Shown: positions 1 through 64,000 of the stretch, piece by piece | Layout: the number at the start of each line of letters is the position of its first letter | How positions within the stretch are numbered: position 1 is the stretch's first letter | Position numbers and translations under genes: made by a program | Assembly (NCBI RefSeq): GCF_021554725.1 | Contig: NZ_JAIZDP010000005.1 | Span: forward strand, 124,001 to 188,000 | DNA length: 64,000 bases | Direction of reading: 5' to 3' | Origin: Sinomonas notoginsengisoli | GTDB taxonomy: Bacteria > Actinomycetota > Actinomycetes > Actinomycetales > Micrococcaceae | The notes under the pieces: generated by a model | Database searches by the model: none | Told to the model about the DNA's origin: nothing | The model's input: only the letters and a program-made list of their open reading frames with translations

Positions 1-336
1 GTCTCAGTGGTGCAAGGGCTTGCCGTGCCGGGGGAGTGGGGGATTGCCCCTGTGTATGACATCCCCTCGACCGTCCCGTACGGCGACAAATCCCTGGCCC
101 TGCCGCTCGGGGGCAAGCGCACGGGGATCTCGCGGCGCCACTTCTTGGGTTGGGTTCGGGAGCTCGGCCTCCCCTCCCGGGCAGCAGAGGGGGTGCTCGC
201 CTCGGCCCTGCGGGCTTCCGGGCCGCTGCTGGAGGACCTTTCCGCGCACGACGGCGGCCCCTCGCCCTTCCTTCCCGGTGTCACCCGGGCGTGGGTCAAG
301 GAACTGCGGCATCGTCGGCGGCTCATGGAGGGCTGA
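1..336 (+). CDS. HipA-like toxin kinase, C-terminal fragment (cut by window start)
   Basis: The reading frame is open from base 1 and stops at 334-336, leaving about 111 residues of a protein whose start lies outside the window. The text 'APVYDIPSTVPYGD' followed by 'LALPLGG' and 'ISRRHFLGW' matches the C-terminal HipA domain of type II toxin kinases, where the helical subdomain ends shortly after such motifs. HipA proteins phosphorylate glutamyl-tRNA synthetase and are normally paired with a small HTH antitoxin, HipB, encoded just upstream. The catalytic core and any antitoxin are outside the window, so neither activity nor pairing can be judged. A lone HipA-domain protein is also possible. 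Confidence 0.7.
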   Translation, partial: VSVVQGLAVPGEWGIAPVYDIPSTVPYGDKSLALPLGGKRTGISRRHFLGWVRELGLPSRAAEGVLASALRASGPLLEDLSAHDGGPSPFLPGVTRAWVKELRHRRRLMEG

Positions 337-367
337 GGCGGGGCGTTGTTCACAGTCGGTCACACTC

Positions 368-398
368 TTGGCTGCCGGGCTTGGCCCACCCTTACACT
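368..398 (+). promoter_or_regulatory. Promoter of metY-metX
   Basis: A TACACT -10 hexamer lies at 393-398, with TTGGCT at 368-373 as a possible -35 (19-base spacer). The predicted transcription start, about 404-406, falls right before the first base pair of the riboswitch at 407, which supports the assignment. Confidence 0.55.
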
Positions 399-406
399 CG
401 CCAATA

Positions 407-507
407 GGTCATGAGTGCCAGCGCCAAACCCCGGTTTGCTGGCCGGCAACCCTCCGCCGCGGTGGGGTGCCCCGGGTGAAGACCTGGACCGGCGAGAGCC
501 GCCGGTC
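407..507 (+). promoter_or_regulatory. SAM riboswitch, SAM-IV type (SAM-I clan)
   Basis: The leader shows the actinobacterial SAM-binding core: P1 arm GGTC (407-410) with ATGAGTGCCAGCG, then GCTGGCCGGCAACCCTCC, then the CGCGGTGGGGTGCCCCGGGTGA block, closing with GACC at 481-484. A perfect 7-bp hairpin follows (GACCGGC 487-493, GCCGGTC 501-507), as in the extra 3' stem of SAM-IV, and it ends 11 bases before the AAGGAG ribosome binding site of metY. High S-adenosylmethionine should switch off metY-metX; the closeness to the ribosome binding site suggests control of translation initiation. The subclass (IV versus I/IV) rests on memory of the consensus, not on a covariance search. Confidence 0.88.
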
Positions 508-531
508 AAGCGCAGCGCAAAGGAGCTTGCT

Positions 532-1896
532 ATGTCCAGCAATCCCCAATGGTCCTTCGAGACTCGCCAGATCCATGTCGGCCAGACTCCGGACTCCGAG
601 TCGGGCGCCCGTGCCCTCCCGATCTACCAGACCACCTCGTTCGTGTTCCCGAGCGCCGAGAGCGCCGCAGCACGCTTTGCCCTCGCCGAGCTTGAGCCCA
701 TCTACACCCGGATCGGCAATCCGACCCAGGACGCGGTTGAGCAGCGCATCGCCAGCCTCGAGGGTGGCCTCGCCGGGCTGCTGCTCTCCTCGGGCCAGGC
801 CGCCACCACGTACTCGATCCTCAACGTCGCAGAGTCGGGGGACCACGTCGTCGCCTCCGCCGCGCTCTACGGGGGCACGTACAACCTGCTCAAGCACACC
901 TTCGCGAAGTTCGGCGTCGAGGTCACCTTCGTCCAGGACCCGGACAGCCTCGAGGAGTGGACGTCCGCCGTTCGGCCGAACACGAAGGCCTTCTTCGCCG
1001 AATCGATCTCCAATCCGCGCCAGAACGTGCTCGACATCGAGGCTGTCGCGGTGATCGCCCACGGGGCCGGCGTGCCCCTCATCATCGACAACACAGTGGC
1101 GACCCCCTACCTCCTGAACCCGCTCGCGCATGGTGCGGACGTCGTCGTGCATTCCGCGACCAAGTACCTCGGCGGGCATGGGACGGCGATCGCAGGTGTC
1201 ATCGTCGACGGCGGCACGTTCGACTACGCCCAGGATCCCGCGCGCTTCCCGGGATTCAACACTCCGGACGAGAGCTACAACGGTCTCGTGTTCGCGCGCG
1301 ACCTCGGGGTCACCGGGATCCTCGGTGCGAACCTGGCATACATCCTCAAGGCCCGCGTTCAGCTCTTGCGCGACCTCGGCTCGGCCGTGTCCCCGTTCAA
1401 CGCCTTCCTCATCGCGCAGGGCATCGAGACGCTCTCCCTGCGGGTGGAGCGGCACGTCGAGAACGCACAGAAGGTCGCCGAATGGCTCGAGGCGCGTTCT
1501 GACGTCGAGTCGGTCGCCTACGCGGGCCTCGAGTCCAGCCCGTGGTACGCCCTCGGCAAGAAGTACGCCCCGAAGGGCGCAGGCGCCATTGTCTCGTTCG
1601 AGTTGGGCAGCGTCGAGGCGGGCAAGGCTTTCGTGGACGCCCTCACCCTCCACTCCCACGTGGCGAACATCGGTGACGTCCGCTCGCTCGTCATCCACCC
1701 GGCGTCCACCACTCATTCGCAGCTGAGCGAGGACCAGCAGCGCGCCGCGGGCGTGACCCCGGGCCTCGTACGCCTGGCTGTCGGGCTCGAGAATATCGCG
1801 GACATCCTCGCCGACCTCGAGACGGGATTTGCCGCAGCGGGCACGGTGCCGCAGCACACGGAGGGTGCTGGCGCTGTCGCGGAGGCCGTCGCGTGA
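532..1896 (+). CDS. metY: O-acetylhomoserine sulfhydrylase (bifunctional OAH/OAS type)
   Basis: 454-residue PLP enzyme of the Cys/Met metabolism family. It joins sulfide (or methanethiol) to O-acetylhomoserine, giving homocysteine for methionine synthesis in the cytoplasm. The PLP lysine is about K211 in 'HSATKYLGGHG'; 'YTRIGNPT' near residue 60 and 'SSGQAATT' near 90 are family motifs, and the length is typical. The ATG at 532 was chosen over upstream in-frame codons because AAGGAG (520-525) precedes it and the upstream stretch is riboswitch. It overlaps metX by 4 bases (GTGA), so the two are translationally coupled and share riboswitch control. Confidence 0.96.
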   Translation: MSSNPQWSFETRQIHVGQTPDSESGARALPIYQTTSFVFPSAESAAARFALAELEPIYTRIGNPTQDAVEQRIASLEGGLAGLLLSSGQAATTYSILNVAESGDHVVASAALYGGTYNLLKHTFAKFGVEVTFVQDPDSLEEWTSAVRPNTKAFFAESISNPRQNVLDIEAVAVIAHGAGVPLIIDNTVATPYLLNPLAHGADVVVHSATKYLGGHGTAIAGVIVDGGTFDYAQDPARFPGFNTPDESYNGLVFARDLGVTGILGANLAYILKARVQLLRDLGSAVSPFNAFLIAQGIETLSLRVERHVENAQKVAEWLEARSDVESVAYAGLESSPWYALGKKYAPKGAGAIVSFELGSVEAGKAFVDALTLHSHVANIGDVRSLVIHPASTTHSQLSEDQQRAAGVTPGLVRLAVGLENIADILADLETGFAAAGTVPQHTEGAGAVAEAVA

Positions 1897-3071
1897 CGAT
1901 GGTGCGCAGTTCTGGGATCGGCAGCACCGCGCCTGAGAAGGACGGCGAGCGGACGATGCCCGGACCGAACGGCGGCAGGGGCCAGGACGGCGTCGTCCGC
2001 ACCGTCGCGGTCGGTGCACTCCAGCTGGAAGGCGGCGGGGCCCTGCCCGAGGTGGAGCTCGCGTACGAGACGTGGGGGACGCTCAACGGGGACGCCAGCA
2101 ACGCCGTTCTCATCCAGCACGCGCTCACTGGCGACACCCACGTTGCCCAGGGCGACGGCGACGAGCCCGGTTGGTGGGATGCCCTCGTGGGCCCGGGCAA
2201 GCCGGTGGACACGGAGAAGTACTTCGTTGTCGCGGCCAACATGATCGGCGGCTGCTACGGTTCGACCGGCCCGAGCACCCTCGACCCCGAGGGCGTTCCG
2301 TGGGGTTCGCGCTTTCCGTTCGTGACCATCCGCGACTCCGTCCGTGCGGAGGCCAGGCTCGCCGACCGGCTGGGGATCCGCCGCTGGCACGCCGTGCTCG
2401 GCGGCTCCATGGGCGGTGCCCGCGCGCTGGAATGGGCCGCGACTTATCCGGACCGGGTGAGGCACTGCGTCGTCGTCGCCATCGGCGGTTACTCCACTGC
2501 CGAGCAGATCGCGCTCGCACAGGCCCAGCTGCTGGCCATCCGCCAGGACCCCGCCCACAACGGCGGCGACTACTACGGAGGCCCCGTCCCTGCGGCGGGC
2601 CTGGGGCTTGCACGGCGCATAGCGCACATCTCCTACCGCTCGGAGCCCGAGCTCAGCTTCCGGTTCGGCCGGCGAGGCCAAGGCGCAGAGAACCCCCTCG
2701 AAGCACCGGGAGCTGCCGCTGAGCGCGGGCGCTACCAGGTGGAGAGCTATCTCGACCACCAGGCCGGCAAGCTCGTGGGCCGCTTCGACGCGAACAGCTA
2801 CGTCGTACTCACCGAGGCCCTCATGAGCCACGATGTGGGCCGCGGCCGCGGGGGGATGGAACGCGCACTCGCGGGGACCAAGGCGGAATTCTTCATCGCC
2901 TCGGTCAACTCCGACCGCCTCTACTTCCCCGAGCAGAGCGACGAGCTTGCGCGCGCCCTCCCCGGCGAGGTCCCCGTCCACTCGATCGATGCCAAGATCG
3001 GGCACGACGGGTTCCTCACCGAGATCGGCCAACTTGGCGGCGAACTGCGCAGGCGGGTCTTCACGCTCTAG
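1893..3071 (+). CDS. metX: Homoserine O-acetyltransferase
   Basis: 392-residue alpha/beta-hydrolase-fold acyltransferase that uses acetyl-CoA to make O-acetylhomoserine, the substrate of the preceding enzyme. The nucleophile elbow 'GGSMGGARALEW' puts the catalytic serine near residue 172, and the C-terminal 'IGHDGFLTE' carries the catalytic histidine with an Asp shortly before it. The GTG start overlaps the metY stop (GTGA). An early ATG at 1899 is possible but has no better signal. The metY-metX pair makes the direct sulfhydrylation route to homocysteine. Confidence 0.95.
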   Translation: MTMVRSSGIGSTAPEKDGERTMPGPNGGRGQDGVVRTVAVGALQLEGGGALPEVELAYETWGTLNGDASNAVLIQHALTGDTHVAQGDGDEPGWWDALVGPGKPVDTEKYFVVAANMIGGCYGSTGPSTLDPEGVPWGSRFPFVTIRDSVRAEARLADRLGIRRWHAVLGGSMGGARALEWAATYPDRVRHCVVVAIGGYSTAEQIALAQAQLLAIRQDPAHNGGDYYGGPVPAAGLGLARRIAHISYRSEPELSFRFGRRGQGAENPLEAPGAAAERGRYQVESYLDHQAGKLVGRFDANSYVVLTEALMSHDVGRGRGGMERALAGTKAEFFIASVNSDRLYFPEQSDELARALPGEVPVHSIDAKIGHDGFLTEIGQLGGELRRRVFTL

Positions 3072-3107
3072 GCGTGCCCCATCCGGCACTCCTCATGCGG
3101 CGGGGGG

Positions 3108-3623
3108 TCAACCGCGCATGATCTCGCTCCGGGCCTTCATGTACTCCTCGAGCGATATCTTCTGCTCCGAGAACTTCTGATCCAGCTCCGCGAGCTTCCT
3201 CGCGCGGTAGCCCTGCGGTGCGTCGTCGGGCGCTCCCGGGAGGGTCGGGGACCACGCCGACTGGTCCGGCGACGCGGCCTGCGGCGCCTGCCCTGGCGCC
3301 TGCCGAGGTGGAGCCGGCTGGTCCTGCGGGGCAGGCTGGCCGGGGAAACCCGGCGGGAGCGGTTGCTGCCACCACAGCGTCGGGGGATCTTGGGGCGTGG
3401 CGGTGTGGCTCTCAGGGAGCTGTTGCGGAGGCGGTGCGTCGGGATACTGGCTGCCGGGGTACTGTCCGCTCTGCGGGGATCGGCCCGGGTACTGCCCGTA
3501 CTCGTCGCGCCTGCCCGGCGGGTACGGCGGCCGGCCGCCCCGCTGCCCGGACTGGCTCATCCTTCGGAGGACGAAGGGGACAACCCAACCGAGAACGATG
3601 AACCACATGAACCAGCTGTTCAT
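3108..3623 (-). CDS. Small membrane-anchored SHOCT-domain protein
   Basis: 171 residues. One N-terminal hydrophobic helix (about residues 3-20, 'WFMWFIVLGWVVPFVL') is followed by a long Pro/Gln/Gly/Tyr-rich low-complexity linker (about 25-130) and a C-terminal SHOCT-like segment ('KLAELDQKFSEQKISLEEYM'), a short amphipathic module usually found at protein ends and thought to mediate oligomerisation. No enzymatic domain is visible. It converges with metX across a 36-base gap and starts from its own leaderless-type promoter. The function is unknown. Confidence 0.85.
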   Translation of the reverse strand: MNSWFMWFIVLGWVVPFVLRRMSQSGQRGGRPPYPPGRRDEYGQYPGRSPQSGQYPGSQYPDAPPPQQLPESHTATPQDPPTLWWQQPLPPGFPGQPAPQDQPAPPRQAPGQAPQAASPDQSAWSPTLPGAPDDAPQGYRARKLAELDQKFSEQKISLEEYMKARSEIMRG

Positions 3624-3629
3624 CAGTCC

Positions 3630-3635
3630 AGCCTA
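3630..3635 (-). promoter_or_regulatory. Leaderless-type -10 of the SHOCT gene
   Basis: TAGGCT on the minus strand ends 6 bases before the ATG at 3623. No ribosome binding site fits in the gap, so transcription probably starts at or next to the start codon. Confidence 0.5.
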
Positions 3636-3663
3636 CGCGCCGCGCATGAGTGGACGCTGGACG

Positions 3664-4518
3664 TCAGCTGGGTTCCCCCGAGCCCAAGGGGGCGCCCGCG
3701 CCGAAGACGGGCTCCGCCGTCGGACGCTTCGCCAGGACGCCGTCGCCGCTCGACTTGTGCCGAAGCCTTCGGATCACCCACGGGACGAAGAACTCCCGAG
3801 CCCACACGAGGTCTTCCGCCCGCGCGGCACGCCAGCTGCGCGCAGGCATCGGGCTGGGTTCCATGGGCGTGAGCCCGTGCTTCACATTGAGGGCCTCAAG
3901 CGCCATGATCGCGATCGTGTGGTGGCCCAGCGGCGAGAAATGGAGCCGGTCCGTGTCCCACATCCGCGCATCCGAGAGTTGGCGGAGCCCCCACATGTCC
4001 GCGATCACGGCGTCGTGCCGCGCGGCGACCACTCTCAGATTCTCGTTGTAGATGGCCACCTTGCCCCGGATGGCCGCAAGGACCGGGGTTGAGCCGACGT
4101 CCGGGCCGTTGAAGAGCAGTACGGTGGCCCCTGCGTCCGCGAGACGGCCAACGGCGTCGTCGAGCCTGACGGCGAGGGCGTCCGGATCGCTTCCCGGCCG
4201 CAGCAGGTTGTTGCCGCCCGCGGAGACCGAGACGAGGTCCGGGAGCAGCTCGAGGGCCGGTTCGAGCTGCTCGTCGAGGATCTTCCCGAGGAGGCGCCCC
4301 CGGATGGCGAGGTTGGCATAGGCGAAGTCCTCGGAGCCGTGGGCCAGTTCCTCGGCCACGCGGTCGGCCCAGCCGCGGTGGCGGCCCGGGTGCCGAGGGT
4401 CTGGGTCGCCGATCCCTTCGGTGAATGAGTCCCCGATGGCCACGTACCGGTGCCATGGGTGACGGTGCCCTTCGGGGAGGTCCGCCTCCGAACGGGTCGT
4501 CGGAGTCATGTCGCTCAC
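3664..4518 (-). CDS. SGNH/GDSL-family hydrolase
   Basis: 284 residues. Block I 'YVAIGDSFTEG' places the nucleophile at about S31. Block III reads 'SAGGNNLL' (oxyanion Asn near 99), and block V 'DRLHFSPLGHH' supplies the Asp-x-x-His dyad near 212-215. This is a complete SGNH esterase/lipase set without a signal peptide, so probably a cytoplasmic esterase or acylhydrolase; the substrate cannot be read from sequence. The GTG at 4518 was chosen because a CATAAT hexamer ends exactly 6 bases upstream (leaderless arrangement). An ATG three codons further in (4509) is the alternative. Confidence 0.9.
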   Translation of the reverse strand: MSDMTPTTRSEADLPEGHRHPWHRYVAIGDSFTEGIGDPDPRHPGRHRGWADRVAEELAHGSEDFAYANLAIRGRLLGKILDEQLEPALELLPDLVSVSAGGNNLLRPGSDPDALAVRLDDAVGRLADAGATVLLFNGPDVGSTPVLAAIRGKVAIYNENLRVVAARHDAVIADMWGLRQLSDARMWDTDRLHFSPLGHHTIAIMALEALNVKHGLTPMEPSPMPARSWRAARAEDLVWAREFFVPWVIRRLRHKSSGDGVLAKRPTAEPVFGAGAPLGSGEPS

Positions 4519-4524
4519 GAGACC

Positions 4525-4530
4525 ATTATG
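4525..4530 (-). promoter_or_regulatory. Leaderless-type -10 of the SGNH hydrolase
   Basis: CATAAT on the minus strand, 6 bases before the GTG at 4518. This is the closest match to the TATAAT consensus among the sites of this type in the window. Confidence 0.55.
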
Positions 4531-4612
4531 CGCCGCACAGCATATCTTGTTCTACTCGAAGGTAACATGAATTGAGTTTCAGTTTTCTCTTCCCTTGTCC
4601 GCTTCGGCTGAA

Positions 4613-4618
4613 TAGCGT
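4613..4618 (+). promoter_or_regulatory. Leaderless-type -10 of the alpha/beta hydrolase
   Basis: TAGCGT ends 6 bases before the ATG at 4625, and no ribosome binding site is present. The upstream 90 bases are unusually AT-rich for this chromosome, as expected of a divergent promoter region. Confidence 0.45.
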
Positions 4619-4624
4619 GGCGCC

Positions 4625-5677
4625 ATGCTCTTCGATGGCATCACCTCGCGACGCGTCCCCACGGCCCGCTATGACGCCCAGATTCTCGAGCGAGCCTCGG
4701 ATTCGCCGGGCGCCGCAGACGCCCCGGCGGTCGTCTTCGTCCACGGCAACGTTTCCTCGTCCCTATTCTGGCAGCAGGCGATGCTCGATCTCCCGCCCGG
4801 CTTTCGGGCGGTGGCCGTCGACCTGCGCGGCTTCGGGGGCAGCGAAGTCCTGCCGGTCGATGCGCGCCGGGGCCTTTCGGACTACAGCGATGACCTCGCT
4901 GCCGTGGTCGAAACGCTCGGCCTCGGGGTGCCGCACCTGGTCGGGTGGAGCATGGGCGGGGGCGTCGTATTGCAGTACGCCCTGGACCATCCGGTGCTCT
5001 CGATGACGCTCCAAGCACCGGTCTCACCGTACGGCTTCGGAGGGACCGCTGGGCTTGACGGCCGACGCCTGACGGAGGACGACGCCGGCACGGGGGCCGG
5101 GGGAGTGAACCCCGACTTCGTTGCCAGGCTGAAGGCCAAGGACACCTCGGCCGATGCGCCGACCTCGCCCCGCTCCGTCTACCGTGCAGCCTATGTCCAC
5201 CCGGGCTTCGAGTCGCCCCATGAGGATGTCTGGGTCGCCTCGATGCTGACCACAGCGATCGGCGACGGAAACTACCCGGGCACGTCCGCGGCGTCGTCCT
5301 CATGGCCAGGATTCGCCCCCGGCGATTCTGGAGTGCTCAACTCCATGTCGCCGGGCCACCTCGACCTCTCAGGCATCGTTGACCTGCCGGACAAGCCTCC
5401 GGTCGTGTGGATCCACGGGGACGCCGACGCGATCGTCTCGGATGCTTCGATGGCGGACCTGAACTACCTAGGGCAGCTCGGCGTGGTCCCCGGGTGGCCG
5501 GGCGAGGAGATGGCCCCGCCGCAGCCGATGGTCGCCCAGACACGTCACGTCCTCGAGGCGTACCGGGCGGCGGGCGGGGCCGTGACCGAGGTGGAGCTCC
5601 CGGGCTGCGGGCACTCGCCGCACCTCGAGTTCCCGGAGGCGTTCAACGAGGCGCTCCACGGTCTCCTTGGCGGATGA
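4625..5677 (+). CDS. Alpha/beta-fold hydrolase
   Basis: 350 residues. The oxyanion motif 'VFVHGN' is near residue 40, the nucleophile elbow 'GWSMGG' has serine near 109, and a C-terminal 'GCGHSPHLE' carries the catalytic histidine near 330. A long cap region (about 130-265) contains several Gly/Ser-rich loops and probably shapes the substrate pocket. It belongs to the large peptidase S33/esterase group and the substrate is not predictable. The gene is a single unit divergent from the SGNH hydrolase; a second, unrelated alpha/beta esterase follows 45 bases later with its own promoter. Confidence 0.9.
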   Translation: MLFDGITSRRVPTARYDAQILERASDSPGAADAPAVVFVHGNVSSSLFWQQAMLDLPPGFRAVAVDLRGFGGSEVLPVDARRGLSDYSDDLAAVVETLGLGVPHLVGWSMGGGVVLQYALDHPVLSMTLQAPVSPYGFGGTAGLDGRRLTEDDAGTGAGGVNPDFVARLKAKDTSADAPTSPRSVYRAAYVHPGFESPHEDVWVASMLTTAIGDGNYPGTSAASSSWPGFAPGDSGVLNSMSPGHLDLSGIVDLPDKPPVVWIHGDADAIVSDASMADLNYLGQLGVVPGWPGEEMAPPQPMVAQTRHVLEAYRAAGGAVTEVELPGCGHSPHLEFPEAFNEALHGLLGG

Positions 5678-5690
5678 AGCCGTAGATTAC

Positions 5691-5716
5691 TTGATACTTC
5701 AACTATGTGGAACAAT
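5691..5716 (+). promoter_or_regulatory. Promoter and possible operator of the carboxylesterase
   Basis: AACAAT at 5711-5716 ends 6 bases before the ATG at 5723. Upstream, TTGATACTTCAA (5691-5702) is an interrupted palindrome (TTGA-N4-TCAA) of the kind bound by MarR/PadR-type repressors, and its TTGATA could instead act as a -35. Operator function is speculative. Confidence 0.35.
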
Positions 5717-5722
5717 GGGTCT

Positions 5723-6421
5723 ATGACAGACGCCGCGACCCACGCCCAGCGAGCCAACTACCCGGCCCACTACCCCGAGCACTACGCGCTCTGGAACCGG
5801 CCTGAGGACGAGCGGGCGGGCACGCCGCTCATCGTCCTGTTCCATGGCTATGGTTCCAATGAGGCCGACCTCATGGGCCTTGCCCCGTACTTCCCGGAGC
5901 AGTTCACCGTGGCCTCCCTGCGCGCGCCTCAGGTCCTGGCCCCGGGCGCGTACCAGTGGTTCCCCCTCATGGCAGCCCAGGACTTCACGATGGACTCCGT
6001 CGAGGCCGCGACTGAGTATGTCCTCGCGTGGCTCGATGGAGTCCGCTCGCAGCACACCTCGGTCACCGTCCTCGGATTCTCCATGGGCATGGCGATGGCG
6101 ACCTCGCTCGTGCGCCGCCGCCCCGCCGACTTCGCCGCGGTGGTCGGCCTCTCCGGGTTCGCAATCGACCCCGTCGCAGCGGGGGAGGAGGACTACGCCT
6201 ACTTCCGCGACTCCGAGCTCGACGCCGCCCTGCCGATGTTCTGGGGCCGTGACCAGGCCGACCCCATCATCACTCCGGACAAGGTCGAGTACACGATCGG
6301 GTGGGTCCGCGGACATGTCGATCTGACCAAGGTCACGTACCCCGGGATCGGCCACAGCATCAGCGGCCCCGAGATCGCGCACGTCAAGGAGTTCCTCGAA
6401 CTCACGGTGGCAAAGGGCTGA
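5723..6421 (+). CDS. Phospholipase/carboxylesterase-type alpha/beta hydrolase
   Basis: 232 residues, the compact size of the bacterial carboxylesterase/YpfH group. The oxyanion loop 'LFHGYGSNE' is at about 40, the nucleophile 'GFSMGMA' has S120, and the catalytic His lies in 'GIGHSIS' near 212. These enzymes hydrolyse short-chain acyl esters. The start at 5723 is preferred over the in-frame ATG at 5705 because the latter lies upstream of the -10 AACAAT and neither has a ribosome binding site. It converges with the S4 gene across 16 bases. Confidence 0.9.
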   Translation: MTDAATHAQRANYPAHYPEHYALWNRPEDERAGTPLIVLFHGYGSNEADLMGLAPYFPEQFTVASLRAPQVLAPGAYQWFPLMAAQDFTMDSVEAATEYVLAWLDGVRSQHTSVTVLGFSMGMAMATSLVRRRPADFAAVVGLSGFAIDPVAAGEEDYAYFRDSELDAALPMFWGRDQADPIITPDKVEYTIGWVRGHVDLTKVTYPGIGHSISGPEIAHVKEFLELTVAKG

Positions 6422-6437
6422 ACGTCCTCGAGGGCGG

Positions 6438-6698
6438 TCAGGGGCGCCGGACCAGCCGGACTGTCTGCCCGTTCACCTCGACGACGTCGCCGACGATGAG
6501 CTGGCGCCCGCGCCTTTCCTCGATGTCCCCATTGACCTTGACGAGGCCATTGCGGATGAGGTCCGCGGCCTCCACGCCGTCCTCCACGAGCGAGGCCAGC
6601 TTGAGCAGCTGCCCGAGCCGGATGGTGCCCTCCCGGACCTCGACGTCCTGCGAGTCGGAGGAGGAGCCAGATGCGGCAGGTGATTCGCGGCGCGTCAT
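6438..6698 (-). CDS. RNA-binding S4-domain protein
   Basis: 86 residues. After a Ser-rich N-terminus, residues about 25-80 form an S4 fold ('IRLGQLLKLASLVEDG', 'RNGLVKVNGDIEERRGR', 'GDVVEVNG'). Stand-alone S4 proteins of this YaaA/YbcJ-like type bind structured RNA, and related small proteins such as RqcP act at the ribosome; which role applies here is unknown. The gene is monocistronic with its own leaderless-type promoter. Confidence 0.88.
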   Translation of the reverse strand: MTRRESPAASGSSSDSQDVEVREGTIRLGQLLKLASLVEDGVEAADLIRNGLVKVNGDIEERRGRQLIVGDVVEVNGQTVRLVRRP

Positions 6699-6704
6699 GG
6701 TGCA

Positions 6705-6710
6705 ACTCTA
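6705..6710 (-). promoter_or_regulatory. Leaderless-type -10 of the S4 gene
   Basis: TAGAGT on the minus strand ends 6 bases before the ATG at 6698. Confidence 0.5.
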
Positions 6711-6744
6711 GGCTAGGCCCGCGACCCGCACCCGCCGACTGCCC

Positions 6745-7695
6745 GTGCCTCTGGGCCTCGCGGCCGCCATAGCGGCAGGCCTCGCCCTTCCGGCACAGGG
6801 CCGCATCAACGGGGCGCTCGGGATGCGGCTGGGCGATGCCTTCGCGGCCGCCCTCACGAGCTTCGGAACGGGACTCGTGCTCATGCTCGTCGCAGCCGCG
6901 GTCCTGCCTTCCGCGCGCTCCGGCGTCCGTGAGATCCTGCCTGCCGTCCGCGAGGGCCGCATCCCCTGGTGGTACGTCGGGGCGGGCTTCCTCGGGGCAC
7001 TCTTCGTCCTCGCCCAGACCACCGCAGTCGGAATCCTCGGGATCGCGGTGTTCACGGTCGCCGTCGTGACCGGCCAGACCGTGAGCGGCCTGCTCGTGGA
7101 CCGCGTCGGCTTCGCCCAGGGGCGACGCCGCCCGCTCACCGGGATGCGCGTGATCGCGACCGTGCTGACGCTCGCCGCCGTGGCCCTCGCGGTGGCCCCG
7201 AAGTTCGTCGTCTCCGACGCCGCGGCCCTCCTCGCCCTGATCCTCCTTCCGGTGCTCGCGGGCTTCTTCCAGAGCTTCTCCTCGGCGATGAACGGCGCGA
7301 GCGCCCTGGCGTACCGCAGCCCGCTCACAGCCACCCTTGTGAACTTCATCTCCGGGACGGCCGCCCTCGCGGTGGCCTGGGGCATCACGATCGCCGCCGG
7401 CGGGAGCGGCAGCACACTGCCCTCGGCACCCGCCGACGCGTGGCTGTACGCGGGCGGCGCGCTCGGCGTCGCGTACATCGCGCTCACGGCCGTGCTCGTG
7501 CGGCACCTCGGCGTCCTGGTCACGGGTCTTGGCGTGATCGCCGGCCAGCTCCTCGGATCCCTCGCGCTGGATGCGCTGGTCCCCGTCGCGGGAAGCGCCG
7601 TCGCCCTCCCCACCGTGGTCGGCACCCTCGCGACGCTTGCGGCGATGGTCCTGGCGACGTTGCCCTGGAACCGTGCCCAGCTCCGCGGGCGCTGA
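6745..7695 (+). CDS. DMT-type transporter, YdcZ (DUF606) family
   Basis: 316 residues and about ten hydrophobic helices arranged as two five-helix halves. 'ALPAQGRINGAL' at residues 14-25 and its counterpart 'FFQSFSSAMNGA' in the second half are the duplicated signature of the DUF606/YdcZ branch of the drug/metabolite transporter superfamily. It should be an inner-membrane exporter or permease of unknown substrate. The start is GTG without a clear ribosome binding site, so the exact start is less certain than the frame. It stands alone, divergent from the S4 gene and followed by glyS. Confidence 0.85.
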   Translation: MPLGLAAAIAAGLALPAQGRINGALGMRLGDAFAAALTSFGTGLVLMLVAAAVLPSARSGVREILPAVREGRIPWWYVGAGFLGALFVLAQTTAVGILGIAVFTVAVVTGQTVSGLLVDRVGFAQGRRRPLTGMRVIATVLTLAAVALAVAPKFVVSDAAALLALILLPVLAGFFQSFSSAMNGASALAYRSPLTATLVNFISGTAALAVAWGITIAAGGSGSTLPSAPADAWLYAGGALGVAYIALTAVLVRHLGVLVTGLGVIAGQLLGSLALDALVPVAGSAVALPTVVGTLATLAAMVLATLPWNRAQLRGR

Positions 7696-7806
7696 CCACG
7701 CGCCGTCGTGCGTCGCCACGTGAGCAGCCCCTGCCGCCCGCCGGTAGTCTTAGAAGCGCATACCTTGAGGACCGCACCCAGCGGCCTGACTCTCTGGAGG
7801 AAACCC

Positions 7807-9189
7807 TTGGCACCGAAGACCCCACTGGACTCGATCGTCTCCCTGGCCAAGCGCCGCGGATTCGTCTTCCAGGCGGGTGAGATCTACGGAGGCTCCCGCT
7901 CCGCCTGGGACTACGGCCCCCTCGGCGTGGAGCTCAAGGAGAACATCAAGGAGCAGTGGTGGCAGACCTTTGTCCGCGGCCGCGAGGACATGGTGGGCCT
8001 GGATTCCTCCGTCATCCTGCCCAAGCAGGTCTGGGAGGCCTCGGGGCACGTGGCGACGTTCACCGACCCGCTCGTCGAGTGCCTACAGTGCCACAAGCGG
8101 CACCGGCAGGACCACCTGATCGAGGCGTATGTGGCCAAGAAGGGGCGCCAGCCGGAGAACGGCATGGAGTCGATCACCTGCCCTGACTGCGGCACCACCG
8201 GCAAGTGGACCGAGCCGCAGATGTTCTCGGGCCTCATGAAGACCTTCCTCGGTCCCGTGGACAACGCCGATGGCCTCCATTACATGCGCCCGGAAACGGC
8301 CCAGGGCATCTTCGTCAACTTCAACAACGTGCTCACCACCAGCCGCAAGAAGCCGCCGTTCGGCATCGGCCAGATCGGCAAGGCGTTCCGCAACGAGATC
8401 ACCCCCGGCAACTTCATCTTCCGCACGCGTGAATTCGAACAGATGGAGATCGAGTTCTTCACCGCACCGGCCGACGCGCACGAGTGGTTCAAGCACTGGG
8501 TGGACGCGTGCTGGAACTGGTTCGTCGATCTGGGCATCGATCCGGAGAACATGCGCAAGTTCGACGTCCCCGAGGACGAGCGCGCCCACTACTCCGCCGG
8601 CACGATCGACATCGAGTACCGCTTCGGATTCCAGGGGAACGAGTGGGGCGAGCTCATGGGCATCGCCAACCGCACTGACTTCGACCTCTCGAGCCATTCG
8701 AAGGCCTCCGGCCACGAACTCGCCTACTTCAACCAGGCCAGCAACGAGCGGTACATCCCGTACGTCATCGAGCCGTCGTTCGGCCTGACCCGGTCCATGA
8801 TGGCCTTCCTCGTGGACGCCTACACCGAGGACGAGGCCCCCAATACGAAGGGCGGCGTGGACAAGCGCACCGTGCTCCGCCTCGACCCGCGAATCGCGCC
8901 CGTCAAGGCTGCGGTGCTGCCGCTGTCCCGCAATGAGGACCTCTCGCCGAAGGCACGGGACCTCGGTGCCGAGCTGCGCAAGCATTGGAACATCGAGTTC
9001 GACGACGCCGGCGCGATCGGCCGGCGCTACCGCCGCCAGGATGAGATCGGCACCCCGTTCTGCATCACGGTGGACTTCGACACGCTCGAGGATCAGGCAG
9101 TGACGATCCGCGAACGGGACACGATGTCCCAGGACCGCGTCTCCCTCGACAAGGTCTCGGGCTACCTGTTCGAGCGCCTCGGAAAGTAG
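7807..9189 (+). CDS. glyS: Glycyl-tRNA synthetase, class II homodimer type
   Basis: 460 residues, the single-chain alpha2 form found in actinobacteria. '[17 protein letters not shown]' is the class II motif 1 region, '[21 protein letters not shown]' covers motif 2, and '[13 protein letters not shown]' is motif 3. A Cys-rich insertion (C-x2-C at 'CLQCHKRH', then 'CPDCG') near residues 94-140 probably binds zinc. The unusual TTG at 7807 was chosen because GGAGG (7796-7800) sits 6 bases upstream and the protein then begins at the usual point; the open frame upstream runs into the preceding intergenic region. Confidence 0.95.
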
Positions 9190-9196
9190 GACCTCC

Positions 9197-10228
9197 GTGG
9201 CCCAGCTGACCTACCGGCCCTGGCGCGAGGGCGACGACCGGACGCTCCTCGAGCTGTGGGGCGATGCCGAGGGCGCAGCTGCCGAACAGTTCCGTGGGGC
9301 GTTCGCGCCGGACGCGGATGGCGTAGCAGCGCACGACGGCGCGGCCTCGGCCGCCGCACCCGGCTCGACCCAGGTGTGGCGCCGGTGCATCGTGGCGGAG
9401 GATCAGGGCATTCCTGTCGCGGCAGCCGTCGTGTACCGGGCGGTCCTCCACCCGCAGCGGTTATGGGCGTACGTCGAAGTGGCGCGCGACCATCGTCGAG
9501 CCGGAGTCGGCAGCGAGCTGCTGCGCAGGCTGCGTGCGGCGGCAGCCTCAGCTCCCGACGAGGCGACCGGCGGAGGGGTGAAGCTCCGCACCAAGGTCAC
9601 CGAGGGCACGCCGGGAAAAGCGTTCGCCGAGGATGCCGGGTTCGCCCTGCTCCAACGCTCCCGAGAGGTCCTCGTGAAGCCGGGGGTCCTGAAGCTGCCC
9701 GTGCTCGGCGACGGTACCGATGCCGGCGATTCCTCGCCCCTTGTGGAGGACCTGGCGACCGGCTCGGTCGAGCTGAGCGACGCCGTCGGCCGCTATTACG
9801 CCCAGGTCCATGCGTGGGACCCCCCTGCGCCGATCAGCGTAGGGCGTGCCCAGCAGCTCTTCCTCTCCGATGCGGCGGGCGCCCACGGAGCCGTCGTGCT
9901 CCGAGCGCCCGCAGTGAGCGCGTTCGGGGCCGGTGCGACGCCGTCACGGAAGAAGGGGCGGCTGAGGGCATTCGCTGTGAGCTACGCCGGACCGGCGAGC
10001 GCCGCGGCCGAGCAGCCGAGCGAAGTGCTGCTAGGCCATGACGTGCGCCTCACGCCTGACGACGCACAGGACGCCGTGCGGGGCCTCCTCGCGCTCATCG
10101 CGTACCAGCACCCTGTCCGGCTTGAGATCGATGATTCCATGACAGCGCTCCGTGCCACGGTCGATCCGCTCCTCGCATCGGGGTCCGCCGAGCAGATCGG
10201 GCCGGCTATCCTGACCCTTGGGGACTGA
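9197..10228 (+). CDS. GNAT-family N-acetyltransferase
   Basis: 343 residues. The N-terminal half has the acetyl-CoA-binding P-loop-like motif 'HRRAGVGSELLRRL' near residue 100 and the 'AEDAGFALLQRSRE' strand typical of GNAT folds. The C-terminal half (about 180-343) looks like a second, degenerate GNAT-like domain without the motif. The GTG start lies 7 bases after the glyS stop, so it is probably cotranscribed with glyS. The acceptor substrate is unknown. Confidence 0.82.
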   Translation: MAQLTYRPWREGDDRTLLELWGDAEGAAAEQFRGAFAPDADGVAAHDGAASAAAPGSTQVWRRCIVAEDQGIPVAAAVVYRAVLHPQRLWAYVEVARDHRRAGVGSELLRRLRAAAASAPDEATGGGVKLRTKVTEGTPGKAFAEDAGFALLQRSREVLVKPGVLKLPVLGDGTDAGDSSPLVEDLATGSVELSDAVGRYYAQVHAWDPPAPISVGRAQQLFLSDAAGAHGAVVLRAPAVSAFGAGATPSRKKGRLRAFAVSYAGPASAAAEQPSEVLLGHDVRLTPDDAQDAVRGLLALIAYQHPVRLEIDDSMTALRATVDPLLASGSAEQIGPAILTLGD

Positions 10229-10319
10229 CCGGTGCGCGCCGGGGGAGGGGTCGCGCCGTGGGTCGCAGGAGCAGGGCGATGGACGTGAGGTGCCGCTGAA
10301 GGCGGTCTAGCGTGCGGCC

Positions 10320-11168
10320 TCACATCTTGTCGCGCTCAGGCCGCAGCCCGTTGACGGCGTCCCTGGCATCCCAGATATCCCGTTCCGCCTCCGTCGGTGC
10401 GCCGCCGCCGAACTTCGCCGGGACCCACCAGGCGCCAGCCGGATGGCCAAGCGGGAAGTCGAGGACCGCGACGTCGACCGCATCCTGCAGCGCTCTCTGG
10501 AGGCGGCGCGCGGCGTCTGCGGGATCGGCGGCGGCAGAGAGGTCCACCGGCGCGCCGAAATGTGTACGGATGGGTGCCCTCCAGAGGTCGGCAAGTGAGC
10601 CGCTGCCGCGCTCCGGCGTTGTCCCATGCCCGCGGGTCGTGATGCGGTGCCCGCCCCAGACGCCCACCGGGATGAGCGGGACGCCGGTCTGCTGCGCCAT
10701 GCGCACCGCTCCCGTATGGCAGCGCCGCACGGTGAAGCTTCGGCTCACGCCGGCCTCCGGGAAGAGGGCAATGCTCCAGCCCGCATCCAGTGCCCTGAGC
10801 GATGCGGACAGGCTCGCGTGGTTCGGCCTGCCCACGACCGCCAGGCCCCCGCATGCCGTGATCGCGGCGCCCAGCAGGCGGCTCCGGTAAGGGCGCGGGC
10901 CCACGAGAAACCGCAAGCGGTCCTGCCTCCTCTCCCACCACAGCAGCGCCACGGCCACGAAGTCGAGATAGCCGAAGTGCGTGATCGCGAGGACAACCTG
11001 GCCGGGCGGAACGCCCTCAAGACCGGTGGGGAGTACCTCGACCCGGAACAGGTCCTTCAGCCCCGTGAAGGCCCGGCGCGCAGCATCGTAGAGCCACAGG
11101 CTGCCGGGCTGCAGTGCTCGCGGCCTGCGCTCGGGCCGGAGACGGCGGCCGTCGCCTAGGGTGGCCAT
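10320..11168 (-). CDS. Lysophospholipid acyltransferase (PlsC type)
   Basis: 282 residues. The acyltransferase HX4D box is 'HFGYLD' (H64, D69), and the third block is 'ALFPEAGVSRS', a variant of the usual FPEG. The family acylates lysophosphatidate or related lipids at the inner membrane face, but no convincing membrane span precedes the HX4D box, so it may be peripheral. In actinobacteria such paralogues also act in glycolipid or polyketide-lipid synthesis. The start ATG at 11168 has a -10 exactly 6 bases upstream. Confidence 0.85.
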   Translation of the reverse strand: MATLGDGRRLRPERRPRALQPGSLWLYDAARRAFTGLKDLFRVEVLPTGLEGVPPGQVVLAITHFGYLDFVAVALLWWERRQDRLRFLVGPRPYRSRLLGAAITACGGLAVVGRPNHASLSASLRALDAGWSIALFPEAGVSRSFTVRRCHTGAVRMAQQTGVPLIPVGVWGGHRITTRGHGTTPERGSGSLADLWRAPIRTHFGAPVDLSAAADPADAARRLQRALQDAVDVAVLDFPLGHPAGAWWVPAKFGGGAPTEAERDIWDARDAVNGLRPERDKM

Positions 11169-11174
11169 ACGCCC

Positions 11175-11180
11175 ACCCTA
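11175..11180 (-). promoter_or_regulatory. Leaderless-type -10 of the acyltransferase
   Basis: TAGGGT on the minus strand ends 6 bases before the ATG at 11168. Confidence 0.5.
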
Positions 11181-11349
11181 TCGTCGGTGCCGACCTTCTG
11201 TGCTGTTGACCCAGAGCTAGCGATTGGCCTTTTGTCGACGGGTTATCCACATAGGGGAGTATTGGGCTCCCGGGCCGTGTGCAGGCCTGCGTACCGTCTG
11301 GAACGGGCATCCGAGGAGGCGCCCGAGGCACGGGATAAGGGAGTTCGGT

Positions 11350-12381
11350 ATGGGAAAGGCCCAGCGCAACCGCGCGCGGTCCACGGGGAACGTGATGCGA
11401 GGAGTCGGCGAGCGGCCGCGGGGGAGCACTCGTCCTCCGGATGAGCCGGGCGACCCGCACCTGCCCGAGTTCAGCGTCCGGCAGGCGGATGCACTCAGAC
11501 GCCATTGCGCGGACGCGGTGCGCAGTCTCGGGTTCCGGGCGAAGGACCTGGGCACGCACATCGCGGTCATGGGCGGTCCCTTCACGGGAGCAGGCGCGCA
11601 GCTCGGGTTCCGAGCTATCGCGACAGAGGCGCGTCAGCTCCCTGAGTCAGAGTGGGGCGCAATGGCAGAGGCGATCGTGAGGCAGGTCATCGGGGCGGCA
11701 GTCCAGGGGAGCACCGCGCCTGGGAGCATCGGATATGCCGGCCCGGCCCTCCGAGAGCGGCTCTTCCCACGGTTCGTCGCCCCGGACCGGATGCCGCCTC
11801 ACCAGCTCATCGAGGACTACACGTACGCGAAGGATGTCGCAGGCCTGCCGCTCATCATGGCGATCCGACGCGAGCAGGCGTCCATGCTCCTCTCAGACGT
11901 CCACCTGGCCAAAGCAGGAGGGCTCGAGGCAGCATGGGACGCCGCCGAGGAGAATCTTTTCTCGGCTGGCCTCGGTGAGGCCCAGGCCTTCATGAAGGAC
12001 GGGACGGCCGTGCTCCTCCTCGAGTCCGAGCACCCGCAGCAGGCCTCATGGCTGGCCTATCCGGAGCGGCTCATGGAGCATTTCGGCATCGAGCCGGGCC
12101 CGCTCGGGGTCTTCTTCGGCGTACCGGCTCTGAGGATGATCACGTTCAGCGTCATCGAGGAGAGCATGACGCTCAACGGGGTTGAGTCCATGCTCGAGCT
12201 CAACTCCATCCTCGGTCAGGACGAACTCGCGCCCCTGAGCCCGCACGTCTACTGGTGGCGCCCTGGTGATCCCGTGCGTCCCGCGACGTCGTTCGAGGAC
12301 GGGCACCTGACCCTCACGCTCCCGCAGACCACCACGGAGAGGACGGCTGGTGCCGGCGGCAACGCGGAGGAGGCAGCCTGA
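11350..12381 (+). CDS. Unrecognised conserved-looking protein
   Basis: 343 residues, not assigned to a family. It begins with a basic 'MGKAQRNRARS' tail common to many Micrococcaceae proteins, followed by a soluble alpha/beta sequence without signal peptide or membrane spans. Visible stretches are 'THIAVMGGPFTGAG' near 70, 'DYTYAKDVAGLPLIMAI' near 155 and 'AAEENLFSAGLGEA' near 195. The last resembles, weakly, the helix pattern of DUF1444-type proteins; I would not rely on it. The start was placed at 11350 because AAGGGA lies about 8 bases upstream and the codons before it are poor. The 181-base region upstream holds a single DnaA-box-like TTATCCACA at 11243. Confidence 0.75.
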   Translation: MGKAQRNRARSTGNVMRGVGERPRGSTRPPDEPGDPHLPEFSVRQADALRRHCADAVRSLGFRAKDLGTHIAVMGGPFTGAGAQLGFRAIATEARQLPESEWGAMAEAIVRQVIGAAVQGSTAPGSIGYAGPALRERLFPRFVAPDRMPPHQLIEDYTYAKDVAGLPLIMAIRREQASMLLSDVHLAKAGGLEAAWDAAEENLFSAGLGEAQAFMKDGTAVLLLESEHPQQASWLAYPERLMEHFGIEPGPLGVFFGVPALRMITFSVIEESMTLNGVESMLELNSILGQDELAPLSPHVYWWRPGDPVRPATSFEDGHLTLTLPQTTTERTAGAGGNAEEAA

Positions 12382-12422
12382 GCCCCCGGTGTGGCTGCCC
12401 ATGCTCGATTTGCGCTGTTTGA

Positions 12423-12428
12423 CACAAT
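12423..12428 (+). promoter_or_regulatory. Leaderless-type -10 of dusB
   Basis: CACAAT ends 6 bases before the GTG at 12435. This promoter would drive dusB, dgt and probably dnaG. Confidence 0.5.
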
Positions 12429-12434
12429 GGAACG

Positions 12435-13646
12435 GTGACTGCTGTGCCAACCGTCCTTCCTCACGCGCCCTCGGCGGCCTCCGCTGCGGAGCCCGTGCGG
12501 CTTGAGCTGCCGCCCCTGAAGCTGGGTCGGCTCATGATCGACACACCCGTGGTGCTCGCGCCGATGGCCGGCATCACCAACACCGCGTTCCGGCGGCTCT
12601 GCCGTGAGTTCGGAGGCGGCTTGTACGTCTCCGAGATGGTCACGTCGCGGGCGCTCGTCGAGCGGCATCCCGAGTCGCTGAGGATCATCAGGCATGACCC
12701 GGACGAGGCGGTGCGATCGGTCCAGCTCTATGGTGTGGACCCGCTGACGGTGGGTCAGGCCGTGCGCATGCTTGTCGAGGAGGACCGGGCGGACCACATT
12801 GACCTCAACTTTGGCTGCCCTGTGCCCAAGGTCACCAGACGCGGCGGTGGCTCAGCCCTGCCGTGGAAGACGGACCTCTTCACCCAGATCGTCCGGACTG
12901 CGGTCCGCGAGGCGGACAGGGGCGGCGTCCCGCTGACCATCAAGATGCGCAAGGGGATCGACGAGGATCACCTCACCTACCTCGACGCAGGGCTGATCGC
13001 GAGGGACGCAGGTGTCGCTGCAGTAGCACTGCATGGCCGCACGGCCGCCCAGTTCTACTCGGGCACCGCCGACTGGAGCGCTATCGCGCGGCTCCGCGAG
13101 GCCCTGCCGGATATCCCGGTGCTCGGCAACGGGGACATCTGGAGCGCCGAGGACGCTGTGCGCATGGTGAGCGAGACGGGAGTGGATGGCGTCGTCGTCG
13201 GGCGCGGATGCCAGGGTCGCCCGTGGCTGTTCGGCGACCTGCAGGCGGCGTTCGAGGGCCGCGCGGACCGTATCCGCCCTCGTCTGGGCCAGGTGGGCGA
13301 GGCGTTCTTCCGCCACGCGCAGCTCCTCGTCGAGTACTTCGAGGAAGAGGGCAAGGCGCTGCGCGACATCCGCAAGCACGTGGCCTGGTATTTCAAGGGA
13401 TACGCGGTGGGCGGGGAACTACGGGCGCGCCTCGCGCAGGTCAACACGCTCGAGGAGCTGGCGGGCTTGCTCGACCTCCTGGACTCCGACGCACCGTACC
13501 CGGGCGTCGAAGCCGAGGGTCCACGCGGCAGGGCAGGATCGCCCAAGAGGCCTGCCCTTCCACACCGGTGGCTCGAGAGCCGTTCGATGAATGACTCGCA
13601 GAGCAGGGACATCGCCGCCGCCGAGCTGGACGTGTCCGGTGGCTGA
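12435..13646 (+). CDS. dusB: tRNA-dihydrouridine synthase
   Basis: 403-residue FMN enzyme that reduces uridine to dihydrouridine in tRNA D-loops. The FMN-barrel start 'LAPMAGITNTAFR' is at residues 41-53, the catalytic cysteine is C128 in 'LNFGCPVPKVTRRGGGSAL', and the phosphate-binding 'GRGCQGRPW' lies near 256. The length fits the bacterial DusB group. The GTG start is supported by the leaderless-type -10. The 3' end overlaps dgt by 8 bases, so the two are coupled. Confidence 0.95.
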   Translation: MTAVPTVLPHAPSAASAAEPVRLELPPLKLGRLMIDTPVVLAPMAGITNTAFRRLCREFGGGLYVSEMVTSRALVERHPESLRIIRHDPDEAVRSVQLYGVDPLTVGQAVRMLVEEDRADHIDLNFGCPVPKVTRRGGGSALPWKTDLFTQIVRTAVREADRGGVPLTIKMRKGIDEDHLTYLDAGLIARDAGVAAVALHGRTAAQFYSGTADWSAIARLREALPDIPVLGNGDIWSAEDAVRMVSETGVDGVVVGRGCQGRPWLFGDLQAAFEGRADRIRPRLGQVGEAFFRHAQLLVEYFEEEGKALRDIRKHVAWYFKGYAVGGELRARLAQVNTLEELAGLLDLLDSDAPYPGVEAEGPRGRAGSPKRPALPHRWLESRSMNDSQSRDIAAAELDVSGG

Positions 13647-14922
13647 GGCTGTCGCGGAAGACACTCGCGGGTACTCCGAACAGGATTGCAGCCGCTGGGT
13701 GGTCGAGCCGCCCAAGAAGTCGTACCGCAGCGACTTCGAGCGGGACAGGGCGCGCGTACTGCATTCGTCGGCGCTACGGAGGCTTGGAGCGAAGACACAG
13801 GTCGTGGCCCCGGATACCGACGACTTCGTTCGGACCCGGCTCACCCATTCACTGGAGGTCGCGCAGGTGGGCCGGGAGCTCGGGAGGGTGCTCGGCTGCG
13901 ACCCGGACGTCGTAGACGCGGCGTGCCTGAGCCACGACCTCGGCCATCCGCCCTTCGGCCACAATGGCGAGAGCGCGTTGAATGACATCGCCCACGCGAT
14001 CGGCGGTTTCGAGGGCAATGCCCAGACCCTCCGCCTGCTCACGAGGCTCGAGCCGAAGGTCCTCGACCGTGACGGTCACCCGGCCGGCCTCAATCTCACT
14101 CGTGCCAGCCTCGACGCCTCGTGCAAGTACCCCTGGACGGCAGTCGACGCGCCGCTCATCCACGGACACCGCACGAGCAAGTTCGGTGCCTACGAGGATG
14201 ACCTGCCGATCTTCTCGTGGATCCGCGGCGGCGCACCCTCGGGACGTTCGTGCATCGAGGCCCAGGTCATGGACCTATCCGATGACATCGCCTACTCGGT
14301 GCACGATGTGGAGGACGCGATCGTGGCCGGCAAATTCCAGCTGCGCTGGATGGAGAACTCAGACCATCGGGCCCGCGTGGTGGGCTACACACAGCAGTGG
14401 TACCTCCCGCACAGCGAGCCCGCCGAGATCGACGCCGCCCTTGCGCGCCTCGAGGCCACTCCCATATGGGTGCGCGAGGCGGATGGCTCGCGTCGCGCGA
14501 TGGCAGCCCTGAAGAACATGACGAGCCAGCTCATCGGCCGCTTCTGCGACAGCGCGCTCACCCTGACCCGGGCAGCGTACGGAGCGGCTCCCCTCACCCG
14601 CTACGCAGGCGAGATCATGGTGCCCGAGGAGACGGTCATGGAGATCGCGGTGATGAAGGGGCTCGCGACCACCTTCGTCATGACCACGGACCACCGTCAG
14701 CCGATCTACGAGCGCCAGCGCGAAGTCCTCCACGCGCTCGTGACCGCTCTAAGCGCCACCGGCGACCGCCACCTCGACCCCATGTTCGCTGCCGACTGGC
14801 GCGCCGCCGAAGATGACGCCGGGCGGCGGCGCGTCGTCGTCGACCAGGTGGCCTCCCTCACGGATGCATCGGCCCTCGCGTGGTACGAGAGGCTCGTGGG
14901 CAGCCTCCCGAGCCTCTGGTGA
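13639..14922 (+). CDS. dgt: dGTPase-like HD-domain triphosphohydrolase
   Basis: 427 residues. The HD-domain metal ligands are visible as H70 ('TRLTHSLEVAQ') and H99-D100 ('LSHDLGHPPFGHNGE'), with 'SDDIAYSVHDVEDAI' further on. The family converts dNTPs, usually dGTP, to deoxynucleoside plus triphosphate and affects dNTP pools. The GTG at 13639 starts inside the dusB stop region (8-base overlap) and gives the usual length; the open frame extends further upstream only as a shadow of dusB. dnaG follows after 40 bases, a common actinobacterial order. Confidence 0.93.
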   Translation: MAEAVAEDTRGYSEQDCSRWVVEPPKKSYRSDFERDRARVLHSSALRRLGAKTQVVAPDTDDFVRTRLTHSLEVAQVGRELGRVLGCDPDVVDAACLSHDLGHPPFGHNGESALNDIAHAIGGFEGNAQTLRLLTRLEPKVLDRDGHPAGLNLTRASLDASCKYPWTAVDAPLIHGHRTSKFGAYEDDLPIFSWIRGGAPSGRSCIEAQVMDLSDDIAYSVHDVEDAIVAGKFQLRWMENSDHRARVVGYTQQWYLPHSEPAEIDAALARLEATPIWVREADGSRRAMAALKNMTSQLIGRFCDSALTLTRAAYGAAPLTRYAGEIMVPEETVMEIAVMKGLATTFVMTTDHRQPIYERQREVLHALVTALSATGDRHLDPMFAADWRAAEDDAGRRRVVVDQVASLTDASALAWYERLVGSLPSLW

Positions 14923-14962
14923 GCCCGATGCCCGGTGCAGTGGGGGGACTAAGGTGGGTCGA

Positions 14963-16876
14963 GTGGCCGGCCTGATCAAACCTGAGGACATCGCGGAGGT
15001 CCGCGCCCGCACGGACATCAGGGAGGTCGTCGAGGGCTATGTGACCCTCAAGAGTGCCGGCATCGGCTCGTGGAAGGGCCTCTGCCCCTTCCACGATGAG
15101 CGCTCTCCCTCGTTCCACGTACGGCCCCATGTGGGCACCTACCACTGCTTCGGCTGCGGTGAGAGCGGCGACGTCATCAGCTTCGTGATGAAGATGGACC
15201 ATACCGGCTTCGCCGAGACGGTCGAGAAGCTCGCTGCACGCATTGGCTACGAGCTCCGCTACGAGGACGGCGCCGGCCCGCGCCGCGAGGAGGTCGGCCG
15301 CAGGCAGCGGCTCCTGGACGCGCACAAGATCGCCGCAGAGTTCTTCCAATCCCAGCTCCTCGCACCGGCGGCCGCCGCAGGCCGGCAGTTTCTGTTCGAG
15401 CGGGGCTTCGAGCGGCATGTCGCCGAGCAGTTCGGCGTGGGATTCGCCCCGCAGGGCTGGGACAGCCTGCTCAAGCATCTGCGGACCAAGGGCTTCCGGG
15501 ATGAGGAGCTCAGGCTCACAGGGATGTTCTCCGAGGGCAACCGAGGCCTGTACGACCGGTTCCGGGGGCGGCTCATCTGGCCCATCCGCGATATTGCGGG
15601 GGACGTCATCGGGTTCGGTGCACGCCGCCTCTTCGACGACGACCAAGGGCCCAAGTACCTCAACACCCCGGAGACGGCGCTGTACAAGAAGTCGCAGGTG
15701 CTCTACGGGATCGACATCGCGAAGCGCAATATCGCCAAGAAGCGCCAGCTCGTCGTGGTGGAGGGCTACACGGACGTCATGGCGTGCCACCTCGCAGGCA
15801 TCGACACGGCAGTGGCCTCGTGCGGCACGGCGTTCGGTGCCGAGCACATCAAGATCGCCCGCCGCCTCCTTTCCGATGACGGGACCGGGGGAGAGGTCGT
15901 CTTCACTTTTGACGGCGATGCCGCTGGCCAGAAGGCCGCGCTGAAGGCGTTCGAGGAGGACCAGAGGTTCGTCGCCCAGACGTACGTCTCTGTGGAGCCG
16001 AGCGGCATGGACCCCTGCGAGCTGCGTCAGCACCGCGGCGACGCGGCCGTCCGCCAGCTCATTGAGACGCGCCGCCCCCTCTTCGAGTTCGCGATCCAGG
16101 CAACTCTGCGCAAGCACAACCTCGAGTCAGTCGAGGGTCGTGTCTCGGCGCTGCGCGAGGCCGCTCCCGTCGTGGCACAGATCCGCGACCATGCGATCCG
16201 CCCCGCCTACACACGGGAGCTTGCGAAATGGCTGGGGGTGCCCCTCGAAGACGTCGCATGGGCCGTCGCGTCCGCCGGGAAGAGAGCGTCGTCGTCCGGG
16301 TCGCCGTGGACTCCCCAGCAGGGGCGCCACGAGAAGTCGTCGCGGTCGGCGCACGACGCCGACGGGCCGGCTCCCGCTCCCTTCTCGCCCCCCGCGTGGA
16401 CGCCGGACCCGCGCGATCCGGTGGCTGTCATGGAGCGCCAAGCGCTCGAAGTGGTCCTCCAGCAGCCGCAGATGGTCCGAGACGGGTCGTGGACGGAATT
16501 CGCTGCGGCCCGATTTGCTGCGCCCGCCCACTCGGCCCTCCATTCCGCCCTTGTCGCGGCCGGACGCCCTGCCGCTCAGGAGGCCACGGCGGCCTGGATC
16601 GAGCGTGTGCGCCACGAGCTTCCCGAGCCGCTGCGGCCGCTTTTGGCGGAACTCGCGGTCACGCCCCTTCCCGCCACCACGGAAGAGTCCCTCGAGCGGT
16701 ACTGTCGGGACATCCTGGCTGGGCTCGCCGAGCTGCAGATCACGGCCCAGAAGGCCGAGATGATGGGCCAGCTGCAGCGGCTCGACCCGGCCGCTTCGCC
16801 CGAGGAGTTCCAGCGGCTCAATCGCGGCCTGATGGAGCTCGAACTGCGCCGCCGCGCCCTGCGCTCAGAGGACTGA
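14963..16876 (+). CDS. dnaG: DNA primase
   Basis: 637 residues. The CHC2 zinc finger is complete (C41, H44, C62, C65 in 'CPFHDE' and 'HCFGCGE'). The TOPRIM core shows 'VVVEGYTDVMACH' and 'FTFDGDAAGQKAA', and a helical C-terminal DnaB-interaction domain follows a Ser/Pro-rich linker (about 435-490). It makes RNA primers at the replication fork. Two in-frame GTG codons compete for the start: 14954 and 14963. I chose 14963, giving 'MAGLIKPEDI', which matches the common N-terminus of the family. Confidence 0.95.
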   Translation: MAGLIKPEDIAEVRARTDIREVVEGYVTLKSAGIGSWKGLCPFHDERSPSFHVRPHVGTYHCFGCGESGDVISFVMKMDHTGFAETVEKLAARIGYELRYEDGAGPRREEVGRRQRLLDAHKIAAEFFQSQLLAPAAAAGRQFLFERGFERHVAEQFGVGFAPQGWDSLLKHLRTKGFRDEELRLTGMFSEGNRGLYDRFRGRLIWPIRDIAGDVIGFGARRLFDDDQGPKYLNTPETALYKKSQVLYGIDIAKRNIAKKRQLVVVEGYTDVMACHLAGIDTAVASCGTAFGAEHIKIARRLLSDDGTGGEVVFTFDGDAAGQKAALKAFEEDQRFVAQTYVSVEPSGMDPCELRQHRGDAAVRQLIETRRPLFEFAIQATLRKHNLESVEGRVSALREAAPVVAQIRDHAIRPAYTRELAKWLGVPLEDVAWAVASAGKRASSSGSPWTPQQGRHEKSSRSAHDADGPAPAPFSPPAWTPDPRDPVAVMERQALEVVLQQPQMVRDGSWTEFAAARFAAPAHSALHSALVAAGRPAAQEATAAWIERVRHELPEPLRPLLAELAVTPLPATTEESLERYCRDILAGLAELQITAQKAEMMGQLQRLDPAASPEEFQRLNRGLMELELRRRALRSED

Positions 16877-16920
16877 TTCGGTCTCGCCGACCCGATTTCT
16901 CGTCCGGGCTCGGGCCCTGA

Positions 16921-16926
16921 TAGGGT
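16921..16926 (+). promoter_or_regulatory. -10 element of the tRNA-Asn pair
   Basis: TAGGGT, 14 bases before the mature 5' end of the first tRNA-Asn. No convincing -35 is visible. Confidence 0.4.
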
Positions 16927-16940
16927 GGGACCCGCTGCAA

Positions 16941-17013
16941 TCCCCCGTAGCTCAATTGGCAGAGCATTCGACTGTTAATCGAAGGGTTACTGGTTCGAGT
17001 CCAGTCGGGGGAG
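16941..17013 (+). tRNA. tRNA-Asn (GTT), copy 1
   Basis: 73 bases folding as a standard cloverleaf: acceptor TCCCCCG/CGGGGGA, anticodon loop with GTT, T-arm with GGTTCGAGTCC, discriminator G. The genomic sequence continues CA, so most of CCA must be added after transcription. Confidence 0.97.
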
Positions 17014-17027
17014 CAATGTGCAGTCGG

Positions 17028-17100
17028 TCCCCCGTAGCTCAATTGGCAGAGCATTCGACTGTTAATCGAAGGGTTACTGGTTCGAGTCCAGTCGGGGGAG
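17028..17100 (+). tRNA. tRNA-Asn (GTT), copy 2
   Basis: Identical to copy 1 over the whole 73 bases and separated from it by 14 bases, so a tandem duplication transcribed as one precursor. Confidence 0.97.
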
Positions 17101-17133
17101 CATTCGTGCGATTGCCCCTGTTCCAGGGCGTTC

Positions 17134-17153
17134 GGCCCCGCTGAGTCGGGGCC
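17134..17153 (+). terminator. Intrinsic terminator after the tRNA-Asn pair
   Basis: Perfect 7-bp stem GGCCCCG/CGGGGCC with a 6-base loop, followed by the short CTTGTCGTCTT. The T-tract is weak, as is usual in GC-rich actinobacteria. Confidence 0.6.
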
Positions 17154-17163
17154 CTTGTCGTCT

Positions 17164-17169
17164 TATCAT
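17164..17169 (+). promoter_or_regulatory. Leaderless-type -10 of the 17176 gene
   Basis: TATCAT ends 6 bases before the ATG at 17176. Its -35 region would fall inside the preceding terminator hairpin. Confidence 0.5.
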
Positions 17170-17175
17170 GAACCT

Positions 17176-17619
17176 ATGTCCGAGCCGTCGGCATCCGCTC
17201 CGACCGGCCTTCCCGCCGGGTGGACGCGCTACGAGGGTCCCCTGCTGACCATCTGGCGTGCCCGATTCGAGGGTGTCTACGGCGAGGGGTCGGCGACCGG
17301 ATTCAACGACGGAATGTTCGTGCGGGACCAGCGCCGCCCTATCGCGCAGTGGGTCAATTTCGCCCTGCGCTCCGCCCTGCTCGTGGCCCCCGAGACGCCT
17401 GGCGGGTGGCCGGTCCAACGCTTCGCGATCTACTACGCGCCTCCGCGGCAGGGCTTCCAGACGATCCGTACCGAACGCCACGAGTGGCTCCCGCGCGGCC
17501 CCCGAGGATCCACGACAGACGCTGACGCGTTCAGCGCGGCCGTCACTGCGGCGGAGCAGTTCCTGCAGGTCGAGGCCACGTTCGGCGCGCTCGGCACAGG
17601 GACTCCCTCGTCGCCCTGA
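17176..17619 (+). CDS. Small hypothetical protein
   Basis: 147 residues, not assigned to a family. Soluble, no signal peptide; aromatic- and Gly-rich in the middle ('WRARFEGVYGEGSATGFNDG', 'WVNFALRSALL', 'IYYAPPRQGFQTI') and followed by a helical tail. The start was set at 17176 rather than the in-frame TTG at 17155 because of the -10 six bases upstream. It stands alone between the tRNA pair and the holin-like gene. Confidence 0.75.
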   Translation: MSEPSASAPTGLPAGWTRYEGPLLTIWRARFEGVYGEGSATGFNDGMFVRDQRRPIAQWVNFALRSALLVAPETPGGWPVQRFAIYYAPPRQGFQTIRTERHEWLPRGPRGSTTDADAFSAAVTAAEQFLQVEATFGALGTGTPSSP

Positions 17620-17740
17620 CTGCAGATCACCGCTGCGCAGGTGCGCTGTGCGGCAACGGGCCCTTCCGACGACTGGATGGTAGTTTGGTCACGGATTGCG
17701 CCTCGCGCGTTCCGGACCGACAGGAAGGGACCCGACGACG

Positions 17741-18631
17741 ATGAGTGGACGCCACAGCATGCCGGACAACCGGCGGCCCAAGCTGGCTGCTCTGCCGGAC
17801 CTGGTAGGCCAGGCGGCTCGGCTCGCACCGCGCCAGCTGAACGATGAGCTCACGCTCGCCAAGATCGAGCTCAAAGCGCGGGGGGTCCAGGCAGGCATCG
17901 GTGCAGGCCTCTTCGGCGTCGCCCTCGTTTTCCTCGGCCTCCTCGTGATCGCGCTCGTCGTGGCAGCCATCCTCGGGCTGGCCACCGTGATGCCCGGATG
18001 GCTCGCCGCCCTGATCGTGAGCGCAGCCTTCCTCGTGATCCTCGCGATCGCGGCGTTCATCGGCATGCGCTGGGTCAAAAAGGCCATGCCGCTCATGCCG
18101 GCCGACGCCATTCGTGGAGTGCGCCATGATATTGGGGTCGTGACCGAAGGCCGTAATTTCGACCCGCGCCTGCTCGATCCGTCGACCATCCAGTACAAGC
18201 GCGCTCAGGCTACGAAGGAAGCCGAGAAGGCGAGGGCGAAGCTGGAGAAGGACGCGGGAGACCGTGCCCGCGGCAAAGTCAAGCTGCCGCCGCCGTCGGA
18301 GGCGGAGCTGCGTGAGCGGCTCGAGAAGCGCCGGGAGCATCTTCTGGATGTGAGGGAGGGGCTGGCCGCCGAGATGGACCTCAAGCGGCAGGCGGGCTAC
18401 CTTGCCAACGACCTCAAGTCGAGCGTCGCGGGGGGTGCGAGCCGCGTCCCCTTCGCCAGGACGGGCACGACGGCGGGCAGCGGCCTGGGTTCCCACAGCA
18501 TCGATGCTGGGGGCGCGGGGCGCGGCGCGGACGCGGCGGAGATGCTCAAGGAACGCTGGGCACCCCTTGCGGTGTTCTCCGTCTCGGCCACGGCATTCGT
18601 CGTCTTCCTGCGCAAGCTGGTGAAGAGCTGA
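17741..18631 (+). CDS. Phage-holin-family-like membrane protein (DUF1469 type)
   Basis: 296 residues. A short N-terminal amphipathic region ('LARPRQLNDELTLAKIELKA'-like pattern, residues about 20-50) precedes two strong membrane helices (about 58-85 and 92-115). A basic, charged coiled-coil-like stretch follows (about 145-220), and a last helix 'FSVSATAFVVFL' lies near the C-terminus. Such 'phage holin family' proteins are chromosomal membrane proteins in actinobacteria and the name does not imply lysis; the role is unknown. The ATG at 17741 has AGGAAGGGA 10 bases upstream. Confidence 0.8.
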   Translation: MSGRHSMPDNRRPKLAALPDLVGQAARLAPRQLNDELTLAKIELKARGVQAGIGAGLFGVALVFLGLLVIALVVAAILGLATVMPGWLAALIVSAAFLVILAIAAFIGMRWVKKAMPLMPADAIRGVRHDIGVVTEGRNFDPRLLDPSTIQYKRAQATKEAEKARAKLEKDAGDRARGKVKLPPPSEAELRERLEKRREHLLDVREGLAAEMDLKRQAGYLANDLKSSVAGGASRVPFARTGTTAGSGLGSHSIDAGGAGRGADAAEMLKERWAPLAVFSVSATAFVVFLRKLVKS

Positions 18632-18694
18632 GCGGCCCAGAGGCGCTCACGTGAATAGCGGTACTCTGCCCGAGAGCGAACGGGAGTCACGGCT

Positions 18695-19363
18695 GTGCCG
18701 AGGGCATGCGGTGCGGCGACGATGAGGATGTTCAATGCCGGAGCGCGGCCTGGCAACGAGCGGGCCGAGACGAGCGCCGTCCTCACCATGCCCAACGTCA
18801 TCACGGTCCTGAGGTTCCTCGGCGTACCTCTCTTCATGTGGCTCGTCCTGGCCCAGAAGGAGTACGGCTGGGCGGTGGCCGTCCTCGCCATCATGGGCAG
18901 CACCGACTGGGTGGACGGCTACGTGGCCCGACGTCTCGGCCAGGTCTCGGCGCTCGGCCGGGTCCTCGACCCCGCGGCTGACCGGCTGGCTCTCATCGCA
19001 GTCGCCCTGACGCTCGTCCTGGGGGGCGTTGTCCAGTGGTGGTACCTCGCCGCGCTGCTCGTCCCCGATCTCGTCCTCGGTACCGCCTCCATGTTCTACT
19101 TCCGCAGCCACCCGGATCTCCCGGTATCGAAGATCGGCAAGGTCCGCACCGCGTTCCTGCTCATCGGCACTCCGCTGCTGGTGCTGTCGAAGCTGTCCGT
19201 CCCGGGCGCCGCAGGCTACTCGGCCGCGGCCTGGGCGCTTCTCATCCTGGGTCTCATCGGGCATTGGATTGCCGCGGTGAACTACTTCCGGGCCATTGTG
19301 GCCAAGGGGCGCCCTGTCCGTGAGACGAGGCTCGGGGACAACGGCAGGGGAGGCGGCCGCTGA
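18695..19363 (+). CDS. CDP-alcohol phosphatidyltransferase
   Basis: 222 residues with about six membrane helices. The full CDP-OH-P motif D-x2-D-G-x2-A-R-x8-G-x3-D-x3-D is present as 'DWVDGYVARR' and 'SALGRVLDPAADR'. These enzymes displace CMP from CDP-diacylglycerol; the best-known members make phosphatidylglycerophosphate or cardiolipin, and the acceptor here cannot be fixed. The GTG at 18695 is chosen for GGGAG 8 bases upstream; the conserved part begins only at the ATG at 18788. It overlaps the next gene by one base (TGATG). Confidence 0.88.
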   Translation: MPRACGAATMRMFNAGARPGNERAETSAVLTMPNVITVLRFLGVPLFMWLVLAQKEYGWAVAVLAIMGSTDWVDGYVARRLGQVSALGRVLDPAADRLALIAVALTLVLGGVVQWWYLAALLVPDLVLGTASMFYFRSHPDLPVSKIGKVRTAFLLIGTPLLVLSKLSVPGAAGYSAAAWALLILGLIGHWIAAVNYFRAIVAKGRPVRETRLGDNGRGGGR

Positions 19364-20298
19364 TGGTGTGGTTCGCTGTCCTGCTTGCCGTGCTCGGCGC
19401 ATTCTTCCTCGCGATCGGTGCGCAGCGGCAGGGAAGTGCCGTCAAGGCCGACATGGGCGGCCTCGCCCTGAGCTCCCGGGGCTTCGTGCGACTGCTCAGG
19501 AACCCGCGGTGGATACTCGGGCTGTCGCTGCTCGTGGCCGGAATGCTGTGCAACACGATCGCCCTCGTCTCGGCGCCGTTGACTGTCATCCAGCCGATCG
19601 GGGCGATCGCGCTCGTGATCACCACGGTGGTGAACTCGAGGGACCAGGGCATCACGATCAACCGCGCCACCGTCGTGGCCATCAGCGCGTGCGTGACGGG
19701 CTCGGCCCTTTTCGTGCTGCTGGCGGTCAACGCAACCGTGGAGAACCACCACGTTGGGCCCGAGGAGGAGCTCACCATCGTCCTCCTGTTGGCCCTCGCC
19801 GTCGGGGTGCTCGGAGGGCTCGCCGTCATGTTCCGCCATCGGCTGAGCGCGTTCGTCTTCATCCTCGGCGCGGGCGTGTTGTTCGGCTTCGTCGCCGTCC
19901 TGACGCGCATCATCGGGCGCGACCTCCTCGCCTCGAACGGGCAATTCCTGCTCAATGTCCAGTGGTATTCCGTTGTCGCGATCGTCGCTGCCGGAGCGCT
20001 CGGGTCATGGTTCGTCCAGAACGCCTACTCGTCGGGCCCCCCCGACCTCGTCATCGCCGGCCTGACGGTGATCGATCCGATCGTCGGCATTGCGATTGGC
20101 ATCACCATCCTCGGCGAGCTGCGTCCCGACGTGCCGCCTGTGCTCGCCGTTGCCATGGCCACGGCCGCCGTCATTGCTATCGTGGGGGTCATTGCCCTGT
20201 CCCGGCACCACCCGGAGGTCGCGAAGCGGAAGAAGGACGCCGCCCGCGAGCTCCTTGGAGGATCCGGGCCCGATGCACGTTCCCACACCGGCGGCTGA
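19363..20298 (+). CDS. DMT-family transporter, NIPA-like
   Basis: 311 residues, nine to ten hydrophobic helices, with 'QRQGSAVKA' after helix 1 and 'LTVIQPIGAIALVIT' in the middle, the pattern of the NIPA/DMT group (magnesium-transporter-like proteins in eukaryotes, uncharacterised exporters in bacteria). A charged C-terminal tail (about 285-311) faces the cytoplasm. One-base overlap with the CDP-alcohol transferase shows cotranscription, which may tie it to envelope lipid metabolism. Confidence 0.82.
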   Translation: MVWFAVLLAVLGAFFLAIGAQRQGSAVKADMGGLALSSRGFVRLLRNPRWILGLSLLVAGMLCNTIALVSAPLTVIQPIGAIALVITTVVNSRDQGITINRATVVAISACVTGSALFVLLAVNATVENHHVGPEEELTIVLLLALAVGVLGGLAVMFRHRLSAFVFILGAGVLFGFVAVLTRIIGRDLLASNGQFLLNVQWYSVVAIVAAGALGSWFVQNAYSSGPPDLVIAGLTVIDPIVGIAIGITILGELRPDVPPVLAVAMATAAVIAIVGVIALSRHHPEVAKRKKDAARELLGGSGPDARSHTGG

Positions 20299-20363
20299 TC
20301 CATTCCGAGCAGGCCGCTGTGCACGCGGACCGGAACCGCCGGTCCGCCCGACCAGGAGAGCTC

Positions 20364-21575
20364 GTGACTACGCCTGAACCCGAGACGGACCTGACCAGCA
20401 AGCCACTGACTATCCTCATCGGTGCCGACACCTATCCGCCCCACGTCAACGGCGCCGCGCAGTTCGGGTACCGGCTCGCCAAGGGCATGACCGCCCGGGG
20501 ACACCATGTGCACGTTGCCGCCGTTCGTTCCGACAAGGGAAAGAGCTTCACCGAGGTGCGCCCGGAGGCCATCGTCCACCGCCTCCGTTCCCACTCGGTG
20601 CCGACCCACGAGTACTGGCGCATAGTGCTCCCCTGGGAGGTCAAGAAGGAGATCGCGCTCCTGTTCGACCACGTCCAGCCCGACGTGGTGCACATCCAGA
20701 GCCACTACATGATCGGCGAGCACGTCCTGTACGAGGCGGTCAAGCGAGGCATCCGGGTGGTCGCGACCAACCATTTCATGCCGGAGAACCTCAACCCCTT
20801 CCTGCCGTTCCCGCAGTGGTTCTTGAACATCGTGGGCCGGCAGTCATGGAAGGACATGGGCAAGGTCATGGGCAAGGCGGATGTGGTCACGACGCCGACG
20901 CCGCTCGCCGCCCAGGCCATGCGCGACCATGCATTCCTCAGCGAGGTCCTGCCGCTCTCCAACGGGATCGACGTCGCCGCGTACGAGCCTCGGCCGGACG
21001 AGGTCATCGAGAGGAATCCCTACCCGACGGTGCTGTTCGCGGGACGGCTCGCGGAGGAAAAGCACGTGGACGTGCTCATCGAGGCGATCGCGAAGATGCC
21101 GGCCGAGCTCAATGCCCACCTCGAAATCGTCGGCGGGGGAGAGGTGCGCCCGGCGCTCGAGAGGCTCGTGGACAGCCTGGGCGTGCGCAGCCGGGTTCGC
21201 TTCCTGGGACTCGCACCGGACGACGAGCTGCGCCGTGCCTACCTCCGCGCGGACCTGTTCTGCATGCCCGGCACGGCCGAGCTCCAGTCCCTTGTCACGC
21301 TCGAGGCAATGAGCGCGTCCACGCCGGTGGTCCTCGCGAACGCGATGGCCCTCCCGCACCTTGTGGCCGACGGCGAGAACGGCTATCTCTTCCGGCCCAA
21401 TGACAGCGACGACCTGGCGGCCAAGATCACTGCGGTCCTCAGCCTGCCGGCACAGGAGCGCGCCCGCATGGGGGCCGAGAGTCATCGCATGGTCCAGAAG
21501 CACGGCATCAAGGCCACGATGGATACGTTCGAGGCGCTCTACCGCGGCGCCGATGCAGGCCCCGAGTCCCTGTAG
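20364..21575 (+). CDS. GT4-family glycosyltransferase
   Basis: 403 residues. N-terminal GT-B half with 'TYPPHVNGAAQFGYRLAKG' (residues about 24-42), then the C-terminal nucleotide-sugar domain with 'VLFAGRLAEEKHVDVLIEA' and the E-x7-E region 'GTAELQSLVTLEAMS' near 310. The layout resembles the mannosyltransferases of actinobacterial glycolipid synthesis (PimB/MgtA type), but donor and acceptor are not provable. The GTG at 20364 has AGGAGAG 3-9 bases upstream; the longer open frame upstream overlaps the transporter and is not coding. Context with a CDP-alcohol transferase fits membrane glycolipid assembly. Confidence 0.9.
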   Translation: MTTPEPETDLTSKPLTILIGADTYPPHVNGAAQFGYRLAKGMTARGHHVHVAAVRSDKGKSFTEVRPEAIVHRLRSHSVPTHEYWRIVLPWEVKKEIALLFDHVQPDVVHIQSHYMIGEHVLYEAVKRGIRVVATNHFMPENLNPFLPFPQWFLNIVGRQSWKDMGKVMGKADVVTTPTPLAAQAMRDHAFLSEVLPLSNGIDVAAYEPRPDEVIERNPYPTVLFAGRLAEEKHVDVLIEAIAKMPAELNAHLEIVGGGEVRPALERLVDSLGVRSRVRFLGLAPDDELRRAYLRADLFCMPGTAELQSLVTLEAMSASTPVVLANAMALPHLVADGENGYLFRPNDSDDLAAKITAVLSLPAQERARMGAESHRMVQKHGIKATMDTFEALYRGADAGPESL

Positions 21576-21633
21576 GGTCCTGCGCACGACGCCGGCCGCT
21601 CGCCTCGCGTGCGCCCCACCCCGTGCGCTCGTC

Positions 21634-21639
21634 TACGAT
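21634..21639 (+). promoter_or_regulatory. Probable -10 of the tRNA-Ile2 gene
   Basis: TACGAT in an otherwise featureless 117-base gap, about 54 bases before the mature tRNA. Confidence 0.3.
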
Positions 21640-21692
21640 GGTGGAGACCCAGGTGCGGTCCGGTCCCTCGCGGGGCACGTAGCGCGCCCTAT

Positions 21693-21766
<74 letters not shown>

Positions 21767-21774
21767 CCCACCCG

Positions 21775-21807
21775 AAGGGGCCGGATCCGTCACGGATCCG
21801 GCCCCTT
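21775..21807 (+). terminator. Strong hairpin terminator after tRNA-Ile2
   Basis: Perfect 15-bp inverted repeat (AAGGGGCCGGATCCG / CGGATCCGGCCCCTT) around a TCA loop, one of the strongest hairpins in the window. It starts 8 bases after the tRNA. Confidence 0.85.
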
Positions 21808-21854
21808 CCGCTGCATCGGCGCTCAAGAGTTGCCCTGCGCGGAACGGGGCGATA

Positions 21855-21886
21855 AGTTACTGTCCAGTAGTTACTGACGGGTAACA
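21855..21886 (+). promoter_or_regulatory. Candidate TetR-type operator before the acyl-CoA dehydrogenase
   Basis: AGTTACTG occurs twice (21855, 21869). The second copy continues as the 18-base element AGTTAC-TGACGG-GTAACA (21869-21886), with GTTAC/GTAAC arms 6 bases apart. The geometry matches the TetR operators at 44164-44207. The regulator is unknown. Confidence 0.45.
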
Positions 21887-21906
21887 AATCTTCCAGGAGC
21901 GTCCCT

Positions 21907-23097
21907 ATGTCCCAGCGCACGTCCAGCAACGGATCCCTGCCCTACGCCGACGGCGACTTCTACTCGTTCGAAGCCCTGCTCTCCGACAAGGAGCGAGACC
22001 GCCTGCATGAGGTCCGCGCCTGGCTGGACCGCGAAGTGAGGCCCATCGCCACCGAGTGCTGGAACCGGGCCGAGTTCCCGCACGATCTCGTGCCCAAGCT
22101 CGCGGAGCTCGACGTCATGAGCCCAGTGCGCCGGCAAGGCCACTCGAACCTCCTCGCGGGACTCCTCCACGCCGAGTTCACGCGGGCAGATGCGTCTATC
22201 GCCACGTTCATGGGCGTGCACGACGGGCTCTTCACCGGCTCGCTCGAGCTCCTCGCCTCCCAGGAGCAGAAGGCCGCGTGGCTGCCCGAGGCGTACGCAC
22301 TCGAGAAGATCGGTGCGTTCGGCCTCACCGAGCCCCTCGGCGGCTCCGACGTGGCCGGCGGCACCCGGACGACCGCGCGGCGCGACGGGGACGTCTGGGT
22401 CCTGAATGGGGCGAAGCGCTGGATCGGGAACGCCACCTTCTCAGACTGGGTCGTGGTCTTCGCACGGGATGAGGCGGACAACCAGGTCAAGGGCTTCCTT
22501 GTGGACACGAGCCTGCCGGGCTATCGCGCCACGAGGATCGAGAACAAGATCGCCCTTCGTACCGTGCAGAACGCCGACATCACCCTAGAGAACGTCAGGG
22601 TGCCCGCCGACTTCAAGCTCGCACACGCCAACAGCTTCAAGGACACCAACAAGGTCCTCAAGGTGACGCGGCTCGCTGTCGCCTGGCAGGCTGTGGGCCA
22701 GCAGCTGGCAGCGTTCGATGTGGCGCGCCGTTACGCCGTGGAGCGCGAGCAGTTCGGCCGCCCGATCGCATCCTTCCAGCTCGTCCAGAACCAGCTCGTG
22801 ACGATGCTCGGCAACTCCGTCAGCTCCATGGGGATGATGGTGCGCCTCGCCCAGCTCGAGGACGCCGGGCAGGCGCGTGACGAGCAGTCTGCCCTTGCCA
22901 AGGCCTTCACCACGGCGCGTATGCGCGAGAGCGTGGCGATCGGGCGCGCCCTCCTCGGAGGGAACGGCATCGTGACCGACTACGGCATGGCGAAGGTCTT
23001 CGCCGATGCCGAGGCCATCTACTCCTACGAAGGCACTCACGAGATCAACACCCTCGTCGCCGGCCGTGCCATCACGGGCATATCGGCCATCGCGTGA
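21907..23097 (+). CDS. Acyl-CoA dehydrogenase (glutaryl-CoA dehydrogenase-like)
   Basis: 396-residue FAD enzyme with the usual three-domain ACAD layout: N-terminal helices, 'GAFGLTEPLGGSDVAGG' in the middle beta domain, and the C-terminal 'YSYEGTHEINTLV' that contains the catalytic glutamate. The overall pattern ('VWVLNGAKRWIGNATFSDW', 'FKDTNKVLKVTRLAVAW') is closest to the glutaryl-CoA dehydrogenase branch, which oxidises and decarboxylates glutaryl-CoA, but the substrate is inference. AGGAGC lies 6-11 bases before the ATG. It is monocistronic, with tandem inverted repeats in its promoter. Confidence 0.88.
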   Translation: MSQRTSSNGSLPYADGDFYSFEALLSDKERDRLHEVRAWLDREVRPIATECWNRAEFPHDLVPKLAELDVMSPVRRQGHSNLLAGLLHAEFTRADASIATFMGVHDGLFTGSLELLASQEQKAAWLPEAYALEKIGAFGLTEPLGGSDVAGGTRTTARRDGDVWVLNGAKRWIGNATFSDWVVVFARDEADNQVKGFLVDTSLPGYRATRIENKIALRTVQNADITLENVRVPADFKLAHANSFKDTNKVLKVTRLAVAWQAVGQQLAAFDVARRYAVEREQFGRPIASFQLVQNQLVTMLGNSVSSMGMMVRLAQLEDAGQARDEQSALAKAFTTARMRESVAIGRALLGGNGIVTDYGMAKVFADAEAIYSYEGTHEINTLVAGRAITGISAIA

Positions 23098-23120
23098 GAG
23101 GTGCTCAGGGTAAGAAGTGC

Positions 23121-23684
23121 TCACGGCGGACCCGACCACGGCAAGAGCACCGAGGGCCTGCGGTCCTCGATGAACGCGAGCGGGTCGACGTAGTCCTCGC
23201 CCCTGCGTACGCCCCAGTGCAGGCAGCGGGCTGTGCCGCAATGGCTGGCATCCGCCCCGAGCGGGGGCGGCGCGAGCGAGCCGATGGGTTCGCCCTTGGT
23301 CGCAGCCGCACCCACCGGGAGAAGGGCAGACACGGGCTCAAAACTGCTGCGCAGCCCGTTCTCGTGGTCAACCGTGACCACGGGACGGTCCACGACCCAG
23401 CCGCTGAACACCACCGTGCCGGCCTGAGGTGACAGGACCGGTGAGCCGGGTTCCGCATCTAGGTCCACACCCCGGTGTCCCGAGAGCCACGGCCGCTTCG
23501 GCGCGTCGAACGGGCGCACGACGGCGGGCCTCGGCTCGAGCGGCCACGTCCACCCGTGTCCGGGCGGGCGTTCCGCCGAGGAGGACTGTGCCGACGCCGG
23601 ACCCGCACTCCCGGCGGCCAGTGCGGACAGCGCGAGCACGCCGCACAGGATGACGAGCATCAGGATCCGGCGCGGAGCGGTCAT
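23121..23684 (-). CDS. Secreted M23-family (LytM-like) protein, catalytic His replaced
   Basis: 187 residues. A signal peptide (about 1-32, hydrophobic 'ILMLVILCGVLALSALAAG', cleavage near 'ASA') is followed by an M23 domain. Zinc ligands H70 and D74 ('GHRGVDLD') and H156 are present. The HxH motif reads 'CLHWGV', so its first histidine, the general base in LytM, is a cysteine (C154), and a second cysteine (C149) sits close by. It may be a low-activity or non-catalytic cell-wall factor of the EnvC/NlpD kind. The conserved place, divergent from rpsB, is common in actinobacteria. The ATG at 23684 was chosen over upstream in-frame codons because the signal peptide starts there. Confidence 0.87.
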   Translation of the reverse strand: MTAPRRILMLVILCGVLALSALAAGSAGPASAQSSSAERPPGHGWTWPLEPRPAVVRPFDAPKRPWLSGHRGVDLDAEPGSPVLSPQAGTVVFSGWVVDRPVVTVDHENGLRSSFEPVSALLPVGAAATKGEPIGSLAPPPLGADASHCGTARCLHWGVRRGEDYVDPLAFIEDRRPSVLLPWSGPP

Positions 23685-23817
23685 GCCCCCAGCGTCGGCG
23701 GTGGCGAGCCGCCCCGACAAGGCGACGTCGCCGCTATGTGGACAACGCGCCGTCGTGCGCGCCTCGGTGGGACGCTGTGGAGAGAGCGTTGGCGCGGAGA
23801 GCGCCCGCCCAGACGCT

Positions 23818-23848
23818 CCCCTGTAGTACCGCGCCCCTGTAGTACACT
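23818..23848 (+). promoter_or_regulatory. Probable rpsB promoter with direct repeat
   Basis: CCCCTGTAGTAC is repeated with a 16-base period (23818-23829 and 23834-23845, the first copy preceded by CT). The second copy merges into TACACT (23843-23848), a good -10. Transcription from here would give an rpsB leader of about 300 bases. Confidence 0.45.
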
Positions 23849-24157
23849 GGGAACCGCGGCTTTTCGAGCCTCCTTTGCTGTGCCAGAATCCGTGGTCCGC
23901 CACGCCGGCGCCCGCAGGGAGGGGCGGGAAGCCGACTCCGCGCATCCAGCGCTCGTCCCGTCGACTGCCCAAGCTCAGGCTGGGCCGCGTCGGAATGGGC
24001 ACTGCCCGCCCATCGGTCCGCACAGCGGTCGGGCGGGGAGGGGATGCCAGGGACGCACGGCCGCCCGGCCGTCGTCGTCAACAACCGTCAACTATGGCAG
24101 GGGCAAGGGCCACCACGGATGGCCCTCGTAGCAAGACCTGCCGGAAGGAGCGTCGGC
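23849..24157 (+). promoter_or_regulatory. Long structured 5' leader of rpsB
   Basis: No gene is visible in this non-coding stretch before rpsB. Near its end, GGCAGG (24096-24101) can pair with CCTGCC (24137-24142), enclosing a perfect hairpin AGGGCCA/TGGCCCT (24106-24126). The structure ends right at the GGAAGGAG ribosome binding site (24143-24150). This fits S2 autoregulation through leader RNA, known in other bacteria with unrelated structures; here it is inference. Confidence 0.4.
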
Positions 24158-25111
24158 ATGCCCGTCGTTACCATGCGCCAGCTGCTCGACAGCGGTGTCC
24201 ACTTCGGCCACCAGACCCGCCGCTGGAATCCCAAGATGAAGCGCTTCATCCTCACCGAGCGCAACGGCATCTACATCATCGACCTCCAGCAGTCGCTGTC
24301 TTTCATCGACCGCGCCTTCGAGTTCGTCAAGGCCACGGTCGCCCACGGCGGTACCGTGCTCTTCGTCGGCACCAAGAAGCAGGCCCAGGAGGCCATCGCC
24401 GAGCAGGCCACGCGCGTCGGCCAGCCGTACGTGAACCACCGCTGGCTGGGCGGCATGCTCACCAACTTCTCCACGGTCGCCAAGCGGATCCAGCGTCTCA
24501 AGGAGCTTGAGGAGATCGACTTCGAGGACGTGGCCGGTTCGGGCCGCACCAAGAAGGAGCTCCTCATCCTCCAGCGCGAGAAGGACAAGCTCGAGAAGAC
24601 CCTCGGCGGCATCCGGAACCTCTCCCGGACCCCGTCACTCCTCTGGGTCGTGGACACCAAGAAGGAGCACCTCGCGGTCGACGAGGCCAAGAAGCTCGGC
24701 ATCCCGGTCGTGGCGATCCTCGACACGAACTGCGATCCCGACGAGGTCGACTTCCCGATCCCGGGCAACGACGACGCGATCCGCTCCGTGAACCTCCTGA
24801 CCCGCGTCGTGGCCGACGCCGTGGCCGAGGGCCTCATCGCCCGCCAGAACCGCGGTTCGGGTTCCGAGGGTGCGCAGGCCGAGCCGCTGGCCGAGTGGGA
24901 GCGCGAGCTCCTCGAGGGCCAGCAGGCCGAGGCGGCCGCTGAGACTCCGGCCCAGGCCCCCGCTGAGGCTCCGGCCCAGGCCCCCGCTGAGGCTCCGGCC
25001 CAGGCCCCTGCTGAGGCTGCGGCCGAGGCTGAGGCTTCGGCAGCGGCTCCTGCCGAGGCTGAGGCTCCTGCCGAAGCTGCTGCCGAAGCCCCTACCGAGT
25101 CCGCCGAGTAA
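24158..25111 (+). CDS. rpsB: Ribosomal protein S2
   Basis: 317 residues. The body (about 1-245) is canonical S2: '[19 protein letters not shown]' at residues 8-26, '[12 protein letters not shown]', '[11 protein letters not shown]', and '[11 protein letters not shown]' near 190. The C-terminal 60-70 residues are a low-complexity Ala/Pro/Glu/Gln tail built on an internal DNA repeat, making the protein longer than the usual 240-280 residues. The ATG has GGAAGGAG 7 bases upstream. It is the first gene of the rpsB-tsf unit, opposite the M23 gene. Confidence 0.97.
24938..25009 (+). repeat. 24-bp tandem repeat in the rpsB 3' end
   Basis: Three consecutive copies (24938-24961, 24962-24985, 24986-25009) of GCTGAGGCTCCGGCCCAGGC plus CCCC/CCCT, differing by one or two bases. 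Each encodes AEAPAQAP (first copy AETPAQAP). Degenerate AEA-type repeats continue to the stop codon. Confidence 0.9.
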
Positions 25112-25157
25112 CTCGACTCAAGATCTCGCCGGGACCGGACAGGCGCCCGGGGACCGT

Positions 25158-25201
25158 CGCGAGGATGGTTCTCCCTTGCACGAGGGGGAGCCATCCTCGC
25201 G
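25158..25201 (+). terminator. Strong intergenic hairpin between rpsB and tsf
   Basis: An 11-bp perfect stem (CGCGAGGATGG/CCATCCTCGCG) extends inward by seven more pairs including two G-U, closing on an 8-base loop. There is no T-run, so it may be a partial attenuator or mRNA-stabilising structure that sets the S2:EF-Ts ratio rather than a full terminator. Confidence 0.5.
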
Positions 25202-25240
25202 GCCGGAAGAGAACTGCAGAACAACGACAGAGGGGTTCAC

Positions 25241-26077
25241 ATGGCGAACTACACCGCCGCTGACATCAAGGCCCTGCGCGAGCGCACGGGCGCCGGCATG
25301 ATGGACGTCAAGAAGGCTCTCGACGAGGCCAACGGGGACGCCGAGAAGGCCATCGAGATCATCCGCATCAAGGGCCTCAAGGGCGCGACCAAGCGCGAGG
25401 GCCGCTCGACCGCCGAGGGCCTCGTGGCCGCGAAGGTCGAGAATGGCGTCGGCGTCATGGTCGAGGTCAACTGCGAGACCGACTTCGTCGCCAAGTCCGC
25501 CAAGTTCATCGAGCTCGCCGACAAGGTGCTCGCGACCGCTGTCGCCTCGGGCGCCTCCGACCTCGAGGCGCTCCTGGGCGCCGACGTCGACGGCAAGCCG
25601 CTGAGCGAGTTCGTCGTCGAGGAAGGCGCTGTCCTCGGCGAGAAGGTCGTCGTCCGCCGCCTCGCCCGCATCGAGGGCAAGACCGTCGACGCCTACCTCC
25701 ACAAGACGTCCAAGGACCTCCCGGCCCAGGTCGGCGTCCTCTTCGCCGTGGACGGCGAAGGCGAGGCCGCCCAGGCCGCAGCCCACGACGTCGCGGTGCA
25801 CGTGGCCGCCATGGCGCCTAACTACCTCCGCCGTGAGGATGTCCCGGCCGATCTCGTCGAGTCCGAGCGTCGCATCGCCGAGGAGACCGCGAAGGCCGAG
25901 GGCAAGCCGGAGGCAGCCTTGACGAAGATCGTCGAGGGTCGCGTGACCGGCTTCTACAAGGGCGAGGTCCTCCTCGACCAGGCGTTCGCCAAGGATGCCA
26001 AGAAGTCCGTCGGCAAGGTCCTCACCGAGGCAGGGGTCGAGGCGACGGCGTTCGCCCGCTTCCGCGTCGGAGCCTAG
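25241..26077 (+). CDS. tsf: Translation elongation factor Ts
   Basis: 278 residues. The N-terminal UBA-like domain starts '[20 protein letters not shown]' and the core carries the EF-Tu-contacting '[13 protein letters not shown]' near residues 76-88, followed by two coiled subdomains. It exchanges GDP for GTP on EF-Tu. It lies 129 bases after rpsB beyond a strong hairpin, and its own terminator follows the stop codon. Confidence 0.97.
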
Positions 26078-26086
26078 CACTACCCG

Positions 26087-26118
26087 AAGGGGCGGCCACC
26101 TGGCGTGGCCGCCCCTTT
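26087..26118 (+). terminator. Terminator after tsf
   Basis: Perfect 13-bp stem AAGGGGCGGCCAC/GTGGCCGCCCCTT with a 5-base loop and a final T. It separates rpsB-tsf from pyrH. Confidence 0.85.
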
Positions 26119-26120
26119 GC

Positions 26121-26148
26121 TGTGACCAGATGCAGGGGCGGCTACTCT
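26121..26148 (+). promoter_or_regulatory. Promoter of pyrH (and frr-cdsA)
   Basis: TGTGAC (26121-26126) and TACTCT (26143-26148) are 16 bases apart and lie directly after the tsf terminator. Confidence 0.5.
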
Positions 26149-26193
26149 AGACGCAGGCTCCCGCACACACGCATGACCCGAGGGGACACACCT

Positions 26194-26976
26194 ATGGAAT
26201 CCGTACAGACCGCCGACCCCGCCGACCCCTCAGACCTCACCGCATTCGCCCCGGACCCCGTCAGCGCACCCGAGCACAGGCGCCGAGTCCTGCTGAAGCT
26301 CTCGGGCGAGGTGTTCGGCGGCGGCACGCTCGGGGTCGACCCGGCCACCGTGCGTGGGGTCGCCGAGCAGATCGCTGCGGCCGTCGACGACGTCGAGATC
26401 GCCATCGTCGTGGGCGGCGGCAACTTCTTCCGCGGCGCCGAACTCTCCCTCTCCGGAATGGACCGCTCGCGCGCGGACTACATGGGAATGCTCGGCACAG
26501 TCATGAACTGCCTGGCGCTCCAGGACTTCCTCGAGCAGGCAGGCGTGGAGACCCGAGTCCAGAGCGCCATCACGATGGGCCAGATCGCGGAGGCCTACAT
26601 TCCACGCCGGGCCATTCGCCACATGGAGAAGGGCCGGGTCGTGATCTTCGGTGCCGGGGCTGGGCTGCCGTACTTCTCGACCGACACGGTGGCGGCGCAG
26701 CGCGCACTCGAAGTGCATGCCGACGTCGTGCTCATGGCCAAGAGCGGGGTGGACGGCGTGTACACCGCGGACCCCAAGAAGGATCCCAGCGCCCAGAAGC
26801 TTGAGCACCTCACGTACGATGAGGCACTGCGGCGGGACATCCGGGTCATGGACCAGACCGCCATGACCATGTGCAAGGACAACCGCCTCGAGATGGTCGT
26901 GTTCGGCATGGAGGGCAAGGGCAACGTCACGAAGGCGATCCGCGGCGACCGCCTCGGCACGCGTGTGACCGTCTGA
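26194..26976 (+). CDS. pyrH: UMP kinase
   Basis: 260 residues, amino-acid-kinase fold. '[15 protein letters not shown]' binds phosphate near residue 30, '[13 protein letters not shown]' near 70 and '[18 protein letters not shown]' near 180 are family motifs. It phosphorylates UMP to UDP in pyrimidine synthesis. The ATG at 26194 is chosen because GAGGGGA lies 7 bases upstream; an in-frame ATG at 26173 would add seven residues but overlaps that site. Confidence 0.96.
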
Positions 26977-26993
26977 GGGCGCAGCACATGCGG

Positions 26994-27008
26994 CTAGGAT
27001 GTTCCTAG
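26994..27008 (+). promoter_or_regulatory. Palindrome between pyrH and frr
   Basis: CTAGGA-TGT-TCCTAG, a perfect 6-bp inverted repeat that contains TAGGAT, a possible -10 for frr. It could be a small operator, but no regulator is suggested. Confidence 0.3.
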
Positions 27009-27099
27009 TCCCGCGGCCCCGGCCGGGCGCCCGGCGCGGCCAGCTGCGTCGGCCGGTCCAGAACTACGAAGCTTCAACGAAGCCCACAAGGAGTGCGAC

Positions 27100-27657
27100 G
27101 TGATCGAAGAGACCCTGCTCGAGGCCACCGACAAGATGGAGAAGGCCGTCGAGGTGGCCAAGGAGGACTTCGCGTCGATTCGGACGGGCCGCGCCAACCC
27201 CGCACTGTACGCCAAGGTGATGGTGGACTACTACGGCACCCCCACGCCGCTCCAGCAGCTCGCCTCGTTCCAGGTCTCCGATGCTCGCACCATCCTCATC
27301 ACGCCGTATGACAAGAGCGCCCTGCGCGACGTCGAGAAGGCGCTGAGCGATTCTGAGGTGGGCGCCAACCCGTCCAACGACGGCAACGTGATCCGGGTTG
27401 TCCTGCCTGAGCTCACGCAAGAGCGCCGCAAGGAGTACGTGAAGGTCGTCAAGGGCAAGGGCGAGGACGCGAAGGTCTCGATCCGCAGCATCCGCCGCAA
27501 GGCGAAGGAGTCGCTCGACAAGCTCGTCAAGGACGGCGAGGTCGGAGAGGACGACGGCGCGCGGGGCGAGAAGGAGCTCGACTCCCTGACCAAGAAGCAC
27601 GTCGAGGCCGTTGACGAGCTGGTCAAGCGCAAGGAAGCCGAGCTTCTCGAAGTCTGA
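27100..27657 (+). CDS. frr: Ribosome recycling factor
   Basis: 185 residues, exactly the family length. '[13 protein letters not shown]' at about 24-36, '[14 protein letters not shown]' near 69 and '[14 protein letters not shown]' near 106 are diagnostic. Together with EF-G it splits post-termination ribosomes. GTG start with AAGGAG 6 bases upstream. The stop overlaps the cdsA start by one base. Confidence 0.97.
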
Positions 27658-28619
27658 TGAGCACGCCCCAGCCCGACGTGCCGCATACGGGAGGCGAATC
27701 CCCGAGCGCCCCGGCGCCGGGGGAGGCCGGTCCCGGTCAACGCCGAGACCGCAGGTCCCCGGGGTCCTCGCGGGTTGGCCGCAACCTACCCGCCGCGATC
27801 TCAGTAGGGCTCTCCCTGCTCGCGGTGCTCCTGGCCGGGCTCTTCCTGTGGCCGATGGGCTTCGTGCTCATCGCGGTGGCCGCGGCGATCCTCGGCGTGT
27901 GGGAGGTGTTCCGGGCCCTCGAGGCCCACGGCACCCGAGTTCCCGTCGTGCCGATCCTCGGCGCGGCGGTCGCGATTCCCGCGACGGCGTACTTCGCCGG
28001 CCAGGAGGCCCAGCTGTTCGCGCTCCTGGCCAGCTGCGCGGCGGTGCTGCTCTGGCAGAGCCTCGAGCACCCCGACGGCGCCGCCAGGAGCGTCTTCGCC
28101 GGGGTGTTCCTGGTCCTGTGGGTCCCGTTCCTGATCGGCTACGCCGTCCTGCCGCTCCACGCTTCCGCATCGCCACCGGGCCTCGGGCTGTGGCCCGGCG
28201 GGACGGTACCCTCCGCGACGCTCGAGCTCGTGCTCACGCTCCTGCTGGTCGTGGCCAACGACACGTTCGGCTACATCGTCGGAGCGAGCCTGGGCAAGCA
28301 TCCGATGGCCCCGAAGATCAGCCCCAAGAAGTCGTGGGAGGGTTTCGCGGGGTCGGTGGCGGGAGCGATGGTCGTTGGCGTGCTGGGCGCGGTCTTCCTG
28401 CTCGGGCGGCCCTGGTGGGTAGGTGTCGTGCTCGCAGTCGTCATGGTCGGCGCGGCGACTGCGGGAGACCTCGCCGAGTCGATGGTCAAGCGCGAGCTCG
28501 GCATCAAGGACATGAGCAGTATCCTCCCGGGGCACGGTGGCATGATGGACCGGCTGGACTCGATACTGTTCGCGACGCCCGCCGCCTACCTCGTCTTCAA
28601 TCTCCTGGCGGGTACTTAG
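27657..28619 (+). CDS. cdsA: Phosphatidate cytidylyltransferase
   Basis: 320 residues, about eight membrane helices after a disordered Pro-rich N-terminus (residues 1-45). The family signature near the C-terminus is complete: 'SMVKRELGIKDMSSILPG' followed by 'HGGMMDRLDS'. It makes CDP-diacylglycerol from phosphatidic acid and CTP at the membrane, the precursor used by CDP-alcohol transferases such as the one at 18695. One-base overlap with frr (TGATG) indicates translational coupling. Confidence 0.96.
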   Translation: MSTPQPDVPHTGGESPSAPAPGEAGPGQRRDRRSPGSSRVGRNLPAAISVGLSLLAVLLAGLFLWPMGFVLIAVAAAILGVWEVFRALEAHGTRVPVVPILGAAVAIPATAYFAGQEAQLFALLASCAAVLLWQSLEHPDGAARSVFAGVFLVLWVPFLIGYAVLPLHASASPPGLGLWPGGTVPSATLELVLTLLLVVANDTFGYIVGASLGKHPMAPKISPKKSWEGFAGSVAGAMVVGVLGAVFLLGRPWWVGVVLAVVMVGAATAGDLAESMVKRELGIKDMSSILPGHGGMMDRLDSILFATPAAYLVFNLLAGT

Positions 28620-28682
28620 CTGTGGTCTAAGGCTTGGAGGCGTCGATGATCGACTTTCGGATGGATGAGAGGACGCGTACAC

Positions 28683-29258
28683 GTGGCCCACACTGAGGAC
28701 AGCGCTGCGGCAGGATTCGACCGAGTAGGACGCGGCGACCTGGGCTACAGCCCCAAACAGGTGGAGAAGTTTCTCAGCGCGGCCCGGGCCTACCTCGAGG
28801 ATCCGTCGGTACCGACCGTGACGAGCCACCAGGTCCGCACGGTCTCATTCGACGCCGTACGCGGCGGTTACGACGCGAACGAGGTCGACGCCGCGCTGGA
28901 CCGTCTCGAGGACGCGTTCGCGCGCCGCGAGCGGGACGACCTCATCCAGCGCTCGGGCGAGGATGCTTGGCTGCGGGAGATCGGCCAGCTCGCCGGGGTC
29001 CTCCGCGGCCGCCTCGTACGGCCGGACGGAGAGCGGTTCCGCCGTCCGTCCAGTCAGAAGGCCCCCAGCTACCACGTCCAGGACGTCGATTCGCTGTGCG
29101 TGCGTCTCCTCGAGTACCTCGAGCATGGCTCGCCACTGCGCGCGGATGAGGTCCGCACCGCCGTCTTCCGTACCGTCAGCGGGCCGGAGGGCTACGAGGA
29201 GACCCAGGTGGACGCCTTCCTTGACCGGGTTGTCGAGCTCATGGCAGCGATCGACTGA
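28683..29258 (+). CDS. DivIVA-domain-containing protein
   Basis: 191 residues with two similar modules: 'GYSPKQVEKFLSAARAYLED' and 'VSFDAVRGGYDANEVDAALD' in the N-terminal half, then 'AVFRTVSGPEGYEETQVDAF' at the end. Each resembles the short DivIVA/DUF-type motif in which 'GY...VD.FL' caps a coiled helix. No long coiled coil is present, so it is not a classical Wag31/DivIVA polar scaffold; a small cell-envelope or division accessory role is a guess. The GTG at 28683 has GAGAGGA about 9 bases upstream. It lies 63 bases after cdsA. Confidence 0.78.
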   Translation: MAHTEDSAAAGFDRVGRGDLGYSPKQVEKFLSAARAYLEDPSVPTVTSHQVRTVSFDAVRGGYDANEVDAALDRLEDAFARRERDDLIQRSGEDAWLREIGQLAGVLRGRLVRPDGERFRRPSSQKAPSYHVQDVDSLCVRLLEYLEHGSPLRADEVRTAVFRTVSGPEGYEETQVDAFLDRVVELMAAID

Positions 29259-29280
29259 CGCACGAGCGCGCGCGGCGTCC

Positions 29281-30780
29281 TCAGTCCCGCGGTTCGGGCG
29301 AGTGCAGCCGCACGAGGAAGCGGTCTGCGCCGCGCGGCACTGTCCCGCCGCTGGCCCGCGAGACGAGCAACATCGCCGCGAAGGCGAGCGGGACGGTCCA
29401 CGCGGCCGGCTGGGCGCACGCCACTGCCAGGAAGGAGTGCTGGACCGCTTCTCCCAACGCTCCCGAGGCAATCAGGGCGGACGCGATGAGCGCCCCACCG
29501 CACGCGAGGGCGCCCGCGACCATCCCGGCGACCGCCCCCGCGGGCGTCAGCCCGCGCCACCATATGCCCAGCACGAGGAGGGGGCAGATGGTCGATGCAG
29601 TGAACGCGAACACGAGCCCGACGCTCCCAGCAAGGGCTTGAGGGCCGACCCCGAGCGCCAACGAGAAGGGCACGAGTGCCGACAGGGCGGCTGAGACGCG
29701 GAATCCCCGCACACTCCCGCTGAACAGCTCCTGGCTGATCACGCCCGCAACGGAGACCAGCAGCCCGGAAGTCGTCGAGAGGAAGGCAGCCATCGCTCCT
29801 GCGAGCACGAGGGCGGAGAGCGCGGTGCCGAGCGGTCCGGCCAAGAGGCGCTCTGGCAGGAGGATCGCGAGGGCGTCGCCTTGGCTTGCCAGGTCAGGCG
29901 CTGCGAGACGGCCGATCGCGCCGAAGGCGGTCGGGAACAGGTAGAACACGGACAGCAGGCCCAGCACGATCACGGTCGTCCGGCGGGCGGTCCGGCCGTC
30001 CGGGTTGGTGTAGAAGCGTACGAGGACATGCGGCAGCCCGAGCGTCCCGAAGAGCAGGGCGAGCAGCAGCGAGAAGGTGCGGTATCCGCCGTCGGGCGCC
30101 CCCAGTGAGCCCGCAGGAAGCTCGGGTCCGGATCCTGCCGTGACGGCTCCGGCGAGGTCAGGGACGCCGCGCCCTGCGAGGAGCAGGACCAGGAACACGG
30201 CCGGAACGGCGAGGGAAGCGAGCTTGAGCCAGAACTGGAAGGCTTGGACGAAGGTGATCGACCGCATTCCGCCAAGCATGACGGCGAGAACGACGACGAC
30301 GATCACGGCCGCCGAGCCGGCCCAGCCGGGCAGTCCGGTGGTGATCCGGACCGCCAGGGCCGCCCCCTGCAGCTGCGGGATGATGTACAGCCATCCGATG
30401 AGGATCACCAGGACGCTCGTGGTGCGGCGGGCGGCCAGCGATCCGAGCCTCGCGGCGGTGAAGTCCGGTATCGTGTAGGCCCCTGAGCGCCGCAGAGGGG
30501 CGGCGACGAACAGCAGCAGCATGAGGAATCCCGCCGTGTACCCCACCGGGTACCAGAGGGCGTTGGAGCCGCTGATCATGATGAGGCCGGCGACCCCGAG
30601 GAAGCTTGCCGCGGAGAGGTACTCGCCGCCGATAGCCGAGGCGTTCCACCAGGGTGGCACGGTGCGGGAGGCGACGTAGAAGTCGCCGGTGGTGCGCGAG
30701 ATCCGCAGCCCGTAGAACCCGACGAGGACGGTGGCAACCGCTACGACGACGAGCGCCGTCAGGCCGATCGCCGGGGTCAC
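29281..30780 (-). CDS. Sodium/solute symporter (SSS family), acetate/pyruvate-type
   Basis: 499 residues and about thirteen membrane helices. 'DFYVASRTVPPWWNASAIGGEYLSAASFLG' is the family's start region, read here as separate blocks around residues 31-60. 'RFYTNPDGRTARRTTV' and 'FLSTTSGLLVSVAGVISQE' are the conserved middle elements of the ActP/MctC branch (monocarboxylate uptake). GTG start; the first four bases overlap the small membrane protein upstream. It is the last gene of a four-gene minus-strand operon with a two-component system, which probably controls it. Confidence 0.9.
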   Translation of the reverse strand: MTPAIGLTALVVVAVATVLVGFYGLRISRTTGDFYVASRTVPPWWNASAIGGEYLSAASFLGVAGLIMISGSNALWYPVGYTAGFLMLLLFVAAPLRRSGAYTIPDFTAARLGSLAARRTTSVLVILIGWLYIIPQLQGAALAVRITTGLPGWAGSAAVIVVVVLAVMLGGMRSITFVQAFQFWLKLASLAVPAVFLVLLLAGRGVPDLAGAVTAGSGPELPAGSLGAPDGGYRTFSLLLALLFGTLGLPHVLVRFYTNPDGRTARRTTVIVLGLLSVFYLFPTAFGAIGRLAAPDLASQGDALAILLPERLLAGPLGTALSALVLAGAMAAFLSTTSGLLVSVAGVISQELFSGSVRGFRVSAALSALVPFSLALGVGPQALAGSVGLVFAFTASTICPLLVLGIWWRGLTPAGAVAGMVAGALACGGALIASALIASGALGEAVQHSFLAVACAQPAAWTVPLAFAAMLLVSRASGGTVPRGADRFLVRLHSPEPRD

Positions 30781-31169
30781 GGACGATCCCTCAGAAGGTC
30801 CGCGTACCGCTGCTCGTTGCGTGTCGCCGCCCGGTAGTAGGCGATGGCAGCGACCACCGCGGCGGGGTAGGGCAGGACGCCGATGAGCAGCCACCCCAGT
30901 GGGACCCCTGGCAGCCAGGGAAGGTCTCCGCCGAGCTCGGACAGGGCCCAGAGGGCTGCCACGGCAGTGAGGAAGGCGCCGGCGACGAGGGCCGCGAGGC
31001 GCAGCTGGGAGCGCAGGAGCGAGCGCAGGACCACGGTTCCGAGCTCCGACTGCTCAGCAACCTCCCGCGAGAGCGACGGGGTGCGCGGGGCGCGGGCCGC
31101 GCTGGAGAGCGGGGCAGTCACGCGCACGCGCTTCGACCGGTCGACGCGGCGCTCGCCGCCGCCCTCCAT
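30777..31169 (-). CDS. Small membrane protein paired with the symporter
   Basis: 130 residues. A basic N-terminus is followed by two predicted helices, 'LAALVAGAFLTAVAALWAL' near 66-84 and 'LGWLLIGVLPYPAAVVAAIAY' near 95-115, with a short charged tail. The size, topology and 4-base overlap with the symporter resemble the DUF485-type partner that precedes ActP at 33357, but the sequence is not clearly homologous. It may be an accessory subunit of the transporter. The ATG at 31169 removes an upstream open stretch that overlaps the response regulator. Confidence 0.75.
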   Translation of the reverse strand: MEGGGERRVDRSKRVRVTAPLSSAARAPRTPSLSREVAEQSELGTVVLRSLLRSQLRLAALVAGAFLTAVAALWALSELGGDLPWLPGVPLGWLLIGVLPYPAAVVAAIAYYRAATRNEQRYADLLRDRP

Positions 31170-31200
31170 CAAGGCGCGGCTCCGTACGCGGCAGTGCGTC

Positions 31201-31935
31201 TCATGGCAGCGGGCGGATCCGGTTCGCTGCGAGCCGTTCGCGCAGTCCTGGCAGGAGACGCCTGCTGACGGGCAGCTCGCTCCCGCCGGCGAGGACCGAG
31301 GGCTGGGGGCCGCCGAGCCGCAGCTGCTGGACCGCGTCCATGGCCACGAGATACGAGCGGTGGATGCGCACGAACCCGGCGGGACCCCACTGCCGTTCCA
31401 AGTCCGTGAGCGGGACCCGCACCAAATACGAGCCCTCGGGGGTGTGCAGGCGCGCGTAGTCGCCCTGAGCCTGGACGAAGGCGACGTCATCCCGGCGGAT
31501 CATGCGCGTCACGCCGCCCTGCTCCACGGTGATCACCTCGGGTGCCGTTTCCGTGGCGGCCCCGCGGCTGCCCTCGCGTGCCTCGGCGATCCGCCCGACG
31601 CAGCGTTCGAGGCGCTCGGGCCGGACAGGCTTGAGGAGGTAGTCGACCGCGGCGAGGTCGAAGGCCTCAAGGGCGTGGTCCTCGTCCGCGGTGACGAACA
31701 CGACCGCGGGCGGCGCCGCGAAGCGGGCGATGACCCGGGCGAGCTCGAGGCCGGTGAGCCCGGGCATGTGGATGTCCAGGAAGATCGCGTCGACGTCCTC
31801 GCGCTCGAGGATCTTCAGCGCCTCGGTTCCCGAGGTGGCCGTGTGGACCGCACCGATGCGGTCGTCCCGGCCCAGGAGATACGAGAGCTCCTGGACCGCG
31901 GGAAGCTCGTCGTCGACGACGAGGGCGGTGATCAT
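31201..31935 (-). CDS. LytTR-family response regulator
   Basis: 244 residues. Receiver domain with acidic pocket 'VVDDE' (7-10) and phosphoacceptor D54 in 'IFLDIHMPG', 'FVTADEDHALEAF' and K near 102 in 'DYLLKPVRPERL'. The C-terminal LytTR DNA-binding domain (about 135-240) shows 'VAFVQAQGDYARLHTPEGSY' and 'FVRIHRSYLV'. It starts 5 bases after the histidine kinase stop. LytTR regulators with LytS-type kinases often control carboxylate or pyruvate transporters (BtsSR, YpdAB), which fits the symporter downstream. Confidence 0.93.
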   Translation of the reverse strand: MITALVVDDELPAVQELSYLLGRDDRIGAVHTATSGTEALKILEREDVDAIFLDIHMPGLTGLELARVIARFAAPPAVVFVTADEDHALEAFDLAAVDYLLKPVRPERLERCVGRIAEAREGSRGAATETAPEVITVEQGGVTRMIRRDDVAFVQAQGDYARLHTPEGSYLVRVPLTDLERQWGPAGFVRIHRSYLVAMDAVQQLRLGGPQPSVLAGGSELPVSRRLLPGLRERLAANRIRPLP

Positions 31936-31940
31936 GCGCC

Positions 31941-33161
31941 TCAGTTTACTGGCGGAAGCACGTCATGCTGAGGCTGCGACTTGGGAATGCGCATGGTGAC
32001 GAGCGTGCCTTCCCCGGGGGCGGTCTCCACGACGAGGCCATGGTCGTCGCCGTAGACCTGGCGGAGCCTCGCGTCGACGTTGCGGAGGCCCACGTGGACC
32101 CCACCGGCATGGCCCGCGAGGACTTCGCGCAGCCGCTCTGGGTCCATGCCTGCGCCGTCATCCTCGATCCGGACGATTGCCTCGTGGGTGCTGTCCTCGG
32201 CGGTGATGCTGATGCGGCCCGCGCCCTCGCGGGCTTCGAGACCGTGCCGCACGGCGTTCTCGACGAGGGGCTGCAGGCTCAGGAACGGAATCAGGATGCC
32301 GAGCACCTCGGGCGCGATGCGCAGGCTCACCTGGAGCCGTTCGCCGAACCGCGCCCGTTCGAGGAGGAGGTACTGGTCGATGCTCCTGAGCTCCTCCGCC
32401 AGCGTGGTGAAGTCGCCGTGCCGGCGGAACGAGTACCGCGTGAAGTCGGCGAACTCGACCACGAGCTCCCTGGCCCGCGCGGGGTCGGTGAGGATGTACG
32501 AGGCGATCGCGTTGAGCGAGTTGTAGATGAAGTGCGGGCTGATCTGGGCCCGCAGCGCCCGCACCTCCGCCTCCATGAGCAGAGTGCGCGAGCGGTCCAG
32601 CTCGGCCAGCTCGGCCTGGGTTGCGACCCACTCGGCCACCTCGCCTGTCGCACGGACGAGCCCCGCTCCGGCCGAGGGAGAGAAGGCGATGACGGTGCCG
32701 ATCACGCGCGCCCCTGCGCGGACCGGCGCGATGACGGCTCCGCGCAGCCGGCACTCCGGCTCGGTGCAGCCCGTCTCAGCACACTCCAGCTCGGATTCGT
32801 CCGCCACACGGGCCCGGCCCTGTGCGAGGGTCGTGGCCGCAAGCGCCATGGCCGTTCCTGCGTGGGCCGGACTCTCCCCGTCCCATGCGAGCAGCCGGGA
32901 GTCGTCCGTGAGGGCAAGCGCGGGCGCGCCGAGCATCGAGCGGAGATGGTGGGCGGCCTTCGCCGCACCGGCTGGCTCGAGGCCGCCCCGCAGGTACCGC
33001 CCTGCCTGCGCCGCTGAGTGCAGGATCGTGTAGCTGGCGCGCTCGGCATCGCTGCCGAAGTCCCGCCGAGAGCTCCACATCCTCCAGGCACCTGCCCCCA
33101 CGGCCACCCCCGTCACGAGCACCAGGGCAAGGACGGCGAAGGTGAGGACGTCAGGCGGCAT
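31941..33161 (-). CDS. LytS-like sensor histidine kinase
   Basis: 406 residues. One N-terminal membrane helix (5-25), then a GAF-like sensor region with three closely spaced cysteines (C127, C132, C137, 'ECAETGCTEPECR'), then the His_kinase domain with H210 in 'QISPHFIYNSLN' and an HATPase domain ('PLVENAVRHG', 'DDGAGMDP', 'HVGLRNVDARL'). There are no multiple 5TM-LytS helices, so any signal is sensed in the cytoplasm or through a partner. It heads the operon kinase-regulator-small protein-symporter. Confidence 0.92.
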   Translation of the reverse strand: MPPDVLTFAVLALVLVTGVAVGAGAWRMWSSRRDFGSDAERASYTILHSAAQAGRYLRGGLEPAGAAKAAHHLRSMLGAPALALTDDSRLLAWDGESPAHAGTAMALAATTLAQGRARVADESELECAETGCTEPECRLRGAVIAPVRAGARVIGTVIAFSPSAGAGLVRATGEVAEWVATQAELAELDRSRTLLMEAEVRALRAQISPHFIYNSLNAIASYILTDPARARELVVEFADFTRYSFRRHGDFTTLAEELRSIDQYLLLERARFGERLQVSLRIAPEVLGILIPFLSLQPLVENAVRHGLEAREGAGRISITAEDSTHEAIVRIEDDGAGMDPERLREVLAGHAGGVHVGLRNVDARLRQVYGDDHGLVVETAPGEGTLVTMRIPKSQPQHDVLPPVN

Positions 33162-33167
33162 GCTGAC

Positions 33168-33173
33168 AGGCTA
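33168..33173 (-). promoter_or_regulatory. Leaderless-type -10 of the histidine kinase operon
   Basis: TAGCCT on the minus strand ends 6 bases before the ATG at 33161. Confidence 0.5.
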
Positions 33174-33300
33174 ACGGCAGGGGGCGGCGTCGTGTCAGGG
33201 CGTGCCGCTCGGCGTGGGTTGCGCGCCGTTCGGCGCAGGGAGACGTCCGTTCAGCGACGGGGTGCCCTGAGCGCTGGAACTTGCGCCTTGCGGACCGCGA

Positions 33301-33318
33301 GAGTGATGTGCATCACTC
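33301..33318 (+). promoter_or_regulatory. CRP/GlxR-type operator before the acetate symporter operon
   Basis: GAGTGATG-TG-CATCACTC, a perfect 8-bp palindrome whose core is GTGA-N6-TCAC (33303-33316), the binding pattern of cAMP-dependent CRP/GlxR regulators. It is 39 bases before the DUF485 start codon, with GGAGGA as ribosome binding site in between. Confidence 0.7.
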
Positions 33319-33356
33319 ATTCGCCGGGGTAGGGCCCGGCACGTTACGGAGGACCC

Positions 33357-33752
33357 ATGGCCAACGACGCCTCCCGGGACGCGACGGCCGCCTCGGCCGC
33401 GCACCCGGACTTCCAGCTGGTCCAGGCCAGTGAAGAGTTCCGCGAACTGCGCAAGAGCCACCGCAGCTTCGTGTTCCCGATCGCCGGAGCGTTCCTGCTC
33501 TGGTACTTCCTGTACGTTCTGCTCGCCGACTATGCGCACGACTTCATGTCGATCAAGCTGTTCGGCAACATCACAGTGGGCCTCGTGCTCGGCCTGCTCC
33601 AGTTCGTGAGCACCTTCGGGATTACCGCGTGGTACGTCCACCATGCCAACAAGAACCTCGATCCGGCTGCCGAGGCGATCCGCGGCGAGATCGAGCAGCA
33701 CGACTTCGATGGGGCCGCATCCCGCCGCGATGCCGATGGGAGCGCCCGATGA
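33357..33752 (+). CDS. DUF485-family membrane protein
   Basis: 131 residues. Two helices ('FVFPIAGAFLLWYFLYVLLADY' split near 43-64, and a second near 76-98) with the DUF485 hallmark 'SEEFRELRKSHRSFVFP' before the first. Proteins of this family are nearly always encoded directly before an ActP-type symporter and are thought to assist it. It overlaps the symporter by 4 bases (ATGA). Confidence 0.92.
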   Translation: MANDASRDATAASAAHPDFQLVQASEEFRELRKSHRSFVFPIAGAFLLWYFLYVLLADYAHDFMSIKLFGNITVGLVLGLLQFVSTFGITAWYVHHANKNLDPAAEAIRGEIEQHDFDGAASRRDADGSAR

Positions 33753-35353
33753 ACCTCGCCGCCAACCTCCAGAGCACCACGTGGCTCAACATGACGATCT
33801 TCGGCGTGTTCGTGGCCGTCACGATCGTGATCGTGCTCCGTGCGAGCAAGAACAACAAGACCGCCGCCGACTACTACGCGGGCGGACGCTCGTTCACCGG
33901 CGGCCAGAACGGCACGGCGATCGCAGGAGACTACCTCTCCGCGGCCTCATTCCTCGGCATCACGGGCGCGATCGCGGTCAATGGCTATGACGGATTCCTC
34001 TACTCGATCGGGTTCCTCGTGGCGTGGCTTGTCGCACTCCTGCTCGTCGCCGAGCTCCTGCGCAACACCGGCAAGTTCACCATGGCGGACGTCCTCTCGT
34101 TCCGGCTGCGGGAGAAGCCGGTGCGCATCGCGGCCGCGATCTCGACCCTCGCCGTGTGCTTCTTCTACCTCTTGGCCCAGATGGCCGGAGCCGGCGCACT
34201 CATCGCGCTCCTCCTGGGCATCTCGGACTGGGCGGGCCAGGCGATCGTCATCACCGTGGTCGGCGCCCTCATGATCACGTACGTGCTCCTCGGCGGGATG
34301 AAGGGCACCACCTGGGTGCAGATCATCAAGGCCGTCCTGCTCATCATCGGCGCGTTCGCCATGACCATCTGGGTCCTCGCAATCAACGGCTTCAACCTCT
34401 CGGCCCTGCTGGGCAGCGCTGTCGAGACGGCCGGTGCGGGCGGCGAGAAGCTCCTCAACCCGGGCCTGCAGTACGGCAAGAGCGATACGTCCAAGCTCGA
34501 CTTCGTCTCCCTCGGCCTGGCCCTCGTGCTCGGCACTGCCGCCCTGCCGCACGTGCTCATGCGCTTCTACACCGTTCCCACGGCCAAGGAGGCCCGCAAG
34601 TCAGTCGTGTGGGCCATCTGGCTCATCGGCGCGTTCTACCTCTTCACCCTCGTGCTCGGCTACGGCGCGGCTGCCCTCATCGGCGCGGACGCGATCAAGG
34701 CCGCTCCCGGCGGTGTGAACTCGGCTGCCCCGCTGCTGGCCTTCCAGCTCGGCGGCCCGCTGCTTCTGGGATTCATCTCGGCGGTCGCATTCGCCACGAT
34801 CCTCGCGGTTGTTGCCGGCCTGACGATCACCGCCGCGGCCTCGTTCGCCCACGACATCTATGCGAACGTCCTCGCCAAGGGCAAGACCACCCCGGCCTCC
34901 GAGGTCAAGGTGGCACGGCGCACCGTGGTCGTGATCGGCATCTTCGCGATCGTCGGCGGCATCTTCGCCAACGGCCAGAACGTCGCCTTCCTGGTGGCGC
35001 TCGCGTTCGCGGTGGCTGCCTCGGCCAACCTGCCCACGATCCTCTTCTCGCTCTTCTGGAAGAAGTTCACCACCAAGGGTGCGCTCTGGAGCATCTACGG
35101 CGGGCTCTCCTCGGCGATCCTGCTTATCGCGTTCTCCCCGGTGGTCTCGGGTTCGAAGACCTCGATGATCCCGAGTGCGAACTTCGCCTGGTTCCCGCTC
35201 AGCAATCCCGGCATCGTCTCGATCCCGCTCGCGTTCTTCCTCGGCTGGCTCGGAACGGTCCTGGAGAAGCGCAGCGAGAATGGTGTCAAGCAGGCCGAGA
35301 TGGAGGTCCGGTCCCTCACGGGCATCGGCGCCGAGAAGGCGGTCACGCACTGA
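33749..35353 (+). CDS. actP: Cation/acetate symporter, ActP type
   Basis: 534 residues, about thirteen helices. 'AADYYAGGRSFTGGQNG' and 'AIAGDYLSAASFLGI' near 35-65, 'PHVLMRFYTVPTAKEARKS' near 270 and 'VAGLTITAAASFAHDIYANV' near 355 match sodium/acetate symporters. It should take up acetate or related short carboxylates across the inner membrane. The ATG start lies inside the DUF485 stop. It is 36-40% the same architecture as the other symporter by eye only; the two are paralogues in the same neighbourhood. Confidence 0.93.
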   Translation: MNLAANLQSTTWLNMTIFGVFVAVTIVIVLRASKNNKTAADYYAGGRSFTGGQNGTAIAGDYLSAASFLGITGAIAVNGYDGFLYSIGFLVAWLVALLLVAELLRNTGKFTMADVLSFRLREKPVRIAAAISTLAVCFFYLLAQMAGAGALIALLLGISDWAGQAIVITVVGALMITYVLLGGMKGTTWVQIIKAVLLIIGAFAMTIWVLAINGFNLSALLGSAVETAGAGGEKLLNPGLQYGKSDTSKLDFVSLGLALVLGTAALPHVLMRFYTVPTAKEARKSVVWAIWLIGAFYLFTLVLGYGAAALIGADAIKAAPGGVNSAAPLLAFQLGGPLLLGFISAVAFATILAVVAGLTITAAASFAHDIYANVLAKGKTTPASEVKVARRTVVVIGIFAIVGGIFANGQNVAFLVALAFAVAASANLPTILFSLFWKKFTTKGALWSIYGGLSSAILLIAFSPVVSGSKTSMIPSANFAWFPLSNPGIVSIPLAFFLGWLGTVLEKRSENGVKQAEMEVRSLTGIGAEKAVTH

Positions 35354-35407
35354 CCGACGTCAGCTAGGCCTCCGCGGTAGCGCGCTGGCGTAGCTGCGCA
35401 CGACGCC

Positions 35408-35439
35408 GGGCGGCGGCTCCCAGCCGGGGGCCGCCGCCC
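35408..35439 (+). terminator. Terminator after the acetate symporter
   Basis: 10-bp perfect stem GGGCGGCGGC/GCCGCCGCCC around a 12-base loop, between the convergent symporter and Lrp genes. Confidence 0.7.
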
Positions 35440-35536
35440 GCTGTGGTTCCCGCCCCGGCCGGTTCCGGCGCTGCGCAGGCGGGCCGGGCGGCGTCGTGCG
35501 CCAGTCCCCGCCGATCCCCAAGCGTGGCCGGTGGCG

Positions 35537-36013
35537 TCAGGCGGGCGGCCGGGGGCCTCTGGCGAGGAGGGGATCCATCCTGAACGGGATCAGGTCGCCC
35601 ATGGCGAGGGCAGTGTCCGTCCGCTCGACCCCCTCCACCGCGAGGATCTTGCCGTTGATCCGGAAGAGGTCTTCGGCGTCCACGGCGACCACCCGCAAAA
35701 GCAGGTCTGCCGTGCCCGTGAGCCCGTGGCCCTCAAGGACCTCCGGAATCTGGGCGAGTTGGGCCGTGATCTCCGACAGCTTGCGCTGCTGCACGTGGAC
35801 GGTGATGAACGCCAGGAGTGGGTAACCCAAGGAAGTGGGGTTGATACGCCTGTCGAACGCGAGGAACGCGTGGCCCGCCTCGAGGCGGGCCAGCCGGGCC
35901 TGCACCGTGTTGCGGGAGAGACCCAGCTCTTGGGCGAGGGCGACGACAGTGCGCCGCGGATCATGCGTGAGGGCCCGCAGAATCCGGGCGTCGGTGGCGT
36001 CCACGACGTGCAT
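35537..36013 (-). CDS. Lrp/AsnC-family transcriptional regulator
   Basis: 158 residues. N-terminal winged HTH ('DATDARILRALTHDPRRTV', 'LGLSRNTVQARLARLEA') and a C-terminal RAM effector domain ('AFITVHVQQRKLSEITAQL', 'GTADLLLRVVAVDAEDL'). It is divergent from the branched-chain dehydrogenase operon across about 150 bases, the arrangement of BdkR/BkdR-type activators that respond to branched-chain amino acids. The ATG at 36013 is preferred over upstream codons because a TAGTCT lies 7 bases before it. Confidence 0.93.
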   Translation of the reverse strand: MHVVDATDARILRALTHDPRRTVVALAQELGLSRNTVQARLARLEAGHAFLAFDRRINPTSLGYPLLAFITVHVQQRKLSEITAQLAQIPEVLEGHGLTGTADLLLRVVAVDAEDLFRINGKILAVEGVERTDTALAMGDLIPFRMDPLLARGPRPPA

Positions 36014-36020
36014 GCTGCGC

Positions 36021-36026
36021 AGACTA
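36021..36026 (-). promoter_or_regulatory. Leaderless-type -10 of the Lrp gene
   Basis: TAGTCT on the minus strand ends 7 bases before the ATG at 36013. Confidence 0.45.
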
Positions 36027-36096
36027 GCACGCCAGGCGGGCTCCGTTCTGGGCATCCTGATCACTTTTTCAGGGATTGGTTGTACCCCCTGTGCCT

Positions 36097-36112
36097 TGTG
36101 AGTATGGTCACA
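36097..36112 (+). promoter_or_regulatory. CRP/GlxR-type operator before the branched-chain dehydrogenase operon
   Basis: TGTGA-GTATGG-TCACA, a full match to the TGTGA-N6-TCACA consensus of CRP-family regulators. It lies 52 bases before the chosen GTG start of the E1 alpha gene. Confidence 0.75.
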
Positions 36113-36164
36113 TTAACCCGGCGGCCTACAGGCCTCCCGAGACCAGAGAGGGATGCGAACCACA

Positions 36165-37304
36165 GTGTCCACTTACCAGATGTTGACTGGCGACGACGGC
36201 TCGCCGATCCAGCTTCTCTCGCCCACCGGCGAACGCCGACACCATGAGCGGTACGACCGCCTCATCGAGGACATCGATCGCGGCGCGCTGGTGGCGCTCT
36301 ACGAAGACATGGTGGTGGCGCGGCGCATCGACGCCGAGGGCACCGCGCTCCAACGCCAGGGCCAATTGGGCCTGTGGCCCCCGTTCGTCGGCCAGGAGGC
36401 GGCCCAGATCGGGTCCGCCCACGCGATCCGCAGCGACGACTTCATCTTCGCCAGCTATCGGGAGATCGCCGTGGCCTACGTGCGCGGGATCCCCGCTCCC
36501 GATCTCATGAAGCAGTGGCGCGGCACAGCGAACGCCGGTTGGGACCCGTCCACCTTCAACATGGCCCCCACCCAGGTGGTCATCGGGGCCCAGACGCTGC
36601 ACGCGGTCGGATACGCGATGGGCGTGCAGTTCGACGGCGCGGAGACCGCCGTCATCACCTACTTCGGCGACGGCGCGACGAGCCAGGGCGACGTGAACGA
36701 GTCCATGGTCTTCGCCGCGAGCTTCCAGGCGCCCGTTGTCTTCTTCTGCCAGAACAACCACTGGGCGATCTCGGAGCCGGTGGGCCTGCAGGCACACGTT
36801 CCGATCGGCCTGCGCGCCCCCGGCTTCGGGATCCCCAGTGTGCGGGTTGACGGCAACGACGTGCTCGCGTGCCTCGCTGTAACCCGCGAGGCCCTCCAGC
36901 GCGCACGTTCTGGAAACGGCCCCTCCTACATCGAGGCCGTGACCTACCGCATGGGGGCGCACACCACGGCGGACGATCCGACGCGGTACAGGGACGCGAA
37001 CGAGCTCGAGGACTGGAGGAGCCGGGATCCTATCAGCCGCCTCGAGGCGCACCTCGCCGACCTCGGCTTCCTCGACGACGCCCTCCGCGGGCGGGTGGCC
37101 GAGAAGGCTGACGCGGTGGCAGCCTCGCTCCGCGAGGCGACGATCAACATGCCGGAGCCCGAACCGCAGGAACTTCTCGAGCACGTCTACGCCGGTCCGC
37201 ATCCGATCCTCGACCGGCAGTTGGACTACCTCCAGCGCTACCATGCGGGATTCGCGGACGATGCGGCCCACTCCGCAGGCACGCACGCTGAGGGAGGCCA
37301 CTGA
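36165..37304 (+). CDS. bkdA: Branched-chain 2-oxoacid dehydrogenase E1, alpha subunit
   Basis: 379 residues, thiamine-diphosphate enzyme. The ThDP motif starts 'GDGATSQGDVNESM' near 166 and ends about 28 residues on with 'CQNNHWAIS' (GDG...NN); 'PPFVGQEAAQIGSAHAI' and 'TYRMGAHTTADDPTRYR' are E1 alpha hallmarks of the branched-chain type rather than pyruvate dehydrogenase. It decarboxylates the 2-oxo acids from Leu, Ile and Val. The GTG at 36165 (MSTYQ...) is preferred because an ATG at 36153 directly abuts the GAGAGGG ribosome binding site. One-base overlap with the beta gene. Confidence 0.9.
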   Translation: MSTYQMLTGDDGSPIQLLSPTGERRHHERYDRLIEDIDRGALVALYEDMVVARRIDAEGTALQRQGQLGLWPPFVGQEAAQIGSAHAIRSDDFIFASYREIAVAYVRGIPAPDLMKQWRGTANAGWDPSTFNMAPTQVVIGAQTLHAVGYAMGVQFDGAETAVITYFGDGATSQGDVNESMVFAASFQAPVVFFCQNNHWAISEPVGLQAHVPIGLRAPGFGIPSVRVDGNDVLACLAVTREALQRARSGNGPSYIEAVTYRMGAHTTADDPTRYRDANELEDWRSRDPISRLEAHLADLGFLDDALRGRVAEKADAVAASLREATINMPEPEPQELLEHVYAGPHPILDRQLDYLQRYHAGFADDAAHSAGTHAEGGH

Positions 37305-38323
37305 TGTCTGACATGACGTTCGCGAAGGCCATCAATTCCGGCCTGCGCAAGGCGATGGAGCGGGACCCGAAGGTCGTGCTCATGGGAGAGGACATCGGCA
37401 GGCTGGGCGGGGTCTTCCGCATCACCGACGGACTCCAGAAGGACTTCGGGTCCCACCGCGTCATCGACACGCCCCTCGCCGAGTCCGGGATCATGGGCAC
37501 GGCGATCGGCATGGCGTTTCGCGGTTACCGCCCGGTGGTCGAGATCCAGTTCGACGGCTTCGTGTACCCGGCGTTCGACCAGATCGTCGCCCAGGTGGCC
37601 AAGCTCCACTACCGCACGCGCGGCGCGGTGAAGGTGCCGATCACGCTGCGCCTTCCGTTCGGGGGCGGGATCGGCTCCCCGGAGCACCACTCGGAGTCGC
37701 CGGAGGCGTATTTCGCGCACACGGCCGGCCTCCGCGTGGTCACACCGTCCAACCCCCAGGACGCCTACACGATGATCCAGGAGGCGATCGCGTGCGATGA
37801 CCCCGTGGTGTTCCTCGAGCCGAAGCGCCGGTACCACGACAAGGGCAGCGTGGACGAGGACCTCGTGCCCGACTCGAGCGCCCTCGCGATGGGCTCGGCG
37901 CGCGTGGCTGCGGAGGGCTCCGATGTGACCCTCGTGGCCTACGGGCCGATGGTGCGCATCTGCCTCGACGCCGCCGTCGCCGCCGCGGACGAGGGCGTCT
38001 CGGTCGAAGTCATCGACCTCCGGTCCCTCTCGCCCGTGGACTACGGGCCCCTCGAGAGGTCGGTGAAGAAGACCGGTCGCCTCGTCGTTGCCCATGAGGC
38101 ATCGAGGACCCTCGGCCTCGGAGCCGAGCTCGCCGCCGAGATCACCGAGCGCTGCTTCTACCACCTCGAGCACGCGCCCGTGCGTGTCACCGGCTTCGAC
38201 GTGCCGTACCCGCCGTCCAAGCTCGAGTTCCACCACCTGCCGGATCTCGACCGGGTCCTGGATGGCGTGGACCGCGCGCTGGACCGCCCCAATTCGATGA
38301 GCGGCACCGAGGAAGACGCATGA
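37304..38323 (+). CDS. bkdB: Branched-chain 2-oxoacid dehydrogenase E1, beta subunit
   Basis: 339 residues, the usual size. 'VVLMGEDIGRLGGVF' near 24, 'DTPLAESGIMGTAIGMAFRG' near 52-71 and 'GGIGSPEHHSESPEAYFAHT' near 122-141 are E1 beta motifs; the C-terminal 'VAHEASRTLGLGAELAAEI' belongs to the transketolase C domain. It forms the heterotetramer with the alpha subunit. The start overlaps the alpha stop (TGATG), and the stop overlaps the E2 start (ATGA). Confidence 0.95.
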   Translation: MSDMTFAKAINSGLRKAMERDPKVVLMGEDIGRLGGVFRITDGLQKDFGSHRVIDTPLAESGIMGTAIGMAFRGYRPVVEIQFDGFVYPAFDQIVAQVAKLHYRTRGAVKVPITLRLPFGGGIGSPEHHSESPEAYFAHTAGLRVVTPSNPQDAYTMIQEAIACDDPVVFLEPKRRYHDKGSVDEDLVPDSSALAMGSARVAAEGSDVTLVAYGPMVRICLDAAVAAADEGVSVEVIDLRSLSPVDYGPLERSVKKTGRLVVAHEASRTLGLGAELAAEITERCFYHLEHAPVRVTGFDVPYPPSKLEFHHLPDLDRVLDGVDRALDRPNSMSGTEEDA

Positions 38324-39729
38324 GCGCGGCAGCCGTGGACCCGACGCCGGAGACCGTGACCCGCACGTTCCTGCTGCCCGACCTCGGCGAGGGCCTCACC
38401 GAGTCCGAGATCGTCGCGTGGCGTGTCTCGGTGGGTGACGCGGTCACCCTGAACCAGGTGATCGGTGAGGTGGAGACGGCCAAGGCTGTCGTGGAGCTTC
38501 CCAGCCCTTACACCGGCAGGGTCACGGCTCTGCTCGCCGAGCCTGGCGATGTGGTGGCCGTCGGTGCGCCGGTCGCCGAGTTCGAGGTAGCGGACGACGC
38601 CGCCCGGCCGCCCACCGCGTCCGGGCCGCCATCCGACGTGGGAACCGCCAAGGCCGCCAGCGCGCCATCACAGCGGCAGGCGACGCTTGTGGGCTATGGC
38701 GCGATGCCGGAGAGCGGCGCCCGGCCAGCCCGCCGCGCCCGCGCATGGGCGGGTGCCGAGCCGCGGGTGGTCGAGGGCGGCGGAGGGGCGCGGACCCGCG
38801 ACGCGTCAGCGGAGCGTCAGTCCTCGGCGGCTGCCGAGCGCCCCCGATCCACGCCTCCCGTGCGCAAGCTCGCGAAGGACCTCGGCGTGGACCTCGCCGC
38901 GGTCAGCGGTTCGGGCGTGCGAGGGCTTATCACCCGGGCTGACGTGCTCGCCTCGAGTGGAAGCCTTTCCGCCCCCGAGGCAGCGCCCCCGGCGGGTGCC
39001 CCGACCGCGTTGGAGGGGGGCGGCGTCGCGCGCGAGACACGAACGCCGATCAAGGGGGTGCGCAAGGCCACCGCGGCGGCCATGGTCGCGAGCGCCTTCA
39101 CTGCTCCGCACGCGAGCGAGTTCCTCACCGTCGACGTCACGCCGGCGATGGAGCTGATCGGCCGGCTCACGTCCAACAGGGCGTTCGCCGGGCTCAAGGT
39201 CACTCCGCTCACGCTTGTGGCGAAGGCACTGCTGATCGCGCTCACTCGGAACCCGACGCTCAACTCCCGTTGGGACGAGGACGCACAGGAGATCGTGCAG
39301 TACCACTACGTGAATTTGGGGATCGCGGCCGCGACGCCGCGCGGGCTCATCGTGCCGAACCTCAAGGACGCGCAGGACCTCTCGCTCGCCGGGCTCGCCG
39401 AAGCGATCGCGCAGCTCGCGCAGACGGCGAGGGACGGCCACACGAACCAGACGGAGCTTTCTGGGGGCACCATCTCGATCACCAACATCGGAGTGTTCGG
39501 CATCGACGCCGGGACCCCAATCCTCAGCCCCGGCGAGGCGGCGATCCTCGCGATGGGCCAGGTACGGCGGCTCCCGTGGGAGCACGCCGGGGAGGTCGCG
39601 CTGCGACAGGTGATGACGCTCTCGCTCTCGTTCGACCATCGCCTTGTGGACGGAGAGCAGGCCTCACGGTTCCTCGCCGACGTGGGGGCCATACTGGCCG
39701 ATCCGGGGATGGTCCTCACCATGGTCTGA
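38320..39729 (+). CDS. bkdC: Branched-chain 2-oxoacid dehydrogenase E2, lipoyl acyltransferase
   Basis: 469 residues. A single lipoyl domain (about 10-85) has the lipoylated lysine K55 in 'VETAKAVVEL'. An Ala/Pro-rich linker and a peripheral-subunit-binding domain (about 178-212, 'PPVRKLAKDLGVDLAAV') follow, then the catalytic domain with 'SFDHRLVDGEQ' (H440, D444). It moves the acyl group to CoA. There is no E3 (dihydrolipoamide dehydrogenase) gene after it, so E3 must come from elsewhere in the genome. Confidence 0.95.
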   Translation: MSAAAVDPTPETVTRTFLLPDLGEGLTESEIVAWRVSVGDAVTLNQVIGEVETAKAVVELPSPYTGRVTALLAEPGDVVAVGAPVAEFEVADDAARPPTASGPPSDVGTAKAASAPSQRQATLVGYGAMPESGARPARRARAWAGAEPRVVEGGGGARTRDASAERQSSAAAERPRSTPPVRKLAKDLGVDLAAVSGSGVRGLITRADVLASSGSLSAPEAAPPAGAPTALEGGGVARETRTPIKGVRKATAAAMVASAFTAPHASEFLTVDVTPAMELIGRLTSNRAFAGLKVTPLTLVAKALLIALTRNPTLNSRWDEDAQEIVQYHYVNLGIAAATPRGLIVPNLKDAQDLSLAGLAEAIAQLAQTARDGHTNQTELSGGTISITNIGVFGIDAGTPILSPGEAAILAMGQVRRLPWEHAGEVALRQVMTLSLSFDHRLVDGEQASRFLADVGAILADPGMVLTMV

Positions 39730-39932
39730 GGCGGTCGAAGACCCCGAAACGCTCCGCTCGAGATCCTCAAAGCCTCCCGCTACGGCACGGGACGTCGATG
39801 CATCCGTGCCTGGAGCAAGTAGTGCGGCTCCAAATACGAGTACCAAAGTCACTTGCCTGCCTCTGCACCGCCTATATGCTCACCCGTAGTGAACCGCTTT
39901 CGCGCGGGCGGACTGGGGGAGGGAGCTCGAAG

Positions 39933-42900
39933 ATGGGGCGGACTGCACAGGGTCGGGCAGGGAAAACATCACGGCGCGGTACCCCGGGTGCTAGGGGGCG
40001 GTCCATCCGCAGCTCTTGGCGCCCGGGGTCCTTGCTGCTGGCTGCGGTGCTCGCGCTCGTCGCGCTGCTCGTCGGCCAGGCAGCCTCGGGTGACGTCGGG
40101 ACGATCGCCGTCGGCCCGATGCGCACAGCGTGGGACAACAATGAGCCTGCGCTGACCCCATCCTCGGTGGGATCCTCGACGTTCGGCAAGCTCTTCTCCA
40201 CGGCCGTGGACGGGCAGGTCTATGCGCAGCCCCTCGTGGTCGGCGGGACCGTTATCGCGGCCACCGAGAATAATCAGGTCTACGGACTCGACGGGACCAC
40301 CGGCGCAGTCGCATGGCAGCGCTCCCTGGGGCCCTCTTGGCCGGCGTCGATGGTGGGCTGCGGTGACCTCGTGCCGAACATCGGTGTCACGTCGACACCG
40401 GTCTACGATCCGGCGACCGGCAGCGTCTTGCTCATGGCGAAGACGAATGACGGAGCGAGTCCTCAGCTCCCTCATTGGTACATGCATTCGCTCGACGTCA
40501 CCACGGGTGCGGAGCGTGCGGGCTTCCCCGTGCTCATCGACGGTGCTCCGACCAACGACCCCACCAGACCCTTCAACGCGATGACCGAGATGCAGCGTCC
40601 CGCGCTGCTTCTCCTGGGCGGTGTGGTGTACGCGGCCTTCGGTGGACACTGTGACTACAGCCCCTATGTCGGGTATGTCGTGGGCGTGTCCACGAGCGGA
40701 CGTCAAACGACGATGTGGGCGACGGAATCGGGTACGAGCAACGCAGGTGGCGGCATCTGGCAGTCTGGCGGCGGACTGGCCTCGGACGGCCCTGGTCAGA
40801 TCCTGTTCACCTCCGGGAACGGCATTGCGCCGCCTCCCGGTCCGGGCACAACGCCGCCGACCACGCTCGCCGAGTCGGTGGTCCGGCTGAACGTGGGCAG
40901 CGACGGCAATCTCACTGCGACTGACTTCTTCAGCCCGGCGAACAACGCGAGGCTCAACACCGATGATGCGGATCTCGGCTCCGGCAGCCCCTTGGCGATC
41001 CCCGACGGCTACGGCACACCGGCGCACCCTCACCTCGCCACCCAGGTCGGGAAAGCTGGGCAGGTGTACCTTCTGGACCGTGACCATCTGGGCGGCATGG
41101 CCCAGGGAGCTGGCGGAACCGATGCGGTGCTTGACAAGGCTGGTCCCTACAACGGGGTGTGGGGCCGTCAGGCGTTCCTCGGCACGAGCCAGGGCGGATA
41201 TCTCTACCAAGTAGAGAGCAGCGGGTACCTGCGCGCGTTCCGGGTCGTCCCGGGCAGCACGGGAGGGGTGAGCCTGGCCGCCGTCGGAACGTCCACGGGC
41301 ACCTTCGGCTTTTCCTCGGGTTCGCCTGTTGTCACCTCGACTGGGACCGACGGATCATCCGCCCTCGTGTGGGTGGTGTACGCGGCCAATGGCAGTGGAT
41401 CCAGCGCGGAGCTCCGAGCCTACCGGGCGATCCCGGACGCTACCGGCGCCCTTCAGCAGGTCTTCGCGGCTCCGATCGGAACCGCGGCCAAGTTCTCGTC
41501 GGTTGCCACGGACGGGGGCCACGTGTACGTCGGAACGCGTGACGGCCATGTCTACGGCTTCGGGTCACCAACCCACGCTGCCGTCGGCGCCACAGGTACC
41601 GACCTCGGCCAGGCCCAGGTCGGAGCCGTCGGCGGCGGCACCGTCACCGTCACCGCAGCGCGCCCGGTGACGATCACCGCGATTACCTCGGCCGCACCGT
41701 TCGGAATTTCGCCTGCCCCCGCGCTGCCCGTGACGCTGCCTGCAGGTGGGACACTTGCCGTTCCGGTCACCTTCTCGCCGACCGTCGCCGGACAGGCGAA
41801 CGGCAACCTCTCGGTGACGACCTCGGACGGCGAAACAGACCTCTTGGGCGTCCACGCGATCGGGACCAAGGACGGCCTCGGCGCCACGCCGTCCGCCATG
41901 ACCTTCACCGACGTGCCGACGCAGTCGATCAGCCGCCATACCGTCAACATCGTCAACACGGGCACAACGGTCGTCACGATTACGGGCGTAGCTCAGCCGG
42001 CGACCAGTAGCCTCACCGTCGACCCAAGCACCCTTCCGGCCGTGGGACAGCAGATACAGCCGCTTGCGTCTGTCCCGGTCTCGGTCAGCTACAGCCCCAC
42101 CACCACGGCCGCGGTCAGCGATTCGCTCGTCGTGACCAGCAACCTTGGCGGCGTCACAGTGCCCATCACCGCTACAGCTGTATCGGGAGCATCGCACCTT
42201 CAATTGCCGGCGTCGCTGGACTTCGGTGACGTCCCCGTCGGTGCCTCCTCGACCCGCTCCTTCCAGATCAAGAACACGGGCAACATCCCACTCACCATTA
42301 CTAAGGCGAAGGCGCCCCTCGGGGTGTTCTCGACGACGACTCCTCTTGCTGAAGGGCTTGTCCTGCCAGCCGGCCAGTCGGTCTACCAGAGCGTCACCTT
42401 CACCCCGACAGCGGCCGGCCAGGCAGGAACCACAGGCACCTACTACCTGATCACGTCCGATGACGGGCAGGGAGCCCTCGAGGTCATGCTGACCGGCAAC
42501 GGAGTCGACGACCCGATCGCGATCAAGGCACAGCAGGTCGGCGGAGGCAATCTCTGGTCGGCCCTCGGTGTTGCGACCTCTGCGGAGTACACCGTCGGTG
42601 TTGGCAAGTGCCAGGACTACCAGCGGGGCGTGATCTGCTGGTCGCCGGCGACGGGTGCGCACGAGGTGCACGGCGGGATCTACCTGCAGTACGCGGACGC
42701 GGGGGGCGCGGGTGGCTTCCTCGGCTTCCCGACGACCGATGAGCAGGGGACATCCGACGGTGTCGGGCGGTTCAACGACTTCTCGGGGTCGAGCGGGTCC
42801 TCGATCTACTGGACGCCGTCGACGGGGGCGCACGAGGTGCACGGGGGGATCCGCGCCACATGGATGTCGGCTGGCGGGGCGCTGGGCTTCATGGGCTATC

Positions 42901-43511
42901 CGACGACTGATGAGCTGGGCACGGGCGATGGCGTGGGGCGGTTCAACGACTTCACGGGGTCGAGTGGGTCCTCGATCTACTGGTCGCAGTCGACCGGGGC
43001 GCACGAGGTGCACGGGGGGATCCGCGCCACATGGATGTCGGCTGGCGGGGCGCTGGGCTTCATGGGCTATCCGACGACTGATGAGCTGGGCACGGGCGAT
43101 GGCGTGGGGCGGTTCAACGACTTTGCGGGCTCGAGCGGGTCGTCCATCTACTGGGCCCCCTCGTCAGGGGCGCACGAGGTGCACGGCGGCATCCGCGCCA
43201 AATGGCTGCAGCTGGGCGGTGCTCTCAGCTTCATGGGGTACCCCACCACGGACGAGCTGGGAACGGCCGACGGCGTGGGCCGCTACAACCACTTCACCGG
43301 CTCCAGCGGGTCGTCCATCTTCTGGTCACCGTCGACCGGTGCCCATGAGGTGCACGGTGGGATCCGCGAACAGTGGGCCGCAATGAACTGGGAGCGCGGC
43401 CAGCTGGGCTACCCGATCAGTGACGAGTACGCCGTCCCCGGCGGCCGGGAATCGGACTTCCAGGGGGGCAGGCTCATCTGGTACCCGTGGTCAGGAGTGG
43501 TGGTCGGCTAG
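39933..43511 (+). CDS. Secreted beta-propeller / choice-of-anchor-D / LGFP-repeat surface protein
   Basis: 1192 residues. A signal or anchor helix (about 30-50, 'PGSLLLAAVLALVALLVGQA') follows a basic N-terminus. Residues about 60-545 look like a PQQ-type beta-propeller ('VYAQPLVVGGTVIAATENNQ', 'VYGLDGTTGAVAWQRSLG', 'VYLLDRDHLGG', 'VYVGTRDGHVYGFG'). About 550-860 hold three ASH/choice-of-anchor-D beta-sandwiches ('SLDFGDVPVGASSTRSFQI', 'VTFTPTAAGQAG'). About 914-1192 are five LGFP repeats. LGFP modules are associated with cell-wall attachment. The ATG follows GGGGAGGGA (39916-39924). The ORF open upstream into bkdC is not coding. Ligand or substrate is unknown; it stands alone between two catabolic operons. 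Confidence 0.85.
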   Translation: MGRTAQGRAGKTSRRGTPGARGRSIRSSWRPGSLLLAAVLALVALLVGQAASGDVGTIAVGPMRTAWDNNEPALTPSSVGSSTFGKLFSTAVDGQVYAQPLVVGGTVIAATENNQVYGLDGTTGAVAWQRSLGPSWPASMVGCGDLVPNIGVTSTPVYDPATGSVLLMAKTNDGASPQLPHWYMHSLDVTTGAERAGFPVLIDGAPTNDPTRPFNAMTEMQRPALLLLGGVVYAAFGGHCDYSPYVGYVVGVSTSGRQTTMWATESGTSNAGGGIWQSGGGLASDGPGQILFTSGNGIAPPPGPGTTPPTTLAESVVRLNVGSDGNLTATDFFSPANNARLNTDDADLGSGSPLAIPDGYGTPAHPHLATQVGKAGQVYLLDRDHLGGMAQGAGGTDAVLDKAGPYNGVWGRQAFLGTSQGGYLYQVESSGYLRAFRVVPGSTGGVSLAAVGTSTGTFGFSSGSPVVTSTGTDGSSALVWVVYAANGSGSSAELRAYRAIPDATGALQQVFAAPIGTAAKFSSVATDGGHVYVGTRDGHVYGFGSPTHAAVGATGTDLGQAQVGAVGGGTVTVTAARPVTITAITSAAPFGISPAPALPVTLPAGGTLAVPVTFSPTVAGQANGNLSVTTSDGETDLLGVHAIGTKDGLGATPSAMTFTDVPTQSISRHTVNIVNTGTTVVTITGVAQPATSSLTVDPSTLPAVGQQIQPLASVPVSVSYSPTTTAAVSDSLVVTSNLGGVTVPITATAVSGASHLQLPASLDFGDVPVGASSTRSFQIKNTGNIPLTITKAKAPLGVFSTTTPLAEGLVLPAGQSVYQSVTFTPTAAGQAGTTGTYYLITSDDGQGALEVMLTGNGVDDPIAIKAQQVGGGNLWSALGVATSAEYTVGVGKCQDYQRGVICWSPATGAHEVHGGIYLQYADAGGAGGFLGFPTTDEQGTSDGVGRFNDFSGSSGSSIYWTPSTGAHEVHGGIRATWMSAGGALGFMGYPTTDELGTGDGVGRFNDFTGSSGSSIYWSQSTGAHEVHGGIRATWMSAGGALGFMGYPTTDELGTGDGVGRFNDFAGSSGSSIYWAPSSGAHEVHGGIRAKWLQLGGALSFMGYPTTDELGTADGVGRYNHFTGSSGSSIFWSPSTGAHEVHGGIREQWAAMNWERGQLGYPISDEYAVPGGRESDFQGGRLIWYPWSGVVVG
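42675..43508 (+). repeat. Five tandem LGFP repeats, 171-bp unit
   Basis: Units at 42675-42845, 42846-43016, 43017-43187, 43188-43358 and a shorter, diverged 43359-43508. Each full unit encodes 57 residues ending 'GAHEVHG' and containing 'GYPTTDELGT'. Units 2 and 3 are almost identical at DNA level (long exact runs at 42846-42960 and 43017-43131), so they arose by recent duplication or are kept alike by recombination. Confidence 0.92.
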
Positions 43512-43522
43512 CGTCCTCGGGC

Positions 43523-44140
43523 TCACGGGCCATCGGGAGCCTTCGCCACCGCGAGCGCGACGGAGGCCATTGCCGTAAGCAGGGCCCGTGCGGACGCCGC
43601 TGCGACCCGCCCCCCATGCCGGCGCACTGAGTGGGGCGTGGAGTTGATGAGGCCGAAGACCGCCTGTGCCCGCAGCCGCAGCTCGGCTGCGCTTTCTCCC
43701 GGGTGTAGCGTCCGCAGCGTGCCTACCCACACGTCCACGTAGGCGAGCTGGAGGGCGCGTACGCGCTCACGGTCCTCCTCTGCAAGCGAGGGGAGGTCTC
43801 GGTCCTGGACGCGGATCACGTCCGGTCGCCGCAGTGCGAAATCGACGTGGAAGTCCACGAGCGCACGGAGGCGGGCACCCTCGTCGTGCTCCGCTGCCGC
43901 CACCCGCTCGCCTCCGGCGAGGAGCTCCTCGCTGACCCCCACGAGGAGGGCCCCGAGCACGGCCTGCTTGCCGGCGAAGTGGCGGTAGATCGCTGGCCCG
44001 CTCACACCTGCCGCAGCGCCGAGGTCCTCGAGGGACACTCCTGCGAAGCCCTGGGCGGCGAAGAGGCCCGCGGCGGCGTCGAGGATGGCCTGCCGGCGCT
44101 CGGCCTTTGCTTTGACCCGGTGAGTGGATGGCTCGCCCAT
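43523..44140 (-). CDS. TetR-family repressor of the leucine-catabolism operon
   Basis: 205 residues. N-terminal TetR HTH: 'AERRQAILDAAAGLFAAQGF', then 'SLEDLGAAAGVSGPAIYRHF' with 'AGKQAVLGALL'. The C-terminal ligand domain begins near 75. Its place divergent from an acyl-CoA carboxylase/dehydrogenase operon matches the Rv2506/SACE_7040-type regulators, which probably respond to an acyl-CoA intermediate. The ATG at 44140 was chosen over the GTG at 44176 because GGGAGGGA precedes it. Two 18-base operators lie between it and the operon. Confidence 0.9.
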   Translation of the reverse strand: MGEPSTHRVKAKAERRQAILDAAAGLFAAQGFAGVSLEDLGAAAGVSGPAIYRHFAGKQAVLGALLVGVSEELLAGGERVAAAEHDEGARLRALVDFHVDFALRRPDVIRVQDRDLPSLAEEDRERVRALQLAYVDVWVGTLRTLHPGESAAELRLRAQAVFGLINSTPHSVRRHGGRVAAASARALLTAMASVALAVAKAPDGP

Positions 44141-44163
44141 GTCCCTCCCATGCTGGACATCAA

Positions 44164-44207
44164 AGTTAGTCCACATTAACTTAGATCTTAGTTAGCCACC
44201 ACTAACT
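44164..44207 (+). promoter_or_regulatory. Two 18-bp TetR operators
   Basis: AGTTAGTCCACATTAACT (44164-44181) and AGTTAGCCACCACTAACT (44190-44207), each an interrupted palindrome and starting 26 bases apart. They sit in the 100-base divergent region and would let one repressor control both directions. Confidence 0.7.
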
Positions 44208-44240
44208 GGAGTGGTGTCCTCTCAGCTCCCTGGAGGCCGG

Positions 44241-46442
44241 ATGGAGAACGTGGCCCTCTTCGCCAAGGTCCTCGTGGCCAATCGTGGCGAGATCGCCTGT
44301 CGGGTGATCCGGACGCTCCGCCGGCTCGGGATCGCCTCGGTGGCGGTCTACAGTGATGCCGACGCCGGCGCCCGCCATGTCCGCGAGGCCGATGAGGCGG
44401 TGCGCATCGGTCCCGCCCTGGCGGCGCAGAGCTACTTGAGCATCCCGGCCATTGTGGAGGCGTGCTGCGCCACCGGTGCCGAGGCCGTCCACCCCGGCTA
44501 CGGGTTCCTGAGCGAGAACCAGGCCTTCGGCCGGGCGCTGGCAGCGGCGGGCATCGTTTTCGTGGGGCCCGGGGTCGAGGCGCTGACCGTGATGGGGGAC
44601 AAGATCCGGGCCAAGAACCATGTCGCCCGGTACGGGGTGCCTGTGATCCCGGGGGTGTCCGAGCCGGGGCTGACGGACGAGGAGCTGGCCGCGAGGGCCG
44701 ATGGCGTGGGGTACCCGCTGCTGATCAAGCCCTCCGCCGGGGGCGGCGGGAAGGGCATGCACGCGGTGGAGTCCGCCGCGGGCCTGCCCACGGCCTTGGC
44801 CACTGCCCGCCGCGTTGCCACTGCCGCGTTCGGGGATGACACGCTCCTGCTTGAGCGGCTCATCCGGTCCCCGCGCCACATCGAGGTCCAGGTCCTGGCC
44901 GACATGCACGGGAACACCATTCACCTGGGCGAGCGCGAGTGCTCTCTGCAGCGCCGGCACCAGAAGGTCATCGAGGAGGCCCCCTCGCCCCTGCTGGACG
45001 CGCAGACCCGGGCCCGGATCGGGGCGGCCGCCTGCGAGGCGGCCCGCTCGGTCGGGTACGTGGGTGCCGGCACGGTGGAGTTCCTCGTCTCGGACGAGGC
45101 GCCCCAGGAGTTCTTCTTCATGGAGATGAACACCCGCCTGCAGGTGGAGCACCCGGTCACGGAGATGGTCACCGGGGTCGACCTGGTCGAGCAGCAGCTG
45201 CGCATCGCGGCAGGGGAGCCCCTGCGACTGGCCCAGGAGGATATCCGCCTGGAGGGCCACGCGGTCGAGGCCCGCGTCTACGCCGAGGTCCCCGGCCGGG
45301 GCTTCCTCCCGGCCACCGGCCGGATCGAGCTCCTGCACGAGCCGGGCTCGCTGGAGGCCGCGCATGACGGCGGTGTGAGGGTTCGCGTCGACAGCTCCCT
45401 CGAAGCCGGCCTCACCATCGGATCCGACTACGACCCCATGCTGTCCAAATGCATCGCATGGGGCCGCGACCGGGCCGAGGCCCTCGGGGCCCTCGACGCC
45501 GCGCTCGCCGAGTACACCGTCCTGGGTGTCGCCACCAACATCGAGTACCTCCGCCTCCTCCTCGCGGATCCGGACGTCCAGGCCGGCCACCTCGACACCA
45601 CCCTCATCGAGCGCCGGCTCGGCGGGCTCGAGTTCCGGGAGCCGGGCGAGGGCGAGTACGTCGCCGCCGCACTGCTCGCCCTCGACGGGCGCCACGCTGG
45701 GACGCACGACGGCGCGCACCAGCCGCGAGCGGCCGGCGCACCTGCGCCGGGACCATGGGGCCTAGATTCGTGGCGCCTCGGATCGCCCGCCGCACTCCGG
45801 GTGACGCTCGGAACACCGGACGGCGGAGTCGCGACCGTGCACGTGGCGGCGGCCGCCGGTGCCGTGGCGCGTGAGATCGCGGCGAGCGGACCGCCCGAAC
45901 CGTGGGCCGCCGTCGTGCGGGTGGAGACGGGCTCAGGCGAGGGTGCGGTCCGCGGACCCGAGCGGAAGGCGAGCCTGCGGCGGGAGGGCGCGGACGCCGT
46001 CGTGCTCGATCTCGCCGCAGGCGATGGCAGTGCCGAGCAGCGCCGCTTCGCGTGGGTGCTCAGCACGGACGGCGTGGGGGAGGGGACCGTGTTCCTCGGC
46101 GACGGCGGATGGTCCGTCCCACTGCCGGTCCTGGACCGAGCGGAGAGGCTCAAGCGGGTCCGGGCCACCATGCACCGGCACGACGGTGAAGCGGACCCCG
46201 ATGTCCGCACACCCATGCCGGGGACGGTGGTCTCGGTGGCCGTTGAGCAGGGCCAGAGCGTCGAGGCCGGCCAGCCGCTAGTCTCGGTCGAGGCGATGAA
46301 GATGGAACACCAGCTCGTCGCGGCCCTGCCGGGCACGGTGCAGCTCCACGTCGCCGCGGGCGCTCTGGTCAAGGCGGACCAGGTCGTCGCCACCGTCAAC
46401 CCCCACGAAGCCCCACTGCACGAAGCCACCACAGAGGACTGA
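44241..46442 (+). CDS. accA1: Acyl-CoA carboxylase alpha subunit (biotin carboxylase + BCCP)
   Basis: 733 residues. Biotin-carboxylase N-terminus ('[20 protein letters not shown]'), ATP-grasp domain with '[11 protein letters not shown]' near 168 and '[19 protein letters not shown]' near 295, C-terminal BC domain, a linker BT region and a biotinyl domain with K687 in '[10 protein letters not shown]'. By analogy to Mycobacterium accA1 it would carboxylate 3-methylcrotonyl-CoA together with a separate carboxyltransferase beta subunit. No such beta gene is present here. ATG at 44241 with TGGAGG 4-9 bases upstream, preferred over the GTG at 44211. Confidence 0.9.
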
Positions 46443-46445
46443 ACC

Positions 46446-47618
46446 ATGGACTTCCAGCTCGCCGACGAGTACCAGGAGCTCTCCGACACCGTCCGAGAGT
46501 TCGCCGACGAGGTTGTGGCGCCCGTGTCCGGGAAGCACGACGAGGAGCACAGCTTCCCGTATGAGGTGATCGCCCAGATGGGCGAGATGGGCCTGTTCGG
46601 CCTCCCCTTCCCGGAAGAGTACGGCGGCATGGGCGGTGACTACTTTGCACTTTCCTTGGCCCTCGAGCAGCTCGGGCGCGTGGACCAGTCTGTCGCGATC
46701 ACCCTCGAGGCAGGCGTCTCGCTCGGTGCGATGCCGATCCACCGCTTCGGGACCCAGCAGCAGAAGGAGGATCTCCTTCCGGACCTCGCCGCCGGCCGTG
46801 CGCTGGCCGGGTTCGGTCTCACGGAACCCGGGGCGGGCTCCGACGCCGGCGGCACCAAGACCGCCGCCCGTCTCGAGGAGACCACCCAGGGGCGCGAGTG
46901 GGTCATCAACGGCTCCAAGGAATTCATCACGAACTCGGGGACGGACATCACGAAGTTCGTGACGGTGACCGCAGTGACCGGCATCGAGAACCGCGGTGAC
47001 GGAAGCCAGCGCAAGGAGATCTCCACGATCATCGTCCCGTCCGGCACGGTCGGATTCCGCGCAGAGAAGGCCTACAACAAGGTCGGCTGGAATGCCTCGG
47101 ACACCCACCCCCTCTCGTTCAAGGACGCCCGCGTCCCCGAGGAGAACCTGCTCGGGGTCCGCGGGCGCGGCTACGCGAACTTCCTCTCCATCCTCGACGA
47201 GGGCCGCATCGCCATCGCTGCCCTCGCGACCGGCGCAGCCCAGGGCTGCGTGGACGAATCGGTTAGGTACGCCAAGGAGCGCACCGCCTTCGGGGTAAAC
47301 ATCGGCAAGTACCAGGGCATCCAGTTCAAGATCGCCCGCATGCAGGCCCGCGCCCACACGGCACGTCTGGCCTACTACGACGCCGCGGCCCGCATGCTCG
47401 CGGGCAAGCCGTTCAAGACCCAGGCAGCGATCGCCAAGATGGTGGCGGGGGAAGCGGCGATGGACAATGCCCGCGACGCCACCCAGGTGTTCGGCGGCTA
47501 CGGGTTCATCAACGAATCCACCGTGGCCCGGCACTACCGGGATTCGAAGATCCTCGAGATCGGCGAGGGCACCACCGAGGTGCAGCTCATGCTGATCGCA
47601 CGCGAGCTTGGGCTGTAG
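46446..47618 (+). CDS. fadE19: Acyl-CoA dehydrogenase, isovaleryl-CoA-type candidate
   Basis: 390 residues with the complete ACAD fold: 'GFGLTEPGAGSDAGGTKTAA' near 121-140, 'WVINGSKEFITNSGTDITKF' near 152-171, and 'ILEIGEGTTEVQLMLIAREL' near the C-terminus, where the Glu-rich loop faces FAD. The position after the carboxylase alpha subunit and the similarity to mycobacterial FadE19 suggest oxidation of isovaleryl-CoA or a related short branched acyl-CoA. It starts 3 bases after accA1 stops. Confidence 0.88.
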   Translation: MDFQLADEYQELSDTVREFADEVVAPVSGKHDEEHSFPYEVIAQMGEMGLFGLPFPEEYGGMGGDYFALSLALEQLGRVDQSVAITLEAGVSLGAMPIHRFGTQQQKEDLLPDLAAGRALAGFGLTEPGAGSDAGGTKTAARLEETTQGREWVINGSKEFITNSGTDITKFVTVTAVTGIENRGDGSQRKEISTIIVPSGTVGFRAEKAYNKVGWNASDTHPLSFKDARVPEENLLGVRGRGYANFLSILDEGRIAIAALATGAAQGCVDESVRYAKERTAFGVNIGKYQGIQFKIARMQARAHTARLAYYDAAARMLAGKPFKTQAAIAKMVAGEAAMDNARDATQVFGGYGFINESTVARHYRDSKILEIGEGTTEVQLMLIARELGL

Positions 47619-47668
47619 CGTAGGTCACAGCGACTGCTGCATACGGGACATCGAGGTCAGGAGGCACA

Positions 47669-48445
47669 GTGATCGACAAAGTAGTGGCGAGCGCCGAGGA
47701 GGCGGTCGCGGACATCGGGGAGGGCGCGTCCCTCGCCGTCGGCGGCTTCGGGCTGTGCGGGATCCCCGTGGCCCTCATCGACGCCCTGCACCAACAGGGC
47801 ACCGGCGGCCTGACCACCATCAGCAACAACTGCGGCGTGGACGACTGGGGCCTGGGCGTCCTGCTCTCCGACGGACGAATAGCGCGGACCATCAGCTCCT
47901 ATGTAGGGGAAAACAAGGAGTTCGCGCGGCAGTTCCTGGCGGGCGAGCTCGAGGTGGTCCTCACCCCGCAGGGCACGCTCGCGGAGAAGCTGCGGGCCGG
48001 CGGCGCCGGCATCCCCGCCTTCTACACGACGGCGGGGGTGGGCACGCTCGTAGCCGAGGGCGGGCTGCCGCAGATGTACGACGCCGAGGGGAACGTCACG
48101 CTCGCGTCCTCGCCGAAGGAGGTGCGCACCTTCAACGGCGCCCAGTACGTGCTCGAGGAATCGCTCACGCCGGACTTCGCGCTCGTCCACGCGCAGACGG
48201 CCGACCGCCATGGCAACCTCGTGTTCCACGCGACCGCGATGAATTTCAACCCGCTGTGTGCCATGGCGGGGAGGATCACCATCGCCGAGGTCGAGGAGCT
48301 CGTGGAGCCGGGCGAGCTCGATCCCGAGCACATTGACCTGCCGGGCATCTTCGTGCAGCGCGTGGTGCACGTGCCGGCCGGAAGCCCGCACAGCGAGAAG
48401 CGGATCGAGAAGAGGACAGTGTCGGCTTCGGAAGGGGTTGCATAA
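47669..48445 (+). CDS. scoA: 3-oxoacid CoA-transferase, subunit A
   Basis: 258 residues, family I CoA-transferase. '[17 protein letters not shown]' near 24-40, '[17 protein letters not shown]' near 50-66 and '[20 protein letters not shown]' near 132-151 are SCOT/ScoA motifs. With subunit B it exchanges CoA between succinyl-CoA and acetoacetate, the final product of leucine breakdown. GTG start, AGGAGG 5-10 bases upstream. The stop overlaps the scoB start by one base. Confidence 0.93.
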
Positions 48446-49146
48446 TGCCGTGGACCCGCAATGAGCTCGCCGCCCGAGTGGCCCAGGAGCTCGAGAACGG
48501 CCAGTACGTCAATCTGGGCATCGGGATGCCCACGCTCATCCCGAACTACATCCCCGACGGAGTCGAGGTGGTGCTGCACTCCGAGAACGGGATCCTTGGC
48601 ACCGGTCGGTACCCGCGCGAGGACGAGGTGGACCCGGACCTCATCAACGCCGGCAAGGAGACCGTGACGGTCAACAAGGGCGCCGCGTACTTCGACTCCG
48701 CCACCTCCTTCGGAATGGTCCGCGGCGGCCACGTGGACGTCGCGGTCCTCGGGGCCATGCAGGTCTCCGTCGACGGGGACCTCGCCAACTGGATGATCCC
48801 CGGCAAGATGGTCAAGGGCATGGGCGGGGCGATGGACCTGGTGTTCGGCGCCAAGCGCCTCATCGTGATGATGGAGCACACCGACCGGAACGGGAACCCC
48901 AAGATCCTGCCCGAGTGCACGCTGCCCCTCACGGGTAGCGGCTGCGTGGACCGCATCATCACCGATCTGGGGGTGATCGACGTGGTCCGAGAGGGGGACG
49001 CTGGACTGGTGGGTGCCGGCATGCAGCCGAGCGCCGGGGCGGCCGTGCTCGTCCTGCGGGAGCTTGCCCCGGGGGTGACCGAGGAGCAGGTGGTCGCCGC
49101 CACTGCCGCGGAGCTCGAAGTGGAGATCCATGACAACGAGCCCTGA
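48445..49146 (+). CDS. scoB: 3-oxoacid CoA-transferase, subunit B
   Basis: 233 residues. '[20 protein letters not shown]' near 19-38 and the catalytic-glutamate loop '[11 protein letters not shown]' near 45 are characteristic. It contains the glutamate that forms the covalent CoA thioester. The start codon overlaps the scoA stop (TAATG), and its end overlaps the next gene by 17 bases, so the whole operon is tightly packed. Confidence 0.94.
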
Positions 49147-49666
49147 GCCGAGCCAGCCCCAGCCTCAGGCAGGCGACGACGCGGGGGAGCCGCGCGTCGT
49201 CGTCCAACGCGGCCTGTACTTCGATGAGCTCGAGGAGGGCGTGGTCTACGCGGCCCGCCCGGGCCGGACGCTCACGGAGGCGGACAACGTCCTGTTCACG
49301 ACCCTGACCATGAACACCCAAGCGCTCCACCTCGACGCCGCCTGGAGCGCTGGTCAGCCTTTCGGGCAGCGGCTCATGAACTCCATGTTCACCCTCTCGA
49401 CGATGGTGGGCCAGTCCGTTAACCAGCTGACACAGGGCACGATCGTGGCTCAACTCGGCCTCACGGATGTCGCGTTCCCGCACCCGCTTTTTCATGGCGA
49501 TACGCTCTACACCGAGACAACCGTCGTGGAGAAGCGCCTCTCGGCCTCACGCCCTGGCCAGGGGATTGTGACGTTCGAGCACACTGGGCGCAACCAGGAT
49601 GGAACCGTCGTGGCGCGGGCCCGCCGCTCGTGCCTCATCTGGACCAAGGAAGCGCACACCCAGTGA
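49130..49666 (+). CDS. MaoC-family hydratase, probable 3-methylglutaconyl-CoA hydratase
   Basis: 178 residues. Hot-dog fold: '[20 protein letters not shown]', '[20 protein letters not shown]' with the catalytic Asp/His region, and '[20 protein letters not shown]'. In mycobacteria the counterpart, Rv2499c, lies in the same operon between the dehydrogenase and CitE. It would hydrate the carboxylase product in leucine catabolism; this function is inference from context. ATG start with 17-base overlap into scoB. Confidence 0.82.
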
Positions 49667-50514
49667 CTGAGTTCGCCCTGCCTGGCTTCGCAGTGTCCGA
49701 GTTCGCGATGGGCCCCGCGATCCTGTTCTGCCCCGCAGACCGGCCGGAGCGCTTCGAGAAGGCGGCTGCGCGCGCCGACGCCGTGATCCTCGACCTCGAG
49801 GATGCGGTCGCCCCAGAGGCCAAGGCAGACGCGCGCCGGAACCTCGCGGACGTCCCGCTCGATCCCGTGCGGACGATCGTGAGGGTCAACTCCGCGGACT
49901 CGGCGCACTTCGAGGCGGACCTCGATGCCCTCGAAGCCACGGCCTACCGTACGGTCATGCTCGCCAAGGCCGAGTCTGCCGGGCAGCTCGCCCTCCTGCG
50001 CGCCTACCGAGTGATCGCACTGTGCGAGACCGCTGCCGGGGTGCTCGCGGCGCCACAGATCGCCGCAGAGCCGAACGCTGTCGCGCTCATGTGGGGCGCC
50101 GAGGACCTCGTCGCGTCTCTCGGCGGCACGTCGAGCCGGGGGGAGGACGGCGCGTACCGGGCCGTTGCCCTCCACGCCCGTTCATCGGTGCTCCTCTCCG
50201 CTGGCGCGCACGGCAAGGCAGCGATCGACGCGGTCTACACCGACATCCCGGACCTGGACGGGCTCGCCGCCGAGGCCACCGACGCCGTCGCCTCCGGCTT
50301 CGCCGCGAAGGCGTGCATCCACCCCAACCAGGTTGCCGCCGTCCGTGCGGCCTATGCGCCCACGGCGGAGGCGGTCGAGGCCGCTCAGGCGCTCCTCGCG
50401 GCTGCCGAGGCGGCGGGGACAGGCGTCTTCCAGTATCAGGGGAAGATGATCGACGGGCCCATCCTGCGCCATGCCCAGACGGTGGTGGGGCGCAGCCGGC
50501 ACCGCGCCGACTGA
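49663..50514 (+). CDS. citE: CitE-like lyase (HpcH/HpaI family), HMG-CoA lyase-like by context
   Basis: 283 residues, TIM-barrel CitE family: 'ILFCPADRPERFEKAAARAD' (residues 19-38), the metal region 'AVILDLEDAVAPEAK', and 'MWGAEDLVASLGGTSS' near 140-155. The mycobacterial counterpart Rv2498c is a (3R)-hydroxyacyl-CoA lyase for leucine breakdown that replaces the classical HMG-CoA lyase. No classical HMG-CoA lyase occurs in this operon, which supports the same job. The GTG start overlaps the MaoC stop (GTGA); an in-frame codon upstream is less likely. Confidence 0.85.
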   Translation: MTEFALPGFAVSEFAMGPAILFCPADRPERFEKAAARADAVILDLEDAVAPEAKADARRNLADVPLDPVRTIVRVNSADSAHFEADLDALEATAYRTVMLAKAESAGQLALLRAYRVIALCETAAGVLAAPQIAAEPNAVALMWGAEDLVASLGGTSSRGEDGAYRAVALHARSSVLLSAGAHGKAAIDAVYTDIPDLDGLAAEATDAVASGFAAKACIHPNQVAAVRAAYAPTAEAVEAAQALLAAAEAAGTGVFQYQGKMIDGPILRHAQTVVGRSRHRAD

Positions 50515-50515
50515 G

Positions 50516-51001
50516 TCACCCGGCGCCGGTGGGGGATGAGCTCTCACTCACCGGCCAGTACAGCTCCGTGCGCCACGTGGCGGAATCGGGCTCTGCGCTG
50601 GGATCGCTGAGGTAGACCTCCCACATGCTGGCACCCGGGGTGAGCTGCTGCTCCTCCATCCAGCTCGTCACCGTGCGGTAGGTGTCCGGCAGGGCGTCGT
50701 AGGGCCCTACGTGCGTCGTGTGGACCGTCCGGCCGCCCGGGAGGACGCTCGCGTTGACGTCTTCTGTGCCTGCGAATGCTCCGGAGACCGGGAAGCCCGC
50801 CTCGACATCGATGCTCTCGGCGGGCATGCCGTGGTACATGGCGAAGGGCGGACCTGTCACGCGGCTGCCGTGTTCCTGAACGGCGGCCACCACCTTGCCG
50901 AAGACGCCGTCGAAGAAGCCCCGCAGCTCGTCCATCGTCACGGTGGCGCGCACCACGGCGGTCGGCTGCTCATCGAGTTCGATCGTGCTGATCTCAGTCA
51001 T
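50516..51001 (-). CDS. GyrI-like effector-binding-domain protein
   Basis: 161 residues. A stand-alone GyrI/AraC-type effector-binding fold: 'TAVVRATVTMDELRGFFDGV', 'GPPFAMYHGMP', 'GYDALPDTYRTVTSWMEEQQ'-like pattern and a final 'WEVYLSDP'. This is the small-molecule-binding half of MerR/AraC regulators without the DNA-binding part, as in SbmC/GyrI-like proteins. It converges with citE at a one-base gap and is divergent from the TauE-like exporter. Confidence 0.85.
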   Translation of the reverse strand: MTEISTIELDEQPTAVVRATVTMDELRGFFDGVFGKVVAAVQEHGSRVTGPPFAMYHGMPAESIDVEAGFPVSGAFAGTEDVNASVLPGGRTVHTTHVGPYDALPDTYRTVTSWMEEQQLTPGASMWEVYLSDPSAEPDSATWRTELYWPVSESSSPTGAG

Positions 51002-51007
51002 GCTTCC

Positions 51008-51013
51008 ATGCTG
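51008..51013 (-). promoter_or_regulatory. Weak leaderless-type -10 of the GyrI-like gene
   Basis: CAGCAT on the minus strand, 6 bases before the ATG at 51001. It matches the spacing rule but poorly the consensus. Confidence 0.25.
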
Positions 51014-51091
51014 GCGCATTGCGGGCGCCGGTGCGAGTCCTGCAGCCCCGGTTTCACGCAACTTCCGGCAGCGTCGCTCCCGCGGCTCCCC

Positions 51092-51097
51092 TAGGAT
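51092..51097 (+). promoter_or_regulatory. Leaderless-type -10 of the TauE/SafE gene
   Basis: TAGGAT ends 6 bases before the ATG at 51104. Confidence 0.5.
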
Positions 51098-51103
51098 CGT
51101 AGG

Positions 51104-51838
51104 ATGTTTGCCCTCGTCCTGACCGCCGTCGTCGTCGGCGCGATGGCACAGCGGGTCGCCGGACTCGGGTTCGGGCTCGTCGTCTCGCCCATTCTCGTGG
51201 TGCTGCTCGGACCGCTCGACGGCGTCATGATCATCAACGCGTGCGGCGCGGCGTCGTCCCTGCTCATCCTGTCCCGCGTATGGCGTGATGTTCAGTGGGG
51301 CCGCTACGTGGGCCTCATCGTCCCCGGGTTCGCCGGCATCGCGCTCGGTGCCTACCTCGCGAGCCGCGTCCCGGCTGCGCCGCTCGAGATCGGGATCGGC
51401 GCCACGCTGATCGTCGCCCTCGTCGCCTCCCAGCTCGTGGCCCGGGCACGACGCCGCTGGGACGGCCTCGGCGTGATGGCCGCCAGCGGCTTCACCTCGG
51501 GACTCATGAACGCGGCCGCAGCCGTAGGCGGTCCCGCCGTCACCGCCTACGCCGTGCTGAGCCGCTGGGACCAGCGGACCTTCGGCGCGACCCTGCAGCC
51601 GTACTTCATCACCACGGGCACCACATCGCTGCTCGCCAAGGTCTTCGCCACTGGTGGCCACTGGCCCAGCCTCGAGGGCTGGCAGTGGCTCGCCGTGTTC
51701 GTTTCCATGGTGGCCGGGATCGTGGTCGGGGACGTGCTCGCCCGGCGCGTCGCCGGGGAGACAGTCCGGCGTGCCGTGATCCTCATCGCCTACGCAGGGG
51801 CGCTGCTCGCGGTAGCCAACGGCATCGGCAGGCTCTGA
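51104..51838 (+). CDS. TauE/SafE-family membrane permease
   Basis: 244 residues, about seven to eight membrane helices. '[25 protein letters not shown]' (in two blocks near 13-37) and '[23 protein letters not shown]' are the duplicated TauE/SafE signature motifs. The family exports sulfite, sulfoacetate and related anions; substrate not known here. It stands alone before dxr. Confidence 0.88.
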
Positions 51839-51846
51839 CGGTAAGG

Positions 51847-51852
51847 GATACT
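51847..51852 (+). promoter_or_regulatory. Leaderless-type -10 of dxr
   Basis: GATACT ends 6 bases before the ATG at 51859, in a 20-base gap after the permease. Confidence 0.4.
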
Positions 51853-51858
51853 TGGCCT

Positions 51859-53088
51859 ATGCAGAATTCCGGTCCCGAGCCTGCCCACGAGACACAGCGT
51901 TCCGTCGTCATCCTCGGCTCGACCGGCAGCATCGGCACTCAGGCGCTGGACGTCGTCGACGGTGCGCCGCACCGGTTCCGCGTCACCGCATTGAGCGCGG
52001 GTGGGGGGAACCCGGGGCTCCTCGCCGCCCAGGCCGTCCGCACCCGCGCGGAAGCCGTCGGCATCGCGTCGGGCAGCCTGGACGAGCTGCGCGTGCTTAT
52101 CGACGGCGAGGCGGCCGCCCATGGTGCGGCGGGCTACGCGCCCCAGCTGTACTCCGGTCCGGAGGCCTCCACACGCATCGCCGCATGGAGCGGCGCGGCC
52201 GGACCGGCCGACGTCGTGCTCAACGGCATCACCGGCAGCATCGGGCTCGCCCCGACGCTCGCGGCCCTCGCGTCCGGCGCGTCCCTCGCGCTCGCGAACA
52301 AGGAGAGCCTCATCGTGGGCGGATCGATCGTGACGGCCGCCGCCGCGCCCGGTCAGATCGTGCCCGTCGACTCCGAGCACTCCGCCATCGCGCAATGCCT
52401 CCGTGCCGGGCGCGCGGACGAGGTCGAGAAACTCATCCTCACGGCCTCCGGCGGCCCGTTCCGTGGCCGGACCCGCGCCGAGCTCGCCGGCGTGACCCCG
52501 GCTCAGGCGCTCAACCACCCCACGTGGGACATGGGCAAGGTCGTCACCACCAACTCGGCCACCCTCGTGAACAAGGGCCTCGAGCTCATCGAGGCCCACC
52601 TCCTGTTCGGTGTCCCGCTCGACGCGATCGACGTCGTCGTGCATCCCCAGTCCGTGGTGCACTCGATGGCCCAGTTCACCGACGGCTCGGTGATCGCGCA
52701 GGCGAGCCCCCCGGACATGCGGCTGCCGATCGCCCTGGGGCTCGGCTGGCCGGACCGGGTGCCCGGCGTGGCGCGCCCGTGTGACTGGAGCCAGGCCACC
52801 GCGTGGACGTTCGAGCCGCTCGATGCGAGCGCGTTCCCGGCGGTGGAGATCGCCCGCGACGCCGCGATGCAGGGCACGACGTTCCCGGCGGTCTTCAACG
52901 CGGCCAACGAGGAGGCCGTCGAGGCGTTCCATGAGGGCAGGATCGGGTTCCTCGACATCGTCGACACGGTCGAGGCCGTCCTGTCCGAGCATCAAGGTTC
53001 CTCGGAACTCACTGTTGATTCCGTCCTTGCTGCCGAGGAATGGGCACGCGCGCGGGCCAACGAGCGTTTGGCTATGCAGAAGTCCTAG
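51859..53088 (+). CDS. dxr: 1-deoxy-D-xylulose-5-phosphate reductoisomerase
   Basis: 409 residues. NADPH-binding '[18 protein letters not shown]' at residues 16-33, metal/substrate loops '[12 protein letters not shown]' and '[13 protein letters not shown]' near 150-180, and '[20 protein letters not shown]' near 345. It catalyses the second step of the MEP isoprenoid pathway. The ATG at 51859 was chosen over a much longer open frame upstream that runs through the permease. rseP follows after 8 bases and ispG (same pathway) lies 1.8 kb on. Confidence 0.96.
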
Positions 53089-53096
53089 GAGCACCT

Positions 53097-54452
53097 GTGA
53101 ATCCAACCGTTCTGTTCATCCTCGGCGTCCTCTTCGTCGCCGCGGGCATCGCCGTGTCCATAGCCCTGCATGAAGTGGGGCACCTGCTGCCTGCCAAGCT
53201 CTTCAAGGTCCGCGTGACGCGGTACATGATCGGGTTCGGCCCCACAGTGTTCTCCTTCACGCGCGGTGAGACCGAGTACGGCGTCAAGGCGCTCCCGCTC
53301 GGAGGCTATGTGGCCATGGTGGGGATGTACCCGCCCAACGCCCGCGACGGGTCGGTGCGCCGCTCGAGCACCGGGATGTTCCAGAGCCTCGCCGAGGCGG
53401 CGCGTGACCAGGCCCACGAGGAGGTCCGTCCCGAGGACCACGGCCGGCTTTTCTACCAGCTGCCGGTGTGGAAGAAGGTCATCGTGATGCTCGGCGGCCC
53501 CGCCATGAACATCATCCTCGGGGTCCTGTTCACGGCAATCCTCCTCATGGGCTTCGGCACGCCGCAGCCCACCACCCAGGTCGCCACCGTCTCCGCATGC
53601 ATGGTCACCCAGAGCGCCGGCCAGAACGCGGGGCCGGACACCAGCCAGAACACCGACCCGAACACATGCACCAAGACGCCCGCGGCCTCGGCCGGGATCC
53701 TGCCCGGGGACACGATCGTGGCGTTCGACGGGCAGCGCGTCACCGGCTGGGACCAGCTCACCACGTGGATCCGCTCCTCCTCGGGCCGGGAGGTGGAGGT
53801 GACGCTCAAGCGCGGCGACTCGGAGGTGACCGCCAAGGTCACGCCCGTCCTGAGCGAGCGGCCCGTGATCGGCCCGAACGGCCAGGCGGTCAAGAACGCG
53901 GACGGCTCGTACCAGACGGTCCAGGCCGGCTTCCTCGGCATCGGCTCGCGCCAGGCGCTCGCTCCTCAGCCTGCCTCGAGCGTGCTGCCCGCGGTCGGGG
54001 ACAGCATCGCCCAGGTGACCGGCGTCGTCGTGAATCTCCCGGCCCGCGTGATCGCGGTGGGGCAGGCGGCGTTCAGCAGCGAGCCGCGCGATCCGAATGG
54101 CCCCATCAGCGTGGTCGGAGTGGGGCGGGTGGCCGGGGAGGTCGCCGCGATGGAGGAGATCCCTCTTCAGGCCCGCGTCGCCACCCTGTTCGGCATCCTC
54201 GCGGGTGTCAACCTCGCCCTCGCGGTGTTCAACCTCATCCCGCTCCTGCCGCTCGACGGCGGGCACGTGGCAGGCGCGCTCTACGAGGGCGTCCGACGGC
54301 GCGTGGCGGCTTGGCGGAAGCGCCCGGATCCGGGGCCCTTCGACATCGCCAAGCTCCTGCCGTTGACCTATGTCGTGGCGAGCGTGCTGATCGGCATGAG
54401 CGCGCTGCTGATCTATGCGGACATCGTCAAGCCCGTCAAGCTGTTCGGCTGA
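53097..54452 (+). CDS. rseP: Site-2 intramembrane zinc metalloprotease (RseP/Rip1 type)
   Basis: 451 residues. H25-E-V-G-H29 in helix 1 is the zinc motif, and a PDZ domain (about 190-300) sits between helices. The third metal ligand lies in 'LPLLPLDGGHV' near 380. It cleaves anti-sigma factors and other membrane proteins. Residues about 165-195 form an unusual Asn/Gln/Thr-rich extracytoplasmic insertion bounded by C168 and C191, which could form a disulfide. The GTG at 53097 has AGGAG 5-9 bases upstream, within the end of dxr. Confidence 0.93.
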   Translation: MNPTVLFILGVLFVAAGIAVSIALHEVGHLLPAKLFKVRVTRYMIGFGPTVFSFTRGETEYGVKALPLGGYVAMVGMYPPNARDGSVRRSSTGMFQSLAEAARDQAHEEVRPEDHGRLFYQLPVWKKVIVMLGGPAMNIILGVLFTAILLMGFGTPQPTTQVATVSACMVTQSAGQNAGPDTSQNTDPNTCTKTPAASAGILPGDTIVAFDGQRVTGWDQLTTWIRSSSGREVEVTLKRGDSEVTAKVTPVLSERPVIGPNGQAVKNADGSYQTVQAGFLGIGSRQALAPQPASSVLPAVGDSIAQVTGVVVNLPARVIAVGQAAFSSEPRDPNGPISVVGVGRVAGEVAAMEEIPLQARVATLFGILAGVNLALAVFNLIPLLPLDGGHVAGALYEGVRRRVAAWRKRPDPGPFDIAKLLPLTYVVASVLIGMSALLIYADIVKPVKLFG

Positions 54453-54477
54453 GGCACGGCGCCGGCCCATCGGGAGA

Positions 54478-54483
54478 TAGTCT
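54478..54483 (+). promoter_or_regulatory. Leaderless-type -10 of the YciI gene
   Basis: TAGTCT ends 6 bases before the ATG at 54490. Confidence 0.5.
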
Positions 54484-54489
54484 GGACCC

Positions 54490-54792
54490 ATGACTGTCTT
54501 CGCCGTCGAATACCGCTACGTCTCCGCGCCCCAGGAGGCCCCCCGCCTCGACGAGGTGCGCCCGGCGCACCGCGCCTGGCTGCGCGAGCGCGCCGAGGCC
54601 GGTGACCTGCTCGCAAGCGGGCCCGTGGGCGACGGCTCGAAGGCCCTGCTCATCTTCCAGGCGGACAGCCGCGATGCGCTCGAGGCCCTCCTGGCCCAGG
54701 ACCCGTTCCAGAAGGCGTCCCTCGTCGCCGAGACGCAGGCGCCGGAGTGGAACCCCATCATCGGCCGCCTCGCCGACGCCGCGACCGTCTGA
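54490..54792 (+). CDS. YCII-related domain protein
   Basis: 100 residues, the size of single YciI domains (ferredoxin-like fold). '[20 protein letters not shown]' holds the His of the conserved His-Asp dyad, and '[13 protein letters not shown]' follows. The function of the family is not known; some members have dehydrochlorinase or lactone-related activity. Its last codons lie in a 15-bp tandem repeat. Confidence 0.88.
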
Positions 54793-54824
54793 GCTGCAAC
54801 CGTCTGAGCTGCAAGCGTCTGAGC
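54786..54824 (+). repeat. 15-bp tandem repeat at the YciI stop
   Basis: CGTCTGAGCTGCAAC (54786-54800), CGTCTGAGCTGCAAG (54801-54815) and a partial CGTCTGAGC (54816-54824). Each copy repeats the stop-codon context TCTGAG, so it may be a recent slippage product at the gene end. Confidence 0.85.
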
Positions 54825-54878
54825 CAGCCCGCCCCGCCGCCCCAACCCTCACCAGCAGTACCCCAAAGGAGCCACCCA

Positions 54879-56045
54879 GTGACCTCGGTCAGCCTCGGAA
54901 TGCCAGACGCCCCGCCGCCCGTCCTCGCCCCCCGGCGCAAGACCCGGCAGATCAGGGTGGGCTCGGTCGGCGTCGGCTCCGACTCGCCGGTCAGCGTCCA
55001 GTCCATGACGACCACGCCGACCACGGACATCAACGCGACCCTGCAGCAGATCGCCGAGCTCACGGCGGCCGGATGCGACATCGTCCGCGTGGCCTGCCCC
55101 TCGGCCGACGACGCCGAGGCGTTGCCGATCATCGCGAAGAAGTCGCAGATCCCGGTCATCGCGGACATCCACTTCCAGCCCAAGTACGTCTTCGCCGCGA
55201 TTGAGGCTGGGTGTGCGGCAGTGCGTGTCAACCCGGGCAACATCCGCAAGTTCGACGACCAGGTCAAGGAGATCGCGCAGGCGGCCAAGGACCACGGCAC
55301 GTCCATCCGGATTGGCGTCAACGCGGGCTCCCTCGACCCTCGGCTCATGCAGAAGTACGGCAAGGCGACCCCGGAGGCGCTCGTCGAGAGCGCGCTGTGG
55401 GAGGCGAGCCTGTTCGAGGAGCACGATTTCCACGATTTCAAGATCTCGGTCAAGCACAACGACCCCGTCGTCATGGTGCGCGCCTACCAACTCCTCGCCG
55501 AGCGCGGGGACTGGCCCCTGCACTTGGGCGTGACCGAGGCCGGGCCGGCCTTCCAGGGCACCATCAAGTCCGCCACGGCGTTCGGGGCGCTACTGTCCCA
55601 GGGCATCGGCGACACGATCCGCGTCTCCCTCTCGGCCCCGCCGGTCGAGGAAGTCAAGGTGGGCATCCAGATCCTCCAGTCGCTCAACCTGCGTCCCCGC
55701 AAGCTCGAGATCGTCTCATGCCCGTCCTGCGGGCGCGCCCAGGTGGACGTGTACAAGCTCGCCGAGGAGGTCACGACCGGACTCGAGGGCATGGAGGTCC
55801 CGCTGCGCGTGGCCGTCATGGGCTGCGTCGTGAATGGCCCCGGCGAGGCACGCGAGGCCGATCTGGGCGTTGCCTCCGGGAACGGCAAGGGCCAGATCTT
55901 CGTCAAGGGCGAGGTCATCAAGACCGTGCCCGAGAGCCAGATCGTCGAGACTCTGATCGCGGAGGCGATGAAGATCGCCGAGGAGATGGGGGAGGCCGGT
56001 GGCGAAGATTCTGTCCAGGGCGGCCCCGTGGTCAGCGTCTCGTAG
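54879..56045 (+). CDS. ispG: 4-hydroxy-3-methylbut-2-enyl diphosphate synthase (flavodoxin/ferredoxin)
   Basis: 388 residues. TIM-barrel N-terminus ('[19 protein letters not shown]', '[16 protein letters not shown]') and C-terminal [4Fe-4S] domain with C281, C284 ('SCPSCGRAQ') and C316 ('[11 protein letters not shown]') plus a conserved Glu near 323. It is the penultimate MEP-pathway enzyme. The GTG at 54879 follows AAAGGAG by 8 bases; the open frame upstream overlaps the YciI gene. The last 47 bases overlap the GNAT gene. Confidence 0.96.
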
Positions 56046-56886
56046 CGGACCCGCGCCACGGGCCGTGCGCAGGCTGACCGACGAGGACACTCCTGCCCTC
56101 GCCGAGCTCGCTGCCACGGACCCGGTGGCGAACGTGTTCGTAGCGTCGCACCTCGCGGCGCACGGCCGCGCCGCCGTGTCCGCCACGGGGGCGGAGATCC
56201 TTGGGACGTTCGACGGCGACGGACAGCTCGCCAGCGCATGCTGGCTCGGTGCCAACATCGTCCCGGTCGAGGTCCCTGCGGCACACGCCCGCGCCTATGC
56301 GGACTTCATCCGCCACTCGCGGCGCCGCTTCGCGTCCATCTTCGGACCGGCCGAGGCCACGCTCGCCATCTTCGCCGAGCTGTCTGGGCAGCCCGCGAGG
56401 GACGTTCGCACGCACCAGCCGCTTCTGGCGATGGACGGCGCACCCGCGCTTCCGGCAGATCCACTCGTGCGCTGCACGAGAGTCGAGGACTTCGACGCGC
56501 TTGCGCCCGCGTGCGTGTCGATGTTCGAGGAAGAGGTCGGCTACTCGCCGGTGACCGGGGGAAGCGACAACTACTACCGCAGAGTGCGCCAGCTCATCGC
56601 CGAGGGCCACTCGTTCGCGCGGTTCGGGGCGGATGGATCGGTGGTGTTCAAGGCGGAGCTGGGCTCCGTGTCCCCCGAGGCATCCCAGGTCCAGGGAGTC
56701 TGGGTGGCGCCTTCCCAGCGGGGGAAGGGGATCAGCCACGGCGGCATGGCCGCGGTCGTCGAGCACGCGCGGCGCCTCGCGCCGATCGTGAGCCTCTACG
56801 TGAACGACTACAACTACAAGGCCCGAGCGAGTTACCGCCGGGTGGGCTTCGAGCAGGTCGGCACCTTCGCAACGGTCCTGTTCTAG
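55999..56886 (+). CDS. GNAT acetyltransferase (DUF4081 type)
   Basis: 295 residues. The N-terminal DUF4081-like part (about 20-150) precedes a C-terminal GNAT domain with '[20 protein letters not shown]' (acetyl-CoA loop) and '[20 protein letters not shown]'. The pair is a well-known actinobacterial arrangement next to ispG. The GTG start has GGAGG 4-8 bases upstream and overlaps ispG by 47 bases, so both are translated from the same mRNA. The substrate is unknown. Confidence 0.88.
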
Positions 56887-56905
56887 GCCGTCCGCAGGGG
56901 CCAGG

Positions 56906-57496
56906 TCAGGGCAGCGGCGCGGTGAGGTGGCGCTCGACAGCCGGGGCGAGCAGAGCCTCGGCCTCGGCGGGGGCAAGTGAGGCGATCGGCTCGAGCTTCA
57001 CGACGTACCTGGCGATGATGAAGCCGACCACCTGTGTCGCGGCGAGGGCCGCGCGGAGTTCGCGTTCGCCGTCGTCATAAGGCAGGCCCTCTGCCACGCG
57101 GGAGAGGATGCGTCGCCGCACGACGTCGCGGAGGAGCCTCGTGCGCGTCGTCGAGCCGAGGGTTGTGCGGAGGAATGCGCTCAGCACGGCCTGTTGGGGC
57201 CCCTCCCACAGCTGCATGACCGCGTGGGCAACGTACCGCCCGCGGCCTTCGGACATGCTCGGGTCCAGGGTGGCCAGAAGGTCCCCCGGGTCCGCGGGAA
57301 GGGAGACCGCCGCCGAGAACAGGTCTTCCTTGCCGTCGAAGTAGTGGTGCACGAGCGCCGGATCGACTGTGGCCTCGCGGGCTACCTGACGCAGGCTTAC
57401 GCCGTCGAAGCCCTGCTCGGCGAAGAGGCGGGCCGCGGCGGCGACGATCCGCGCGCGGCGGTCCCCGCCGTCGTCGGGCCTGCCCCGTCTGGCCAT
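56906..57496 (-). CDS. TetR-family regulator of the ABC exporter
   Basis: 196 residues. 'RRARIVAAAARLFAEQGFDG' and 'SLRQVAREATVDPALVHHYF' form the HTH, followed by 'DGKEDLFSAAV'. The C-terminal 'LRAALAATQVVGFIIARYVV' belongs to the ligand-binding domain. It is the third gene of the ATPase-permease-TetR unit, 13 bases after the permease, and probably represses its own operon at the 59076 palindrome. The ligand may be the exported drug. Confidence 0.9.
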   Translation of the reverse strand: MARRGRPDDGGDRRARIVAAAARLFAEQGFDGVSLRQVAREATVDPALVHHYFDGKEDLFSAAVSLPADPGDLLATLDPSMSEGRGRYVAHAVMQLWEGPQQAVLSAFLRTTLGSTTRTRLLRDVVRRRILSRVAEGLPYDDGERELRAALAATQVVGFIIARYVVKLEPIASLAPAEAEALLAPAVERHLTAPLP

Positions 57497-57509
57497 GTGA
57501 CCCGCCGGC

Positions 57510-58265
57510 TCACGAGCTCTTGCGCTGCAGGGTGAACGAGGCGAGGACGAGCAGTCCCAGGACGATGCTGGCCATGGTGCCGAAGTCCCGCCACATCGCG
57601 TCCGTGGCGTCCGTGTTCTTGGCGATCTCCTGAAGCGCATTGACCGAGTAGGTCAACGGCATCCAGTCTGAGACGGTCTGGAAGGCATCGTTCATCCGGT
57701 CCCGCGCCACGAACAGCCCGCAGAGCAGGATCTGAGGGATCACCACGACGGGCATGAACTGCACCGCCTGGAACTCGGTGCGGGCAAAGGCACTGCAGAA
57801 GAGGCCCAAAGCCACGCCGAGGACCGCATTGACCACAGCGACGAGGACCACGTAGCCGCCGTTGCCCTTGATGTCGAGGTTGAAGACCCAGTACGCCACG
57901 CCGGTGGCGATCGCCGACTGGAGCGCGGCCATCAGGGAGAAGGCGATGCCGTAACCGAACAGGAGGTCCGCGGTGTGGATAGGCGTGGTCATCAGCCGCT
58001 CGAGGGTTCCCGTGGTCCGCTCGCGCAGCATGGTGATCGAAGTAATCAGGAACATGACGATGAAGGGGAAGATCGCGAGCATGATCAGGCCCACCCTGTC
58101 GAACGTGCGCGGCACGCCGGGCGGCAGCGTCTCGTTCTCGTAGAGCCAGTAGACGATCGCCAGCAGCGCCGAGGGCACGATGACGATCATGGCGAGGCTG
58201 CGATGGTCGTGGCGCAGCTGGGTCAGGACTCTGGCCGTGGTCGCCCAGAGCATCCGGGGGTTCAT
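57510..58265 (-). CDS. ABC-2-type permease
   Basis: 251 residues, six helices. An N-terminal cytoplasmic helix precedes 'LAMIVIVPSALLAIVYWLY' (helix 1) and 'RTFDRVGLIMLAIFPFIVMFLIT'-type helices with 'MLRERTTGTLERLMTTPI', the conserved ABC-2 coupling helix. It is the membrane half of a drug/antibiotic exporter of the DrrB/YbhR type. The ATG overlaps the ATPase gene by 4 bases (ATGA). Confidence 0.9.
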   Translation of the reverse strand: MNPRMLWATTARVLTQLRHDHRSLAMIVIVPSALLAIVYWLYENETLPPGVPRTFDRVGLIMLAIFPFIVMFLITSITMLRERTTGTLERLMTTPIHTADLLFGYGIAFSLMAALQSAIATGVAYWVFNLDIKGNGGYVVLVAVVNAVLGVALGLFCSAFARTEFQAVQFMPVVVIPQILLCGLFVARDRMNDAFQTVSDWMPLTYSVNALQEIAKNTDATDAMWRDFGTMASIVLGLLVLASFTLQRKSS

Positions 58266-59053
58266 GCCGCATGCTCCTTCGCCGGCAGGGGGAGACCGGC
58301 CGCCTGGCGTTCGAGGTCGGCGCGGATGATGCCGAGGAAGGCCTTCTCCAGATCGCTGCTCCCGCCCCGCTCGCGGAGGGCGTCGGGGGTGAGCTGGGCT
58401 AGGAGTCGGCCCTCGCGCAGCAGGAGGAGGGAGTCGCAGCGGCTCGCCTCTTCCATGACGTGGCTCGAGACGATGAGCGTCGCTCCGCCGTCTGCGAGCG
58501 CTTTGAAGCGGTCCCACAGGTCCACACGCAGCACGGGGTCGAGGCCCACTGTGGGCTCGTCGAGGATGAGGAGCTCGGGGTCTCCGACGAGCGCGCACGC
58601 GAGGGAGACGCGGCTGAACTGGCCGCCCGAGAGATCAGACGCCGTCCGCTTCGCGAGGTCGGTGAGGCCGACGGCGTCGACTGCCGCGCGTGCATCGGCC
58701 GCGCTCCGGCCGTGCAGGGCGCCGAAGTAGCGCACGTTGTCCAAGACGGTGAGGTCCCGGTAGATGCTTGCCTCTTGGGTCATGTAGCCCAGCCGGCGGC
58801 GGAGGGCGGCTGAGCCTGCCGGCTGGTCGAGGACGGTCAGGGTGCCGCCCCCGAGGCGCTGGACCCCGACGATCGAGCGCATCAGCGTGCTCTTGCCGCT
58901 GCCGGAGGGCCCTAGCAGGCCAGTGACCCGGCCGGCTGGGACGCTGAAGCTGAGCTCGTGCAGGATGGGCGCGCGGCGGATGCGGACGGAGAGGCGGTCC
59001 GCCTCGACCGCCGGTGGTGTGGGGGCGGCGTGTGCGTGGGCACCCTGTGGCAT
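58262..59053 (-). CDS. ABC transporter ATP-binding protein
   Basis: 263 residues with all ABC motifs: Walker A 'GPSGSGKST' near 45-53, Q-loop 'YMTQEAS', signature 'LSGGQ' near 142, Walker B 'LLILDEPTVG' near 162-171 and switch 'SSHVMEEA'. It pairs with the ABC-2 permease. The start is preceded by GGGAG. Its promoter region contains the 30-base palindrome at 59076. Confidence 0.93.
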   Translation of the reverse strand: MPQGAHAHAAPTPPAVEADRLSVRIRRAPILHELSFSVPAGRVTGLLGPSGSGKSTLMRSIVGVQRLGGGTLTVLDQPAGSAALRRRLGYMTQEASIYRDLTVLDNVRYFGALHGRSAADARAAVDAVGLTDLAKRTASDLSGGQFSRVSLACALVGDPELLILDEPTVGLDPVLRVDLWDRFKALADGGATLIVSSHVMEEASRCDSLLLLREGRLLAQLTPDALRERGGSSDLEKAFLGIIRADLERQAAGLPLPAKEHAA

Positions 59054-59075
59054 GACTGACTCCCGGGGGAAGGGA

Positions 59076-59105
59076 CGCTCAATTCATCAGCTGGTGAATT
59101 GAGCG
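59076..59105. promoter_or_regulatory. 30-bp palindromic operator of the ABC exporter operon
   Basis: CGCTCAATTCA (59076-59086), T, CAGCTG (59088-59093), G, TGAATTGAGCG (59095-59105). The arms are perfectly inverted over 11 bp, with a single mismatched pair (59087/59094). This is the strongest operator-like palindrome in the window and lies 23 bases upstream of the ATPase start codon, so it is the likely TetR target. Confidence 0.8.
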
Positions 59106-59140
59106 TAGGTCCGGTGACCCCGGGAGTCAATCGCGCCGGC

Positions 59141-59446
59141 TCAGGCCTCCCGGCGGAACTGCACCTTCCACTCCTCGGGCCCTTCGGCCAGGAACGAGAT
59201 GTCGAAGGCGCCCTCGCGGTAGCGCTGCTCGACCTGGGCCAGGAGGGGGAGCGGGGCGTGGTTGGCGACGATCACGAGTCCGGAGCCGACAGCGAGGGAG
59301 TCGAGTGCACCGAAGATGGTCGCGTGGCGGATGGCGTGGGGGATGACGCGCACATCGAGTTCGGGGAAGCCCTCGGCGTCGTGCTCCCCGCAGGCGCACG
59401 AGGACTTCTGGGTCAGGGTCAGCGGGTGTGCCTCGGTGTACTCCAT
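59141..59446 (-). CDS. DUF2249 protein
   Basis: 101 residues. 'CACGEHDAEGFPELDVRVIP' and 'AIFGALDSLAVGSGLVIVAN' plus 'HAPLPLLAQVEQRY' are the DUF2249 pattern, a TusA-like fold. Such proteins are often encoded next to nitrite/nitric-oxide genes and cysteine pairs like C17-x-C19 may bind metal or sulfur. The ATG at 59446 has GAAAGGA 7 bases upstream on the minus strand. It is divergent from the COG2345 regulator. Confidence 0.86.
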   Translation of the reverse strand: MEYTEAHPLTLTQKSSCACGEHDAEGFPELDVRVIPHAIRHATIFGALDSLAVGSGLVIVANHAPLPLLAQVEQRYREGAFDISFLAEGPEEWKVQFRREA

Positions 59447-59486
59447 GTCATGTCCTTTCGGTGAGGTCTCCAAGGCCAAACTTTAC

Positions 59487-59492
59487 TACAAT
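59487..59492 (+). promoter_or_regulatory. Leaderless-type -10 of the nirK-cluster regulator
   Basis: TACAAT ends 7 bases before the GTG at 59500. The 54-base gap to the divergent DUF2249 gene must hold both promoters. Confidence 0.5.
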
Positions 59493-59499
59493 AAATTCC

Positions 59500-60210
59500 G
59501 TGAAAAACAATCCGCGCGGCCCGCAGGCCACGTCGCCTGGCCCAGCAACGCCGCTCTCTGCTGCGCGCGCGGCGATCCTGGACCTCCTGCGAGCCAAGGG
59601 CAGACCCAGCACCGTCGAGGAGCTCGCGCGGGAGACGCGCCAGCACCCCAACACCGTCCGGGAGCACCTGGAGGCGCTCGTGGGCGTTGACTTGGCCGAA
59701 CTCTCGGACGGCCCTCCGCTGGGGGAGGGCCGTCCGGGCCGGCGAGGACGCCCTGCCAAGCACTATCGCGCCGCCTCGCCCGCCATAGGATCGTCCAGCT
59801 ACGCGGGGCTGGCCGCCGTCCTGGCGGGGGAGCTTGCACGCCTCGCGCCGGATCCCCAGGCAGCGGGGGCGGAGGCGGGGCGCAGCTGGGCCCGCCAGAC
59901 GCTCGGCGAGGCCGCGGCCACCCGTACGGCCGCTGACGCACGACGCCGCGTGCTCGCCGAACTCGATGAGCTCGGCTTCGGCGTCGATACGGCACCCGAT
60001 CCGGCTGGAAAGCCAAACGACGAGACGGTGGCCCGCCTTGTCACGTGCCCGCTGCTGTCCGCAGCCCGGGACCAGCCCGGCGTCGTGTGCTCGGTCCACG
60101 CGGGGCTCGTCGAGGAGTCGCTCCGACTCCTCGGCCATCCCGAGGTCGCCTCCAGGCTCGAGCCGTTTGCCGAGCCCGGCGCGTGCCTCCTCACGATCGG
60201 GCGGGCATGA
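59500..60210 (+). CDS. ArsR-like (COG2345) transcriptional regulator
   Basis: 236 residues. The N-terminal winged HTH ('ARAAILDLLRAKGRPSTVEE', 'TRQHPNTVREHLEALV') precedes a C-terminal domain with C183-x13-C197-x2-H200 ('TCPLLSAARDQPGVVCSVH'), a conserved cysteine pattern of the COG2345 group that in SufR relatives binds an Fe-S cluster. It could sense NO or redox and control the downstream genes; this is inference. The 3' end overlaps the next gene by 4 bases (ATGA). Confidence 0.88.
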   Translation: MKNNPRGPQATSPGPATPLSAARAAILDLLRAKGRPSTVEELARETRQHPNTVREHLEALVGVDLAELSDGPPLGEGRPGRRGRPAKHYRAASPAIGSSSYAGLAAVLAGELARLAPDPQAAGAEAGRSWARQTLGEAAATRTAADARRRVLAELDELGFGVDTAPDPAGKPNDETVARLVTCPLLSAARDQPGVVCSVHAGLVEESLRLLGHPEVASRLEPFAEPGACLLTIGRA

Positions 60211-61420
60211 GCGGAGCCGCCACAAGCCGGCCGGCTGCTGGCAGGAAGCGCGCGGTGAAGGGCGCACCGAAGATCGCGACGACCGTCTGGCCCCGGGCAC
60301 TCCTGCTCGTGCTGGGCGGGGCCTCCCTCGTGGCAGGGCTCGACGCCGCCCTCGTCCTCCTCGGCGTCCCGGCACCCGTGGGCAGCGCCCAGGCCCCCGC
60401 GCTGCCCGCCGCACACGGAAGCCTCATGGTGTTCGGCTTCGTGGGCACGCTCATCGCACTGGAGAGGGCCGTGGCACTGCGGCGGGTCTGGGGCTACTCG
60501 GCCCCGGCGCTCCTCGGGATCGGTTCTGTGGCCCAGCTCGCGCCCGCGCTCGGTGCGGAAACGGCGTGGGCCGCGCGCGTCGTCGTACTCGCGGGCGCTG
60601 TGATGTTCGTCGTAGTCTACGTCCCCCTGTGGCGCCGCCAGCGGGACCCCGCGGTGCTCGTCCAGGCCCTTGGGGCGCTCGCCGCTGCGGGCGCGGCCGC
60701 GCTGCTGGCCGTCGGCGTGCCCGTGCCCGCCGTGGTGCCCTGGTTCGGGGCCTTCCTCCTCGCGACGATCGCGGGGGAGCGGCTTGAGCTCGCCCGCCTG
60801 CGGATCCGAGGGCGCTGGGCGGAGCCGCTGCTCGTCGCGGCGTGCGCCGCGATCGTGGTCCTGTGCCCTGCCACCCTGCTGTGGCCCGCCGTGGGCTATC
60901 CGCTCTTTGGGGGGCGCTGCTCGGCCTCGCCGCGTGGCTCGTGGCCTATGACGTGGCACGCGCCACCATCCGCTCCCACGGGCTGCCACGGTTCGTCGCC
61001 GCATGCCTCCTCGCGGGCTATGCCTGGCTCGTGGTGGCTGCCGCCGTCTGCCTCCTCGTCCCCGGAGCGCCCGCAGGCGCGGCATATGACGCGTTCCTGC
61101 ACGCGATGTTCCTCGGCTTCGTGATGTCCATGATCATGGCCCATGCGCCCGTGATCCTCCCCGCCGTCCTGCGCAGGCCTCTCCCGTATCGGCCCGTCAT
61201 GTGGATCCCGGCTGCCCTCCTGCACGCGACGCTCGTGCTGCGGCTCGGCCTGGGCGACGCGCGCGGGGACATCGCGGCGTGGCAGTGGGGCGGCTCCGGG
61301 AACGTCGTCGCGGTGCTCACATTCGTCGCAGTGGCCGCCTACTCGGCGCTGACCGGACCACCGGCGCCAGGCAGTGCGGCCGGTCCCAGTCGAGACGTCG
61401 TCAGGGAGGCCCGATCGTGA
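60207..61420 (+). pseudogene. NnrS-like polytopic membrane protein, interrupted by a frameshift in a G6 run
   Basis: Reading frame 60207 onward encodes about 235 residues of a membrane protein ('AHGSLMVFGFVGTLIALERAV', 'PWFGAFLLATIAGERLEL') up to 'AVGYPLFGG'. At the G-run 60909-60914 the sense continues in another frame ('GALLGLAAWLVAYDVARATI', then 'MSMIMAHAPVILPAVL') to a stop at 61420. One extra G would restore a 404-residue protein with about eleven helices, resembling NnrS heme/copper membrane proteins of denitrifiers. It is either a real mutation, a slippage-controlled gene, or a sequencing error. It lies between the regulator and nirK, overlapping both by 4 bases. Confidence 0.7.
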
Positions 61421-64000
61421 CGCCCCGGATCGGCCCCTCGCCGTCCCTGCCCAGTCTGCGGCCCGGCCCCGGACGCCCCGCCGCCGGAGGTACCAGCGCA
61501 GGGGGCCCAGGCAGGCCGGGGACCGGCCGCGCCGCCTGGCACCGCTGGGCGAACGCCCCGACGCTCGCGTGGCTCGCGGCCATCGCGGTCCTCGCGGGGA
61601 TCCACCGGGGCATCCCGGCATCCGGGTGGCTCCTGACGCACCTCGCGCTCCTGGGAGCTGCGACGAATGCAATCCTCGTCTACTCGTGGCACTTCGCCGA
61701 GGCGCTCCTGCGCCTGCCCGTGCCCTCCAGAAAGTCCCTCGCTGCCCGGATCGTCCTGCTGAACGCGGGCGCGGCCGCCGCGATGGCCGGAGTCGTCACG
61801 GCGGTGTGGCCGGCAGCTGTCATCGGTGCCGCCGCGGTGGGCGTGGCAGCGGGATGGCAGGGCATCGCCCTGCTTCTCCGCCTCCGCCGGGCCCTCCCGT
61901 CACGGTTCGCCTCGACACTGCGGTACTACCTCGCCGCATGCGCGCTCCTGCCGTTCGGCGCGGCAGCAGGTGCCCTGCTGGCACTGCCCGGCGCCGACGA
62001 CGGCGGTGACCTCCACCCCCGCCTCCTGCTCGCCCACGAGTCCATCAATGTGCTCGGCTGGGTGGGCCTGAGCGTCCTGGGCACGCTCGTGACCCTCCTG
62101 CCCACCATGCTTCGCACCCGCGCCCACGAGACGGCCGAACCCACCGCCCGCAGGGCCCTGTGGATCCTGCTGGCCGGCGTTGCGGCCGCGGCGGGCGGCG
62201 CGCTGGCGGGGAACCGCCTTGTGGTCGCCGCGGGCGCCCTCGTGTACCTCGGCGGGGTCCTGGTCTCCGCCGTCCCGCTGGCCCTCGCGGTCCGCAGCAG
62301 GCCACCGGTCGCGTTCGCGCCCCTGTCCGCGGTGGCCTCCCTCCTGTGGCTCACGGGTGCGCTAGTGCGGCTCGTGTGGCTGTGCGCGACGGCGCCGGAC
62401 TGGGAAGCCCTGCACCTCGCGCTCGGGGACCTCACCCCGACGCTCGCCGCCGGGTTCGCTGCCCAGGTGCTCCTCGGGGCGCTCTCGTACCTCCTCCCGG
62501 TGGTGCTCGGCGGCGGTCCCTCCGTTGTGCGGCGGCGCACCGACATGCTCGACGCCGGGGCGTGGTTCCGCGTTGTGCTCGCCAACGGTGCACTCGCCCT
62601 GTACATGCTCCCCGTGCCGAGCACCGTGCGGGTCGCTGCCGCCGTCGCTGGGCTCCTGGCGCTCATCGCCTTTGTGTGGCTCGCGGCGCGGGCGGTCCTG
62701 TCCCGGCCCCGGCCAGAAGACCAGGAGAAGCACCCTGCCGGCTCAGGGCCGATCGCCGTGGGCGCCTCGGTGCGCAGCAGGCTCGGGTCCGGTGCTGTGG
62801 GCCTTGCCGTCCTCCTCGCTGCTGTCCTCTCAGGCGTCGCCGCCGATCCCTCGGTCCTGCCGACGGCCGCCGGAGGCTCCCCCGCCACAGGTGCGGCGGC
62901 GACCGCCGGAGGGACCGGCGTCGTGCCCAGCGGCCACACCACCACAGTGGAGGTCGCCATGTCAGGGATGCGCTTCGTCCCGGACGCCGTCGCCGTCCCG
63001 GCCGGGGACAGGCTCGTCATCAAGCTGACCAATAAGGACCAGACGCCCCACGACCTCGTGCTCGCGACCGGCCAGGACTCCGGGCGGATCTACCCCGGCC
63101 AGGGCGGACAGCTCGACGCGGGCGTCATGACCGGCTCGGCCAACGGCTGGTGTTCTGTGGTCGGGCACAAGCAGATGGGCATGGTGTTCCGCGTGAACGT
63201 GACGGGATCCCAGCCTGCGGCGGCCCCGGCCGCAGGGATGGATATGCCGGGCATGCAGCACACCGCCGCGTCTGCTTCGCCCTCGGCGGCCAGCCCACCG
63301 AGCCCCCATGCGCCGTACCCCGCGGCTCTTCCCGCAGCCGAGGCAGGAACGGTGCACAAGGTCACGCTGACCGTGCGCGACACCGTCACCGAAGTCGCGC
63401 CCGGCGTCGAGCAGACGCTGTGGACCTACAACGGCACTGCGCCGGGACCCGTGCTCCACGGACGGGTGGGGGACAGGTTCGAGGTCACGCTCGTGAACAA
63501 TGCCTCTGCCGGCCACTCGATCGACTTCCACGCTGGGGCCCTCGCACCGGACGGCCCCATGCGCACGATCGATCCCGGCCAGTCCCTCATCTATGCCTTC
63601 ACGGCCAACCAGCCCGGCATCTGGATGTACCACTGCAGCACCATGCCGATGTCGCTGCACATCGCCAACGGAATGTTCGGTGCCGTGGTGATCGATCCGC
63701 GCGACGAGCCGCCCGTGGACCATGAGTTCGTCCTCGTTCAGAGCGAGCAGTACCGCGGGGCCGCTGCAAACGGGATCCCTGGCATCGCCGATCCTGACGC
63801 GGTCTCTGCGAAGATCACGGCGGCGACGCCGGACGCCGTCGTGTTCAACGGCTACCCCAGCCAGTACGACGCCGCGCCGCTGGCCGTGCGGGTGGGCGAG
63901 CGGGTGCGCGTCTGGGTGCTCGACGCCGGGCCTAGCCACGCGACGTCGTTCCATGTGGTGGGGGCGCAGTTCAGCGCCGCGTGGGCTGAGGGTGCGTACC
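61417..64000 (+). CDS. Membrane-cupredoxin-NirK fusion protein (copper nitrite reductase type), 3' end cut by the window
   Basis: An open frame of 861 codons runs off the window. Residues about 30-490 contain about twelve membrane helices with 'LAHESINVLGWVGLSVLGTL', like the NnrS/heme-copper family. Residues about 505-600 form a cupredoxin with all type 1 copper ligands (H545, C579, H584, M587 or M589). From about 645 a NirK-like multicopper domain has type 1 ligands H700, C740, H748, M753 and type 2 ligands H705, H739 ('HSIDFH', 'YHC', 'SLHIANGM'). It should reduce nitrite to NO or oxidise another substrate at the outer membrane face, with electrons passing through the cupredoxin. Three modules in one chain is unusual. 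The GTG start overlaps the preceding stop (GTGA). Confidence 0.85.
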   Translation, partial: MTPRIGPSPSLPSLRPGPGRPAAGGTSAGGPGRPGTGRAAWHRWANAPTLAWLAAIAVLAGIHRGIPASGWLLTHLALLGAATNAILVYSWHFAEALLRLPVPSRKSLAARIVLLNAGAAAAMAGVVTAVWPAAVIGAAAVGVAAGWQGIALLLRLRRALPSRFASTLRYYLAACALLPFGAAAGALLALPGADDGGDLHPRLLLAHESINVLGWVGLSVLGTLVTLLPTMLRTRAHETAEPTARRALWILLAGVAAAAGGALAGNRLVVAAGALVYLGGVLVSAVPLALAVRSRPPVAFAPLSAVASLLWLTGALVRLVWLCATAPDWEALHLALGDLTPTLAAGFAAQVLLGALSYLLPVVLGGGPSVVRRRTDMLDAGAWFRVVLANGALALYMLPVPSTVRVAAAVAGLLALIAFVWLAARAVLSRPRPEDQEKHPAGSGPIAVGASVRSRLGSGAVGLAVLLAAVLSGVAADPSVLPTAAGGSPATGAAATAGGTGVVPSGHTTTVEVAMSGMRFVPDAVAVPAGDRLVIKLTNKDQTPHDLVLATGQDSGRIYPGQGGQLDAGVMTGSANGWCSVVGHKQMGMVFRVNVTGSQPAAAPAAGMDMPGMQHTAASASPSAASPPSPHAPYPAALPAAEAGTVHKVTLTVRDTVTEVAPGVEQTLWTYNGTAPGPVLHGRVGDRFEVTLVNNASAGHSIDFHAGALAPDGPMRTIDPGQSLIYAFTANQPGIWMYHCSTMPMSLHIANGMFGAVVIDPRDEPPVDHEFVLVQSEQYRGAAANGIPGIADPDAVSAKITAATPDAVVFNGYPSQYDAAPLAVRVGERVRVWVLDAGPSHATSFHVVGAQFSAAWAEGAY

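Follow-up and report, generated by a model that had tools for sequence, protein, structure and literature searches.

Copper nitrite reductases (NirK) with a membrane domain at their N-terminus are not new. In the part of their paper available to us, Decleyre et al. (2016, PMC4770552) describe NirK proteins of about 900 amino acids in Propionibacterium (Cutibacterium) acnes and other Actinobacteria, which consist of a transmembrane N-terminal domain of 400 amino acids, a cupredoxin with the spacing CX4HX4M and the NirK core; an earlier report is pointed to there as reference 20 (Ellis et al. 2007). Actinobacterial proteins of 700-990 amino acids are classed as NirK in the same part, and some actinobacterial NirK possess the cupredoxin while the membrane domain is absent. 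The N-terminal cupredoxin of the Hyphomicrobium type is regarded there as sitting at too great a distance from the core to transfer electrons effectively, and a mutant of the copper site of the N-terminal cupredoxin is stated to have had higher activity. For the 400-residue membrane domain, those pages leave the function unassigned and give no fold, partner or gene context; likewise, the excerpts of the literature that we searched contained no statement on its fold, its unfused homologues or its gene cluster. The sequence-only reading of the locus, which knew of no characterised protein of this layout, is thus superseded as far as the layout is concerned, and it stands insofar as no functional study of the domain came to light in our searches.

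Regarding the wider context, the available sections of two further studies report that a nirK (not necessarily the fusion) of Intrasporangium calvum is induced as nitrite appears (PMC6349771), and that actinobacterial (Clade 3) NirK was prevalent in all biomes except geysers in a global survey (Pold et al. 2024, PMC10999283).

A one-chain fusion with complete copper sites

The window, i.e. the whole stretch of 64,000 nucleotides of Sinomonas notoginsengisoli DNA that was analysed, ends within the fusion gene, whose parts are the following:

61417..64000 in the window, stop at 64183-64185 outside it (L006:9417-12185), + strand: fusion gene, 922 amino acids, unbroken frame
61528..62700, + strand: twelve-helix membrane domain, residues 38-428, fold like that of heme-copper oxidase subunit I (AF2, Foldseek)
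62770..62844, + strand: helix 13, residues 452-476, which brings the chain to the outer face (models, hydropathy, K/R distribution)
62929..63204, + strand: type 1 copper cupredoxin domain, residues 505-596 (Pfam Cupredoxin_1, E 1.4e-8)
63334..64000, continuing to 64170, + strand: NirK core, residues 640-918 (TIGR02376, solved CuNIR structures 3wi9 and 2dv6, Foldseek)

The reading frame begins at a GTG codon (61417) that shares four bases (GTGA) with the stop of the upstream gene. The 922-aa frame, continued in the window's own contig (G000:C28), contains no internal stop from 61417 to 64185. Along its product lie 12 membrane helices, then helix 13, the cupredoxin with its type 1 copper site and lastly a NirK core that is complete. 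Hydropathy revealed 12 segments within residues 44-424 and one more, the 13th, at 458-476. In the AF2 model of the full-length protein (pLDDT 87.4, pTM 0.68), 13 helices of 16-36 residues each lie between residues 38 and 476, accompanied by two shorter ones. Since lysine and arginine are concentrated in the inner loops (26 in 153 residues, versus 4 in 77 residues of the outer loops), the charge rule places the copper domains on the outer face. The union of membrane domain, cupredoxin and NirK-type reductase in a single chain, the 12-helix membrane part and the membrane tether, all read previously from the sequence, were thereby borne out.

The cupredoxin ligands are H545, C579, H584 and M589, in CX4HX4M spacing. 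The NirK core has the type 1 ligands H700, C740, H748 and M753, the type 2 ligands H705, H739 and H903, and the catalytic residues D703 and H846, the type 2 and catalytic set being supported by alignment to solved NiR. The codon of H846 (63952-63954) lies inside the window, that of H903 (64123-64125) beyond it; the latter is the last type 2 ligand, which had been awaited past position 64000. We aligned 88 proteins (alignment A2), namely those of 79 of the 80 loci introduced below, the window protein and eight from further relatives, with L009-L014 and L112 left out. H545, C579, H584, M589, H700, D703, H705, H739, C740, H748, H846 and H903 are each identical in 88/88, and at position 753 there is M in 74 proteins and L in the other 14. 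The ligands assigned from sequence were correct for H545, C579, H584, H700, H705, H739, C740, H748 and M753; for the cupredoxin methionine, left as M587 or M589, the choice falls on M589, which never varies, and not on M587 (M in 70/88).

The same fusion occurs in relatives. Among 38 genomes (own plus relatives), 22 had some match, and 14 of them (15 loci, own included) encode a near full-length fusion, so that the architecture, which was to be sought in other genomes, is present in 13 of 37 related ones. The remaining matches in the 22 genomes were of multicopper-oxidase type or NirK only, apart from G006, with a stop-interrupted membrane part only, and G026, which is missing the main membrane domain and has a degenerate-looking C-terminal end. 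In actinobacteria as a whole, the layout is widely distributed. A search for tRNAs near the fusion locus found none.

Could the fusion be an artefact of assembly or frame? Two genes of our own assembly, memup (see below) and narG, are each split into two frames, so the assembly may hold indels. The one-frame layout was nevertheless recovered by script in 79 of 80 loci from many genera and by profile in the 80th (L112), with intact joins in 80/80, these being the best 80 of 557 confirmed candidates and hence biased to full-length copies. The scripted motif test did not require the cupredoxin; the same 79 loci are present in the 88-protein alignment. Together with the 13 related genomes, these loci refute a frame artefact, and an artefact of any kind is hardly conceivable. 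That the C-terminal part is instead a two-domain multicopper oxidase or laccase-like enzyme is highly improbable. Pfam indeed names it Cu-oxidase_3 and Cu-oxidase_2, and its TIGR02376 match (E 1e-45, 156.5 bits) lies below the curated cut-off of 296.3, which is a threshold of the model and no chemical property. This cut-off was exceeded in only 4 of 296 phylum genomes, none of them with the fusion, and therefore misses the fusion clade in general. Against an oxidase also speak the 88/88 identity of D703, H846, H705, H739 and H903, the NirK classification of the actinobacterial 700-990 aa proteins in the accessible part of PMC4770552, and the best solved matches, which are nitrite reductases: by sequence and by Foldseek the closest solved relatives are two-domain and three-domain CuNIRs, and the best whole-model Foldseek match is the three-domain CuNIR of Hyphomicrobium denitrificans (sequence E 1.5e-42 to 2dv6).

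Fold and conserved residues of the membrane domain

Residues 38-480 were modelled by AF2 with a pLDDT of 95.2 and a pTM of 0.93. All 18 Foldseek matches of the membrane-domain model at E <= 0.001 were cbb3 or ba3 oxidase structures (prob 1.00, TM (query) between 0.56 and 0.65, rmsd 6-14 A; the chains were identified by the titles and lengths of the entries), headed by 8smr_E (E 6.3e-6, TM 0.63); weaker matches were aa3 and qNOR.

Subunit I of the heme-copper oxidases has six histidine ligands, located in helices 2, 6, 7, 7, 10 and 10. In an alignment of 67 membrane-domain sequences (A3; 51 of the 88 fused and 16 standalone proteins), H75 in helix 2 and H207 in helix 6 are invariant (51/51 fused, 16/16 standalone homologues), as is W311 (67/67). 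There is no conserved histidine column in helices 7 and 10, the latter having Q350, which leaves helices 2 and 6 as the only oxidase-type helices with an invariant histidine, on a helix correspondence that is unsure. This uncertainty stems from the loose Foldseek superpositions, from weak COX1 and NnrS sequence matches that are offset, pairing the domain's helix 5 onward with the start of those families, and from the lack of a match between the membrane-part profile and 20 ctaD proteins. H63 and H148 are conserved in fusions only, and the window protein has Q at the position of H148.

Sequence comparisons gave few further matches. Alignments by hhalign of the membrane part with ctaD, the upstream protein or a single NnrS protein yielded no confident match, and the A3 profile matched just two PDB entries, both sugar-transporter-type chains (E 0.09 and 0.31). 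Pfam assigned one COX1 match (E 1.3e-4) among the 67 A3 members and otherwise scattered, unrelated families. Membership in the oxidase family proper was rejected, as most of the histidine ligands are missing.

The domain had also been called NnrS-like. We rejected strict membership in NnrS for want of a PF05940 match: at E 0.001 this family is absent from the own locus and from those loci of 35 relatives and 295 further phylum genomes that encode the fusion or the membrane protein, and the 13 families to which the 67 A3 members have matches at E 0.1 do not include NnrS. What survives of the likeness is one match of the membrane-part profile to a PF05940-positive protein, the same one that hhalign did not align with confidence, covering helices 5-10 (33.4 bits, bias 14.0, 523 ORFs searched), beside the fold of oxidase subunit I.

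Unfused relatives and conserved neighbours

The membrane domain also exists as a separate protein, found in other actinobacterial classes than the fusion. Of 289 phylum genomes, 33 have the unfused membrane protein, 30 an unfused NirK and 23 both, against an expectation of 3.4 (Fisher p 2e-20, uncorrected for kinship; the NirK threshold of 135 bits was picked after the scores had been seen, and G232 counts on a partial match). The genomes with both belong to 14 families. Ten of the 33 have no NirK match of at least 135 bits, and seven of the 30 are without the membrane protein. From the 33 genomes, 17 non-fusion regions were examined (G064 included): a separate nirK-type gene adjoins the membrane protein in four, as it does, judged from coordinates, in G087 and G110. 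In nine of the 17, none of the neighbours is a NirK, cupredoxin, regulator, DUF2249 or upstream-protein gene. In the membrane tree (39 fused and 16 unfused rows), the fused domains lie on one side of a branch with support 97/98. The fused rows of the NirK tree also share one side of a branch, with support of 30/14 and with long-branched separate genes; a single origin of the fusion is therefore indicated by the membrane tree only.

Upstream of the fusion gene, we found three neighbours:

60207..61420, + strand: memup, a second polytopic membrane protein (72 of 81 regions have a homologue upstream of the fusion and on its strand)
59500..60210, + strand: HTH regulator (Pfam HTH_20, E 8e-9)
59141..59479, - strand: DUF2249 protein, divergently transcribed (PF10006, E 5.7e-23)

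In the window, and there alone among the 81 regions, memup lies in two frames, with the break near 60908-60913. In 71 regions (window excluded) its stop is located -63 to +120 bases from the start of the fusion match, the junction being -4, an overlap of four bases, in 61 of them. H83, H316 and H330 of memup are invariant in 27 aligned proteins (A4). Its profile had just two PDB matches (E 1.2 and 1.3), and Pfam returned for the 27 A4 members a single match to an unrelated family (E 0.044). The frame of the HTH regulator is open from 59428, GTG 59500 being the start we chose; near-invariant are a Cys in 67, a Cys in 66, a His in 66 and a Cys in 65 of 67. The regulator precedes the fusion in 64 of 81 regions, and 58 of 81 have the DUF2249 gene on the other strand, by the stricter count (one strand, E 1e-8; 71 and 69 of 80 by a looser one), with some regions ending early at contig ends.

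Proposed function and comparison with known systems

We propose, with a probability of roughly 55%, that the protein is an actinobacterial membrane-anchored copper nitrite reductase in which the cupredoxin and the oxidase-fold domain are likely electron donors to a NirK on the outer face. At its type 2 copper (H705, H739, H903), the NirK core would convert nitrite into NO, with D703 and H846 supplying protons and the type 1 copper of the core passing electrons to this site. Cupredoxin and membrane domain would most likely hand electrons to the core, perhaps drawn from menaquinol via a putative heme on an invariant histidine such as H75 or H207. Memup, translationally coupled with the fusion, is probably a partner in the same complex, and the cysteine-bearing regulator and the DUF2249 gene suggest control by nitrite, NO or redox state. 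In favour of the proposal count the ligand sets, the solved CuNIR relatives, the oxidase-like model, the co-occurrence of the unfused proteins, the membrane tree, the position of memup and the nitrite-related induction of the I. calvum nirK. Against it count the missing oxidase-type histidines with the unsure helix correspondence, H63 and H148, the TIGR02376 score, the genomes with only one of the two unfused proteins, the nine regions devoid of such neighbours, and the cupredoxin distance given for the Hyphomicrobium type in PMC4770552, which bears equally on the earlier idea of a self-sufficient enzyme with a built-in donor. A tentative extension of this proposal takes the domain as an oxidase-derived module without the O2-reducing site that would serve as a dedicated NirK partner across Actinomycetota, either as a separate protein or, in one class, fused once together with a cupredoxin. 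The fusion would then act as a menaquinol:nitrite oxidoreductase and circumvent the bc complex, electrons passing from quinol via heme and cupredoxin to NirK, with memup as second subunit.

Two other roles of the membrane domain have to be weighed. Together with memup it might, as an oxidase/NnrS-like module, handle NO (bind, transfer or reduce it), protecting a cell without canonical NO reductase, an idea we consider doubtful. It would fit that 13 of the 14 genomes that carry the full-length fusion, ours among the 14, have only strong oxidase-type COX1 matches, joined in three of them by a weak COX1 match to the fusion itself, that the 14th (G016) has an 847-aa frame resembling qNOR as judged by eye, that our own genome contains a single COX1 gene and lacks a PF00042 globin, and that Nor is missing in many cases for NirK Clades 2-4, according to the available part of PMC10999283. 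On the other hand, the conserved residues seen do not make an oxidase-type binuclear site, and a truncated globin of the own genome could be an NO sink. It is unlikely that the domain is a mere anchor or assembly platform that keeps NirK near the cytochrome bc complex, where ordinary donors, soluble or linked to bc, would supply the electrons. The actinobacterial NirK with cupredoxin and no membrane domain (PMC4770552, part available) and the G026 copy would be in line with an anchor, yet the latter is the degenerate-looking one; moreover, a domain of twelve helices in which H75, H207 and W311 never vary (67/67, fused and unfused), as well as a separate membrane protein that co-occurs with NirK, exceed an anchor's needs.

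The oxidase-fold assignment, the free-standing NirK-linked relatives and the conserved neighbouring membrane protein provide specific residues and a unit of two genes for experiments, and the role of the membrane part now looks testable. The electron source of actinobacterial (Clade 3) NirK and the fate of its NO bear on the release of NO and N2O from soils, given the prevalence of this clade and the frequent absence of Nor in Clades 2-4 in the sections of PMC10999283 at hand.

Among known systems, NnrS (PF05940) resembles the membrane domain in being polytopic and in its NO/nitrite context. Subunit I of heme-copper oxidases (cbb3, ba3, aa3, qNOR) has a twelve-helix fold with an inner N-terminus, as predicted for the fusion by model and charge rule, and oxidase subunit II carries an outer cupredoxin to which the one following the fusion's membrane domain can be likened. 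Unlike these oxidases, the fusion is missing most of the histidine ligands and has no Pfam COX1 match at the cut-off, and its cupredoxin is of type 1, whereas that of the oxidases is CuA. The three-domain CuNIR of Hyphomicrobium denitrificans (2dv6, 6tfd, 6tfo) likewise combines an N-terminal cupredoxin with a NirK core, but its solved chains are without a membrane domain. With the NirK of about 900 amino acids described by Decleyre et al. we found no difference in layout, the P. acnes protein being compared by its published description: at 922 amino acids, the window protein shares the membrane domain, the cupredoxin motif (C579-x4-H584-x4-M589) and the NirK core.

Reading frame and copper sites of the fusion

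Reading on into its own contig, we found that the gene at 61417 runs uninterrupted on the + strand from a GTG at 61417 to the stop at 64183-64185 and encodes 922 residues, arranged as follows:

Residues 38-428, + strand: twelve long helices (hydropathy, structure models)
Residues 452-476, + strand: helix 13 (hydropathy, structure models)
Residues 505-596, + strand: type 1 copper cupredoxin (Pfam Cupredoxin_1, E 1.4e-8)
Residues 640-918, + strand: NirK core (TIGR02376, sequence matches to solved structures, Foldseek)

The single frame with membrane part, cupredoxin and NirK proposed in the sequence-only reading thus continues past the window end without a break. That observation is confirmed as a whole; the layout itself is already known: Decleyre et al. 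2016 (PMC4770552) describe actinobacterial NirK proteins of about 900 aa in which a transmembrane N-terminal domain of 400 aa, a CX4HX4M cupredoxin and the NirK core form one chain. The NirK core matches TIGR02376 with E 1e-45, yet below the family cut-off, and resembles the solved nitrite reductases 3wi9 (E 7.1e-43) and 2dv6 (E 1.5e-42) in sequence, the latter also being the top Foldseek match. Across 88 aligned fusion proteins, H545, C579, H584, M589, H700, D703, H705, H739, C740, H748, H846 and H903 are invariant. H903 (codon 64123-64125) is the last type 2 copper ligand, which the earlier reading had sought beyond 64000. Residue 753, the axial Met of the NirK type 1 copper, is Leu in 14 of the 88 (e.g. 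in several Nocardioides), which may raise the potential of this copper.

The inner loops of the membrane part carry 26 Lys/Arg in 153 residues versus 4 in 77 for the outer ones, a charge distribution that places the segments C-terminal to helix 13 on the outer face. The most likely reading of the fusion is a nitrite reductase bound to the membrane and facing outward.

Distribution and gene neighbourhood

A near full-length fusion is present in 14 of 38 related genomes (own included), one of them having two copies. A scan of named genomes yielded at least 557 relatives, the best 80 of which we took further; all 80 loci have the layout in one frame. Genera among them include Sinomonas, Arthrobacter, Paeniglutamicibacter, Oerskovia, Cryobacterium, Brevibacterium, Streptomyces, Nocardioides, Mycobacterium, Rhodococcus, Geodermatophilus and others. 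A copy with 66.6% G+C and 76% identity to an Arthrobacter one sits in a record titled Sporosarcina beigongshangi (L042); to judge by sequence, this record is probably mislabelled or contaminated. In a genome of the window's own genus (G006), two stops interrupt the membrane-part match at locus L021, and a search of 1.5 kb around it found neither cupredoxin nor NirK, a probable loss of the gene. The layout differs at L022 (G026, 1447-4229), where one frame joins the second half of the upstream membrane protein to a helix, cupredoxin and NirK; the main membrane domain is absent, the first half of the upstream protein is read in a separate frame, and the C-terminus has a degenerate appearance.

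Neighbours were counted in 81 regions (the window plus these 80). A second polytopic membrane protein lies 5' of the fusion on the same strand in 72, an HTH regulator upstream in 64 and a DUF2249 gene on the opposite strand in 58. All three occur together in 55 regions, 48 of which show the order of the window. At 61 of 71 junctions there is a 4-base overlap between the stop of the upstream protein and a candidate start of the fusion; of the possible starts, the one closest to the stop was used, a choice that favours this overlap. The upstream protein has no Pfam name, and H83, H316 and H330 are invariant in 27 aligned sequences. In the window (60207-61420) it occupies two frames with a break near 60908-60913, where a G run is one base shorter than in three Sinomonas relatives and a fourth aligns with three gaps; by profile search, two frames occur only in the window among the 81 regions. 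In the regulator, C (67/67), C (66/67), H (66/67) and C (65/67) are conserved, a set of residues that could serve in an iron-sulphur sensor. The gap separating the DUF2249 gene from the regulator contains ACTTTACTACAATAAAT (59480-59496), a candidate operator that three Sinomonas relatives also have, with a looser counterpart in Paeniglutamicibacter (L058) and none seen in L041 (six regions compared, of 13 tried). We take COG4309 to be the COG number of the DUF2249-type gene. Under this COG number, a DUF2249-type gene is reported to be linked to norB (PMC1274295).

Unfused relatives of the membrane part

The membrane part occurs in 40 of 296 phylum-sample genomes, in 7 as a fusion and in 33 otherwise; in one of the latter (G064) a stop interrupts its frame, and this copy may represent a broken fusion. 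NirK-type matches of at least 135 bits, a threshold set after the scores were seen (next scores at most 100 bits), were obtained in 37 of the 296. Without the 7 fusion genomes, 33 have the membrane protein, 30 NirK and 23 both, versus 3.4 expected (Fisher p 2e-20, uncorrected for kinship), and genomes with both belong to 14 families. Among 17 non-fusion regions read for neighbours, a nirK-type gene adjoins the membrane gene in four (L170, L171 with a cupredoxin as well, L176 and L180), and regulator and DUF2249 homologues are nearby in two (L173 and L183, the latter also with the upstream protein). L169 has only a cupredoxin-like frame, L181 only a distant regulator, and nine have no NirK, cupredoxin, regulator, DUF2249 or upstream-protein neighbour. 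In G087 and G110, too, NirK is encoded on the same strand as the membrane gene and, by coordinates, at most 0.8 kb from it. In the membrane-domain tree, the fused copies group on the same side of one branch (support 97/98). In a distant actinobacterium (L191, G311), an NnrS-type protein of 508 aa adjoins a DUF2249-type gene. Our search of open full-text literature brought up no account of what the membrane domain is, of unfused relatives linked to NirK, or of the conserved association with a second membrane protein.

Possible roles of the membrane domain

Pfam has no name for this domain. A model of residues 38-480 (67 sequences, fused and standalone) reached pLDDT 95.2 and pTM 0.93. All 18 Foldseek matches with E <= 0.001 are cbb3 or ba3 oxidase entries, the best being 8smr_E (E 6.3e-6, TM 0.63); the superpositions are loose because their rmsd is 6-14 A. 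Matches 19-49 of the 50 listed are ba3, aa3-type and ubiquinol oxidases with three qNOR at the end, and the fiftieth is unrelated. At the sequence level the link is faint: in three relatives the fusion matches COX1 (E 1e-5 to 1e-4) but stays under the cut-off, and the membrane-part profile hits one PF05940 (NnrS) protein faintly (33.4 bits) and none of 20 local ctaD proteins. Both faint matches align helix 5 onwards to the beginning of the other family. This is at odds with a simple one-to-one correspondence of the helices, and it may stem from internal pseudo-repeats of this fold.

The favoured, unproven step is that the oxidase-like membrane part would feed electrons to the nitrite reductase. 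Against it stand the uncertain helix correspondence, the missing oxidase ligands, and the cupredoxin copper of the Hyphomicrobium type, which is reported to be remote (PMC4770552, Decleyre et al. 2016). H75 and H207 are the sole invariant histidines of fused and unfused membrane parts (67/67), W311 being likewise invariant; helices 7 and 10 have no conserved His column in this 67-sequence alignment, and a binuclear site of the oxidase type is therefore not to be expected. Alternatively, the domain could be a plain anchor, or it could handle NO. Our search for NO sinks covered COX1-type genes and PF00042 or truncated globins. The own genome has narG, one COX1 gene and one truncated globin, and no PF00042 globin by family search; among the 14 fusion genomes, G016 has a frame reading like qNOR, and the other 13 have solely strong oxidase-type COX1 genes. 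According to Pold et al. 2024 (PMC10999283), many cases in NirK Clades 2-4 lack Nor. The narG gene (G000:C1:1127616-1131267; L186, L187) lies in two overlapping frames, a hint either that the assembly has indel errors or that nitrate respiration is truly decaying.
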